Source of the DNA: Hyaloscypha bicolor E
Taxonomy: Eukaryota; Ascomycota; Leotiomycetes; Helotiales; Hyaloscyphaceae
DNA: 64,000 nucleotides
Direction: 5' to 3'
Assembly (NCBI RefSeq): GCF_002865645.1
Contig: NW_020194515.1
Coordinates: forward strand, 1,364,001 to 1,428,000
In this document: positions 1-64,000 of the stretch, in pieces
Numbering within the stretch: position 1 is the first letter of the stretch
Layout of the letters: each line of letters starts with the position of its first letter
The notes under the pieces: model-generated
The model's database searches: none
The model's input: only the letters and a program-made list of their open reading frames with translations
Told to the model about the DNA's origin: nothing
Translations under genes and position numbers: made by a program

Positions 1-654
1 CTTCGGCTCTCAAGTGTCTCCGCCAGTCCGAAGTGGGACTTCCCAGCCTTGAGTCAGCATACCAGTTCGTCTGCCTTGGGCGATACAGGCAGCATTATAA
101 TACAAACAGGCCTCATGCCGAGGACGGTTGTGACTTCGGTGATGCTGAAAGATGAAAAGTTACAGGTGCGCGAGGTGCTCTCGAGCGGGCCGTAGCGGCC
201 GTGCGCCCCGCTACGAAGCGAGGCCGCAACCCCTGAAAGCAAGAGAACGTCATCAATTTTCAACGAGAAAATCCACAGCAAGGAAGGTTGAATAAAAGGT
301 AAATGCTTTTAGGGGGGTCGTATGTTTTCGATGGGTTTTAAAGGATACTGATAGTGCGCTCTAAGCGGGGTTTAGACACAAATGTTCGAGTAGTTCTCTC
401 TACCTTGGAATAACTTGAAGTGCCTTGCCCCATCTTTAGCCTCCCGACATCCCTGCCCATCCCTCTCCTCTCATTCGCTAACCTGTGCGACGGGATTCTT
501 GTCAGCACTAGGAGCTCCCCCTACCTTATGCCCAACTTCAGCCTCACCCCTCTCTTCCACCACAACTTAAATACACTCCACATTCCTTCACCATGTCTCC
601 CCTCTCCAAGCAAACTTCGACGAGAATTCTTCGCAGTGAGAAAAAGCACACATT
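1..654. other. Intergenic, no gene seen
   Basis: Only short ORFs without family resemblance. The last 200 bases are pyrimidine-rich and lead into the hydrolase start at 655, consistent with its promoter and 5' leader. Confidence 0.5.
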
Positions 655-1532
655 ATGGAAGAAAAACCAACCATAGTAATGGTCCCCGGCGCTTGGCACA
701 AAGCCTCAGTCTACTCCTCCGTCTCTTCGATCCTGAACACCCACGGCTACCCAACAATATGTCTCGACCTCCCCTCCACGGGTGCAGTCCCCCCACACAC
801 CTCTTTTGACCACGACGTCTCTACCATTCGAGAATGCCTCACTTCCCTCGTCTCGTCAAACAAAGACGTCGTCCTAGTCGCCTGGTCCTACGGCGGCTTT
901 CCCTCGGGCGAAGCTCCCAAAGGTCTCAGTAAGAAAGAGCGTACAACACAAGGATTAAAAGGAGGCGTGATCCGATTCGTGGTCATCAACGGGGTAGCGA
1001 TGCCAGCTGGGTATCAGCCGCACGCTCCTGGAGATTATGGAAGCATGCCCGAGTGGATTGAGAAAGATATACCTGTAGTTTCCCCCCCCCCCTCTTCCCC
1101 TCCCCGCTTCCCTTCCCTTCCCGTCTCATGTCGATGTCCGGCTCTGATAGTTATGCATAGAACAACATCGGCACCATCCCCCCTTCAACAGCAAAACAGA
1201 TCTTCTACCACGACCTCCCCGCCTCCCAAGCAGAAGAACTATCAGCTAAGCTCGTGCACCAAAGTCTCGGAGTCTTCTTCAGTACCTCGACATATGCAGC
1301 ATTCACGGATATCCCGTCAACATTCCTCAGTAGCGGCAATGACCGGACGCCGTTTGGCGAGCTGAATGAGGTGATGATAAAGCTGTGTCAACAAACGACG
1401 CCGAGCGCTTTTGACGTGGTGGAGCATTGCAATGATGCGGGGCATTGTGTGATGGCTAGTTATCCCGAGTGGACGGCTGATGCACTCAGGCGAGCGGCTG
1501 GGGAGAAGTTTTTAATTGGAGGTGGAGAGTAA
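655..1532 (+). CDS. Alpha/beta hydrolase family protein
   Basis: Two exons, 655-1074 and 1161-1532, give 263 aa. The intron (1075-1160) starts GTAGTT, ends GCATAG and holds a C-rich tract. The N-terminus has the family pattern TIVMVPGAWH (first strand and oxyanion loop), then a nucleophile elbow WSYGG near residue 82 (a G-x-S-x-G variant with W at the first position). Near the C-terminus DAGHCVM supplies the likely catalytic His, and the segment before it has the usual acidic residues. This resembles small fungal AB-hydrolase proteins often annotated as AB_hydrolase_6. The substrate cannot be told. Unspliced reading would break the fold between the cap region and the C-terminal half, so I trust the intron. 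No signal peptide, so probably cytosolic. It is convergent with the next gene. Confidence 0.8.
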
Positions 1533-1686
1533 GTTCGAGTCGAAAGTATGAAGATGAATAAATGCATTATGCAAACAAATTTTGATATCAGAACCTTGGT
1601 CTCCTTTTCCTCATAGATTGAAATGATGAATAATGCCGTCAACACATCTCGAAAACACAATTAACACCTCCCTGGCCCAAAATCAC

Positions 1687-3426
1687 TCACTCGATTACAA
1701 CCACTTCCTTCCCCTTCCCCTTCCCAAATATGCCTTCATTTACCCCCAGCGCATCAACCCCCAACCTATCCATTCTAGGTGTCGTAGCATCCCTTCCAAC
1801 AAGCCCCATGATCCCATCAATCATGCCCTCAACCCCGCTCTCCCAACTCCTCTGCTCCTCCAGGAACCCCAACCAAACAGCCACCACCTCCCCCCAGCAA
1901 GCCTCGAATCCCGCCTCATCGCCATCCTCCCTACACACCCTCGCGACCCCCAACAGATCCTCCAACCGTCCCAGCCCCATCGCGAAACTCGTTAGTCCGC
2001 GATAATGCCCCTGTATCCTCCTTACCATGCTTTCTAGTTTCCAATACGCATCAAATACTTTTGACGCCCCTGCCGGCATCGCGGGCCACTCCGATTTAAG
2101 ATCCTGTGTCCAGGAGGATAGGAATGCGAGAAGATTCGCGTCGTCAGGCCAGGACGAATAGTTCCCAAGCGTGGGTAAGATGTCAATTTCAGGCCCCGCT
2201 TGATAGGACATGATTTTCACCGCCGAAACTTCCGGTTTGACGATATTTGCGAGACGGCGGAATGGGCGGAGGAGGAATTGTGAGGCGTAGATGGCTTCAG
2301 AGCGTTGGGAGTAGGTATCGAAGAACTTGATGCGGATGGAAAGGGTGGAGATGGGGTGGGTGAGGAGGAGGAGACGCCCGATGAGGGAGTGCGTGAGGTC
2401 ACTGTGGGTGTAGAGGCGTGTGGAGGCGAGGTGTGGGGGGAGTGGGTAGGGGGTGTTTATTTGGTTGGTTGTTGGGAAGATGAGGGTGATGTGGAAGTGA
2501 TGGATTAGGTTGAAGTAGTGGGCGGGCAGGGGGCAGTCCCAGACAGGTCCCGAGGGTGTGGCGGTGTATGGGTTGGGATAGTGGATGAATGGCTGTGTTG
2601 GGGGGTGGGTTGGTGATGATGGGGGGTGAGGAGGAGGGATTGAAGACGATCCATTGTGGACGGGCATGCCGGCTTGTCTTGCCATGAGGAGTCGTTTCTT
2701 GTTCTGTTGCTCGAGAAGCATGAGCTGCATTTGGTAATCTTGCAACTGGTGATTGCCTCCAGCTCCAGGGCCGGGCCCTGCATAGAAGGCGGGATGAGGG
2801 TTGGGGCCGTTTGGGACCACATTAGGAGGGTTGTAGAAGTTTGTAGCGCATCCACTTGGGTCAGATTTGCTGCTCATGCTTAACCCATTTGCGGAAATCT
2901 CGATGCTGAAGGAGCCAGTGCCGTATAGGAGGCTCGTAGCTTCATCGTGGATCTGGCGGTTGACTCGGAGGATTTCCATGTGTGTATGCTCGCCACTTTC
3001 TCTCAAGCAAGTACCAGAACGTCGTGCGGGTATGCGTATATCTGGAAGTAACAGGCGATAGATGCGGAGCCGCATCTCCATGGGAACCTTGAAGAAATAG
3101 CAGGTCCTGGGAACATCTTGATGGTCGGAGCATATCTGGAACATATGAGGCCTCCATTCGCAAAGTTGACCACACTCGTAACCGCAGGGAAGTTGTGCCC
3201 TGCAAAATGTCGCCATCTTCACTTGATCTCGGTGTATCCTGCACATCGGTAAGGTCCCGGGCATAGGAGCCTCCGTCGCCTTATTGCCGCAGGAATCGCC
3301 TCTCCTCAAGTTTCCTGAGCATGACTTCGTTCTCTCATTGCCGTGCAGAGGACAGGTCAAGACATGAGAATAGGCGTATTCCCCGTGGACTCCAGGCTGG
3401 TATATTGGCGGTGAAGCGTCTATCAT
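1687..3426 (-). CDS. Cys-rich N-terminal, F-box/2EXR-like fungal protein
   Basis: A single uninterrupted frame of 579 aa. Residues 20-105 contain many Cys and several His (for example CPLHG, CGYECGQLCEW), suggesting a zinc-binding region. It is followed by FKVPMEMRLRIYRLLLPD, the start motif of fungal F-box/2EXR-like domains, then ILRVNRQIHDEATSLLYG, the usual continuation of that domain. A Pro/His-rich low-complexity stretch covers roughly residues 205-310, and a helical C-terminal half follows. Such proteins are common and expanded in Pezizomycotina; a role as protein-interaction adaptor is inference. The pyrimidine/purine-biased low-complexity part produces several long antisense ORFs (around 2300-2900) that I regard as shadows. 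Convergent with the hydrolase, 154 bp between stops. Confidence 0.7.
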   Translation of the reverse strand: MIDASPPIYQPGVHGEYAYSHVLTCPLHGNERTKSCSGNLRRGDSCGNKATEAPMPGTLPMCRIHRDQVKMATFCRAQLPCGYECGQLCEWRPHMFQICSDHQDVPRTCYFFKVPMEMRLRIYRLLLPDIRIPARRSGTCLRESGEHTHMEILRVNRQIHDEATSLLYGTGSFSIEISANGLSMSSKSDPSGCATNFYNPPNVVPNGPNPHPAFYAGPGPGAGGNHQLQDYQMQLMLLEQQNKKRLLMARQAGMPVHNGSSSIPPPHPPSSPTHPPTQPFIHYPNPYTATPSGPVWDCPLPAHYFNLIHHFHITLIFPTTNQINTPYPLPPHLASTRLYTHSDLTHSLIGRLLLLTHPISTLSIRIKFFDTYSQRSEAIYASQFLLRPFRRLANIVKPEVSAVKIMSYQAGPEIDILPTLGNYSSWPDDANLLAFLSSWTQDLKSEWPAMPAGASKVFDAYWKLESMVRRIQGHYRGLTSFAMGLGRLEDLLGVARVCREDGDEAGFEACWGEVVAVWLGFLEEQRSWESGVEGMIDGIMGLVGRDATTPRMDRLGVDALGVNEGIFGKGKGKEVVVIE

Positions 3427-4495
3427 TGTGCTTGTATCAAAGCCTTGAAAATTGAGGACTGATAAATATCCAGCAAAAGTTGTTGCAAGCTTTTATAAGT
3501 GTTCCCAACAGCCTAGCTGCCTGGGGTTGCCCAATTTCGCCTCGTCTGGTTGATGCTGTCGCCTACCCAATGCGCCCCAACTTGCGCGGAGGAACGATTG
3601 ATGTTGCGACCAGTTCGCCAGGAAAAAGAGAGTGGCAGTCCAATCAAATCAATTCTTTCGCGCTTAGGATGAAGGGAATGGTTCACATCAATTCTCCGAT
3701 CCGAAGAGTTCGTATCATATGACCTGAGGAAGGCGGACGTGGAGTTGCGTTGCGCTGCGCTGCGGGGTCGTCTCGGAGTATCGCAGGGGCATGAAACCGT
3801 CGTTCTAATTGAGGCTCGTATCTCGGTGTCAATTATAGATGGGTTCGCATGAGAACGGCAGTCCAAAAATCAAGGGACTGCCGTCGCTTTAATACCCCAC
3901 TTCGCAGCCAACACCCCTCGGACTAGTCGCACAATTACGAAGAATGGCCAGATGCTCTATGGCGGGGTTTCGCGATTTTGTTTCCAGAAAGGGTTGTTGC
4001 ATGGTAAGGCGTCGCTGTGTAACCCGTCTGGTGACCTATCGCTTCTCGTATATCCGCGTAAATAGTCGAATCATGCCAATTCCTACATTGGGTAAATATA
4101 GAACGAGAAGCTGTGGTGTGGAATACTGTGGTCGTGTTGGCTTTCCGAATGTGGGGATTGGAGGAAGAAGGTACATTACTGACTGAAGGAACAATGTTAG
4201 GATAAGACGTGAAAAAAGAAACGATGTTCGGAAACATGCGAGGACGCCACGGACACCCAAGCAGCAATTAGAGGAGCATCTGCCGATTATTGCTTCTTGC
4301 CTGTCGCACAGCTCGGGATTAGACGCCACAATCGCCAGCAATCTTCCCCTCGGCCCCAAAGATTGTACCAGCCTGACTACAGCTTTGTCGTCTGCTTGAC
4401 CCTCATTCGGATCTCGTACTGATCCATCGCCCTCCTTTGGAGGGACGCCATATGCACCCCTGTAGCAGCGAGTTTCCTCCCATGGTGCCGCTTGT
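3427..4495. other. Intergenic between two minus-strand genes
   Basis: No family-like ORF. A 157-aa minus-strand frame (4036-4509) overlaps the end of Dcp1 but has no domain resemblance and is probably the 3' UTR region. The segment next to 3426 should hold the promoter of the preceding gene. Confidence 0.4.
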
Positions 4496-5242
4496 TCAAC
4501 GATGCCCAAACAGCTCGGTCAGACTCAAGCGTCTCCCCATGGGTTTTGACTCCCCCGCCGCCTCTCTCATCATTCCTCCATCTCCATACCCCTCATCCCC
4601 AAAATTCTCCACCATACCCTCCATACCCTCCCCAGACTCCCTCTCCCTCATAGCCATCTCCCAATGACTCTTCACCGCCAGGCAGACCCTCTCCTTCGCA
4701 TCCCCATCAGCCGTCATAAAGAGCCCGAGGATCTTCTCCTGCTCCTTCGTCTCCTGCACAAACCCATTCCCACTCTCCCGACTCCTGAACTTCAACAGCA
4801 GAAACTCATCCGATATCTCCACATTCTGAAGCTCTTCTGAAAAGACGATCAAGTTCTCCAGACCCTTCCTGTTCAAAACCACAACGCAGTGCCGCGGTGA
4901 TCCGGTGATAGGAGATGGTGTGAGCTCGCAGACGAACAATGTGCCTTCGATACCGGTCCTCTCCCATTCGCCGGTTGTGTTGTTGAGGGTGTAGATGTAT
5001 GCTGAAGCGGCGATCTCGAGGATTGCAGAGAGCGAGGGCACGTAACGTTTTATGACAGAGTGGTTGATCTCTTCGCGGGTGCGTAGCGTGCCTGGGGCGG
5101 TGTATTGGGCTTCGGAGTCGTAGTCTGAGACGAGAGGGGGCTGTGAGGTGCTCGAGGCGTGGTTGCGGGTTCGTGTCTTGCGGGGCGTCATTGTGGAGGA
5201 GGCTGGTGGAGATCTGTGATCGTGGAGAATGGAGTCGCTCAC
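4496..5242 (-). CDS. DCP1: mRNA-decapping enzyme subunit 1 (Dcp1)
   Basis: A 248-aa single-exon frame. Residues 60-175 form the EVH1/PH-like Dcp1 domain: NHSVIKRYVPSL, ILEIAASAYIYTLN, then WERTGIEGTLFVCE (the strongly conserved Dcp1 block), followed by VVVLNRKGLENLIVF. The C-terminus ends GRRLSLTELFGHR, a short motif usual in filamentous-fungal Dcp1. Dcp1 activates the Dcp2 decapping enzyme in cytoplasmic P-bodies. The start is ambiguous: Met1 (5242) or Met18 (5191, MTPRKTRTRN), and the second resembles the fungal consensus start better. The length is usual for filamentous fungi. Confidence 0.88.
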   Translation of the reverse strand: MSDSILHDHRSPPASSTMTPRKTRTRNHASSTSQPPLVSDYDSEAQYTAPGTLRTREEINHSVIKRYVPSLSAILEIAASAYIYTLNNTTGEWERTGIEGTLFVCELTPSPITGSPRHCVVVLNRKGLENLIVFSEELQNVEISDEFLLLKFRSRESGNGFVQETKEQEKILGLFMTADGDAKERVCLAVKSHWEMAMRERESGEGMEGMVENFGDEGYGDGGMMREAAGESKPMGRRLSLTELFGHR

Positions 5243-5912
5243 GGTGGAATTGAGTCCGTAGTAGAAGCTGCACGCGCAGGACTACTTCTCTTGTTCGATC
5301 GCGTAGAATCGTGTGTTGTGTGGTGTGATAATGAGTGCGTGGTTGATGATTTTTGATGTTTGGGGAAAGAAGGATGATTGTTGATGTTGTTTGGGGAAGG
5401 GAGCCCGCGAAGTTTGAGAATGTCAGCCTCGCCTCACGTCCACAGGATCGAGATTGACCCAACCCACACAATGGCGGAATACTTCTTTTATTTTTTAATC
5501 TCCCAATATTTCTAATGCCTTGAGGAATATAACATCAGATAGCTGAGTTGTTATGCTTCCTTCTTTTCTGAAATTACGTTGAAGCTCTACTGCAGTAACC
5601 ACTTCAGATGCAGAGGGGGGGACAAAAAGTCGCAAAAAACTGTGACAGGACAGACGTGCAACAAAAAATCCAGCTCCCGAGTACTCGTAGTAGGGATAAA
5701 TAAACCCATGCCTTGTCTGGATCCACACACGCCGCAGTAAGGGGTATGGGCGAATAAGACAGCTGGAATTCAATGTTTTGTGGAGGCGAACCCGCTAGAA
5801 ACACGCTTCAGGGTAGGGGTTTATTTATCCCAACCACCAAGTATTACCCGAGAGCCCCTGCAACCCCCTGCCTTCTTCACATGCCCCCTCCATTCAAAAT
5901 CAAATCCACAGC
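5243..5912. other. Intergenic
   Basis: Contains the upstream region of DCP1 and the 3' flank of the GMC relic. No supported gene; overlapping minus-strand ORFs at 5495-5804 show no family resemblance. Confidence 0.4.
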
Positions 5913-7522
5913 TCACTCTCCCAGGGCATACACAACCGCCTGAATCGGACAGCTGATTGGAGTAGGTGGGGCACTCGCGTCTGCGACTCTCAGCCATTGT
6001 ACCCCCTTGACTCTGAACTCGGTATCAACGACATTGCCCATATTCGCTGCACCCGCTGGATGCTGGAGAGTCATTGCCGCTGCTTTCAGTCTCTCGTCGA
6101 TTCTGCATCACTGCTCTCTTCATGTGTCGTCTTGAAACTCGGTGGTACGGCTTCCCCGGCAAAGAGGTCTACGACAGGAGAGGTGTTCATGAGTTTGGCA
6201 AATGTTCGGACCGCAATGCGGAGCCTGTATTGATCGGAAACCGTGGCATAGTGATTATGGTCAATCGCCGGCTGATCACCGATATCTGCTGGTTTCAATG
6301 TTATCGCCCATCTCGAAATAGGCAGAAGGTTCAGGGCATAGGCTGTGACGAGCGTTCCGTTGAGCGGGACACCGATATAAAGCATCAGTATGCCGAGATG
6401 ACATCTTGCTGCACTCAGAAGTCCCTCCTTCTCCCGGTCTGAAACCCCTGAATCACGAGCTAGTGCCGTTTTGAGTTCCTCGGGATCAACAGAAGCGGTG
6501 GTGTGCCAATCCAATGGGCTCCAGGTCGTGAACGCTGGATCGTTAAAAGCGGACTCCCAACGGAAGCACCGAGTTCGGGATTCCGAGTTCCCACTGCTGA
6601 GAAAGGACCAAGTAGTCTCAGAGGATCTCCCCTCCTTCTTAGGAGTCAATCACTTGCTGAACTCCATACTGTTGGAGTTCCTCTACTGGACCGATGCCGG
6701 AAAGCATGAGGAGTTGCGGCGTCCTGATGGACCGCTGAGAGGATAAGTTCTCGTTTTGCGGATAGCATTTGGTCGGAAGTAAGCTCGACGCCTATTGCCA
6801 CTTTCGTACCATCTGGGAGGGTAGAGATGAGGATTCGTTTGACAATCGTCGAGTTCATAATTTCCACACCGTTGTGAGGGTATGTAGCGCTGGCAATTAC
6901 TCCTGTCCTCGAGTGCGGGCTTCGACAACTTCGACAACTTCGACGACTTCGGCGAGGCCAAGAGCCGAGCCGCCGTTTATGTCAGTTGCTTGGTGGACGC
7001 CGAGAGTTGCCCACGCTTCTTTGAGAAGTTCTCGACAAGTATAATTGCGTTCTGATCCCCTCATGTCCAAAGTTCTGTTATCAAATCAACCATCATCTCA
7101 GGTCTAAAAGGACATCAGGCATACCATAATTTATCCCCGACCCATTCCCCATGTCTTGCCATCCTTAACGTACGCTTTCAGGACATTAACAAGGTTCTGC
7201 GGCACAGTCTCATACTTACAATTTAATTCAGACCCTATCAAAAGGCGGGTTTTGCAGGTGAAGCGGCGGCTTCTGCTAGATCCTACCCGCTGGAATCGGG
7301 CCCGGCTTCGATGAGGAGGATTGAGAGTGAGGGGTCACGTTCGTGGAGACGGGAGGCGACGACTGTGCCACCGATTGCTGCTCCGATGATGACGAAGTCG
7401 AAAGTTTCCATTGGAGATTTGTTTATTGAGGGAGGCGATTGGGCTTGCATTTTTGGAAATAGAGGGGGAAGGGTGTGCAGGGGAGAGCGGTTCATTGAAC
7501 CAGCAATACTTGCGACATTCAA
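5913..7522 (-). pseudogene. GMC oxidoreductase (aryl-alcohol-oxidase-like), decayed
   Basis: Pieces of a glucose-methanol-choline oxidoreductase occur in correct order on the minus strand, but in different frames with stops. The FAD-binding start (FDFVIIGAAIGG, in-frame Met at 7411) is followed by degraded text around 7080-7280 resembling the INYG region. A large internal stretch is missing. Then come an EAWATLGVHQATDINGG segment near 7020-6960, VKRILISTLPDGTKVAIGVEL at 6840-6780, and the GMC C-terminal domain at 6646-5913 (ISRW, DQPAIDHNHYATVSDQYRLR, ending IQAVVYALGE-stop). Normal members have about 600 residues; here about a third is gone. A 9-bp unit (cgacaactt-like) repeated three times near 6926-6952 adds residues in the middle. 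The gene is not functional as written. Confidence 0.8.
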
Positions 7523-8777
7523 CTACTTAACTATCATTTCCTCAAAATTATCGAGGCTATATGGCTGAGTAAGAAGTGACTTTTCTTGGGGTAAATTGAA
7601 TGTGGCCTCTGTACGCACTCCGCATTTACTGCAATTAGTCTCGAGCGGGCGGTGGCTCAGTAGTGCTGATTTTTGGGATCATATTGAAGCTCTAGAATAT
7701 TACTCAGGAATATGCAAATGAGTCTACGGAGTTTATAGAGCTCAAGGACCGAGATGCTTTCATTGGGGCGTACTGTACGAAGTACCTAGCCGCAAGTCAG
7801 CACGGAAAAAGTCTTACGGGTGGGAACGCTCATGCCGTACTAGAGTGATGATGGTTGCTGCTATACTTCGGACTCTCCCCTGGCACCCAGAGAGGACTAC
7901 GAATCAACTCCAGCGATTGGTTTGCTAGTACGAGCTACGGAGAGATATTGTTTGGATTTGGATTTAAAGATGGAGATGGAAAGTAGGAACGGAATGGGCC
8001 AATCGCCGTGTCTGCCAAGGCTTCCTTTCTTGACCCGTCAGACGAAGTTACTAAAATGGTGACTGTTTATTTTACCCTGAATCGAGCAGAACATCGCTAT
8101 ATAAGTAGTCTCTGAAAATCTATTCTACTTGGAAGAAAAATCGCGATCTAGTGTAGGAGGGAAACGCTGAAGATCCTCAGAAGAAATAGGCAGAAGTGAA
8201 CCATGTACCAGGTTGACGAATTGCCAGGTCAAATTCACGTTACTTATGAACACCCGAGATTTCAAGAACTCCGATAAATTCCTGAACAGAAGCGTGAAGC
8301 TCATAGAAGCTTGGAGCGAGGCTAAACACTCCTTAACGCCATAATTAAGTGAAATGTGTGGCCTGAGGCTTAAGCGAATTTCCCCCTGACAACGCGACAA
8401 AAACAAAACCCACATAAAAGACACCGGAAGCAAAAAACAGGGCCAAGCAAGACCAAGGACTAAAAAGCGAGAGCGCACGCAGTAAAACAAGGCTCAATAT
8501 GACTGTAAAGGCTTGGATTGATGCAATGTGCCTGCCGTACCACACTACACGATCTATGGGTCCCTACATTGCACAGTTACAGTTGATACCCGGTTGATTG
8601 AATTGGCCTGGAGGAGAGGTAGACGTTTGGCAAGGTTCCTTAAATAATCTTTCAAGCCTAGCGTTTCGCTTAAGGGCACGCTAACTCCTCACACAGTTTA
8701 CATTCTAGCCCACGTGATTCCCGCCCCTTTCCTCGCCTGCAGTTGATGATACCCATATGTGCTTTGTCTATGAACCC
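7523..8777. other. Intergenic, weak hydrophobic minus-strand ORFs
   Basis: A 66-aa frame (8345-8545, minus) and a 121-aa frame (8125-8490, minus) are hydrophobic and could encode a two-TM peptide, but they overlap, lack a family match and are not called. Otherwise nothing recognised. Confidence 0.3.
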
Positions 8778-9239
8778 CTAAGTGCTCCGGCCCTGGCCAG
8801 CATTCTGGGTTGATGCACTCCCCTGTCCACTAGCAGAACCACCACCCGAACTGCCTGAATTCGTGCCGTACCCCTTATCCCTATCTTCGAATTGTTTCTG
8901 TGCATCCCCATGAGCCGCCTTTCTTCTGGCTTCTGCTGCTTCTTTTGTTTTTGCAAGCGAAAACGTTAGATCAAGATCCTGGAGAAGCTCTAAGAGAGGG
9001 GGCGTAAAGATGGGGGAGTCATGCCTTTGTCTCGGCTACACACCAAAGGCATCGTGAGGCACTTGTCTTCGTTCTTGGAGAATGGATTGGTCGATTGTGT
9101 TTCTGGAACAATCGTTGAATAGATTTCCGAACCTCAGCTTCACCTCGCTCGCGATTGTCGAACCGTCACTAACTGATTTGCTTCGAAAGGGATTGGGAAA
9201 GGCAGGAGTCGCAGCAGGCGTTCGGTCTTGGAGTTGCAT
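8778..9239 (-). CDS. Small conserved-looking hypothetical protein, two exons
   Basis: Exons 9239-9044 and 8989-8778 join across a 54-bp intron (donor GTGTGT, acceptor CTCTCTTAG) to give 135 aa. The second exon has no Met and is too broken up to appear as a long ORF. Splicing joins AFE-LLQDLDLTFSLAKTKEAAEARR in frame. Exon 1 encodes a Pro/Ser-containing N-terminus and a region around KLRFGNLFNDC. Exon 2 encodes a charged helix (KEAAEARRKAAHGDAQ), then a Gly/Ser-rich tail ending QGRST. An in-frame Met at 9314 could add 25 residues. Function unknown. Confidence 0.55.
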
Positions 9240-9299
9240 TTTTTCTTCGAGGAAATTCCTCCCCTTATAAGACAAAAAATGAGGCCTTAATAACGCGCG

Positions 9300-9510
9300 C
9301 GCTAATACAAACACCAGATTTGGGCCAGGCTTTCCGCAGCCTGGTCCATTGCCCGAACTACCTATGGCTATTAGAGGAAAGGTACAAAGGCGCGCGGCAA
9401 TGAAAACCGGCCATGTTTAGACTTTAGAAAAAAATGCTAATCGAAACACCAGATTTGGGCCAGGCTTTTCGCAACCTGGTCCTTTGCCCGAACTATCTAT
9501 TCTGGAGAAA
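9300..9510. repeat. Pair of ~65-bp direct repeats
   Basis: A unit beginning gctaat.c.aaacaccagat and running through ttgcccgaactacctat occurs at about 9301-9366 and again at about 9436-9501, with only a few substitutions. The copies are about 135 bp apart. They lie just upstream of the small minus-strand gene. Possibly remnants of a short mobile element or a local duplication. Confidence 0.7.
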
Positions 9511-10478
9511 GTTTAATGGTGAGTGGCGTAGTGGCTTTACGGAGTAAAGGATCTCACGAGTCAGCTCTCGCTAGTTCTAGTGGTCAGGGGAACCCCTTGG
9601 CTAGAATTAGTGTGATCAAACTGAGCCGAAGCTGGGTCGTCATGGTGTGATACCTTGGCGAATATCAGTAACTCTTTATTTCCTCACATTCATTTTCTAT
9701 ACCTCGGCGCTAGTCGACAGTATTTTGGAGTAGATCATTCGGCCTTTCAATGCAATTTCAACGCAGACAGTAGAGATATAGATCAACAGTCGCATCTCAA
9801 TGCCTCCATTGAAGAAGCCGGCAGTTTTTCCCAAGAACATTCTAGAGAACCTTCACCTCCGAATTTTGCAGGTTAAACCGGCGGAACGGTAAGGCAAGAT
9901 CCTCTACCTCCATGCGGCCGTCATCATCGTCGACACGAATCGCGATGTTGACCTCAGTGTCAGCTTCATCCAAGTTGACAAGGGCAATTTGGGGTCCGAG
10001 ACAACCCCCAGAAAAAGCAATATCGCGTGCTTGATTTTGCAGTATTAGCAGACGCACCTATGTTTGGTGTTTTGATTTGATTTTAATTTTATTGCGCAGC
10101 AAAAATTGTTCATCCCTATTTTCGCTTTCCGTTGCTCGTATGTGGCTCAAACCATAACACACTTTTACAAGCCAGTCAGGCAGTTCCATTATTCCGAGTT
10201 TTTGTTAAACATGAATTCCATAACTAAAGCCCGAAAGTTTATTCTTAAGACTTCTCTGACAAATTTGACGGCTTGTATCTCTCTTAGCAAATGTACCCCA
10301 CCAATTTTTGATCCGCCACAGTCAGGGGCTGGTGTGCCCCACTTGCTTACACTTTACTGGGCTACTGTAGGCTGCAGAGAGCACACGTGTTTAGCGAGTC
10401 CGTAGTTGGTAGATATATCTTGCTTCCTCCTGAACCTCACGTCTTTCTAATGTTCCATGACTTATCAATCATCCAGCC
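9511..10478. other. Intergenic, no supported gene
   Basis: A 71-aa minus frame (9842-10057) with an acidic DEADTEVNIAIRVDDDDGRMEVEDL stretch reads like protein, but no start, exon partner or family could be assigned. The remainder looks non-coding. Confidence 0.3.
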
Positions 10479-11312
10479 ATGGAAGCCATGGAGAAAATCG
10501 ATGACGCTGAGAATGAAGCACGCATGAAGAGAGGCGAGCTTTATTATGCCTTCACCCCCGCTTTGATCGCCCAACGGGAGCGGTGTAAAAAGGCTTGCAA
10601 TAGGCTCAACCAAGAGACTGGAGATGCCTCTCGAAGGAGGCGCCTTGAGCTTTGGAAGGAGTGAGTCCGCCCTTGAAGAATTCAGATTACCCTCTGACCA
10701 TTTACAGTATCGCCAATGACAAGTCTCCACACCCACCACAGGCAGCCACCCAAGAGGAAGACGACATTCTACTCCAGGATGTATCATACGTTGAGGGTCC
10801 TATCAAGTGTGATTATGGCTACAACGTAATGTACGACTCACTCCTCCCTGACCCTTGCTCCAGAGCTCCATTTAAATTGACTCTTTCATAGACTCGGGAA
10901 AGGGGTTTTTGTCAACTACAACTGCACATTTATTGACACCTCTCCTATTACAATCGGAGCTAGGACACTTGTCGCACCAAACTGCTCCTTTTACTCGGGC
11001 ACCCATCCTCTCGATCCATTTCTTCGCAACAGCACTAAAGGTCCTGAATATGGAGCTCCCATCACGATTGGCGAGGATTGTTGGATTGGAGGGAATGCTA
11101 TTGTGTTGCCTGGGGTCACGATTGGGAGAGGAGTGACGGTTGGTGCCGGGAGTGTGGTGACGAAGAATGTAGAGGACTTTTGTGTTGTTGCTGGGAATCC
11201 GGCGAGGGTTATTAGGAGGATCCAGCCCGAAGCTCCGGACCCAAGATTGAGCATACCTTACAATACGAGTGGATGTGCAGTAGCTGGTCCCAGTTCGCAA
11301 AGCGTTGAGTGA
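10479..11312 (+). CDS. Sugar (maltose/galactoside-type) O-acetyltransferase, LbH fold
   Basis: Three exons, 10479-10660, 10708-10830 and 10892-11312, give 241 aa. Residues 1-60 form the maltose-acetyltransferase N-terminal (Mac) domain (KRGELYYAFTPALIAQRERC). The rest is a left-handed parallel beta-helix with hexapeptide repeats (ITIGART, SGTHPLDP with the catalytic His, ITIGEDCWIGGNAIVLPGV, TIGRGVTVGAGSVVT, VVAGNPARVIRRI). Both introns have good ends (GTGAGT...TTTACAG and GTACGA...TTCATAG) and restore DYGYNVILGKGVFVNYNC across the junction. The family transfers acetyl from acetyl-CoA to sugars or related hydroxyl groups; the substrate is unknown. Complete and apparently intact. Confidence 0.85.
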
Positions 11313-11859
11313 TCGCTTGAAGCAGAGCCGATGGAGTATAGACAATAATATTCACGGAGAGCGTTTTGTTAGGTAACTTTGGTCTCATGATGCCCAATGC
11401 CCACTCCCATCGGCGAGATCGAGTCACGTCAAGGAATTACCCTGGTCGATACTAGTACAAGTAACGCCCATCCCTGCATGGCGGGACACCCGTTGTGCCG
11501 GGACTAATCATGGTACTGTACGTTGACTTTGCAACGAATCAAATTCTGCGCAGACGTTCATTTCCTCGTACTTATATGTCTACTGCTTGCTCTGGCTGCT
11601 CCTGAATACTCATGCCCCGCCGACCTGGAAAATTACGTTTGCATTGCCTCATACGCGCTCAATTTGTGAAGACTTCCTTTCATAGCGCAACAGCACTCCT
11701 CCACCACAGCACCGCCATCGAGCTCTCTTCGCCTTTCAACATCATACTGTAGAACGGCTTGATCTGGTTTTCCGAGCCTTTCCCCCTGCTAAGCAGTTAT
11801 TGTTAGCCATGTGGCGGCCGCGACGCGCTGCGTCCATGCAACATCCCCACATCAGTTGG

Positions 11860-12114
11860 TACTTCCCCCCTCCCCTAATTAAATGTAACAGTGGGTCCAG
11901 AGTAGACACTGTGGCTGCCGTTCAGCAAATACTACTAGTTACTTCCAAGCCTTTGCCATGGGATCAACAAGCCTTAGCAAGGTAAATAAAGCCACCGTCT
12001 TCTCGAAGGACCTCGCGATTGACAGTGCTAGGTGGCTGATCAGGGTTTCAGCCATTCAGAGCGCTGATATCAAGGATTAGCCCCACTGTTACATTTATTT
12101 AGGGGGGGAGAGTA
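11860..12114. mobile_element. MITE-like element with ~35-bp terminal inverted repeats, TA ends
   Basis: The left end (11860-11895) and right end (12080-12114) are inverted repeats: both contain aaatgtaacagtggg after a C-rich tract and begin with TAC near the border. Including the outer TA dinucleotides, the unit is about 255 bp and has no ORF. TA borders and size fit a non-autonomous Tc1/mariner-type MITE. The two ends differ by a small indel in the C-tract, so the copy is not brand new. Confidence 0.65.
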
Positions 12115-12881
12115 CCCCTAATCAAACGATCAAGGATGCCTGGTGAGGGAGTGATCGTCGGCACATCCCGCATAATAATTACTTCTACGGAGTAACTGTA
12201 CAGTATTTTGCCTTACATAATGTAAGACTGCTCTCTTCGGGCCTGTGGCTGTTCGGGTCATCTGCACCACTGGAGGAATCATCTGTGTGACTGGGGCTCT
12301 CTCTAGCTCCGGCGCTTCGCAGCACTCTTGCGCTTCCGAGTTGCTTCTGATAAACAGCACGTGATGAAGTTGGAGGTGTAGTTACCTGGCAGGCACGAAT
12401 GGGCGGTGAACTTTGCAGCTTAGATCTGATAAGAGGCTGCTATTGTAGGGGACGAGGACGACGAGTATTGATGGCGGCAGTTCCAAACTAGTGTGTCGGG
12501 TTCTATGAGGATTTCCAGCCGCGGCGACATGGACGATGTAGTAGGGTTTGGAGTTACACGCCGCTGCACACGGACAATACCTCCGTACCGGGACCGAAGG
12601 TATTTACTTTCTCGCGCTTCTATGTGCAAGGCCATTGTGGCGTGCGGCCAGAACCCGAGAACAACATCAAGAAACATGTGGCGCAATATTGGCTCGCTAC
12701 ACAGTAAGGCTGATTCGCTGAATATCCCGGAGGCTGAATCCCAAGCTAATTATCGTGCCAGCCATGACTACATACGGTGAGGTAGCAGCCTGTGCTTCCA
12801 CTTCGTCTCCATCCAACTCTTGTGTAGTGCAAACCTATCATAGATAAAGCTACAAATCAACTTCAGGTGCCCGAGCCGCAA
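12115..12881. other. Intergenic or unmodelled 5' region
   Basis: No family-like gene. An ATG at 12764 opens a frame that could be an earlier exon of the next gene through a 43-bp intron ending at 12866, but the evidence is thin. The 88- and 76-aa minus ORFs here lack resemblance to known proteins. Confidence 0.3.
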
Positions 12882-13920
12882 ATGAAGTATTCCGAAATGG
12901 CAAGTATGCGGAGTGCGCTCCGTGGCATTTCTTCACCTCCATGTTCGCTAACAACTTGTCCAGTCTATTAGGGCGTACTGCCCCTGGTGCAAGAAAGATG
13001 TTCAGCTTGGCAAAAAGACGAGTAGTTGGAAGAAGAGGTCTCTATCGCACCTTTGCAAATTACCAGTATGGCATACTCTTGCTAACAATGACGAAAAATT
13101 AGGTGGTGTAGCAACCCTTGGGAAATTCTCTGCCTCCCACTAGGCTGTCTCGTAGCAATCTTTGAATCAGAAGATCTTTTCCCAGGCTACGACTGGCACT
13201 GCACCGAGTGCCATCGACGACTGTCATTTAAAGGCGCCAAGAGCAAGGGAATGCAATTGTTTATTCCTATCGGTGAAGAAACTATGAAAGGCAAGTTAAA
13301 TCGAGCGCTGCTGTTCTTTTGAAGTGCACAGCATGTCTTGGTATAGTTCAGGCCGCTAACAGATGTCGCAATCTCTAGTCGGCTGCCCTCGTGTGCGCAA
13401 TCTGCTTTACACGCGGTGGGGCAATAATACGCAAATGCGCGCTAGTCTTGCAAAGCAGAGCGCTGATCTTCTCGGCGGCATGATCCTTAAACTGAAAGGC
13501 GCTCCCGATGGGGCCCTACCGCACATGGGCGTCCCTGACGCCAATAATGAGGGAGAAGGCAACAACAACAGATCATTAAGATCAAAGATTTACGCTATTT
13601 GGAGGGCACATTTTAATATGCTGCCACAGGGCCTCGACAGTACGGAAATCGAGGCAAGGATGGAAGACGCGTACTTGATTGCGAGAAATGGCCCATACGT
13701 TTTTTACGCCTCAAGCCTCGAATGGCCAGAGGCCAAAAATCAGTGGCTGAGATATCTAGCTGCGTTTCTTATCAAGGAGTTTGGAATGGGCTCCAGGATG
13801 ATGGAGCAGTTCAACCGCCTGAGAGATGAGCGTAATACGAAGTTTGCAGGAAAGAACGAGAGTGAAAAGCTACAAGAGACTATGACGTTTGCTGTGATGA
13901 AGGTTATGGGTACTAACTGA
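12882..13920 (+). CDS. Unrecognised protein with zinc-finger-like Cys pairs
   Basis: A four-exon model (12882-12899, 12964-13037, 13103-13290, 13379-13920) gives 273 aa. Exon 2 carries YCPWCKKDVQLGK and exon 3 carries WHCTECHRRLSFKG, two Cys-x2-Cys pairs that suggest zinc binding. The last exon is a long helical region (LLGGMILKLKG, WRAHFNMLPQGLD, QWLRYLAAFLIKEFG) ending at 13920. Two introns appear to be GC-AG type (donor GCAAGT at 12900 and 13291), each with a CTAAC branch site. Intron 2 uses GTCTCT and ends ATTAG. The true start may lie further upstream. Family not recognised; a nucleic-acid-binding role would be a guess. Confidence 0.5.
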
Positions 13921-15107
13921 GTATCTTGTACATTGTAAAGAGGCAAGGTGTAATATTTTGAAGAATCTTGAAATTTTGTTTCTCAATTCATTCTACTGTA
14001 TCGGTGAAGTGCATCCCCGTGTTTCTGCTTCCCGAATCGTCGCCTCGCTGTGCTCTTCCAGCCACTTCTCTGCTGCTGCCATATTCTCTAGTATCGTGTT
14101 TCCCACGATGTCCCTCTCTCGTGTCCTTGATAACAGCATTATGTTATCTAGCGATGACGTCCGCAATAGCTAAACGTAAGGGCTATGGTTCACATTGGCC
14201 GGCTAACGCCTGCCGGTTGATGCGCGTCGTCCCTATTCCAGCGCCACCCGCTCCAGCGTCTAGCCCTGCACCTCGTAATCCGTACAAGCAAACGCTAGCA
14301 GGCTAGCATACTAGCACATATTCTTTATGGGTTGCACCATAGTGCTGCTTACCGCTTCCCTCATAACTACCGGATATGTTTCAGGAAACACAGCAATGTT
14401 TCTTGTTCCCATTCCTGCACAATACCTGTATTCAGTAAAGGGTGTTGAGTAAACAAGAACATCGCTATGCAAAACATGGTTGGCGCATGGTGATGGGTTT
14501 GGTCAGTTAGAGTCTTTCAACAGCGCATTGATTCTGCTCGCTGTGCTCTATTAGATCTCCAGCTACGTTGCTCGAGTATTTGGCTAGCTTTTCGCCTCTT
14601 AGGTAATTTAGGATAGAACTTACAACAAAACATCGAAACTCAAGCGGACTATCCTAGTCATCGACTCTTCCGCGGAAAGGGGAGGTTCTCCAAGCGAGCC
14701 CCTTTCGCTTCGGCAAGCCTAGTGCCCAAAATTACCGATGCATCACCCCACGACGGTATATTCCAGAACGATACTCACATCACATTTTCAATTCTCCAAT
14801 TCTCTTTCTCCTCCCACAACGCAATTGCACAACATGACCTTCATTCTTTAAGTTTCGAGAAACACGTCAACATGCTCGAAAGTGATACCCATTCCCTATT
14901 CGAGGGGCAGTCAGTAATGACACACTGCGGGCATCTTCCTGCATTGGGAACAATGTGCCGAGCCGTCGCTTACTTGGGCTGATCGCATGAAGTTGCAGCG
15001 CCACATGGACCTCAGCATGCAGCCCACTCTAAAGCCGAAGTCGTTGTACAGCGTCAACCCCGTTCCAACGGCGACTGCTACGGCCGGCATCTCTGGGAAC
15101 GGGTGCA
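13921..15107. other. Intergenic, with possible unmodelled exons
   Basis: The minus strand at 13988-14110 reads MAAAEKWLEEHSEATIRE, protein-like but without a complete gene. The plus strand at 14932-15115 has an open stretch with HWEQC...MKLQRHMD, resembling half of a C2H2 finger, and could be an upstream exon of the transcription-factor-like gene at 15108. Neither is supported enough to call. Confidence 0.3.
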
Positions 15108-16616
15108 ATGAATACTAGTGGCGCTTCAAGTCCAAAGCAATTCAAGGCCCCCATCGGTCCAAAGAGATCGCGGAAATCACGGCCAGGGAAGAAAACAAGA
15201 CCCAAGCCACCGAAAGAGGCTGTCGATCCGAAACTCCCGGCCAGCCCTCGCCCCAAAGCAGTATGTCCATATACACCGAGCACTGAACTGGAAGACCTTC
15301 ACCTGCGGTCCCTGATAAATCACTGCAAGCCTCCCCCCGCCTACGAGTGTGGTTGTACAAGGCTGACAAATCCAGCAGATGTCACTTTCATTACCGCTGC
15401 TACCCTAACGAACGTCGGCCCCCGTTTTGAGTGGTATGGTCTGGCAGTCCGAGACGAGGCGTTCTTCCATGCCCTCATCTCTGACACCTGTGCGCATTAC
15501 ACATACATGACGGGGCTGGAATTGCCGTATAAATGGATATTTTTCAGGCACCGAGGCGAGGCTATCCGCGTAGTCAACCAAAGAATTGCACAAGGACGAT
15601 TTGACGAAGGGACCGTAAATGCGATTATAATATTTGCTCACCAAGATGTGGGTAGACAGCCAGATTGCCTATCACAGAAAGCTGATGGTTTTGTAGAGTT
15701 TTGAGGACCATCCGCAAGAGTCCAAGAAGCATATGGATGGCCTCGTCCAACTTGTTCGAGCAGCAGGTGGACTGCAGTCTCCAGATTTCAGCGAGAAAAC
15801 TCGGCGGCATTTGTTCTTGTAAGCCAAATTTCATGACACGCTTCTGGCCACAAACTGACGCGTGTAATAAGTGTGGACCTTGCCGCCGCTATAATTGCGA
15901 ATACCAAGCCGCATTTCTCACCAACCATGGACTTGACGAATCTAGAGCCATATTTCGGGAAACCGAGTCCTGCTGCGCTATCACATATAAACTCATTTGG
16001 AGCACGACTTTACAACTTCACTGGATCACCACTATTTGATCAAGCTGCGAGAGTATTATGGGGGCTTCGAAGTATTTCTGAGCTGGTGGCAGCATTCAGA
16101 GAAAACAGTGCCACCCCCGACACCGCCTCTGCTTCTGACATACAGTTTACCGATCGAGTGGAAGTCTTGGAACGGCTGGTCCATCAATTGTGGTTTATTG
16201 AGGACCCTGCAACGCCGCAGCATGTCATCTTCCAAACCTTTGGGTTCACGTGTTTAATCTACATCTACACAGCATTACGAGATCTCCCAATGGGACTGGA
16301 TATGAACAGGATGCTGGCGAGAAAAGTTAAGATGGCTTTGGAGACTTGTGCAGAACTCAATGTACTTCTTGCAACCTTCCCAGATCTCCTGCTCTGGGAG
16401 ATGCTCCTCTGTGGAAGAGCCGCCAGCCTCAGGGATAAGCCATTCTTGGCTCAACAGACTACGAAGATATTGATGGTGAGGAAGTTGGAGGATGCGAAAG
16501 ATATCATTGCAGCATCAGATACATTTCTCTGGCCTGAAAGAGGGGCGCTAGCTCCTCTCGTTGCAGTCGGTCCCATCCATCCGTCCGGTTCGGTGATCGA
16601 AATTGAGGACTCATGA
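15108..16616 (+). CDS. Fungal transcription-factor-like protein (Fungal_trans_2 type)
   Basis: Exons 15108-15647, 15697-15818 and 15872-16616 give 468 aa. The N-terminus is basic and Pro-rich (GPKRSRKSRPGKK). Residues 75-230 resemble the start of the fungal-specific regulatory domain: FEWYGLAVRDEAFFHALIS, EAIRVVNQRIAQG, HMDGLVQLVRAAGGLQS. The third exon begins VDLAAAIIA at the usual position of the 'kiiWaDL' motif. Introns are 49 and 53 bp (GTGGGT...TTGTAG and GTAAGC...ATAAG). No Zn2Cys6 cluster is seen in the modelled part, so it is either a family member without a DNA-binding domain or lacks an upstream exon. Role in transcription is inferred from the domain only. Confidence 0.7.
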
Positions 16617-16928
16617 TTTATTTTCAACTTTTCGATGACACGAATCGAGGAAATTTAGGAAATTTCTGTGGCTCATGTCTAAGTGCACCAGTGTACATTC
16701 AAGTATATCTTGATTGACATGGGACGTCACTTTCATGACATCGGTCGCGCTTTCCCCCTTCGAATAGTATTCGTGCGCCAACTTCCTCGGACTGCATGGA
16801 TGGGAAGTTGCGAATGGGCGAGACTCTTTTCAACTTGTTTCTCTGTGCTTGGTGGCCATCACCATCAACACATCATCAACACCTACCAGCCATTCGGTAT
16901 ACTTATTATCAGAATTAACACAACTATA
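16617..16928. other. Short intergenic, promoter region
   Basis: 312 bases between the transcription-factor-like gene and the MYND gene, same orientation. Contains nothing recognisable apart from the upstream leader of the next gene (CACAACTATA just before the ATG). Confidence 0.4.
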
Positions 16929-18016
16929 ATGGGTTCCGGTGTCACATCCCAGCAGCTCCTCGCGATGCTTCCGTCTACTCCACAAGAAACGCCAGTTTCC
17001 ATAACTCCTTTCGGCGCCTCGGATCGGGAATATTGTCTCGGGTGCCAAATATTCGTGGCCTGCACTGCTCAATGTCGACATTGCAAAGGCCCTTATTGCA
17101 GTAAGTTTCGAATGTCATGCATCTCCAATCTCAATTAATTGTCCTCCCATTTCCTGGAATATTGAGCTGAGAGTATCCTCATAGGTGACCGTTGCAAGAA
17201 GCAAGACGACCAAGTCCATGCCTGCGAATTCAAGTACGCTGTTGAGGTTTCCATTCACAATGTCCCAGGGATCGGTCGAACATTGTCCATCCCGTACACG
17301 ACGACGTTCGAAGAGCTGCACCAGGCCTTGCAAATAGCGTTCTCATGGCGTCTCACGACCGATTACGAGTTCGCCATTGGCAGGTTGCTAATTACTTCTC
17401 ACGACCGAATGGCGAGATTGGTGTTGACAGAGGAGAAAGCATATTTTAAAGAGTTCAAGGACGGCAGGACGATGTATATTGTCGAAGGCATGACGCACAC
17501 ATTTGCAGATAGGAAGATTATAGGTTATTTGAGCGACATCTCATCTGCTCTCGTACACAAGGTCAAAATTCGAGTCTGGAATCCTCCAAAACACTACACA
17601 GCTTTCCAGATTTCATCAGAGATCCAGTGCGTTCGTGGTCACGGACACTCATTTGCGCAGGGATTTACCTGTGATGAATGGGATAAGCTGAAGACAGCCT
17701 ACAACAAGGAGATCCCCACTACGTAGGTTACTGTCTCGATATGTTTAGTGATCAAGCTAATTATTATAGAGCGGAAAAGGCTCTCATTGAGAACTACAAG
17801 CTTTTCTGTCCGAATGCAGATCAATATGGATTAAGTGGCAGCAGAGTCAATGAATTTGACATCGGCGCAGTGAACGCTAGACTGAAAAGGTTGCCAATTG
17901 GCCTAAATACTTTTCCAGATCACTTCCGGAGAATCTGGCTAGGGCCAGAGGACGAGCAGCTGAGTCTCCTAGAACAGGCATTCAAAGAACTCTGCCTCGA
18001 TTGTCTTGATGAGTAA
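16929..18016 (+). CDS. MYND-type zinc finger + pRiA4b ORF-3-like domain protein
   Basis: Exons 16929-17100, 17185-17722 and 17770-18016 give 318 aa. Residues 36-75 have the MYND spacing CLGC...CRHC...YCSDRC...HAC; the first intron lies inside this finger, directly after the fifth Cys. From about residue 80 comes a segment resembling the plasmid pRiA4b ORF-3-like domain (IPYTTTFEELHQALQIAFSW, then a distal ALVHKVKI and GHGHSFAQGF). The C-terminal 80 residues are helical and unassigned. The MYND finger usually mediates protein interaction; the function of the ORF-3-like domain is not established. Splice signals are good (GTAAGT...CATAG, GTAGGT...TATAG). The Gly-Ser start at 16929 is chosen because the frame further upstream lacks protein character. 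Confidence 0.75.
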
Positions 18017-18299
18017 TTGATTCTCCTTGAGCATGCTTCAAGAAACCCCCCTCCCCCCCGATTGTCTCGGCGCATATATGGGCAACACAGACTACAGCAT
18101 ACCACGAGCCGGAAAAGCCCAGTCTCCTGAAACAGCCTTTCAGCGGCTTTTATTCGATTGTCTTAGATCGTAGACAAAAGACATAATACAGCGTACCATT
18201 AATTCTACCCCGTGTCCATTCTATCGTGAACGTTCGTGAATATTGCACAAGAAACCAGAATGCGCACACTTTTGTTCTATCCATAGCCTCCATTTCCCA

Positions 18300-19442
18300 T
18301 CACAAGGCATTCGAGATATCCTCGTGTCCAAAGAGCTCTCTCATCTGCCGAACCAAAGATTCCTCTTTCTCCTTCCTCCTTTGCCTATCAATGACGATCT
18401 CTTCCATCCGCGCACCCAAACTCTCCTCTTGCGGTCCAAGAACCCGCCATCTCGGAGCCACCAATCCACGCTCCGCCTCCACGCTCCTCACAACCCTCTC
18501 CACCTTCTCCTCCAAGCTCTCCTCCTCCCAACAATTGAATCCCAGCCCATCATCCGCATAGCAAACGCCCTCAATCTCGCTCCTCCCCCACGAATGCTGC
18601 TCTATCCTCACATCAGCCTCCATATCCTCCGCCTCGCCCTCAAAAGCACCCAAAGCGTCCTCCCCCCTCTCCACAAAAAGCACCTCTTCAACCCCGATAA
18701 ACTTCCCCATAACCCTCTCCCAAAAGAGCCTCAACTGCATCTCCGAGACGCCTTTCGCGGCCCCGGCTCGGGGTGTAAATAATCCCTTTTGAACCGCTAA
18801 CCGCGTCACTTGTCCGAAGCCAGAGGAGCCAGGGTGCACCATCATGCATGCATTCACGAAATCTTGCAACCCCTCTTGTCCACTTCCACATCCACTCGCA
18901 TTCCCGCCGCCGTGCTCGTTCCTCCTCCGCCCGAAGAACAGCACATCGCCTCGCTCGGCCGAGAAGTAGATCTTGCTCGGCAGCGAGCCTGGCCGTGCGT
19001 CGGGACACGCGATTCCGCCGCTGAGGCCGAAGGCGAGGGAGTAGTGCTGCAGGGCGAGCGCGCGGCTTTCGTGGTTGATGTGGAGGGTTATGGGGAGGGC
19101 CGCAGACGAGGTGCAGCCCCGGCGCGACTTGGGGGTTGATGGAGTGAGGGGCGCGGTCGAGGATTGGTAGGTGAGGGGCACGAGGCGCGGGGACGGCAGG
19201 GTGAGGTGCCAGATCTTGAGGCGGAGTTCGGGAGGGAGGGAGGTGAAGAGTGGGAATGTTGATGTTGATGTTGAAGTTGATGATACTGGTTTTGGTTGTT
19301 GTGGTGCGGATGTTAGCGCAAATGAGGTTGGTTGTGGGGATGCGAGTGAATGTGAGGTCGGAATAGAGTTTGCATATGAAGGTGAGGGGTAGTGGGCATC
19401 GCCGCCAAGCAAGAGGGTACCAGAGCTGTACGACGGAGCCAT
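18300..19442 (-). CDS. 2EXR-domain protein
   Basis: A 380-aa single-exon frame. After a low-complexity Ser/Thr/Pro N-terminus (residues 1-62), FPLFTSLPPELRLKIWHLTLPSP marks the 2EXR domain, followed by ALPITLHINHESRALALQHY and KIYFSAERGDVLFF, the usual later blocks of the domain (neighbouring-exon residues E-x-x-R). The C-terminal part is acidic and then Arg/Glu-rich. The family is expanded in filamentous ascomycetes; its biochemical role is unknown. Strong codon bias makes large overlapping antisense ORFs (18226-18782), which I treat as shadows. Confidence 0.8.
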   Translation of the reverse strand: MAPSYSSGTLLLGGDAHYPSPSYANSIPTSHSLASPQPTSFALTSAPQQPKPVSSTSTSTSTFPLFTSLPPELRLKIWHLTLPSPRLVPLTYQSSTAPLTPSTPKSRRGCTSSAALPITLHINHESRALALQHYSLAFGLSGGIACPDARPGSLPSKIYFSAERGDVLFFGRRRNEHGGGNASGCGSGQEGLQDFVNACMMVHPGSSGFGQVTRLAVQKGLFTPRAGAAKGVSEMQLRLFWERVMGKFIGVEEVLFVERGEDALGAFEGEAEDMEADVRIEQHSWGRSEIEGVCYADDGLGFNCWEEESLEEKVERVVRSVEAERGLVAPRWRVLGPQEESLGARMEEIVIDRQRRKEKEESLVRQMRELFGHEDISNAL

Positions 19443-21486
19443 CGTTGCATCAAGTCAGACGATGGCAGGTTACGTGCAGAGAGGTGCAAGACGTATGGAT
19501 ATCGCAGCGAGTGTAACGAGACGAGCAAACCCGAGGACCTGGGTCCAACGGCTCGCAGGGAAGAGGGGCAGACAGACATATAGGATCTGCAGACTTGACT
19601 TCCGCATCAAATGTCCCTTGCCCTCCCTGTGATCACTCATCACATATTTTTAGGAGCAGAAGGGGTGAAGGATTGGCAGAACCCAGGGCTCCGGACTGAC
19701 CGAGACCGTGGATTCTGCCCTCCCCTCCCTCCCCTCCCTCCCCGGCAAGCGGAGTTGCGGGGGTTTGGACATGTCGAGGCGTGGAATGCGGATCTGAATT
19801 AGAAACAACATGTCAACATGGCCAGATGCAGCAGCGGAAGGGAGAGTTTGCCTTGGGTGTGCCCAACATCCGACCATTGTCCCCATGCCTGTTTGTCAGG
19901 ACGGCACCTCCCGACTATTCTTTACGGCCGTAACTACAGCCCCACGTTTCCTGGGGAGGAGGAGGGGGTTGTGGCTGGAAGGATAGAGTATGATGAAGCT
20001 GGACTTTGAGTGTTGACGCTCTCGTGGAAATGAGACATTGTGGAGAAATTGGGAAGAGGGACGGAGAGGGCGTGATTGGTCAAAATACGAACAGAAGGTT
20101 CGAATGTGGCTTCTGGGCGCATTGTAGGGACGGCATTGCAAGCTGTCCTGGTGGTCTGGCTCGGGAGAGGACGCCACAGTGCTGGATTGCTGGAAATATG
20201 GGTGTGGCGCCCTGGGGGAGGGGCGACAGGCTCGTTCCGACACATGGATTCACGGCGATGGTGCGTGCAGGCGGAACTTGCCAAAATACTCGGGAACGGA
20301 TGGATCATTACAGTATTGATATCGGCTCCGGATCGAGCCGGTAGAAGAACTTCAGATGGCAAGTGTTGTCGAGATCCTGCCTTATTTGAAGATTGAGAAT
20401 GTTGCGCCTTACGGTAAGAGTTGACGAAACCTTTCTGGATCCAGGAACTCAAACCTCACGAGCCAAGACGTCCTGGACACCTGTGCCGGTAGTCAATCTT
20501 GTGGAGGAACCTTCGGAGTCCGGCCCAAGCCACTCGTGAAGTCTCATGCCCCCGAGGTCAGGACGGATAAAAGGTTTCCGGTAGTTGGGTCGTCAAAGGG
20601 ATGTAAAGCCCTTGCGAATAACTGGCTTGGATTCATATCCACATAGCGAGGCTTGGGCATATCCATATGAGAGGGCTGGCACTTGCTTCTTTGCTTCACT
20701 ACGAGCTGAAAATGTCGCGCATCATGAGTGGTGTAAGAAGCAAATGGATTCGGGCCGCCTGCCGATCCACATTCTTAAACAAGTCTTTTTCGATCTGGAC
20801 CCTCGTTTCAAAGGCGATGACGCCCGTACGAAAATTGATGGTTGTATTGGCAAGAATATACTTCAGGAGTGTGTCACTCCGAGGAGATACACATCCCATG
20901 ACGAACAGGAGTGTGTACCGATATAAAACATCAGACCACTATTGAAGTTTCTTCAAGAATCCTCAGGTTCGCAGCATCAAGGCTTGGAAGTGGAAAGACC
21001 AACTTGACAGCTGCCAAGATGGCCCGAGCCGGGCCATACGTCGAAAGAGGTTAGGGAAGTTTGCTGGAGAGTTGACACCTGTCATAGGAGTTCATCCAAG
21101 CAGGCACATGTCGTGCCAGTTAACGGAAGCAACTCGACATCCGTCAGATCCACAACCACTTCGCCGACCTAGAAGCGCCGAGATAGATCTCGGACACTTG
21201 TGCCACACACTCGTTTCCGCCGACGATCCTCGCCGACTTCTCACAGCAATTGGCATTCCAATTGTCGGATGGAGGGAGAAAGAACTCAGCAATGGCGGAA
21301 CAACAGACTTTTCCTTTTTGCACCCAGCCCTCATGACGGCCTCCTGGCAAATGTCACAGCCTTACGAGATCCTTCTCGCAGCAGCCCATCAATGACACCA
21401 CGAAATACAGCTCGAAAGAACCAGCTGTGCCGTCCGCTCATCAGTAGCTTATCATCCAACAGACCGCAAACTTCTCAGCATCGAAG
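19443..21486. other. Gene-poor region
   Basis: No supported gene. A 172-aa minus ORF (19934-20452) is low-complexity and lacks domain character. A TTG-initiated plus frame (20585-20926, AENVAHHEWCKKQMDSG, VFFDLDPRFKGDD) reads somewhat like protein and may be a relic, but no partner exon or family is seen. Confidence 0.3.
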
Positions 21487-21745
21487 CGCTGGCAAGAAAC
21501 AGCAAAATGCATTCATTCCTCGGACCCATTCTCCAACTTAGCTTGAACTTTGCGCTGGACATAGAAAAGATCCTCTCCACCATTGAATGAGTCTGGGTAC
21601 AGCACGCTGGCAAGAAACAACAAAGTGTATTTACTCCTCGGACCCATTCTCTAAGTTAGCTTGAACTTCGTGCCAGACATAGAAAAGATCCTCTCCACCA
21701 TCGAACGAGTCTGGGAACGGCCCGCTCGCAAGAAACCAGCAAAGT
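21487..21745. repeat. 118-bp tandem repeat, about 2.2 copies
   Basis: The unit begins cgctggcaagaaac and contains ctcggacccattct, gcttgaact and gaaaagatcctctccacca. Copies start at 21487, 21605 and 21723, exactly 118 bp apart; the third is partial. Substitutions are scattered. The period is not a multiple of three, so the array is unlikely to be coding. Confidence 0.8.
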
Positions 21746-21909
21746 ATGCTCGTGTCCAGCCGGAACTTTGGGCACTTTGAATAGGATCGAGGATGAGTCG
21801 AGAAGGGGAACAAGAGGTGGTGTGTGTATCTCTGAAGTGACAACTGCGGACTGCTCGCACAGTCCTCTATTCGTCATCATGCTTCATCTGAACTTACAAG
21901 TCATTTCAG

Positions 21910-22000
21910 ATACAGTCACTTGTAAAATCGGTTTCGTCCTGTTTCGCCTAAAAAAAAATCCGAGCACAGACTACATCAGCTATTTTTGGCGCTGACACCG
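21910..22000 (+). repeat. Left copy of dispersed inverted repeat (pairs with 26072-26162)
   Basis: This stretch (tcacttgtaaaatcgg, cgcctaaaaaaaaa, tatttttggcgctgac) matches the reverse complement of 26072-26162 with scattered, mostly transition-type differences. The two copies face each other and enclose the HET-ankyrin gene. Confidence 0.65.
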
Positions 22001-22591
22001 TGCGTCATCCTAGGTATTGTACTGATTGGTACCTTCTTGCATATAAAGCACCTATAGTTACAGTCTTAGAACAGTAGCTCTTCCACTACTGATCTGTTAG
22101 AATGATTGGTAATCAACCCATGGCCTGCTGCGCTAACAATAACATTTGTCAGTTGGTAGTCACGTGTATCGGCACTAGTCCTCCTAATCAGTGCTAGCTT
22201 GGTTGGCGATTATTTAAGGTCCCTCAACACCATCACTCTTTGTACTTTAGACATATTAATCAGAACCACTTCTACCCTCAAATTTGGCACCTTTTAACTC
22301 AAAGTGGGACCCCTGACAGTGCAACTGTCAACATTGATTTCCAACAAGGGCCGGCCAACACCAATGGGTTGAATGTATGAGTGACATGACGCTAGACATG
22401 GAGAGTGGAATGAACTGGTCATGTTACTACTGTATAACATGTGAACAGTTGAAGCCTGTATGAATATTCTTGGCGTAGTTTCTAGAACATTCTGTGGCTG
22501 CATTCAATGGCAACATTCCATAGTATATAAACATCTCCTCCCCTAAGACCCTCTATAATAAAATATATATGATATATTTTGTAACTATGAA
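22001..22591. other. Intergenic, 3' flank of the HET-ankyrin gene
   Basis: AT-leaning and without recognisable ORF. Ends with a TATA-rich stretch (aaatatatatgatatat) just before the stop of the minus-strand gene. Confidence 0.35.
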
Positions 22592-24100
22592 TTATTGTGG
22601 TTTCTCAGCGCCTTTCTCCAGCAGCAGCTTCACCACCGCCTCGTGCCCATTCCTTGCAGCATATGATAGCGGCGTCCGGTCATAGTCCCTGTTAGTCTCA
22701 AGCACAGCGCCTTTCTCCAGCAGCAGCTTCACCACCACCTTGCGCCTTGGTACCCATGACGGCGTCCAACTACTATACCAAGATTTGGTCTCCAGCTCAG
22801 CGCCTTCCTCCAGCAGCAGCTTCACCACCGCCTCGTGCCCATTCCCTGCAGCATATGACAGCGGCGTCCGGTCATAGTCCCTGTCAGTCTCTAGCACAGC
22901 GCCTTTCTCCAGCAGCAGCTTCACCACCGCCTCGTGCCCATTCCCTGCAGCCCATGATAGCGGCGTCCGGTCATAGATCTTGTCTTCAGTCTCCAGTATA
23001 GCGCCTTTCTCCAGTAGCAGCTTCACCACCGCCTCGTGCCCATTCCTTGCAGCCCATAACAGCGGCGTCCGGTCATAGTCCCTGTCAGTCTCCAGCACAG
23101 CGCCTTTCTCCAGTAGCAGCTTCACCACCGCCTCGTGCCCATTCCTTGCAGCCCATGACAGCAGCATTTGACCGCTTACTTTCATATTGACATCGACATC
23201 GTCGCGCACTATCAGCAGCCTTACCAATACCTCATTCTCCGTATCCACTGCGGACTTAAGTACTTCGGTGGCAAGAAAATCCAAGTTTCCTAAAAACTCT
23301 GGCAACGTCCAATCGAATGAACGGTAGATAGGAGAGTTCAACTTGTTAAAGTTGAGTAAGAATAAGGTAGTATCGAAAATAACATCTTGAAGATTCTTTT
23401 TATAGTTTGCTCTCAGAAAATCAGTATCGCATGCATCTGAAGATATGCCTAGTAAGGCATAAATACTATCTCGTGGGTCAGTCGCTTCGCTTCCGCAGAA
23501 TTTGACTAGCAATGTGTAAAGATCCCGCTTTTTGGCCCACCAAGAGCTATTCCGGAGAGGACCTGGCATAATATCTAAGATAGGTTGACAGTGCGGGTCT
23601 GGGGTGATCTCTAGTAAAGATAGCGTAAGAGCGAAGATGCTTGCCGAAACAGATTTGCCACCGCAAACGATTTCGGCAACTCGCGCGTTGGCAACTTCTT
23701 GTAGAATCCAGACTCTCTTAAACCAATTTCGACGAAGGAGCGACCGTAAGCCTTCAATCAGAAGGTCTCTTTGGTCAGCGATTAAATTGTGTACCACCGC
23801 TGACCAGATATTCACCCACTGCTTGTCTGAAATTTTCTGGTCATTAGAGGCATGTTTGGTGCTCTCTTTCTCCAGTTGCTCCATATAATGCATAACATAA
23901 TCTGTATCATATGTAGCTTCGCCTAACCAGATAATTACTCGTTCAGCCTCGCTGTAAATAGATCCCATCTGCTGGACTTGCTCTCCTCGTTCTTTATTAT
24001 CATTTTGATTAATGCAAAGAGCATCAATCCAAAGAATCCGGTCTTTTTCTTGGTAACGGAGATCCCGAAGTGCAAGATATGCATTTTTGGTAACTGTCAT
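22592..24100 (-). CDS. HET-domain protein with six near-identical ankyrin repeats
   Basis: The frame runs 502 aa from the first ATG (24098-24100); it stays open 16 codons further but starts there only with TTG. Residues 1-150 carry the middle and end of a HET domain (RILWIDALCINQND, ERGEQVQQMGSIYSEAERV, IIWLGEA, RVWILQEVANA). The usual opening motif (Y-x-x-L-S-Y-x-W-G) is not seen upstream, so the gene is 5'-truncated or lacks an unrecognised first exon. Residues about 310-500 are ankyrin repeats of 33-34 aa (DRTPLSWAAGNGHEAVVKLL...), six units nearly identical in sequence; the fifth is shortened and scrambled (TPSWVPRRK) but stays in frame. HET domains act in fungal non-self recognition and can trigger cell death. 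Here the repeats would be the sensor part (inference). Confidence 0.8.
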   Translation of the reverse strand: MTVTKNAYLALRDLRYQEKDRILWIDALCINQNDNKERGEQVQQMGSIYSEAERVIIWLGEATYDTDYVMHYMEQLEKESTKHASNDQKISDKQWVNIWSAVVHNLIADQRDLLIEGLRSLLRRNWFKRVWILQEVANARVAEIVCGGKSVSASIFALTLSLLEITPDPHCQPILDIMPGPLRNSSWWAKKRDLYTLLVKFCGSEATDPRDSIYALLGISSDACDTDFLRANYKKNLQDVIFDTTLFLLNFNKLNSPIYRSFDWTLPEFLGNLDFLATEVLKSAVDTENEVLVRLLIVRDDVDVNMKVSGQMLLSWAARNGHEAVVKLLLEKGAVLETDRDYDRTPLLWAARNGHEAVVKLLLEKGAILETEDKIYDRTPLSWAAGNGHEAVVKLLLEKGAVLETDRDYDRTPLSYAAGNGHEAVVKLLLEEGAELETKSWYSSWTPSWVPRRKVVVKLLLEKGAVLETNRDYDRTPLSYAARNGHEAVVKLLLEKGAEKPQ

Positions 24101-24668
24101 TTTACTGTCTGGAATATCGCCTTTGAACCGTTCTCTCACTTCTCTCAAACCTTTTTGAGCTTACCCTTGGTGTCCTGTAGGTTCTCTAAGGCCTTTAGCC
24201 TTATTGTAGCTTGCAGTGTAACGAGTCATGTATATCAACATGCCTATGGGCCCATGAATAGGTAGAGAGAGAAATCGATCCACAGGTTTTCGACTTCAAT
24301 CTCGCTCAGTTGCGTCGGCTAATGCCGTTTCTACCCTCACCTAGCAGAGTTACTCGCCGTTCTCTAGTTCCTCGCTCGTGTGTCGGTAAGGCCTTTGCCG
24401 GGGTGAGGCGGGGTGGGTGGTCCGGCGATATTAATTAAGGAAGTTTGTGGTCTCTACTGCCTCAAAGCTTATGTTCGGTTAACCGGAACTTCCTGGACGG
24501 AAAGCGGAAGAGCTGACGAGTTTCCGCTGCTGCTGGGATAAGTCCCAGCCGAAAAACTGAGTTTGGAGGGGGGGTCGGTGGTGGTCTTATACAGTCTCCT
24601 AATACGCCGTACACTAGAACAGTGTGTACCCCATCGTTTAGGTCTGGTACACTTTATTATTAATTACC

Positions 24669-24669
<1 letters not shown>
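24101..24669. other. Upstream region of the HET-ankyrin gene
   Basis: Should contain the missing 5' end of the HET domain if it exists, but no frame here shows the L-S-Y-x-W-G motif. Otherwise no gene. Confidence 0.35.

Positions 24670-24694
<25 letters not shown>
24670..24694 (+). repeat. 25-base poly(A) tract
   Basis: A pure A run that directly borders the left end of the anomalous reversed block (24695). Confidence 0.95.
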
Positions 24695-24699
<5 letters not shown>

Positions 24700-25519
24700 A
24701 TACCCTGCAATTATATAATTTCCTAAACATTAATATTATTTCCACACTAATTTTTAGCTAAAAAATCCGCACCCGCCTACCCCCAAACCCGCCAACCGAT
24801 CACCTATGAAGATGAAACCGATGGTCCTATCGTACAAGTCAAGATGTCATAGTAGTAAAGAAAGTTACGGATGGGAGACTTGCTCAACGGTCAAGTCGTT
24901 CTAAGGTGTCGCAAATCGAATGTTATACCGAACGTTTAGTGTCGGTGTAGCCCTCCAACTGCACCGCAAAAGTCGACTCGGCGTTTGGGGCGGTCGGTTT
25001 AGACGGAGTGTTCCCACGCTTGGGAAGCTTAAGAGAGCTGAAGTTAGGGCGTAGCTACAGAGAGGTGTCTCTGGAAGAGGGAGATGCTGTTATTATCGTA
25101 GCTGAACTCGACGACTATTCATAACGTCGCTATCGCTGAGATGCTGATGACTCGAACGGCTAGTCCAGGCTGCGTAAGCAGGCGAAGGCGCGATAGTTGT
25201 CTGAAAGAGGTGCTCGGACGGTGTCTGTCTGCAGAAAGTTATGGCTCGAGAGGTAGGCAGTAGATTAATAGTCTGACTCTAATATCCGTCATCTCATCCC
25301 GTCTTCTATTCTACTCGAAACCTAAGTCGTAGCCGCTGAAGGAGCGGAAGTAGCTCGAATGGTTGTTCTAGGCCTCCCTTAAATAATCACGCGGCTCGGT
25401 CAAGTTCTTGTGGAGGCTACTGATCCAATAGATTCATAAACTGGCTATCAACGATTGGAATTAAGTGTCTCAGTCTTCGGAAAGCTAGCAATAAATACTA
25501 CAGCTGTAACAATATAGGC
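24695..25519. other. Block whose base order appears reversed without complementing
   Basis: Read as given, the block shows no gene or homology on either strand. Its complement read left to right (equivalently, the block read backwards on the other strand) does. Positions 24695-24813 complemented are identical, base for base, to 25732-25850. Positions 25312-25421 complemented encode MSFGFSIGDFLAFIEL and further residues to QFKNTSDD, a well-known start of fungal signalling/NLR-type proteins. A CTAAC branch site, a TTCACAG acceptor and an exon starting VRSLSIV follow, ending at 25519. Reversing 24695-25519 in place joins seamlessly to 25520 and lengthens the adjoining palindrome. I read this as a data artefact or deliberate alteration, not biology. 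Confidence 0.85.
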
Positions 25520-25731
25520 TTCAATATCCTAATAACTATATATTTAATTTAGTCTTGTGGTGCGGCTAGAATCGCCTGTTAATGTCGAATTTTTTGATTT
25601 TTGGTATGCGGCCGGCTTACTAAAAATTATTGGGTGCGGCCGCATACCAAAAATCAAAAAATTCGACATTAACAGGCGATTCTAGCCGCACCACAAGACT
25701 AAATTAAATATATAGTTATTAGGATATTGAA
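25520..25731. repeat. Perfect 95-bp inverted repeat with 22-bp spacer
   Basis: Arms 25520-25614 and 25637-25731 are exact reverse complements by my base-by-base reading; the spacer is 25615-25636. If the block to the left is reversed, each arm grows by 119 bp to 214 bp and both outer ends become TA followed by gaagtatcc, as in a foldback or TA-targeting MITE. Confidence 0.92.
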
Positions 25732-26071
25732 AATACTATGGGACGTTAATATATTAAAGGATTTGTAATTATAATAAAGGTGTGATTAAAAATCGATTTT
25801 TTAGGCGTGGGCGGATGGGGGTTTGGGCGGTTGGCTAGTGGATACTTCTAAGTGATAAAAAGAATTTGCGCTGCCAACCAGGTAATATTTAATCTATTAG
25901 TGTGGAATACTGTAGGTCGATGGTGCCTGGGAGGAAGCCGATTTCGCTAGTGACTATATCTGATTTTGGTGTGAAATTGATGATATTGATAGTGGCTAGT
26001 CAGCAAGTATTCCCTTCCAAAATCGATTGTAGAGACCAGGTACTGTAGAGTATACGAGATCACAAACCGAA
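25732..26071. other. AT-leaning non-coding DNA with repeat fragments
   Basis: 25732-25850 is the normally oriented copy of the sequence hidden in the reversed block. Around 25932 a gaagccgatttcgctagtgac fragment resembles the right dispersed repeat at 26135-26160, so partial copies of the same repeat family are present. No ORF. Confidence 0.5.
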
Positions 26072-26162
26072 TGGCGTCAGCACCAAAAATGGCCGGTGTG
26101 GTTTGTGCTTAGAATTTTTTTAGGCAAAAGGGGACGAAGCCGATTTTGCAAGTGACAGTATT
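26072..26162 (-). repeat. Right copy of dispersed inverted repeat (pairs with 21910-22000)
   Basis: The reverse complement reads tcacttgcaaaatcggcttcg...cctaaaaaaa...catttttggtgctgacgcc, matching 21910-22000. Together they bracket about 4.25 kb. Confidence 0.65.
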
Positions 26163-26549
26163 GCTCACCAACTTTCTCACAGACTCCCATAGCCGTCCGT
26201 AAGTTGCCAGCGAACGGCGCCCACGAAGGGAGGCAGGAGCGGGCCGACGCTCAAACTACGGGAAGAAGTAGTCTCGTTTTATGCTCTTGCCAAAGCTGGA
26301 AGCCCTTACTTCTCCCATCGTCCCTTCTCGCCACCTGAAAGACCGAAGTTAGAACGACGAGCCATATTCAGACTTTGCTCACCTTGGTCATTTCGTTTCT
26401 TGCGGCATCGAACGTGGTCCGAAGCCCATGACCGAAAGGGGGCTTCTGGAGCGACCTGGACGCACACTCTTTCCCTGCTTGGATCGTTCACCCACTCCGC
26501 AAACCCAAAAGGCAAAAAAGGTTTGAGAGACCCAATGAAATCGCCACGT

Positions 26550-26815
26550 GCCAGCAAACGATGCAAACAGAAGTATGAAAGGATCTAGGAGCAGGCCTAT
26601 ACCTCTCCTTTGGGCTCCTAACCTAGTCCACAAACTCAAATTCAACGAGGAACTCTGCTCGAGGTCTCTCTCCACAAATTAACAATTGCCATGCAGGCAG
26701 AAGCATGAAGCTACCCAGGAACGCACACCACCTCCTTGGGCCCTTGATCTAGCCCACGAACTCAAAACACCCCCTGAGAAGTCAGCTCAGGGTCTCCACG
26801 CACTCGCCGCAGCCA
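26550..26815. repeat. Two diverged ~130-bp tandem units
   Basis: Units near 26560-26688 and 26690-26810 share an order of short blocks: atgca..cagaag.atgaa, then cctttgggc.cc or ccttgggccc, then cta.cccac.aactcaaa and ggtctc. Further weak echoes of the atgcag.c.gaag block occur at 27121 and 27170. Diverged too far for a simple satellite; perhaps an old duplicated coding segment. Confidence 0.45.
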
Positions 26816-27722
26816 TGAAGGCGGATCTGGCAGAAGTAAGCAGGGAACTCTGCAGCGGCCCGATGCTCGATGGACAGGACGAGAATACCGAAATCTCTTC
26901 TCGAAGTCTTCAGCCTACCCTTGTCCCTTGACTTCCATGTCTCCTCGCCTTTAGCGAATGCAAAAAAAAAAAAGCCTTCCAACGCGGTTCGATATCTCTC
27001 CGGGAGATGTCCAATACTGGCTGCAACGGAAGGAAGAAAGAGAGCGAACGCCTCGAAACTTTTGAGAGGCTCAAAAACCAATCCACTGGAGCTGCTAACC
27101 AGTGGTAGAAACCCACTTACTATGCAGACGGAAGAAAGGAGACAATCATCTCCCCATCGAAGAGCTTCATGCAGACAGAAGGAGAGAAGACCATGGACTC
27201 TGGATCGGCCCGACGGTCAAGCCTTTCGAACCCAAACCATTCCACTCGAAGTCTCTAGGAAGCCCCAATTTCACGGCAGACATTGCAGACAGCAACACTC
27301 ATTTGAAAGAAAGGACGAACGCAAGCACGAGCTCAACGACGGACTCGTTTCAAAAGGTACTCGCCGTTTTCATCACGGACTCCTCCAGCAAACCATCTGA
27401 TCGTCAATGAGCGAGATCAACGACTCAGGCACGGCCCGGCTGCCCAATCCGAAAATAGCTCGCTTCAGCTTCTCACCCACTTACTTGCTCACTGCATCGC
27501 AGGCTGCATTGTACCTGCATCCGCGCTGCACTCACAGACACCGCACCCGGTCCCGGTCCCCATTTACCAAACAACTCCCCTCCATCCCCAAAGCCAAAAA
27601 TCCCGCACCGTCCCTCAGCCCATTCCACGCGTTCAATTCATCAATTGACCGTCGTGTTCCAAGCGAGTCTGTTCGTATCTCAAAAAAGAAAGGACCTCTT
27701 TTACTGCGTTCCTGCAGGTCCT
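26816..27722. other. Gene-poor region
   Basis: Several overlapping ORFs up to 176 aa (26870-27400) without domain resemblance and with frames that interrupt each other. No call. Confidence 0.3.
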
Positions 27723-27807
27723 GCAGATACGGTAGTTAAGCAGATACGGTACTTATGCAGATACGGTAGTTGTGCAGATACGGGAGTTATGCAGATACGG
27801 TAGTTAT
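27723..27807 (+). repeat. 17-bp minisatellite, five copies
   Basis: The unit gcagatacggtagttat is repeated five times without gaps, with one or two substitutions in the inner copies. There are no spacers, so it is not a CRISPR array. Confidence 0.95.
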
Positions 27808-30800
27808 GAGGTGGGGGCTGGGCAAACGTGGAAAATTTCCGGCTGGGGCACCAGGGGGGTCGATGTGTTTGACGTAATCTGATCTGATCCTTCTCAGCCC
27901 TGATGTCTGTCATTTCAGATGGAAGAGGCTCGGTGCATGAGCAGGATTCTTTTGCGTCGAACGAGTTTCTTCTTCTGGAAAGGAAATCTCGGAGAAGGTG
28001 AGTGAATGGTTTGTTCGCTGGACGCATTTGGATGGTGGTGAGCGCCGACTTCATGCATACGACGATCGAGGTGTCCAGACTACAGAATTAGCAGCTTTGA
28101 CCCGATGTTTTGTTGTTTTGTAAACAAGTCCATCCCATCATATCTCAAAATCGAAATCAAAATCAAAATCAAAAATCAATTGTGCAAATCGCCGCATCTC
28201 GATCCTTCTTCTCGCCCACCTCCAATACTGTATCGATCATCGCGGGGGGCTTCCCTTACTTACCTGTCACACTGCCCAATACTTTCCACGTCTCCTCCCT
28301 TCTTCCCTCCCTTCCCACGTTCACGAGCATTGTGCCGACAACCTGCCAACCCCCATTCATCGTCCGTGTAAATCGCGCGTCCTGGTTTGATCTCTGAGCC
28401 TCAGAATTGTCTGGAAGATTGGAAAAAAGCTGCGTCATCTCAGCCCTTCCCTCCCCGTTAGTAAATTTTTTTTTGGCTTTCCTTTCTGTTCCCAGCGGTC
28501 TTCCTTGCGCGCACACGCCTGCACAGGAAATGAGAGAGAGGGGGCCCACTTGCCTGCCGCCGGCTCGACAAGGCATCCCTCACTCTCGCTCGTGATGGGC
28601 GATGCGATGTCAGAAAGAGAGTTTTCCGCCCTCCACTCCAACGTCCTCGTCCTCATCCTCGGCTCCGTAACCCGCCTCAACGGTTTCGTCCAGTCATCCT
28701 TCCTCCCTTCCTTACGAGCCAGCCAGCCAGCCAGCCAGCGCGAAACGTTAGAAAAGGTAGGTAATTTAGGTAGCCAATGCTTTCTCATACTATCATTATT
28801 CCAGATCTCCAAACTTCGGCATTATTGGTGCTGCCCCCGGAGAAACGGGGATTATTTTCTTCTCGAATCGCAGCGTGCGCCCAGATCTCAAACCGCGCCG
28901 CCCCGATTTTTTCGAAAGATTGAAAAGGCGGGTTTCAGAGGACAGGGCTGCGATCACCGCGCCAATCGCATGCCCCTACCCCGTCCCCTCCCCTCCCCAG
29001 CGATTGCGCAAGGATAGACAGCGATCGCGTGAAGGCGTGCCTGTGCCTTGCCTGCCCTGCCTTGCCTGCTCTGCCCTGCTAGCACAGACCGGGATGGGCC
29101 CAACATCATTTTCTCCTGGGGGGGGGGGGGGGGGGGGGGGCTTGCGCAAGTACAGTAGTGGATGTTTAACTTTAGGGGACCCTTAGGAGATGCATACCTT
29201 TGTAAAAATTATCACGATTATATAAAGAATCAAGTCCCGGCGTAATTATATAACAATCAAAAGTCCGCCAAATATTGTATCGCGTCAAGCAACTGTTTAA
29301 AAGAGCGTACCTATAAATCGTTGCATGATTCGTCACGTGGAGGGGAGTAAATTAATGGGGGGGATTAGGTTTTGATTGTTTGGAGCAGGAAACACGAAAC
29401 CGCAGTAGGTAAATGGAGCAAGCCTCAGGTTCCTGATTGGCTATAGGTCACATGATGCCTCATATGCACCCAAGCCGGCGGAGTGGATTATTTTATTTTA
29501 CGATATTAAACGTATTCAAGCCCCCCTAAAATTTATATAATTTCAGCCCCATCCATCCCCTACTTTTGGGTGGGCGAGAAGGGGGGCTGCCCCATCTTCC
29601 CAACAAGGTGTCAAAACCCTGGGAATGGAAACTGGCACGCAAAAGGGCAAGGAGGAGCGCTGCTGGAGAGGAATAATCGGCCAATATTCCTCAACGCGCT
29701 GCTGTGCTACCGTGAATTACGAAGTACATGGCAGGGAATGCCCCGAGAGCCCAACACAGACAGCTCCACACAGCGCAGCAGTGCCAGCACAGCTCAGCGT
29801 CGAGAACGGGACTGAGCAGATCAAAACAAAGGCGAACAGACCGTTCAAATATTGCCGTGCCCCACTACCCGGAACGATTATTTTTCAGACAGTTACTTAT
29901 ATGAACATAAGGTTCGTATGGTCGCCGGGGCGCCTGTCTGGCTCTTGACCCTTCGTTTCGAACCCTCTTCGTGCCCAGCCTTCTTCGGTGCTTCTTGATT
30001 CAGCTCTACCTACGCACTATATATATTTCCGCCCTCTCGCCGCCGATAGGTTAAGACGAACCAGCAGTCACGAACGCGACCTGTCGAGCCCACGCCAGAG
30101 AACATTGAATTCCTCGGGCCCAATCCCCAGCCCGCAGCGCGCAGCTTTCGTACCAGTGGCACGGCTACAGAACAATCCTCGCGACTGGCTAAAAGACCCC
30201 CCCCGCCCCGCCCTACGCTCGGGAATCTTGCCAATTGGCACGCCGCGGGTTGCTTTTTAATCTTACCAAGTAGGATTATACACCTTCCGGCGCCAGGATC
30301 CAAGGAAGTATCAGACCTCCAGGTCCCCCCCGTCTGAGCGAAAGTTTGCTTGCTTGGAAGTTGGAAGTTGGAAGGAAGTGCCGGGGTTTGCATCGTCGGC
30401 AGCGGGTGCGCAGTTCGGACACGCGCGACGCGTTCGTTGAGCCTCGACCGGGAAGTAAGAAAATAAGCAGAAAACTTATTACACGCCAGATCCCCTCGTC
30501 ACCAGCATCCTCCAGGCCTCCTCCTTCCCCTCGCGTGTCCATCATCGCGCATCCAGCATCCAGCACCCGGCATCGACTTCGAGCTGCGACATTCGGGTTT
30601 CGTTCGCTTCACGTCGAATTGCAGCTCCTTGCTGACCGCCAGGTTGTGTCTGGGGTCGTTGCCGAATCATCACGCTGCCGACTCGGCTGGCAGTTTTATA
30701 TAAACAAATCTACAGCCCACTACACGGCCCACGAGGCAGAACCCCGCGGGTCTGGAAAACCCGCACCATATCATCCGGCAACACGGCAAACCATTCGTTG

Positions 30801-31397
30801 CATTCACCCTATCTATTATCGATCGCCATCATCGTCGCTGCGGCCGATTTTCAGACCTGTTGCAAACCGTCAGTTTCCAATCACTGCCCCGCGGTGTAGC
30901 TCTGTGTCCTGTACGTATCCGGGGATTGATGTAGGCGGCTTCAAGCTGCGGCGTCTCATCAGCTGCGACCAGCCCAACAGCGGCTCCCGGTGAACTCTAG
31001 CCGGTTCCCGGAACGAAACCGATTCAGCAAACTGACTGGAATCGGTGAGGTTGTGCTAAGTGGGATGAACAGACTAAGACATCGACGTACAAGCAAGCAG
31101 CACTGGCACGGCTTGTAAGACCTCGAAAACTTGGGGAAGAGTGAAGGGTACTCGCTGGACGGATCGACGCTGAGTCTTAGAGAGACAGCCGTCAAGCCAT
31201 CAATTCTCGTGGGGCTGTGGTCGGGGCTTGAAGACATTGTTTGCTTTTCGTCACTCGTTTGAACTCCCCATCGACGCCTTTCCGAACTCCAATTGCGCCA
31301 AAACTTTTATATACCTGTCGCCCTTCTCGGATTCTGTCCTACGCGAACGCGTCATACTATCTCATTATCCCTAACACCAATTCATCATTGCGTCGCG
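27808..31397. other. Long non-coding stretch upstream of the membrane-protein gene
   Basis: No convincing gene. It includes an uninterrupted run of 23 G at 29118-29140 and several AT-rich parts (29190-29560). A 215-aa plus ORF (30346-30993) is compositionally biased and probably leader or promoter DNA of the gene starting at 31398. Confidence 0.4.
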
Positions 31398-32858
31398 ATG
31401 GGGATCTCTCGTGGGCTGCCGTTGGGGCTCGGCGCATTGGCGGTGTCGAGTGGGGCCGTCATGTTAACTTTCGACATCATATTCGCCGTTACCCTGTCTC
31501 AAAGTTCTTCCGCGGCCAAGGCCAATGTGGTGGCCATAGTCGCGTCGGTACTCAATTCGATTGCGGTTGCTCTGTTATTACTACTGCTGGCCAGGCAGAT
31601 CCGGTATCGTAACGGAGCACACATTCAAGATTTCGGACATGGCAGACAACACACATACTTGTTGGCTGGATTTGCGGGAGTGTTCGGTACTCTGTCTGCC
31701 GTCGCTTCAGCAGTGCTGCTGGGGATCATGAGGAATCAGCAGGCTAATCCCCCGAAGAGGATCATCCATTCATCCACCCAGAGCTTGGTCACTGGAGCTT
31801 TCATCGGCTGGGCAATTTCTCTGCTCTCCCAGGCTGTGTTCATCATCTGCATGGTCATCATCCAACGGAAAGATTTCCAGCAACAAATCCAACCTTACCA
31901 TATTGGAGCACCAAGCGAAGCTTTCCCAGAGATGCAAGAGTCGTCAAGACAGGGGGCTTCAAGTGCCCAAGCGAACCACAGCCATCGTGGAACACCATCG
32001 ATGGAGTCGAGATCTCCTCCTCCTTCCAGCGGTCGATCCCGAGCTGGCTCTGATACTGTGTCGTCTTTCCGGTCTTCCTGGTCCCAAGTTGTCCGACCAA
32101 TCAACTCGAAGACCAAATTGATCCAGCATAGCCACAAAACTCATCATCGGCCACCATCCATTGAATCCAACCACCGCGAAAGAAGCATATCTGTAGAGGA
32201 TGGCTTTGACTCTTGGGATACATCTGGTGTGGATGCGCAATCGCGACAAGCTGTTGAATCGGCGTCGCCAACTCCCCAACGATTTCTCGAGACCATTCCA
32301 GCCAGTCCTACAACGAGTAGAAGTGCAAGTCCTGGTTTCCCTCTCGACTTGGAGCCTCCAAAGGCGAGGAAAAGGAGTCGAAGTTACAGCCCCGCCAACA
32401 GCTCCAGGGAAATGCCAAGGTCTGTGCGGCAGTCGAGTCCGACAGAGAGCAACCACGAGGCTCACATCCATCCCCTCTTCCGAACCGACTCACCCACTCC
32501 TCCTCCGGCAGCTACTCCAGGAACGATTGTGACCGCAGCCCCTGGAGCAGGGCAGGTAATTTCGGATCCTCAGAGTATTCGATCACTTCACCGAATGCGA
32601 AGTGGAAGCCTGCCATCAAGTCCGTTGGTCCCCAGTGCGAGCTTGGATAGTATTCGACGTGCGATGCAGGAGAGGGAGGAACGAGAGGGGAGGGAAGAGT
32701 TGGAGCGGTTAGAAGAGGTCGGTGGGGAGAGGACCTTGACACCTCCCATTCCGGACTTCATTCTGAATGGAGGGCCAAGGAGTAGCATGGGAGGCTACAA
32801 TTCGAGGAAAAAGACCCAGGCTGGACTGGGTATGCTCGGAGAGGATGGGGAGGCATAG
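31398..32858 (+). CDS. Fungal integral membrane protein with long disordered tail
   Basis: 486 aa without intron. Four hydrophobic segments lie at about residues 8-33 (LGALAVSSGAVMLTFDIIFAV), 42-64, 85-108 and 131-153. The tail from residue 160 on is Ser/Pro/Arg-rich with repeated SRS and SPT motifs and many likely phosphorylation sites, ending with an acidic helix (EEREGREELERLEE). The topology resembles fungal MARVEL-like or small tetraspan proteins with cytosolic C-termini, but I do not recognise the family. ATG at 31398 is chosen over the upstream in-frame codon at 31293 because it directly precedes the first membrane segment and conserved-looking text. Confidence 0.75.
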   Translation: MGISRGLPLGLGALAVSSGAVMLTFDIIFAVTLSQSSSAAKANVVAIVASVLNSIAVALLLLLLARQIRYRNGAHIQDFGHGRQHTYLLAGFAGVFGTLSAVASAVLLGIMRNQQANPPKRIIHSSTQSLVTGAFIGWAISLLSQAVFIICMVIIQRKDFQQQIQPYHIGAPSEAFPEMQESSRQGASSAQANHSHRGTPSMESRSPPPSSGRSRAGSDTVSSFRSSWSQVVRPINSKTKLIQHSHKTHHRPPSIESNHRERSISVEDGFDSWDTSGVDAQSRQAVESASPTPQRFLETIPASPTTSRSASPGFPLDLEPPKARKRSRSYSPANSSREMPRSVRQSSPTESNHEAHIHPLFRTDSPTPPPAATPGTIVTAAPGAGQVISDPQSIRSLHRMRSGSLPSSPLVPSASLDSIRRAMQEREEREGREELERLEEVGGERTLTPPIPDFILNGGPRSSMGGYNSRKKTQAGLGMLGEDGEA

Positions 32859-33902
32859 AGATCTCTTGATGAGAGATGATGGCTCGACGCCTTCACGAAT
32901 CTCCTTCTCATGTACGATGACTGATACCATTGATGTTAGCGTGGCGTTTGATGATACAATATATACCTTAGTGCCTAAAGAAAGACTTGAAACTTGACAC
33001 GGTCAATTTTTTCGCATGTGACGAGATGCATGCGTGCGATTGTTAACGCGATAAGCCCAAAACCATTGCAAGAAAGAGGCTTGGGCTAAAGAATTGCTTA
33101 TATTGACAATAGAACCTTCGAATGCCCTCAACCCAGTAGGATGTTGAGACTTGGTTGATGGAGCGAGCAGGCGTCTGGAGTCTCCGAGTCAAGCTGTCTG
33201 AATGGTTGGGAAAAGACGAAAAATCAACGCAGAACGCGGAGAGAGTGCGCTGAGTTTCTAAACGACGAGACACTGTTCCAGTCGTCATCACTGGATTCGA
33301 TAGTCTCTAGGGGTTACTTGATTCAGTAGATGAAGTGCATCCAGGCATGCTGTCAGAGCTCCAGCGTTGACAACGATCTCCTGGCTGGGGCAAGTCGATC
33401 AGAAGCGCATCACCGGCCTACTGCGATGGCCGTAGAGTGCTGTTCTCATATCGTGCATTGGCATTGGATGTTCACAAGGCTGAGAGCACACCCCGCTTTG
33501 GGAGATCCCGAATCGGCCGAGGCGAACGACTCCGTAGAAAGCCTTAAGGATGATGTGAGATGACGAGGAAGAAGCTGCTGGCATAGCAGAGAAGGGTAGA
33601 ATGCACGTGCATAGAAATACATTCATTGGCTGAGAGATGAGTGGAGGAGGCTGAAGAATTCGTGGTCCTTGATGCCTTGCCTTCTTTCGCGTAGTTAGTG
33701 GGCACGGACCAGCCTCTGTTACCTTATTCCACTCAAGCTCTGCCTTTCTCCGCCACCTCAAGACAACTTCAAGCCTTCGCAACACCAACCCGACGCCGAC
33801 GCAGATCCGCCAACACTCAATACGAGGAAAGAGACATCTCCAGTTACAGACAAAGCCATCTAAACGGTACTGTCGCAGCGCAAGAGCTGTCCAGTCGCAG
33901 CC
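32859..33902. other. Intergenic
   Basis: Contains the 3' flank of the membrane-protein gene and the RAD23 promoter (CT-rich tract near 33720-33760). A 194-aa minus ORF (33399-33983) overlaps the RAD23 start and has no domain, so it is rejected. Confidence 0.45.
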
Positions 33903-35468
33903 ATGAAGCTCACCTTCAAGGTAAGTTTGCCTCCCACCTCTGATGCCTTCAACTCCTCTACCTAGGTGGGCGCATACTGACACTCTTCTGCACTCTCAGG
34001 ATTTGAAGCAGCAAAAGTTCGTCATCGAAGCTGAGCCCTCCGAGCTGGTATGCATTCCCAACCTCGCACCCTCGACCTCTTTTCCCAACATTTGGCCACC
34101 TGGTGATGGACCCATGTCAGAAGAAAAACATGCTGACAATGGAGGGAATAGATCTCCGATGTGAAGGAAAAAATTGCAAAGGAAAAGGGATGGGAGGCTG
34201 CGCACCAAAAGCTGATCTATTCAGGTTTGTTTGCTAAAGTTGACCCCGCTGGACGCCTTGCTTACAGACATCTAGGCAAGATCCTGCAAGATGCCAACAC
34301 TGTCGAGTCCTACAAGATTGAGGAGAAGGGTTTCATTGTCTGCATGATCCAAAAGGTATGCTCTTCTCTCCTCCGGCTTCATGCTCTTTCTGACTGGTAA
34401 ATCAGCCTAAGGCTCCCCCAGCATCTGCAGCCTCCTCTTCAAAAGCTGCCCCGTCCACCCCAGCTCCGGCTGTTGCATCGACACCTGCTCCCCCTGCCGC
34501 GCCGAGTCAGTCAACATCTTCCTCTACAAATGCTGTCCCCGCCACTCCTACGCCCGCTGGCTCTGGTCCTACGACAGCTGCCTCCCCTTCAGGTCCTGCA
34601 ACCTCAGGCCTTGCGATGGGTGCTGAGCGTGCTGCACAAATCGCAGAGATGGAGAGTATGGGGTTTGAGAGATCACAGATCGATGCTGCTATGCGTGCTG
34701 CGTTTTATAATTCTGAGCGAGCTATTGAGTACCTCTTGACCGTAAGTTGCTTGATCTATTTTTAGGCCTATTCTGACTCGTTCTCAGGGCATCCCAGAAG
34801 GACTACAACAAGAACAAAGACAAGCTGCCCCGCCTGCTGGTGCTCAAGCCGCATCTCCATCCCCCGCTGCACCTGCTGCGGAAGGTGGTGAAGGTGGTGA
34901 AGAACCCGTCAATCTTTTCGAGGCCGCAGCCGCAGCCGGTGGAGGAGGACGCGGTGCAGCCGCTCGTGGAGGAGCAGGAAATCTCTTCGGAGCAGGAGGA
35001 GCAGCTGCCGCAGCAGCAGCAGCCGGTGGTGGACTGGGCAACCTCGACTTCCTCCGCAACAACCCTCAATTCCAACAACTCCGCCAAGTCGTGCAACAAC
35101 AACCCCAAATGCTCGAGCCTATCCTCCAACAAGTCGGCGCTGGTAACCCACAATTGGCACAGCTGATCGGACAACATCCTGAGCAGTTCCTGCAGCTGTT
35201 GAGTGAGGACGGTGATAATGATGCTCCGCTCCCACCGGGAGCCCAAGCTATCAGCGTGACGGAAGAAGAACGTGCTGCTATTGAGCGAGTATGTCCCCTA
35301 ACCCCTCCATTCCCTTCAAAGATTGATGTCAACTAACAACAATGAAAGTTATGTCTCCTCGGTTTCCCCCGCGACCAAGCAATCCAAGCCTACTTCGCCT
35401 GTGACAAGAACGAAGAGCTGGCCGCCAACTTCCTCTTCGACCAACCGGATGACGAGGACCTGCAATAA
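33903..35468 (+). CDS. RAD23: UV excision repair protein Rad23
   Basis: Seven exons (33903-33920, 34000-34047, 34152-34224, 34276-34355, 34406-34741, 34788-35288, 35349-35468) give 391 aa. Domains in order: ubiquitin-like domain ([16 protein letters not shown]...KLIYSGKILQD), Ala/Pro/Ser linker, UBA1 ([19 protein letters not shown]), Gly/Ala-rich linker, XPC-binding domain ([20 protein letters not shown]...PEQFLQLL), and UBA2 ([29 protein letters not shown]) ending DDEDLQ. Rad23 links ubiquitylated substrates to the proteasome and stabilises Rad4/XPC in nucleotide excision repair. All introns are short with canonical ends. Complete and intact. Confidence 0.95.
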
Positions 35469-38400
35469 ACACCGCATCTCACAAACACACGCATACACGG
35501 GTTTCCCGGGCATTGTCTCTCTTTCATTTCTCGGATTGATTGGCTTCTTTTTCATTTCTCTACTCTAGCGACCTCATATTGCTGAACCTTGACTTTTGCG
35601 CTGGTGGGTGGGGTACATTGATCCTCCTTAAAGGACTGGAGGACTGAGTGAAGGATGCCTGGCCTTTACCTTGGAGGTAGATGATTGAGGATGGATGGAT
35701 CATGCATGTAACGAACTGAAATTCTCACCAAAACGCAAAGACAAAAGGGAAGACGAAAATGGTGGGGGGTTCCTTCTGGCTTTGAGGGGCTTTATCTGCA
35801 GCGAGGATGCGTTAGGTGCATGGTGCCGATGAGAAGGGGAAGCGCAGCGCCTGTACATACCGAAGCGGATGGAGACCAGTGGAGTGAGCCAGAGGGAATC
35901 GGAATATGCAGCAGCAATGTTCCGTAATGCAAATTTGGTGGTCTTCAGACGCTGTGCCATTATCACGTGACACGTTCCCTGTTCTTCATTTTTGATATTG
36001 AACGAGATCGAGATCGGGCTTTGCTCGCCTTCTCGCAGCAAAAAGAAAGAGCTGGAGGGGAATGAAATGGTAAGTGGGAGGTTGGGTAGCAGGGGATCCC
36101 TTGTTCTCGTGTGCATGTGTCATGCAAGGCTGAGACATTTTTAGGTGACATTTTTTTTCTCCTGGGGTGAGGATCGGGCGTTGGGGGGGGAAAGAAGCAA
36201 GCAAGCCAAAATTCAATATTGTGGAGCCTGGAGCTCGAAATAGATACGGTTCCGTTGTTTGTCGAGAACCGGTGCTATTTTTGGGTGCGGCAGGGGAAAG
36301 CGTATGGTTTGATGGCTTGATTTGGGGAACGAGGTGTTACGCAAGCAGGGACGTGGTGGTGGTACAAAGACGCCTTGGGGGCTTGGAGCTTGAAGCTCAA
36401 AAAGAAAGGGGAGCTTGAAGGAGGGGAAAATCTGTGGGAGAGTGAGGAGTGTGGGGCAGGCTGGATTGACGTTTGTGTAGTTATCGGTCTATGGTGGGAA
36501 CGAGTCGGATTGCAGTCGAAGTTTTGCAAGGCGATGAAAGAGGAGGACGGGGTGGCACCTTGGGGATTGATACAAAATAGGAAGGCTGCGGTGTTGAGAG
36601 AAAGGATGATGAAGTGGTTAGGGTGCTGCAGATATGAGGTGTTAGCTGCGGATTGTGGACCTGGTCAGAGAAGGAGGACTTGGCTGATGGAGGAGAGGGT
36701 CTTCTTACTTGTGACGTGGACAGGAAGTTGTCTATGTAGGACTTTGTAATCTTCAGGTTGCAGAAGAAGCAAGATGTTGTGGCTTCGAGAAGCGTTCGCT
36801 CCGGGTGCGAAGCAGAAGCGGGCGTGGGTGATTTCGGGAGGGAGAACTTCTTGTTCAGGGAGAAGAGTGTCTTCGTCTGTTGCTTGGGTAAGCTATTCGA
36901 GGTACGTGTAAGTCCTTTTGTTGCTCTGGGTATTGATAGGGGGAGACAGGGCAGGTCTTGGTGTGCCTTTGGTTTGGTCTGCTGTTGAGGTGAGCAGGTA
37001 TGAGCTCAAAGAGCTGGGTTTCGAATTTGTTCTTGGGGACGTCTGGCTTCTATTGCCTGGAGTATATAGATATGCAGAGCGTATAACTCTTTGATCTGAA
37101 TGGATGAAAGAGGAGGCGAGTGAGATTTGATGAGTAGGTGTTTACTTCGAACTTGCAGCTGAGCGCAGCTAGATATCAGCTCTAGGCCCAGATGAACGGC
37201 TGTCCAAGGGCAATTGACGTGCTGAATGGACTGTATGTCGAATTATCTAGGAGACCGTATTGGATGGATACTATAGATGTAATTAGCAATTGTTTATCAA
37301 GGTTGCTGCTCTCTGGAACTTCTGCCGCAAGGTTTCCACAGATTTGGAAAACATAGAAATCCTCAAGCAAATAAAATAAAATAAAATAAAATAAAAAGAA
37401 GCTCTACCTTTTCGCTGTTCCACCCATATCAAGACCCGCCGATGTCTGTGAGAGCTTGGCAGAATGAATGCAATGTGAATTGGTGATGTTGAAGTTCATT
37501 CTGGAAGGACTTTGTATGTCCAGCTCCGACAGCGGCCCACCACCAGACGACTTTACCAAAGACAACATGTTAACAGTAAGGTAGGTTTCACCATCTCGAG
37601 AAAGGAGAGGACTTGCTGATTGACAAATCAACGGTCACCGTCTTTTCCTGAACTCCGAATAAATATTTCCAGTCCTCGATCTGTTCGGCAGTACTGTCCG
37701 TCCAGCAGCGCACTACACTTCGGTGCTTCCATGCCACGACTCAGCTCTTTGTCGGTTTGTCAAATTTTCCCCAATATATTAGGAGTTACTGACATCGTCT
37801 TGCTAGGAATATCTCAGCATTTTCATCGAAGGTGAAGCTCGAACAAAGTCCTCGATCCAGCACCCGCATAAGCAAGTGGCAAGTCCAACCTTTAATTGAA
37901 ACAAATGCTTACTCAACAATGAAGAATGCGTTATCGAGTGAGCGCCAGCCTATCGAGCACTTGATCTAGATAGATACATATGTTGCGGAGGACTGAGGAA
38001 TTGATGAGGAGGTTTTGAGGTCTCGTTGGCTGGAGGTCTTGGCTGCGCTCCAACGATGTCGCTCCACCTACTCGAAGGCATAGAAGTCCGTAGTGCCACA
38101 TGTGCTATTGAGGAGGTTACCACATCGAGGGCTCCAAAGAGACACACACAAGGATTAATGGAGCGGTTTGGAGATTCGGTGCTACCATTGAAGCTGGGAA
38201 ACTTGGAGGTTCCAGGCTTTCGGCTTGAAACCCGACACATGGGCATCACCACAGCCATTGAATTCGAAATCTCGACGACGTGGTCCTCTTCGAAAGTCGG
38301 TGGTGTTTGATATATTGCATAAAGCCTCGAGAAGACAATTTCTTTGGTTCTCTTGCATTTGGAAGGGATGCGCATTCAGGTGCTTGATGGATTTGGCCAG

Positions 38401-39752
38401 GACATCATCCCAGGCTGGAAAGATCGTCTGGAAAATCTAGGGAGAGTTTTCTGTTCGTTGCCATAACTTTACCAAGATTGAATAAACACCATTGGATATA
38501 TGCCGAACTTCTCGAGGCTTTTTTCGACAAGATGTGGGTTGATGCCTCCAGAGGCTGCAGGATAAGGTTACCTCTGAAACCTTGCTCATAAGCAGAATCA
38601 CCACGAAGGAGATCATCAATATCGCTCCCCACGGCTTAGCCAATGTACCAAAACCTATTCACGATTCTAGATAAGGTATTCTTTGATGGCTGTCAACTTT
38701 TCGGAGTTTTAAAAACTTCCCTTGATTTCCTAGAATGGTTTCGATGCCGCAGGAGAGAATGGGGCATCCCAGCGTCCCTCAAACACGAAGAAGCTCAATG
38801 GCAGCATCAAAATAAAGTAGACTGTAGATCAAATAGCATCTTCCATTAATTTTTCAAGACAATAGAACATTCTTTGGTCGCGAAGATGGTTGTTACATGG
38901 CCGGCAGTTTGTGATTACGATTGACTGGCTGCAAAGTAATCCAGAACCAGCTCTCCTGCCTCACCCCTACATTGCATGACACAGTCATCACTTATAATTT
39001 GCCAGGCAGCCCAGCACCTCTCACATAATCAATCCGGAGTTACACTAGAGCCATTCTTGCTCCTTGCGGACGCCGATCGAGGAAGAAGTGGCCAAATCAC
39101 AGCAAGATGCACTGACTGCAGGTGAATTGGAGCATATCTGCGACGACATCATCTCTAAATGAGGGTCTAATTTATCTATTTTATCTATTTCGCCAGAACA
39201 GAATAATTCCATCTCCTCCAGCACGAAACAAGCCATCCTCGAAGGCTCTTCCACAATTTCCCTCATTGCAGCACACTTGTGTTGGAAGGTTCCATGATCC
39301 TTCCACGGGCCGGTCGGTGCCTGCAGCCAATCAGCGGCCGCCAATCTTGGGCCAAAGCTCGCTTCGAAAATCGATTGCTGGTCTGAGACCTTCTAATCCA
39401 TTTCTTGCTATTGTCGACTTTTTCATTCATTCAACGTCGGACATATTGTCTCGACCTTCAACAATACGGAATCTTCTTTCGCACGATCAGCGCGATTGAT
39501 CCTATTGTTCGACCACACGATTCACGGCTCTCCGATCTTCGTTCGCTGGCCCTGCCACCTTCTTCATCAAACAACACACTTTTTCGTCCGCCTCACACCC
39601 TGTCCCCAATCAACAACCTCTGCGCACACTCACTATCAAACCCCCATCGTCTCCTGCACGGAGACACAATCGCTGAATTCTTCATAACTTCATTTAATCC
39701 CTCATACGTTCTTGTAACTTCTCCCGTTCATCGCTGGGCGTCGTCTTTCAAG
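35469..39752. other. Long gene-poor stretch
   Basis: About 4.3 kb without a supported gene. It contains an (AAAAT)n microsatellite at about 37369-37396. The plus strand at 38055-38310 reads protein-like (LPLKLGNLEVPGFRLE) and 38643-38849 weakly so (ILDKVFFDGCQLFGVL), possibly a gene relic; no frame or start can be fixed. G/A-rich plus-strand DNA fills 36170-36960. The last kilobase before 39753 is the CT-rich leader of the next gene. Confidence 0.35.
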
Positions 39753-42515
39753 ATGGCCCCGGCACGTCACGAGACCCCTGCAGGAGCAGGTCCTCCAAAG
39801 GAGATCACCACCAAAACTTCATCTACCTACGGTACGAGATCATCGAAGCGCAAATCTGGCGATATCAGTACAAATGGCGACTCGCAAAACCCTTCTTCCA
39901 GCCCGTCGCAAAAATCGGCCGAAGCCTCGGAGCCCAAGCTGCCAACCGCCAAGAAGCGTCGCTCGTCATCGAATTCAATTCAACAGCCTGTCAAAACCTC
40001 AAAATCAACTACTCCAACGGAACCTGAGTCACAATCTCCAGTTTTGCCTGAAATTTCTGAAATTCCCGAACTCACAGTCGATAGCCCAAGTGGTTCTTCT
40101 GCTGTTGATGAAGGCGCATCCCCGGCCAAGTCAGTCGGCTGGGAGGAGCCACTTGTTATTCCCGAAGAATCTGTAGTTTCTCAAGTTATTGCGCCTGTCA
40201 CTCGTGGCCGAGGAGGTTATCGAGGACGAGGGGGCAGAGGGGGCAGAGGAGGCAGAGGTCGCGGCGGTCGTGGCGGTCGTGGACGAGGCCGAGGTGGTCG
40301 TGGTGGGCGAGGTGCTTCGGCACTCAGCGGCCACAACACCCCCAACGCTGCTTCTACTCCCATTGCAAAGGGCCGTGGTGGAATTCGAGGCAGAGGCCGC
40401 GGTCGTGGTCGAGCCAGAAACATCGCGCCTCCCGCAATCCGTTCACTCTACGATCGCAAACAAGAGTTGAAGAATCAGTACGCAGCAATCGCCCAGATCC
40501 AACGGGCTGCTCTCAGCGTCCTGTCCGAGAAGAGCTTGACCAGACTCACGAACGATCCGAAGTATCACGAAACTCTCCCTGAGTTTGAAAGGGTTCAGAA
40601 TACGCTCAAGCAAAATTACGATCAGCACCTTCTCAATCTCCAGCAAGAGTACGACCGCAAGATGGCCTACTTGCATTTCCAGAAGGAAACAAACGATGAC
40701 TATGAAAGAGTTAGACTCTTCGTAAGCTGTTCCCACCCATTTTCTCGACTGTTTTCTGATCAGATCAACAGAATTTCGTTGATGAGACGCTCGCTCTTTA
40801 TGAAACCCGGATCAAAGAGCATGCTCTCTATGTCTACCATCAAGGTGCCAAACCTAGCAAACTCGATGAGATACCATTTTCCGGAGGAGTAAGTATCCCG
40901 ATCTCATTGATTTGAACATGCTAACAAACTACAGGAGGACGGAAGAGTTGTCAAGACACTCGACCCAGTTGAACAGATTATTCCTGATGTTGGTCTTGGA
41001 CCTTTCGCAGTGGTATGCCCTCCTTTTCTCTCATACTTCGATGCCTGTCTAACAAGATTCCAGCCAACAAAAGCTGATCCGGCAGCAAAATTTGCCGAAG
41101 GAGACAACTACTTTGAGCAGCACCCAGCCAATTGGTGGGCGGCCAAAACCTCAGAGGAGAAGCAAAAGTATGAGAAGGACTGGAAACAGCGCAAAGCAGA
41201 CAAGATCGCACGAGATGCGAAGAGGAAGTGGGGCAAGACGAAGAGCAAAAATCTTGCTGGGGGCGAGCCCGAGGCAGAGTCAACCGCTGCAAACGCCTCG
41301 AAGAATGACCAGGATCAAAGCCCCGAATCTTCTGGAGATGAGGGCGATGCTAACTCTGGCTCACCGAAGGCTACTGGCGCCTCAGCCGGAGCTGCAGCTG
41401 ATGAGCAGTTTGACGACGACGATGCCCAAGCTCAACCACTTGATGCATTTGGTTTCCAGGTCCCTCGATTGTCAGCAAAACACAATAACAGAATTGTCGG
41501 TCCCCCTCCAGTCAAGTATGACGAAATCGAGATCGGTAACCGCATCACCAAATCCAAGAAGGACAACCCCAACCATAGATATGGCCAGACTTCAGCCAAC
41601 CCGAGAAAGTTCTATCACGACCAGAATATCCACCAATGCAATGCGGCCAAGAACGATCCTGAGGATCTTGATCAGACACTTGTCGAGAAGCACAAGCTAC
41701 ACCCCAAGTTCGGCCTCGCTTTGCCAGATTCACTGAATCCGGATGAACCAGTCAATGATTGGAAGGCTCCTCTCAAGGACACCAACCCGGTCATGTTCAT
41801 CCAGGACCCACGCCCCGACACTGATCGTGCTCGAGAGGTTTTCCTTACTACCCGATCTCAATGGATGGCTAAGGCTGATCAAAAATTTGAGACGGTCGTC
41901 CACAACATGAAGGTGCGAGGAGTACTCGCAAAGAGCGGCGACCTGGAACTTCCACCTGAGCCAGTCGAGCCTGAAGTACCGGAACCGCCTCAAATCATCG
42001 ATCCGACCTTGATCAGCGCTGTTGAACGAGCTGAGGCAATCAGACAGGAGGATGCAAGACAAGCCGCTGTTGCAGCTCACCACGCGCAGTTCAGCCCACC
42101 ACCACCACCCGCCCGTGTGAATCCGCCAACACCTCAACGCTACGACCCGGTTCGTGATAGGACCTATAGGACTCCCTATGCGCCTGTTCCTCCGCCACCT
42201 GCTCCCAGAGGTGAATTAGATCGGCTTGCCGATGCAGCCATAATTCACCCACAACTCCCCGGTCCGATGACCTACGCTTTACCTCCAGCTCAATACGGCA
42301 TGCAGCAACTTCTACCTGCGCCTGCTCCTGCTCCACAGTATACCTCGATGTATCCTCCACTTGGAGCACAATACCAAGGAGGACCCGTCGCCGCCCCTCG
42401 TCCCGGCCCCGCTCCGCCCACCGCTGGTGGTAGCCGGCACCGCGAGCTCCGCCCAGCGCCTCCTCAGAACCGTGGTCCTCCTCCTCCTCCCCCTCCTCCG
42501 CCACGATGGTATTAG
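39753..42515 (+). CDS. Large RGG-box, proline-rich nuclear-type protein
   Basis: Exons 39753-40721, 40772-40888, 40935-41012 and 41064-42515 give 871 aa. The N-terminus has likely nuclear-localisation stretches (SSKRKSGD, AKKRRSSS). Residues about 150-230 form a dense RGG/GRG repeat, then a helical coiled region (YDRKQELKNQYAAIAQIQRAAL...LQQEYDRKMAYLHFQ). Exons 2-4 contain conserved-looking blocks (FVDETLALYETRIKEHALYVYHQG, EDGRVVKTLDPVEQIIPDVGLG). The C-terminal 150 residues are Pro-rich. The RGG box suggests RNA or G-rich nucleic acid binding; the family is not recognised. The GC-rich RGG repeat produces antisense Arg/Pro ORFs at 40217-40423 that are shadows. Confidence 0.8.
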
Positions 42516-42587
42516 ATTTCAACATGTTACTGTTCCCCGGGACATTCCAAAATGTAAAATAGAATAGCTTTCCACTGTATATATGAA
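42516..42587. other. 3' flank of the RGG gene
   Basis: Short AT-rich trailer; no poly(A) signal could be fixed with confidence. Confidence 0.25.
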
Positions 42588-42850
42588 TCAAATGCTGGTT
42601 CCATAGTTCGTCATGTGACTTGTATAATTTCCCCCCAGGGCACATCCATCTCAAAGCCCCCAATGTGACTTGTATAATTCGAACCGATTCCTTTCCAAAT
42701 TCCTGACCTAATGCATACCGTTTGCTACAGTGCGCTTCCAAAGTTCTTAATGTAACTTGTACGTTCGGTCCCAACGTTGTTCTCAGTACTGGATCTGATA
42801 TATAATTCTACTCACTTCCAAAGTTCCTGAAGTCGCTGGTAATCTTATAA
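42588..42850. repeat. Degenerate short tandem units (ttccaaagttcttaatgtgacttgta-like)
   Basis: Four to five imperfect units share ttcca(a/t)agttc followed by atgt(g/a)acttgta. They are irregularly spaced by about 50-80 bp. Similar tgta(c/t)aat blocks recur at 47860-48060. Non-coding. Confidence 0.4.
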
Positions 42851-45376
42851 TCTCGTCCTCTTCAAAACCGCCACCTCTCTCTTTGAGGCCCACAAGTTTT
42901 TACATGCTATGTATAGTATACAGCGGCCACCTTGTTCTCTGTTTTCAAAATTTTCAATATGACCATCACAATCACCCGTCTCACCACGTTCTTCCAGGAA
43001 ATCCAGTGCTTCCGATGGACCCGTACACCGCCACGACGCACGCTACCATCCCACCACGTGCCAACCCACACCGCGGTACAGAAGCACGGTGTCGTCAAGA
43101 CATAGGACATACCAAGCATCACACGCGCTTGTGATCAAAGAATGATAGTAATTGACGGCTGCAACCTCATTGACAACAAGTTGAACTTCGACAAAAGAGA
43201 TAGATGGATGCTTGGGGTTGGAATTTGTATGCTGGTCTCAATACCGAGGCTCGACTCCTTGACGAGAATCTCCCACCAACTTGAGAGTTGGATGTTAGAA
43301 GAGGTGTTATTAAAGTTTGATTCTCACAATGTAAATTCAAAAATATGCAACATATTCCAAGTCCACAGGAGGGGAATACCGTGAATCTATTTTTCCAATG
43401 CTGCAAGTGCATCTCTTACAGTGATCCATTGTGCTTTGTCCAACATCTCAGCGAGAAGCCTCCTCAAGAAACCCTAAGCAGTAACGAGTCTAGCCGGCCA
43501 AGAATCTCGTACACCGAGCGCTCCTAGGAAATATCAATGTATCAAGCTCCTGGCAGGCCCCCAGACCAGACCTTTCCGCACGACTATAAAATCACCACGA
43601 ACTCCTCACAGATCTGTAAACCGACTTACTGATGCTGCTGTAATTCAAGCTGGTGCCTCTCGTCGAGGACGGGAACCCGACCGTAGTGGCGTACTACAAT
43701 GAGCACCTGCGAGACTGCCGTTTCCAAGATCTGCGAATGAGGGACTAGAGCTTTTGCAGTCAGTCAGTCAGTCGTTCAGAAACCAGCGACCCAAGGGCTT
43801 TGACAGGAAAAACGTACTTGACAGAAGTATAGATTTTGACAAGAAGGAAAAGAAGCTGGCTTTGGAGAAGCATTGAGATTCCGAGCCGGCCTCATCTGCC
43901 CCGTATTAGCCAGGCCTGGCCGTCATTGGGAACGCCGCCCAGCTCAGTACCCGTCCCCACCACCGGCACGACGCCAGCCAGTACCAGGAACATAGAGACG
44001 GGCGGTTCTGAGGAAAGTCGGTTGGCCTGGAAATGGGAGGGAAGGCCCGCTTTTATACCTGTGGAGGAGGGTAGATGTCCTTCCAAGGTTCCTGCTGTGA
44101 CTGGCCAACCCCGCCCCTCTTTCCCGACCCTCATTAGAGTCTTGGGACTGCCGAACTACCCATGAAGCCCCTGGTTGACCTGGCCAATGTCAAGGATGCC
44201 CTTGGTTGATCCCTAAATGATATCCCGTTCTCCAACGACCATATTAGATTGTAGTGGAATGAATGTAAGACGAGGACTATTACGTTGATGACAGGCAGTC
44301 CAGTATTTACAGTATTGCAACTATCGAGCTGGGCCAAGCACGTCTTGGGACTTTCTTCTCTTCAAGGGTTATCAAAGTTATCCGTGCCACGTTAGAAATG
44401 AAGGGAAAGCGTCCAGATGTATACTCAATGTTTTTGATGTGACTCGTACACTGTGCCCACGACCTGCACTCCGTGTTCACCTCAAGTCGGAAGCCGAGGC
44501 CAGGAAAGCTGTGTTCCGCAAGCCACCGTCCAAAACTCTCAGCTGCTGATGTTTCAATGTCTTGAGCACTTGCAAAACAACATCCACGCCGAACTCCGAT
44601 ACTGCATGGAAACAGCCGCTCCCACACCCCGAAGGAGCTGAAAAAGGGATACAGAAACGCTTGTTCCCATGTTTTAAATCAAACAACTTGTTTTCTCCGG
44701 AGGATTGTAAACAAACCCTCAAAGATTTAACAGAAGAGACGAAACCATGCAGAAAATACGCAGAAAGGAATCTTGATTCAAATGTGGTGCTCTCGTGAGG
44801 GCATTCCCGAGCTCTCCAACTGTATAGCCTTGTTTTATGTGTACCGGCTGGAAGAAGTGGAGAAGGACTTTCTTCGATTCTGCCATAGGTACCCCGGACA
44901 ATGAAAGCCACAACAACTCTCCAGTGTCCCTGTGATGCGCCCTCGGTGCTGATATGACTCCCCTTCCCCGAAGCCTCTCTCTCATCCGCGCTTCCTCAGC
45001 CCCAATAACAGTGCCCCCGTCACTCCGCCAACCTTACTTTCCCCGAGCCGCCCAGCATCCAGCACGGCACATCCTCATAGACAGCTTTCGACTCATTCTC
45101 CGTCATTCATTGCGCCTCGTCCTCCCTCCGCTTCCCAAATCTTCAGGCCTGAGTCACTACAGTTTAGCGTCGTCAAAACCCCTGCTAGCGCCGCTGCCCC
45201 TCGCTTGCCGCAATCATAAAGCAAAGTCGCATCGCAGAATTTACAACTCCATCATAACAAGTACGACAGTCTCTCTTTTGCGCACTCTACCAGGCATACA
45301 AACCTTTTACTTTACTTTACTTTACTTTATTCAGAAACAGAGAATACGCAAGAGGACTATTGAGAAAGAAGACATC
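42851..45376. other. Intergenic, no supported gene
   Basis: Short ORFs only. A (CTTTA)n microsatellite is at about 45302-45330, just upstream of the eIF6 start, within its leader. The tgatgtgactcgtacac block near 44436 echoes the degenerate repeats at 42600. Confidence 0.4.
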
Positions 45377-46488
45377 ATGGCGGTACGAGCACAATTTGAG
45401 AATTCCAATGAGTGAGTGAACCCAAGAGGGATTTGCCCCTCATTGCGCCGTGCCCCACGATAGGCTTTCTACGCCCAGGACAGAGAGACGAAGGAGGGGG
45501 GAGAGAAAGAGGATGATATAGTAGAGGCTAATAAGATGCAGGGTCGGTGTATTCTCGACGTTGACGAATAGTTATGCGTTGGTTGCTGTGGGTGCTAGTG
45601 AGAATTTCTATAGGTATGTTTGTGCTTACCCTTTGCACACCCGTTAGAGCTGGAGAGGGAGGGGAGAGTGAACAGAGGAGGGGGCAGGGTAAGGAGCAGA
45701 GGCTGACGAGAACAGTGTATTCGAAGCAGAGCTGCAGGATGTCATTCCCATCTGCCATGCGACAATTGCGGGTACGAGGATTATCGGCCGGTTGACAGCT
45801 GGGTACGTCTACACACAAGTTAAGAAGGAATGAGATGGCAGGTGCTGATGACGGATTCCTGCGCAGAAACCGAAAAGGCCTCTTAGTACCAACCAGCACA
45901 ACAGACCAAGAACTCCAACATCTACGCAATTCACTACCCGATGAAGTGAAGATACAGGTATACCTCCCGCTCCGCAATCCAATATCACAGCAAATGCGAG
46001 GAAGAGGAAGCCAGTGGCTGACATCCTCCAAGAGAATAGAAGAACGCCTCTCCGCCCTCGGCAACGTCATCGTCTCCAATGACCACGTCGCCCTCGTCCA
46101 CCCCGATCTCGAGCGTGAAACCGAAGAAATAATCGCCGACGTGCTCGGCGTTGAAGTTTTCCGACAAACGATTGCGGACAACGTTCTGGTCGGTTCCTAC
46201 ATGGCTCTCTCGAACCAAGGCGGCATCGTGCACCCAAAGACCTCTATCCAAGATCAAGACGAGCTTTCGAGTTTATTACAAGTCCCGCTTGTGGCAGGTA
46301 GTGTTAATCGGGGATCAAGTGTGGTGGGCGCCGGTATGGTAGTTAACGATTGGCTTGCAGTTACTGGGCTCGATACTACAGCGACGGAGCTGAGTGTTGT
46401 GGAGAGTGTGTTTAGGTTGGGTGAGGGCCAGGGACCAGGGAATATTAAGACGAGTCTGAAGGATACAATGGTGGAGAGCTTTTATTGA
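45377..46488 (+). CDS. TIF6: Eukaryotic translation initiation factor 6 (Tif6)
   Basis: Five exons (45377-45411, 45542-45613, 45716-45802, 45867-45957, 46033-46488) give 246 aa, the usual length. The sequence is near-textbook: [131 protein letters not shown]. The family has a pentein fold of five alpha/beta repeats. eIF6 binds pre-60S ribosomal subunits, is needed for their biogenesis and blocks premature 40S joining. The fourth intron (45958-46032) is 75 bp with no in-frame stop, so an unspliced model would insert 25 foreign residues after KIQ; the family alignment in memory requires it to be removed. Confidence 0.96.
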
Positions 46489-47062
46489 GCGCCTGTCTGT
46501 TGGGAGTTCTACGAACGAGATTCTTGGTATCCTGTGGACGATATCCTTCACGGACTGCTTGCTTGGAGCTCGGAGAAAATGGGAATGGGAAAACAAGAGA
46601 TGAATGGATGAGGATGAGAACTGTATTCATGGGTGGATTCACATCATGCGAACGGGCCGGGTGGTAGGCTTGTTACCATGCAAGGCGTTATGGCCGTCAA
46701 TGGAGACTCTGTTTCGTCCTCGATTGCTTCCTTGTTTGCTCGCTTGCTTCTTGTGTTACTTGATGTTGATTTGCCCTGCTCTTGTTGAACTCCGAAACCT
46801 GCTGCCCGCCCCTTTCTATCCCCCCGATATTGCATCGACGCAAGTGCACTCTCCACACCCGGCCCCTGGGCTCTTGAATTGATCGATGGAGACTCTATCC
46901 TTCAGCATTACTGTATCAGAAGGCGAGAATTCGAGGGTAGGACTGGGCCCGCTGAAACCCCGATTTCGAATCTTCCGATTTCTCGTTCGCCCATAGGGCG
47001 TGACAGGGATTTTGTGGGCTTGAATAAGTTCAGACCGAATGGTGGAAGTCTTCCGGTATGGA
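46489..47062. other. Intergenic between convergent eIF6 and a 2EXR relic
   Basis: No ORF with family resemblance. Confidence 0.4.
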
Positions 47063-47601
47063 TCACTCATCGATTTTCGCGCTCGTACGGTCGTACCAGT
47101 TCCGCACTTTATCATATGCTTCTTTCTGGTACAGATCAGGTGGCTTAGAGTTCTGGCCCATCATCTGCAGCATGAAGATGTCATTGGATAGATCTAGACC
47201 GATCTTAGTGTCCATGTCTTGACGAATCGCACCTTGGAAATCTTCGTCTCTCGTATGTTGATCAACTTGCTTGAACACGCCCAAGTACTTGCTCGCTTCT
47301 TCTCTCGCCTCCCTTGAAGCTCTCGCGGTCGGTTGCCATCGTTGGTTCGGGAATGAGGAGACTGGGTATTGGATGTGGAGAGGTACAATGCGGAGTTGCT
47401 GCCCAAGAGCATGATGCCAGACATGTGTCGAAGTTCTGGAGGGAATTTCGGAAAGAGGGTAAATTGAAGACCAACGAATGGAGAAGACGCTTCTACCGGG
47501 TCCAGAGCCTGGGTGTTTGAGTTTGAGTTTGAGTTGGAGCATTGTGGAAATTCTGACAAGCAGCCAGAGAGAAGGTCTTCTGAGGGTTGACCTGAAGCCA
47601 A
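47063..47601 (-). pseudogene. 2EXR-domain protein with a frameshift
   Basis: The minus-strand frame from 47601 encodes a Ser/Asn-rich start and the 2EXR opening FTLFPKFPPELR, then loses sense. The next frame resumes exactly there with VWHHALGQQLRIVPLHIQY...ASREAREEASKYLG and DLSNDIFMLQMMG, ending at 47063. One missing base around 47422-47428 (in the 'ELR-x-x-(I)-W' step) explains the break. No intron signal fits. Either a pseudogene or a sequencing indel; total length would be about 180 aa, short for the family. Confidence 0.65.
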
Positions 47602-47680
47602 GGGGCTGGTCGGTGCACTTTCTGCTTTTTGAGATTTGGGAGGGTGCCTGTACTCATGTTTAAGTGGTCCTTTGTTGTGC

Positions 47681-48980
47681 TTACTTAACAGTATTTCTGT
47701 CTTTCTTGTCTTTAGTTTGTGAAGCCTTTGTTGCTATACAGTTGTCAATCCAGCCCTGAAAGGGTGCTCTGTGAGTACCTGGTGTCTCTCCAGCTTTCAA
47801 TGTACTAAGTGGGGCAGAGACATTTAGTTCTCCCACTCTAGCTCTCCATTGTTTCGGAATTTCTTGTACCATACAATTCTCACCAGGCTCAAAATGTTCA
47901 AGCCTGTTCTCGTACAATCTAGTCCCCTCCATTACCAATGTTCCGCTCAGTTCTCGTACAATCAAGCCCTCTCCATATCCAATGTTCCAAGTATTTTCGT
48001 ACAATGTGATATCCAAATTGCTCTGAATGTTCCTTTCAGTCCTTGTACAATGAAGTCCTCTCCAATCTGCCACGGCTTTGCTGTACATCCAAGATCCTTT
48101 CCTCATACCATCCCAGGGAATCGCCTGCCCACGACCCTCGTAGTCGGCGAAGACCAGCTCCAGCTTGGGAAGCCCGGAGCTTTTTCTCTTAAATTGACGC
48201 CATAGGTTTCTATTTCCCCGGACATGATCACTGGCCCAGATACGCATCATCACCTCAATCATCGCAAACTGCTTCCAGCTATAAATGAGCTCTCCTTCAG
48301 CTGCTGCTGTCCACGGAAGGAAAACCTCTTTCCCCCAGTCTGGGATACCGAAATCGATTGTACTCATAATGGGATCGAACTGGGAGAACCTGCTGCTGCT
48401 TTACCTCGGGGACGACAGCGTAGAGGTTGTTGGTGTTTCTGAATTCCTTGTGGATTTGATAGGCCATGCTATCAAGAAAGGCACCCTCCTTTTTCACCTC
48501 CTTGTTTGCTCATTTAGATTACTCATGATTTGGACTGGCTGATTGGCAATGAACGCGCTCCAGGACCGATACTGGCCAGTTAGCTTGTCCTCCGCACTGA
48601 TGGGGTATTTGAGGTGAGTGAGGGAGAGGTGAACAGCAATGTTCTTGACTGATTCTCTAATTTTACGAGGAAACTTTGGTCCGTTGGGAAGGTACACGGC
48701 GGTTCTCCACCAGCTCCCCCTCTTCTTCCTATTCCTCATCCTAACCATCTGCATCATAACCTTTTTCATTCTCGTACAGGTATTGCTTCTTCCTTGGATC
48801 TTGAAAGCGTTGCTTGGATGATTGGAGGAAAATGATCTCAGAGGAGAAGTCGACGTACTCCGTAACCTGAGCACCCTGAGCACCCTGAGCATCCTGAGCA
48901 AGATCTGTCAAATCACTTCTTGTTTTGACTTCTCGCTTTTTAGCTAATCTTAAGGCACAGCACAACAGTTTTGTCACTTG
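47681..48980 (-). pseudogene. Broken 2EXR-family-like gene, adjacent to the first
   Basis: Going down the minus strand from 48977, protein-like segments occur in changing frames: VTEYVDFSSEIIFLQ (compare DLSNDIFMLQ in the neighbour), YLPNGPKFPRKIRESVKNIAVHLS, GQYRSWSAFIANQPV, then a 228-aa open frame (48367-47681; WKQFAMIEVMMRIWASD, PKLELVFADYEGRG). No single splice model joins them. The last frame contains four degenerate ~44-bp repeats (cgtacaat...; 47864-48065), whose period is not a multiple of three. Could be a diverged active gene with unrecognised introns; pseudogene seems more likely. Confidence 0.45.
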
Positions 48981-49213
48981 ACAACAAGCACGTGACTGTG
49001 TCCCGTACGTGCGTTAGCAGGGTGGGACGATTAGTGATTGTGAGAGGGTCTTACTCCACAGCGTTTACGATCACTAATCTCAAATTTGGGACGATTTGCA
49101 TCTATTCAAAATGACACATATATCTCTTTCTCTGTTCGCTGATCTTTGCATCTCATTCAAACCTAATCGAAATTCAACAGCTTCACAGCAAATACCTTCT
49201 CGGCTATTTCAAC

Positions 49214-49776
49214 ATGTCGTCCATCAAAGATAACTACTCTCTCTTCTCGGTATACGAATAAATTTTTGATAATGGATTTCGGCTGACTTTTTAATCAGAT
49301 CCCGGCAGCATGGTTCGTTGCTTTCGTCCCGCATGTGTATTCGACGCTGTACTACACAGCCGACAAAACATCTCCTCGAAACTACATGTCCGTCCTAGAA
49401 AAGGACCAGACAATTGATCAAGCCGTATGTCCTCATCTTCAAGTCTGGTCCCTTCCAGTGGCACCAAACTCACCCCTTTTAGACCAAAGACCGCTTCACC
49501 CGCATTAAAGGAGCGCAACAAAACGGGTTCGAAAATCTAGGGTTCTTCGCAGCTGCCGTCGTTGCCGGCAATCTCGCTGGACTCTCCTCAAGCACCCTCA
49601 ATGGATTGAGTGCAGGGTATGTTGTGAGCAGGGTGGTGTACACCGCCGTCTACATCAGCAATACCAACCCGAAGTTTTCTGATTTGAGGTCTCTGCTCTG
49701 GCTTATTGGGATTGGGCAATGTATCACTTTGTGTGTCAAAGCTGGAAAGGCTTTGCAGGGAGAGCCTCTGGCATAA
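49214..49776 (+). CDS. MAPEG-family membrane protein
   Basis: Exons 49214-49249, 49299-49424 and 49483-49776 give 151 aa. The first membrane helix contains IPAAWFVAFVPHVYSTLYY. The hallmark RIKGAQQNGFENLGFFAAAVVAG (MAPEG R-x-x-x-A-x-x-N-x-x-E-x-x) is followed by two hydrophobic segments and the usual YVVSRVVYTAVYISN block. MAPEG proteins are membrane-bound glutathione transferases and eicosanoid enzymes; in fungi their substrates are mostly unknown. Splice signals are canonical. Length matches the family. Confidence 0.9.
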
Positions 49777-50086
49777 TGGGCTTAGCCGAGGTGGAGGTGT
49801 GAGATGAGAGCTGGTTGATGGCCTAGGCTGGTTGGTGGCCAGGATGGTGGTGAAATAACAGCAAGATAGAAAGAATAGAACAAATACTCAACAGAAGTTG
49901 CGCCCTATTAGCTCTCTCGGTTCGGCTGCAAGCCTATAAAATAGTGCTGACTAATGACCTGCGTTAACACAACATTTTGCGTGAATCTCAACCTTCTTGT
50001 TTCATTAATATTTCCCCTCTCTGTTATTTCTGAATCTTCTCGTTCTGCTTCTCCTTTATGCACTGCAATTTTAATGTATCTCAGTT

Positions 50087-52573
<2,487 letters not shown>

Positions 52574-52966
52574 GGTGGTGTCAATATCAGATGGAGAGTT
52601 ATGAGTCGGAAAGAGATAGGATGATTGTACAGAACTCAAGTCAAGTATTAGGGAGGCGGCATCAGGGGTTAACTCCTCCTTTTTCGGAATTTGGCCTTGA
52701 TATTTATGAAAGCAACACGGCCCTGCAGAATCGAGCACGACTAGCTAAGTTGAGTACAACTTCGTCTTCATAGGCTCCTCTCAGGAAGAGACTTTCAAGA
52801 AGAATCCGATCCTTCACCGTCAGTTTGCTATGTACCGAGATGCAAAGCACAGGCACTAAACATTCTCCACACTTTCAACATCACCGCTCTCTGCGACCCT
52901 GGTCGTTAATATTTTCTGGGGTTCCCCCCGAAACCTAGACGGACGAAAGCTTATTACTGTCAAGTC

Positions 52967-53285
52967 TCAATTCCTTGTCAATGTCTTTGTGTCTGTTAGA
53001 TAGTTGAGCGGATGAAGGGATAAGCTATAAATTGCTCCCTGATGGTGAGATTTGTGTGCCGGTGTATTGTCCTCCTGAAATATCGTATCGGGTCGATTAT
53101 TTTGACACTCTCTTGCAAATGGTAAGAGCTTCCCAACGAGGACCTTCTTTTGATACATGTACCAATTAATACCGCCTCGACGAATCAGGAGAGGAGAGCT
53201 CTGATTAGCCATTTGATAAGTCAGGGAAGCCAAATATACCTCCAAAAGTAGCCATAATAGTCATAAAACCAAAGCAGAAGGTAGT
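52967..53285 (-). mobile_element. Tc1/mariner-type transposase relic (DDE_3-like)
   Basis: The minus-strand frame contains SPLLIRRGGINWYMYQKKVLVGKLLPFARECQ and RPDTIFQEDNTPAHKSHHQ, matching the middle of fungal DDE_3 transposases including the second catalytic Asp (EDN). The first Asp block is only hinted at in another frame (ATFGG near 53250), and the third acidic block is lost. A fragment, not functional. No terminal repeats found nearby. Confidence 0.7.
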
Positions 53286-54738
53286 GAATTGTTTTTAATC
53301 AATTCGAATCAGAATTCGAGACAAAGTATATGCGGAGAAGTGTGCATTATGGCTAACTACCCCCCCTTTGCTCGCTACGAATCACTGGACTCGCCTATAT
53401 TTACAGGCGTTCGGGGGCGTATAGCACCTGTCAAGCTGCATAAGCCCATATTAAGGCTTGAGGGTACCTTTATTAAGCTTATTGGGGGTCAACAACACTG
53501 CGATATTTTGCAAGAGGTCTTTGCAACTCGTACAATTGTGAATTTTCTCTGCTCCTGCTGCTTAATTCTCGTGTATATTCCTACATCCCCTCTCCTCTTT
53601 GCTTCTTCTATCTCTCCTAAACTCGTGGATCCCTAGTAGCAGTCTTTACCCCTCGCTAATTGGATAAAGTTCATTCAGTTTCCCTTGGTACACCCAACCC
53701 CTGTACTTTTGGTCGCCCCGCTTCACCCTAAAATATTGGCATGTCTGCTTCTATTCAACTCTGTCGCTCTTTCATAATACCTCGCCTTACATCGGGGATT
53801 GGATGCTCTTCTGTAGAAACATATCAGCTGGAAGCAGCTCAACAGTTTGTGTGGATGAAATACCGGCGGCATGTCCAGTGTAAGTTCTCAGTCCTTCCTG
53901 AGCTCTCGACAGCTCCTCAGCCCGGGTTTCTTCCCAAGAATACGCTTGCGGGCCCGTGTAGAAGGCCTCATTTCCAAATTTGCCTCCATTTCCCCATTGC
54001 CCTCGTTCCAGATAGTTTGCCAATCACCAGGATGATAGTACTGCACGACTCCGGAGAGTCGGCTGGAAATTCCAGATGAATTCCCTTTATACTGGTCTTC
54101 GCGTTGCATCTGCAGTTTGGCTCTTCGCTGACTTCAAATCTCTTTCCTTCTACTCGAGTTGGTGGCGGATAGGCTTTATTTAATCCTCCAATGCTTCTGG
54201 ACTCGGTTTTGACTTGAGCTCAACTAGCATTTCCTCCCGGGAGCTAGGGCAGTGGTTCGAAATGTTGGATGGGAGCCATTGTGTATGATCTAGAGGGCGT
54301 GGGTTTCTGCTGATTGTTCATGGAAGGTTGGAGGATGGTAGTGTGTAGTACCCAAGAGCCTTGTGGCTATTCTGATTCTCCTCTGTAGACCAGTCAACAA
54401 GTCAACACATGAAAAGGGGGTCTCTCCTCGCTACGCACGGACCCAGTATACTCACAGGGGCGAATGGTTCGATAAGATTACCAATCGCTCTTGGTAGAAT
54501 CTCAAGCCGTTGTTCATGAATCGTGAATCTCTGAGATTTTCAAGAAGGATTCCGAATTTTCCCTTGAGGGGGGGTCGACGCGGCGATTTAGCTTCGTGGA
54601 TGCTTGTCCAGATTGTATCGACTCACGTGATTTGGAAGGGAACCGAAATCCATATCCTCGCTTCTCTCCCTCCCTGAACAATGACACAACATCAACACCA
54701 TACTCAACATCCTGGAATGACGCATCGTGGCCTTCTCA
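53286..54738. other. Intergenic, possible fragments
   Basis: The minus frame 53787-54023 (EAFYTGPQAYSWEETRAEELSRAQ) reads like a real protein piece but lacks a start or partner exon. The rest shows nothing. The last 200 bases form the SWI5 leader. Confidence 0.3.
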
Positions 54739-57015
54739 ATGGATCAAGGCGCGTCAAACAAGGATGCAGATGATCAATCACCTCCAATTCCTCACCAGAG
54801 CCCCATAGAGAAGCCGGAAGGAGCAGATGCAACCATGGACCGAGTCACGACTCCAGAAGCAGAAATGAACATCGGCCTGCTGCCACCATTGAGAACGCAA
54901 ACAACAGACAACACGCCAAGAAAGAAGATCAGGATGGAGATCCCTGATAGTGAGGGGGCATCTGAGGTGTCAAGCCCCGTCAAGGTTGCCAAGGATCATG
55001 AGAAGCGGGACGAGGCAGCGGAGCACGATGGAAGAGTTCAAACGGTTCAGGAGGCTACAGAACAAGAGGTTGGACAGGAAGATACTCCAATGGGTAAACA
55101 AAAGGCGACGAGGACAGAGATTCCGGATCGTGAGGAGGCATCTGAATTCTCGAGTCCGGTCAAGGTTGGCATAGGAGATGGGGCATCTCATGATGGGGCT
55201 GTGCAGGTAGATGGCGGATTGGAGATCCCCGGAGAGGTGCAGCAACAGCATGTTGAAGAGGAGGACACTACGATGATGGATGTGTCCGGCCCTGTCCAGG
55301 AAGAAGGGATGGCAGAAGTATCACGTGCCGCAGAAGGAGCTGGAGTAGATGTGGCAAAGAAGTCTGTCATTGGGACGACGGAGTCAGCGGAGGCTACAAA
55401 GGAGATGGTATACACTACGGAAAGGGATGATGGCCTGCCGTCAACTTTGGATAAGGATGACGATGTTGGGCAAGGGATATTACAAGGGGGAGTCCAGGAT
55501 GCGCAATCCGCCTCATCACCGGATCTGGACACAACCAAGAATCTGGACCAAGGCACGCTATCTGCAGCAGTGAATGGTGGAGTTGTTAGCCCTCGGACAA
55601 CTCCAGTCAAGGGAGTCGCAGGAGCTATGGAAACCCCAGTAAATCCAAATGCCCAAGGGTCTCTTGTTTCTCCGGGAACTGTTGCTAAAGAGATTGCTAT
55701 TGCAGCGCGAAAGCTTCTTGGTGAGTGATATCTCTTTGTGTCGATTTTACATTCTTTGGAGCTAGTTTACTGATATCCTACAGTAGACGAAATATCTCCA
55801 ACGATCTTAGACACCAGTGACACAGCAGAGAAGCCCAAATTGTTGAATACCATTAGAGCAATTCCAGATAGCGATGACGGTGAGGATGATGAGCTCCCAG
55901 ATGCTCCGAGTATGCAAGAACACATCACTCGAGTTCCAGCTTCGAGCCCATCTCCAGCCCGGGAAACACCCCCCACAATCACCAAGCCAACCGTCACTGA
56001 AGAAAAACTTCCCAAAGCAGTAGAGACTTCGGCACCAGGGCCCAAGCTTGGAACTGCACAACAAGGACAAGAAAAAGAAGTTGTAGCATCCGCTTCATCG
56101 TGTAAAGGAAAGAGTCTTGAACCGGAAGGCCCAGCGTCCGCTGAGACTACATCTTCTCCTGCCGAACGCTTCAACTTCAAGGCCCCAGCACTCCACCGCC
56201 CCACTCCATCCGTCAATATGCGTTCGAGAAGCGTTCTTGATGAATTTTCAACAGATGCCTTTCCTTTGGGCACTGAAGATCAACTATCCCCTCAACCTCT
56301 ATCTTCTCCGTCAGCAGCTCAGCTTCACAACGAGCCAACCATAAAGAGTCCAGAACAGGCGACTGTACCAATAATGGAGGAATCATCTCAAGCCACTGAC
56401 ATTGCATCTTCTCCCCTGAAGCCACTCCAAGGCGGTTCTGTTAAAGCCAAGAGGAAGGAGTCACCAACTGGATCCTCCACAGCTCCTGAAGCGCCGCAGA
56501 GCAAAGATGTCTTGATGGCGGAGCTGAAGACCATAAAGATTGTAAGTCCAGGAGTACTGTTCCTAATCTTTCCCTTTTGGAACGCCTGTTCACACCCTTC
56601 ACTGGCTTAACTTCAGCTTTCCCCCTTTCGTCTTCATTGACTCTAGACTAATATCCTTACTTATACAGGCGTCTATCCAGAGCCGCATTTCAGCATTAGA
56701 AACCGAGATTTCTACTAAGCGCAGGAAGCTGGAGGAAGTTACAAAGGATTTGAAGTATGTTCTCTTGCACCTCAATGTACATCCTACACTTCCAAGGCCC
56801 ACCAAACCTCTGAACTGGTAGTGGAGAAACAACCTACTAACATTGGTACCTGCAGACAACCGCCTGCCGAAACTGTGAAGAGACATATCAAGCTGCTGCA
56901 CGATTACAATGATATTCGAGATGTGGGACAAGGACTGGTGGGGATGATTGCAGACAACCGAGGCGTCAGAATCGGGGAATTGTATGAGGAGTTTGGAATT
57001 GGGTTGAAAGATTGA
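54739..57015 (+). CDS. SWI5: DNA repair protein Swi5/Sae3 with long disordered N-terminus
   Basis: Exons 54739-55720, 55784-56541, 56669-56754 and 56856-57015 give 661 aa. The last ~85 residues are a Swi5 domain: coiled coil (IQSRISALETEISTKRRKLEEV), then AETVKRHIKLLHDYNDIRDVGQGLVGMIAD and IGELYEEFGIGLKD. Swi5 with Sfr1 assists Rad51/Dmc1 strand exchange. The preceding 570 residues are Ser/Glu/Pro-rich and predicted disordered, with a duplicated motif (R-x-EIPD-x-E-x-ASE-x-SSPVKV at about residues 58-80 and 117-140). Swi5 orthologues in yeasts are about 90 residues; long N-terminal extensions occur in filamentous fungi. The start at ATG 54739 is chosen because the frame opens upstream only with GTG. 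Confidence 0.85.
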
Positions 57016-57331
57016 AGGATTGACTGCTATGGAAAATATGGGAGTTGCAGGGCTAGGTTTGGGAACAGGTAACGAGTCTCATTGGCTTGGCTTGGCGTTG
57101 CTGGGAAGGTAGATACCCATTTGCGAATTGCTAGCATTTCAACGGTGTTGTGGAAAAGCTGTATGGAATATTGAGCTCAATTGAGCTTTGCATCATAAGA
57201 TAGAGAGGGTATACGGCAAATTTCCTGTGCCTTGCAGCAATCCCTCCTCGTAGACATAGCTCCGTTGAGCCTTGAGCTGCAACCACCACTCAACTCCAGA
57301 CTCCAGCATATCAAATCCCTCAACCTATGTC
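57016..57331. other. Intergenic between convergent SWI5 and LURP genes
   Basis: About 315 bases of shared 3' flank, no ORF of interest. Confidence 0.45.
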
Positions 57332-57975
57332 CTACTTCTTCTCATTCTCCTTCTCGTCCAGGCAGACACAGATCGCAGCCATCATCGCCAAGTCGACACC
57401 CGGTGCAACAGTCACATAGTACTATTTCCAGTTAGCTACAACTCTCAGTTGCATCATCAGCAAGAAGAGAGACTTACAGTCTGCTGCCCTCCAAACACCT
57501 CTCTCATATTGAAATAGCTCCTGCCAATCGTCGCAATGATTTGGTTCCCCATCGTAATAGTGGCAGAGCGGTCAAACCAATCTCCCTTCACCAGCAACTC
57601 AATCGGCGCACCGTTCGAACGATTTGTGAACGTCGCGATCATCTTCGAGCTCCCAATACTAAACTTCCCCTTAACCTCAAACAACACCGTTCCCCCAGCA
57701 TCCTCGGCATAGAAACTCTTATGCAGCGTAAAATGTCTCGTCCGCAGACTAAACAGTGGCCTGCCGGAACTATCTGCGAACTCCTTTCGGTCGGAGAGGG
57801 AGAAGGCTTGGCCTCTGCATTGCACAACCTCGTGGCCGTTCTCGTCGACGATGTGGAAAGTGTCGCCGGAGAGCGACCACACTTTTTCTTTCATTACCAG
57901 CACGGTTTGCCGGGGGACGCAGTAGGCGGGGTTCACGCCGAGGGGCGGGGAGAGGGGCGCGAGTTGGCTGTTCAT
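57332..57975 (-). CDS. LURP-one-related / tubby-C-like protein
   Basis: Exons 57975-57478 and 57421-57332 give 195 aa; the 56-bp intron starts GTAAGT and ends AAATAG. The opening is typical (PLGVNPAYCVPRQTVLVMKEKVWSLSGDTFHI), followed by LFSLRTRHFTLHKSFYAED, FEVKGKFSIGSSKMIATF and GDWFDRSATITMG. The short second exon supplies the family's last strand and C-terminal helix (YYVTVAPGVDLAMMAAICVCLDE), so the unspliced frame would lose the end of the fold. LURP-one-related proteins share the 12-stranded barrel of tubby and scramblase C-termini; the role in fungi is not known. Intact. Confidence 0.88.
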
Positions 57976-59436
57976 CTTGTCTATAGTCTGTATAGCTTCT
58001 CGTTTGGAGGGATTCGTGGATTTCGTGGATCAGGAGAGGGATTGGTGGTTGGGCAGATATTCGAATTGAGTTGTATGGAAGGAAAGCATCTCAGCTTCTC
58101 GAGGTGGTCGAGAAGAGTATATATGCCCATCCATCACCCCATTGTCCCTTCCGCCAAGAGCTTCAGCTGCTGCTGCGCCATCCGCGCCATCAAACGATCC
58201 TACGTGAGCCCTGGCTCAGCCTTGTGGAGATCGCCCATGGTTGGCATTCCGCTGCGATGGGCCTGAGCAGAGCCATTGGTCGAGTTTGCAGGCAGTGGTC
58301 GCATCGGGGTTGATCTTCTCGTGATGCTGTGGTTCGGTGGAAATGGTTTCATTGGGGAAGAGACACGGGACGGCGATGCTGTACGTCAATTGGCGGGCAG
58401 TGATGTGTGGGCGTAGGGAAGTGTTTTAGTGACTCTTGGCATTGAATCTCAGCAGTGTTACAGTAACACAACCTTCTCTTCTGCAACAATTTTACGATGC
58501 AAACATTGGACCTCTCAACGCGGATACTTCATTCCATTTCTGCAAGGCAGGAACGGATGAACGAGGGTACTCGAATAGTACTCGAGTTGGCCAAGAGCGG
58601 GATAAGGCAGGACGAGAGCAGGACGACCCAAGATGAAGGTGCGACTTCAACACTTCGACGTATTGTTCAACTTCCCCTTTTTAGGTGAGGATTGGTACCT
58701 ATATTGAGGTAACAGCAGAACCCGCCGTATGGGACAGAATTTGAGATCCAGGGTGGCAAGAGACAGCTCGGCTTGGAAGTGTCCACAAGGTCATACTCTT
58801 GAAATTTTGCGACCTCTTTTGTGCTTCAATTTATATCTCGTCCAATCGGACCCAGTTTGATCTAACTCGGGGACTTCGGTCGAATTTCTTATCTCCGATT
58901 TGTCTGCTGGGTTCAAACTTTATCAAGTAAGAAAGGCTCAAGATCAGTAATTTGGAGCTTGCCGCCAGCCGCAGTGCGGACAACCCCTGAACGTGCAGTC
59001 AATACAACATTGTCCCATAATTTACAAGTAGAACGAGTCCTCTTAGACGTTACCAAGATTGCCAGGAAGAAACCTGCGAGTAGGATTGGGTTTTGTCCCT
59101 TGGAGGCTATTGCACTGCTCCGCGGAAGCCAGGAAGACCGAAGACTCGTTACCAAAGGTCAGGGCGAAAGAGCCGCCAAATCTTAATGCAAGCTGCAATT
59201 GCCTCCGCAGGTTCCCAAAGCAACAGGTTCCTAATCCCTGCAATTATCTTCGACTCGACGCTCGTGCTTGGCTCGTATATCTTCTTGCTTAACATGCTCT
59301 TCAAATTTATAAGAGTTGATTTTATTACAAGAGCGCTTACTTCAGAAAGGATATTTAGGTAAGACCGGAGGAAAACAAATTATAACGAAATACAAATTGA
59401 AAAAATAATAGCGTAAAGATAAACCGGCCTTCGTTC
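57976..59436. other. Gene-poor region
   Basis: No supported gene. 58913-59155 minus contains one hydrophobic segment (PILLAGFFLAILVTS) without further family features. 59200-59360 plus reads PAIIFDSTLVLGSYIFLLNML and could be a membrane segment of the fragment that follows. Confidence 0.3.
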
Positions 59437-59808
59437 CTACTTTTCCCGCTTCTTGGGACTGAAGCGGTCTAAGAAGCCTTCCCCCTTCCTCTCAGGTGTC
59501 TTGGGCAGAGGTCTTCGCATCGGAGGTTCTTGTTGGGGTTCGCCAGCAGGCGGCGGCCCCCTGATTGGCACCTGCATTGTAGCCTCGGACACGGGCGCTC
59601 TACCTCTGCTCTGGTACTGAGAACGCGGATCCGAGCCCGAGGCTTGCGAGCTCGGAGGAGAATCGAAGAGAGTTGGCCTTTGTCTCCCCGATGAAGAGCC
59701 TGGTTGAGCAGGATATGATGAAGAGCCTTCTCCGATTCTTCTCACCGCTGATGCTGCTCGGTATGCAGGGCCCGGGCTTCGAAGCTGCCGCAGTGTGAAA
59801 GCTAGCAT
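59437..59808 (-). CDS. Small disordered Pro/Ser-rich hypothetical protein
   Basis: A 123-aa frame from an ATG (59808). The composition is Pro/Ser/Arg-rich with RRPLPKTPERKGEGFLDRFSPKKREK at the end, a protein-like basic C-terminus. It overlaps the start of the plus-strand fragment 59795-60490 by 14 bases. No family; it could also be the last exon of a longer gene. Confidence 0.35.
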   Translation of the reverse strand: MLAFTLRQLRSPGPAYRAASAVRRIGEGSSSYPAQPGSSSGRQRPTLFDSPPSSQASGSDPRSQYQSRGRAPVSEATMQVPIRGPPPAGEPQQEPPMRRPLPKTPERKGEGFLDRFSPKKREK

Positions 59809-60490
59809 ATGTTTGTTTGGCGCCTACCAGAGCAGGCCGCACTGGCCATGTTCTTACTGGTACTATGTATGGGGCAATATTGGAGCGTCTTCCGTTGAGA
59901 ACGTTGCCGCAATGACCTGCTTCGAGGATGTCGAGACGCTCATGGTGAACACCACCCTCACCCTCCCCTCTCTCGCCATTGACATTACCCAACCACCCAT
60001 TCCGGACGAACCAACGACCCGTTGGCTCAACAACTTTACATCCAATTCCGGATACGACATCTTCACTAATATCACATCGGGAGGGGCGATCTCCAACCAA
60101 ACGATCTTGCAAGACTTCTTTCAGATCCTCGTCGCAGGCAATGCACCACCACCTCTCGCCGCCTTCTCCGAACCAAGCCTAGCTATAAACATGAGCGATG
60201 CAATCCTGCATCTCCACAAGGTGCTGAAGGCGCAGGTATACGGTTATAGCGGTGCCGGGTCTCTTCGCATCAACACCACAGACCAATCGACCCTCACCGG
60301 CACGGCGTCAAACCTTAATCGCGAACGCTTGGTGCAGAGCGTTGCGTCAACAAGGATCTTGCAGACTCTGTTGGTGATCATGGTGCTGTGTATCTTGACC
60401 CAGAGTTTTCTGATCGATACGCGTGAGGTGCTTCCCAAGGATCCGAGGAGTGTGGCCGGGCTTGCGAGCTTGCTTGTTGGAATTGGCTGA
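59795..60490 (+). pseudogene. C-terminal fragment of a DUF3433-like fungal membrane protein
   Basis: The 231-aa frame carries ENVAAMTCFEDVETLMVNTTLTLPSL, then an extracellular-type Asn/Thr-rich region, and near its end a membrane segment ILQTLLVIMVLCILTQSFLIDTREVLPKDP followed by RSVAGLASLLVG. This order is usual for the last third of large DUF3433-type membrane proteins. The N-terminal membrane segments are absent and the frame stops immediately after the LLVG block, so both ends look cut. It could be an annotated short gene, but relic is more likely. Confidence 0.5.
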
Positions 60491-61266
60491 AAGATGGGAT
60501 AAGAGGGAGGAACATGGAGGAGATCCTTTCAAGGGACATTTGTTTGGGATGGGTTGGTGTGAAAGTTCGAGAGGGAGTGACACTTCAATGACGGACCGTG
60601 GGATTGCTAGGAAGAGGGTGTTTGCTATTCATATCATATAGTGATTAGTGGAAATAAACGCACTCTTTACTATTATTTTTCAACCGGTTTCGACAGAATT
60701 CGCCAAACGCCTAACTTTGTAGCTGAGCAGAAACTCCGAGCTTCTCAAAGATAACATGCAACTCGGAGGGGTTAGACTCAGCCCGTAATATGCGACTTCC
60801 TGACAACGGTAACAGAACTCACTCACGATCACAATTGGAATATCTTGGAGTCATCATCGAAATAGAGAAGATAAAAACTATTTGTCCTCTTCAAGATTCC
60901 AGCAGGACAGCCTTCTCATTGGCTGGGTTGACACGTGACTGAACCTCATGCAGACACTTCCGAAGATGTGTCAGCGGGTTGAAGCCCCGCCGTTTCACAG
61001 CCTCACTTCCAGATCTGAATTTCAAAGCCAGTTTGCTCAAATTACTGCAGATATTAAGACAAGAACCTCTCCTGGTCTATCACGGTGCCGAGCAAAGTTC
61101 AAACCTTGCCTTACTCAAGCACCTGATGCCGCTAACATTCTGCAAGCCTCTCGAAGCTGGCGATCGCAGCTCCAATGAACGGAGACTCAAAATAATGAAG
61201 GTCTCGTGAGCCTCAACTCTGTGAAAAGTACCCATAATAGCGCGCCCCTTTCCATCCGGCTTCACT
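60491..61266. other. Intergenic, promoter side of the kinase gene
   Basis: No gene; short ORFs only. Confidence 0.4.
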
Positions 61267-63107
61267 ATGGAGAAGCAAATGTGAGGAGAAGCAGTCATGT
61301 CAGTGCTGTAGAAGCTGGAGTTTGCTGATAACGCTTTAGACCTTCTGCTGGATCACATATCTCGTACCAAGCGAATGTCAACCGACAGAAAACCAAGAAG
61401 TGGGCAGAGGCGAAGCCTGCGAATTATGGTGGTGATGACTGGGGAGACGACGACTATGATTACGAGCCTCCCCCACCACTGGCAAAGCCAGCAGGACTGC
61501 GACAGCAAGGCCAGGCAATGCATAGCCTTGCGAGAGCTGATTTTCCGAGTTTGAACGATGGCAGGCCATATGGTGATTTATTGCCGCTTCCAGAACCAGC
61601 CGAAGTGGACAGTCATCGGCGAAAGTTTTCCTCCGATACAGAGGACGAAAAGCGCCGGTACCCACATCCAACGGATGAACCATTTTCAGCTGGCAAAGCT
61701 CTCCCATCTATTCGCCCAAGCGATATCTATCGCCGAATGGAAGAAGAACGTGAAAGAGAACGCCGGTATCTCTCTAGGAGTAGTTCGCCCGACCCTCAGG
61801 ATCCGCGCCCAAGACCACAAAAACTCCAAGTGCTGCCGCCCGGAGCGGATAAAATCGAGCCCGTCAATGCCGCTGTTAAAGGGAAGGAAATTGACATAAC
61901 AAACCGCTCGTTAGCTCTTCTCCAGGACTTCAAGGAGCCCAGCACTGGACTTCCGTCTTCAACTATAAAAATATCTCCAGCACTACCTCCAAGAGCCCAG
62001 AAAATCAAGCCCGGCAACAAGGAAATTATGGGCATCGAGTTTAGCCATACTAAGTACGCCAGCCAGAAAGTCGTTCCCTTTATTAGTATCAGGCAGCTGG
62101 GTTACGGTTCGCTCGGGGTCGTCGATGCGGTCCGCCCTATCGCCGGCGAGGAAGGTGCTCTCTTGGCCCGAAAGGTAATTCGAGTTCAAGGTGTGGCACG
62201 AAAAATAGTGTTGCCGCTCATTCAAAGTGAAGTGGCAATTCTAAGAGAACTCAACCACCAGCATATCATCCAAGTCGTGTGCACTTATGAAACAATATCT
62301 GTTCCGCGACAATTCGGTATTCTGTTATCCCCAGTTGGCGAGGAAGATCTTTTGCATTATATGGAGCGAGTCAGCGAGGATGATTTTCCTGAGAAAGATA
62401 TCGCAAATTTGGAGAAGTGGCGTTATTGTCTCGCGAATGCCGTAGCGTACATTCATTCTCAAAACATTCGACACAAGGATATCAAGCCCAGCAACGTCAT
62501 ATGCAAAGGGGCTGCAATTTACTTGACGGACTTCGGATCAGCACATCAATTCAGTATAGGTCTAACCAGCTCAACTGACGGGGGCCTCCTCGGCGTCACC
62601 AAAATGTATAGCGCACCTGAGGTCATTGACGAAGACAGAAGAGGACGATCAGCGGACATCTTCTCTCTAGGATGTGTGTTTGCCGAGATGGCTACTGTGA
62701 TTCATGGCCGAAGAGTCGAGGACTTTCACGATTTTCGAAGCGAGCCGGATCCTGACGAGCCGCAACAGATGACCATATGTTACTATGCCACAGCTTACAA
62801 GCTAAGAGATTGGTTTGCCACAGGCAAAGAAAAGGAGGTTGCATCATATGCTCTGATATCTGCGATGATGAGTAGTGATCGGAAACGACGACCCACCGCG
62901 GAAGAACTCAAGGGAGGCCTCCTACAAGATATAGAGTTGTCCTCGCCTTGCCAATGTTTTCAGACCGCACAGTTCTCGGGACTTCCGGCCTTGCCTACAC
63001 ATGATCCGCTTGATATCAATTACTTCCCTGACGATAAAATTGCAATCATTTTGCCGTCCGAAAGCGAGACGTCAGGAACGGTTCAAAAAGTAGTGGACAG
63101 ATATTAG
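61267..63107 (+). CDS. Serine/threonine protein kinase
   Basis: A 14-base first exon (61267-61280) joins 61340-63107 to give 593 aa. The junction restores MEKQIPSAGSHISYQANV. The start region (KKWAEAKPANYGGDDWGDDD, then Pro-rich) resembles the opening of a widespread group of fungal proteins. The kinase domain spans roughly residues 248-520: glycine loop LGYGSLGVV, catalytic Lys in LLARKVI, HxD-type loop IRHKDIKPSN (HKD instead of HRD), DFG in LTDFGSA, APE in YSAPEVID, and DIFSLGCVFAEM. All key residues are present, so it is probably active. Substrate and pathway unknown. Convergent with the FunK1 relic, five bases between stops. Confidence 0.85.
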
Positions 63108-63111
63108 GAGG

Positions 63112-64000
63112 TTACGTAAAATAAAAAGGCTGTCTCGACGCCGATACCAGATAGCTTCCCAGCCTACGATTAATAGAGAAGAAATGGCAAGCCATCAGAA
63201 CAACCCGGACTTTTCGTTGTGATTTAGCGGATGTCAGGACTTGTGCTGCTCGCCTAGCCAAACGAGTGGGTGACGGGATGCTGGATTTCGTGGGTCTCAC
63301 CCTCCTCCTGTTTGGCTTTGAACTTGGCGCAGCTGATTCTTCACCATTATGTTCTCCGTTGTAGCCGTAGCGAATGCACATCCATATAAAGACATAGAAA
63401 AAAGACTCAAGATCGTGCCGATAAGTGTGGCCCTTGCCTTGAAGTACCTCGATTGCCATGAACTGTGTGGTTCCAGTCCGGTGACTAGCTCCACTAGGCA
63501 CGCAATTCAACTCTTTTCCTAAGTCCATATCAATTAATCTCCCTTTCGGGACTCCTTTACTAACAGGGGTTGTAATAATGATATTATTTTCAGAAATGTC
63601 CCGATAGAGCATCTTCCTATCCTCTAAAAGTGACTTATAACCCGTAATAGCATTGCGAAACGCTTCTAAAAGCTCTCTAACTGATTTATATAAATAAAGT
63701 GGTCGTTCAGCCGGTAAAATTATTAAGCAGGTATGTATTCGGTTGCCATACGTCTTACTCTCCTAACTCGTTAGGCTATTAGCTTTGGGTTCCTCGATAC
63801 TCTAGACATTGGAAATGTCTTACTCGTACTTCTTTATATCCGGCTCAGAATTCGTAGCAACTATCTGACTATTATCCGATTTGAATCTCTTTATTATATT
63901 ACTCTTAGTAGATCCTTTGTCACGTTTTCTTTTCTGCCCGGAAAACGATACTAGAGTACTACTTATAGTAATTCCGAGACCGGTCAAGCGTTCTATACTA
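63112..64000 (-). pseudogene. FunK1-type fungal protein kinase, RIP-like nonsense codons, runs off window
   Basis: Minus-strand reading from the window edge gives GQKRKRDKGSTKSN, SQIVATNSEPDIKKYE, NRIHTCLIILPAERPLYLYKSV, LLYR/MLYRDISENNIIITTP, LIDMDLGKEL, GTTQFMAIEVL and TYRHDLESFFYVFIWM, the hallmark blocks of FunK1 (Pkinase_fungal) kinases. Three in-frame stops interrupt it: TAA at 63820-63822, TAG at 63802-63804 and TAG at 63763-63765. Each fits a Gln codon changed C to T (CAA/CAG), as RIP does. The end after residue IRYGYNG lacks the usual family text. The 5' part lies beyond the window. An intact ORF remains only from Met at 63612. Confidence 0.8.

Follow-up and report, generated by a model that had tools for sequence, protein, structure and literature searches.

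Two blocks in mirror order beside a run of 25 A's split a HET-domain gene in a Hyaloscypha bicolor assembly and probably stem from gap filling

Results

A HET-domain gene, a run of 25 A's and a palindromic element

We analyzed 64,000 nucleotides (nt) of the Hyaloscypha bicolor E genome, termed the window herein, in whose numbering positions are given. The region of interest contains part of a predicted HET-domain gene, a run of A's and a palindromic element, and the two blocks flanking the A's appear to be written in mirror order, i.e., reversed and not complemented. The features are as follows.

22592 to 24106, minus strand: normally oriented part of a HET-domain and ankyrin-repeat gene, left of the gap (Pfam HET profile, ankyrin repeats, matching proteins)
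24107 to 24669, no strand assigned: apparent mirrored block 2, middle of the fungal N-terminal region and first part of the HET domain (23 proteins when reversed, relative L031, protein P0019, reversal score)
24670 to 24694, plus strand: run of exactly 25 A's, likely a placeholder for the unfilled remainder of a gap (strand bias of such runs)
24695 to 25519, no strand assigned: apparent mirrored block 1, 825 nt, reversed and not complemented (palindrome restoration, homology, protein matches)
24695 to 24813, no strand assigned: outer part of the left palindrome arm, mirrored (equals 25732-25850 as a parallel complement, 119/119)
25312 to 25421, no strand assigned: predicted exon 1 (MSFGFSIGDFLAFIELTNKIRREFISAPSQFKNTSD plus 2 nt) in the complement read left to right (18 homologues)
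25422 to 25469, no strand assigned: predicted intron of 48 nt in the mirrored reading, CT..AG with a noncanonical donor (contains CTAAC)
25470 to 25519, no strand assigned: predicted exon 2 (..VRSLSIVIYDVDIVIS), truncated at the gap (matched 3' of exon 1 in L030, L031 and L032)
25520 to 25850, plus strand: correct remainder of the 450-bp palindrome (95-nt left arm, 22-nt loop, 214-nt right arm)

Block 1 restores a palindrome when it is reversed

The first-pass annotation had described 24695-25519 as a block written backwards, on the ground that the complement of its first 119 nt, read left to right, equals 25732-25850. Recomputation gave this parallel complement at 119 of 119 positions, compared with 0/119 for the direct, 20/119 for the mirror and 27/119 for the reverse-complement orientation, and the runner-up parallel complement in an exact-match search across the 64-kb window was 16 nt long. 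Window and genome assembly are identical over 21001-31000, so block 1 belongs to the assembly and not to the window alone.

As given, the perfect palindrome has arms at 25520-25614 and 25637-25731 around a loop of 22 nt. If 24695-25519 is reversed where it stands and left uncomplemented, the arms grow from 95 to 214 nt, still free of mismatches, and the element reaches 450 bp, so that the block does join the palindrome arm at 25520, as had been proposed. The element belongs to a repeat family within the same assembly (82,041,658 bases in 76 contigs), which resembles MITE-like palindromic transposable elements. Two copies in this genome, L010 and L011, are likewise 450 bp long. Of the 15 further loci fetched, 11 carry a copy that aligns with the restored element from end to end (449 to 482 bp), the other 4 copies being partial or broken. 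Copy L010, when reversed, matched 24695-24813 at 98% and no other place in the genome. Between its arms of 214 nt, the restored window copy (25401-25850 after reversal) has 0 mismatches, compared with 1 in the best of 14 others. When the reversed element was used to look for mirrored copies genome-wide, the window alone matched, and a second repeat family gave no match in reversed form (forward, 404 candidates, of which 40 were scored); such empty results are weak evidence.

The first reading also held that the remaining ~700 nt make sense only in reverse, and most of the evidence agrees. As given, 24700-25400 matches itself and nothing else in the genome, and the reversed 706 nt match C27:84671-84777 (93% identity over 107 nt, E = 9.9e-39). 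Against relatives within the genome, the reversed block reached an E value of 2.2e-18 and the block as given 2.3e-4, the latter a weak match in a low-complexity stretch. Markov models of orders 2 to 5 favored the reversed reading of the 706 nt by 7 to 17 bits, and 61 of 61 control stretches of the window scored below zero, although for orders 4 and 5 the controls lay within the training set. In tblastn comparisons with 72 database proteins, which had been assembled by queries that included the mirrored reading, 24814-25519 matched none as given and 18 when reversed. Reversal without complementing, the check recommended at the outset, brings protein matches that the sequence as given lacks. The normally oriented stretch 22600-24106, used as a control, matched 54 of the 72 as given and 0 when reversed.

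A second block in mirror order lies left of the A's

The interval 24695-25519 proved correct for one block, and a second, at about 24107-24669, had been overlooked; the 25 A's between them had been read as normal sequence. In a k-mer scan of the window for reversed sequence, the top segment, 24124-25402, extended to the left beyond the poly(A) run, and 24160-24668 scored as reversed at word lengths 3 to 6. The score is inflated in AT-rich repeats, and three such loci outscored the window segment; we therefore regard the scan as a lead and not as proof.

Homology points the same way. The left edge of block 2, 24107, was set by the reading frame at the junction in the homologues; homology to the related locus L031 begins at 24151. 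Read backwards, block 2 apparently encodes the beginning that the HET gene at 22592-24106 lacks. The open reading frame 22592-24160 encodes ankyrin repeats and matches the HET profile (PF06985) from profile position 25 to 146 with 101.6 bits (curated cutoff, 22.5), and the normal part lacks the first 24 profile positions. With shortened queries, the match began at profile position 6 (91.3 bits) when the mirrored reading was included and at position 24 (83.2 bits) without it. A protein joined from the mirrored reading and the normal part, with X at the two changes of reading frame in block 2, is matched by database protein P0019 at 72% over 99% of the query, and the alignment is gapless at the mirrored/normal junction; this query was built from the mirrored reading and hence favors it, which makes the raw DNA the fairer test. 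In raw DNA, block 2 matched 0/72 proteins as given and 23/72 reversed, with the same 72 proteins, and against relatives within the genome it gave an E value of 9.1e-5 reversed and of 0.002 as given, in a low-complexity stretch. Named relatives include proteins of Hyaloscypha and Leptodontidium; no relative was found among viral contigs.

Weak low-complexity matches aside, sequence comparison shows that both blocks match relatives only when reversed, each alone in its place. The blocks have to be reversed separately: turning round block 1 by itself completes the palindrome, and doing the same with block 2 by itself brings it in frame with the HET gene. One reversal spanning 24107-25519 was considered and discarded, as it leaves the palindrome unrestored, whereas two separate reversals in place restore both the palindrome and the gene.

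The predicted start of the gene in block 1

A fungal N terminus and a continuing exon had been read from reversed block 1, and homologues of both were found. Exon 1 (about 37 residues) has 18 database homologues, the best with 92% identity over 68% of the query, exon 2 follows it downstream in L030, L031 and L032, and the two exons joined gave six matches in the same genome. A Pfam search of short pieces gave nothing convincing. The 48-nt intron contains CTAAC, which is presumably a branch-like site. Its donor is CT and not GT, so the gene may be damaged or misread at this point. The end of exon 1, GA|CTAGGTT, has no GT donor either at 25421/25422 or in the C27 paralogue (L026, near position 1600); the change may therefore be old and common to both paralogues and not a read error.

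The run of 25 A's is likely a gap placeholder

According to the first-pass annotation, the reversed block also joins the poly(A) tract at 24694. That junction exists in the letters, but it is likely no real join, because the 25 A's are likely an unfilled gap. L031 is colinear with the restored gene over both exons and the WEPEDI region; in it, exon 2 ends at 1715 and the region in common with block 2 begins at 1869, so that, judged from this one relative, about 110 nt of the gene would be missing at the run.

Among A runs of exact length, those of 25 A's occur 31 times on the forward and once on the reverse strand of the 82-Mb assembly (two-sided binomial P = 1.5e-8), and those of 24 A's 5 times forward and twice reverse. 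Between these two run lengths, which were the ones counted, the strand ratios do not differ significantly (Fisher P = 0.077, with only seven 24-A runs), and the totals, 32 and 7, stand apart. Placement on one strand (31 versus 1) is what would be expected of a placeholder left by a gap filler. Scaffold gaps normally carry N's. We also considered the poly(A) as a retrotransposon tail and rejected this: 24161-24694 matches only itself in the genome, and the adjoining words of 9 to 10 nt have no copy in the window. Elsewhere in the window, 29118-29140 is a run of 23 G's, an unusual length that could mark another weak spot of the assembly.

Mirrored blocks adjoin gap-like runs elsewhere in the assembly

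We fetched 14 of the 31 other 25-A sites, all on the forward strand. By homology, 3 are mirrored (L038, L040 and L045), 2 are normal where testable, and 9 allow no verdict. Along L011, L038 is normal up to 896, mirrored over 895-1700, then has the 25 A's, is mirrored again over 1730-2138 and normal thereafter; at the A's it lacks about 160 nt of L011. Its two extensions are 73% and 81% identical to L011 and the sequences beyond them 88% and 86%, although identity can vary for other reasons. At L040 the block right of the 25-A run is mirrored. The same 1.36 kb stands on either side of that run (L040 70-1425 and 2141-3500 in C73:437501-441000; 98.3% identity), possibly an overlap that was never merged.

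The left block of L045 is mirrored: reversed and searched together with a piece of L042, it matched 40 of 40 scored copies (435 candidates) at 79 to 82%. In the order given, its matches were the block itself, three long copies at 75 to 77% and 18 shorter, weak stretches. This genome-wide mirrored search covered, among the 25-A sites, L045 and the piece of L042. The three long as-given copies turned out to be mirrored themselves, near 27 A's (L049), 28 A's (L050) and 332 N's (L051). Mirrored blocks are therefore found in six further places, next to three 25-A runs, two A runs of greater length and a single run of N's. The N run (L051 1368-1699, in C29:1375901-1378300) is mirrored on its left by homology and on its right by k-mer score only; it is perhaps a gap that was left as N and not turned to A, although N's can also stand for withheld sequence.

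Not every such run has mirrored flanks: both flanks of L043 and the right flank of L046 are normal. At its 25-A run, L043 (C46:2085201-2087600) lacks about 600 nt of L010, the repeat that it matches. L036 and L042 appeared mirrored by k-mer score only, apart from a single weak match of reversed L036 (E = 2.5e-7); given the false positives of the k-mer scan in AT-rich repeats, no site was counted on k-mers alone, and neither of these was.

Discussion

Probable origin of the mirrored blocks

An assembly or file-handling error had been named as the likely cause, and an assembly error is indeed the best explanation, with mirrored blocks adjoining gap-like runs elsewhere in the assembly. We think it likely, with good confidence, that the two reversed blocks flanking the 25 A's are gap extensions written backwards by a PBJelly-like gap filler working with long reads and that the A's stand in for the gap that remained. 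Aberrant sequence beside a gap, as such an artifact would produce, is present in the window and at L038, L040, L045, L049, L050 and L051. The two changes of reading frame in block 2, like the lower identity of the L038 extensions, are suggestive of the higher error rate expected in extended sequence. In the restored sequence, the first unique 96-mer starts at 25520, exactly at the block edge, and K values of 31, 64, 77, 99, 127, 150 and 200 do not give this position. The right contig thus likely begins at position 25520.

A short-read assembler with K = 96, the ALLPATHS-LG default, would have broken the right contig at 25520, with the first K-mer that touches the palindrome loop. A long-read patcher would then have extended both contig ends and, failing to join them, left a short gap. 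Some extensions would have been inserted with half a reverse complement, i.e., complemented but left unreversed, or reversed but left uncomplemented where the contig was flipped later, and the gap letters would subsequently have been turned to A's. A long exact palindrome is not always enough to break a contig, because exact arms of at least 176 nt occur in 7 of the 14 other copies measured (at least 96 nt in 10 of 14), none of which shows a break or an N. Mirrored and normal flanks both occur at 25-A sites, so the fault must strike some extensions only; it may depend on which strand a read or contig represents, in which case mirrored sequence at every site is no necessary feature. We count it against the gap-filler reading that the placeholders are A's and not N's and that L051 kept its N's.

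That the blocks were reversed by another program, by manual finishing or by a file-handling step, and not by a patcher like PBJelly, strikes us as rather unlikely. ALLPATHS-LG and PBJelly are suggested solely by the values 96 and 25 and by the pipeline that JGI has published, which leaves some room for a different tool; however, the mirrored blocks adjoin gap-like runs and extend from both sides without joining, and the lower identity of the L038 blocks to their relative than of their flanks, as expected of unpolished long-read extensions, is suggestive. Deliberate editing, which had been raised from the start, or a test planted in the window, would account well for clean in-place reversals with exact edges, such as an editor would produce. 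It is nevertheless very unlikely, because in six other places mirrored blocks, of varied lengths, adjoin runs of A or N; moreover, the same letters stand in the assembly, and block 2 shifts reading frame twice.

Least probable is a true rearrangement of the genome, by inversion or by copying in parallel orientation, for which the letters as given speak and nothing beyond them; we consider its chance almost negligible. A genomic inversion yields a reverse complement and not a mirror, and the reverse complement agrees at 27 of 119 positions versus 119 of 119 for the parallel complement; to our knowledge, no polymerase copies in parallel. The mirrored blocks, furthermore, adjoin 25-A runs that sit 31 to 1 on one strand. 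On these grounds we rejected a biological origin: the feature is neither an inversion nor a new kind of repeat, nor is it evidence of parallel DNA copying.

Consequences for related assemblies

There is in our judgment an even chance that the proposed gap-filling error represents an undocumented class, in which partly filled gaps of hybrid assemblies, from short and long reads, carry extensions in mirror order and N's turned into A's. A search of open-licence papers found no description of such a reversed-extension bug. If the class is real, the error would lie silent in many public fungal genomes from the same pipeline, with truncated genes and false "orphan" sequence. Backwards sequence defies alignment and annotation, so genes at such gaps would look truncated and the blocks novel. 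A simple flag is the presence of A runs exactly 25 long and strongly biased to one strand, for which further assemblies made with the same pipeline could be screened quickly.

Comparison with known systems

Mycorrhizal fungi have been assembled at JGI with ALLPATHS-LG, hybrids being patched with PBJelly (PMC7550596), and another JGI set was patched with PBJelly and then treated with Quiver (PMC12923307). As described in the cited part of its publication, PBJelly defines a gap as 25 or more N's, extends flanks into gaps that it cannot close and reports "overfilled" gaps (PMC3504050); the window resembles this in contig ends extended from both sides without joining and in the number 25. It differs in its reversed, uncomplemented extensions, in A's for N's and in the 25-nt residue, which the same portion of that publication does not mention (PMC3504050). 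The ends of ALLPATHS-LG unipaths, built with default options at K = 96 according to the passages cited, recall the edge at 25520, the first unique 96-mer inside the palindrome (PMC5905499), and the difference lies in the placeholder, which here consists of A's and not N's. With palindromic transposable elements, the element in the window shares long and nearly perfect arms, TAG..CTA ends in most copies and a high number of copies; its part here is only to expose the error, since its arms ought to match.
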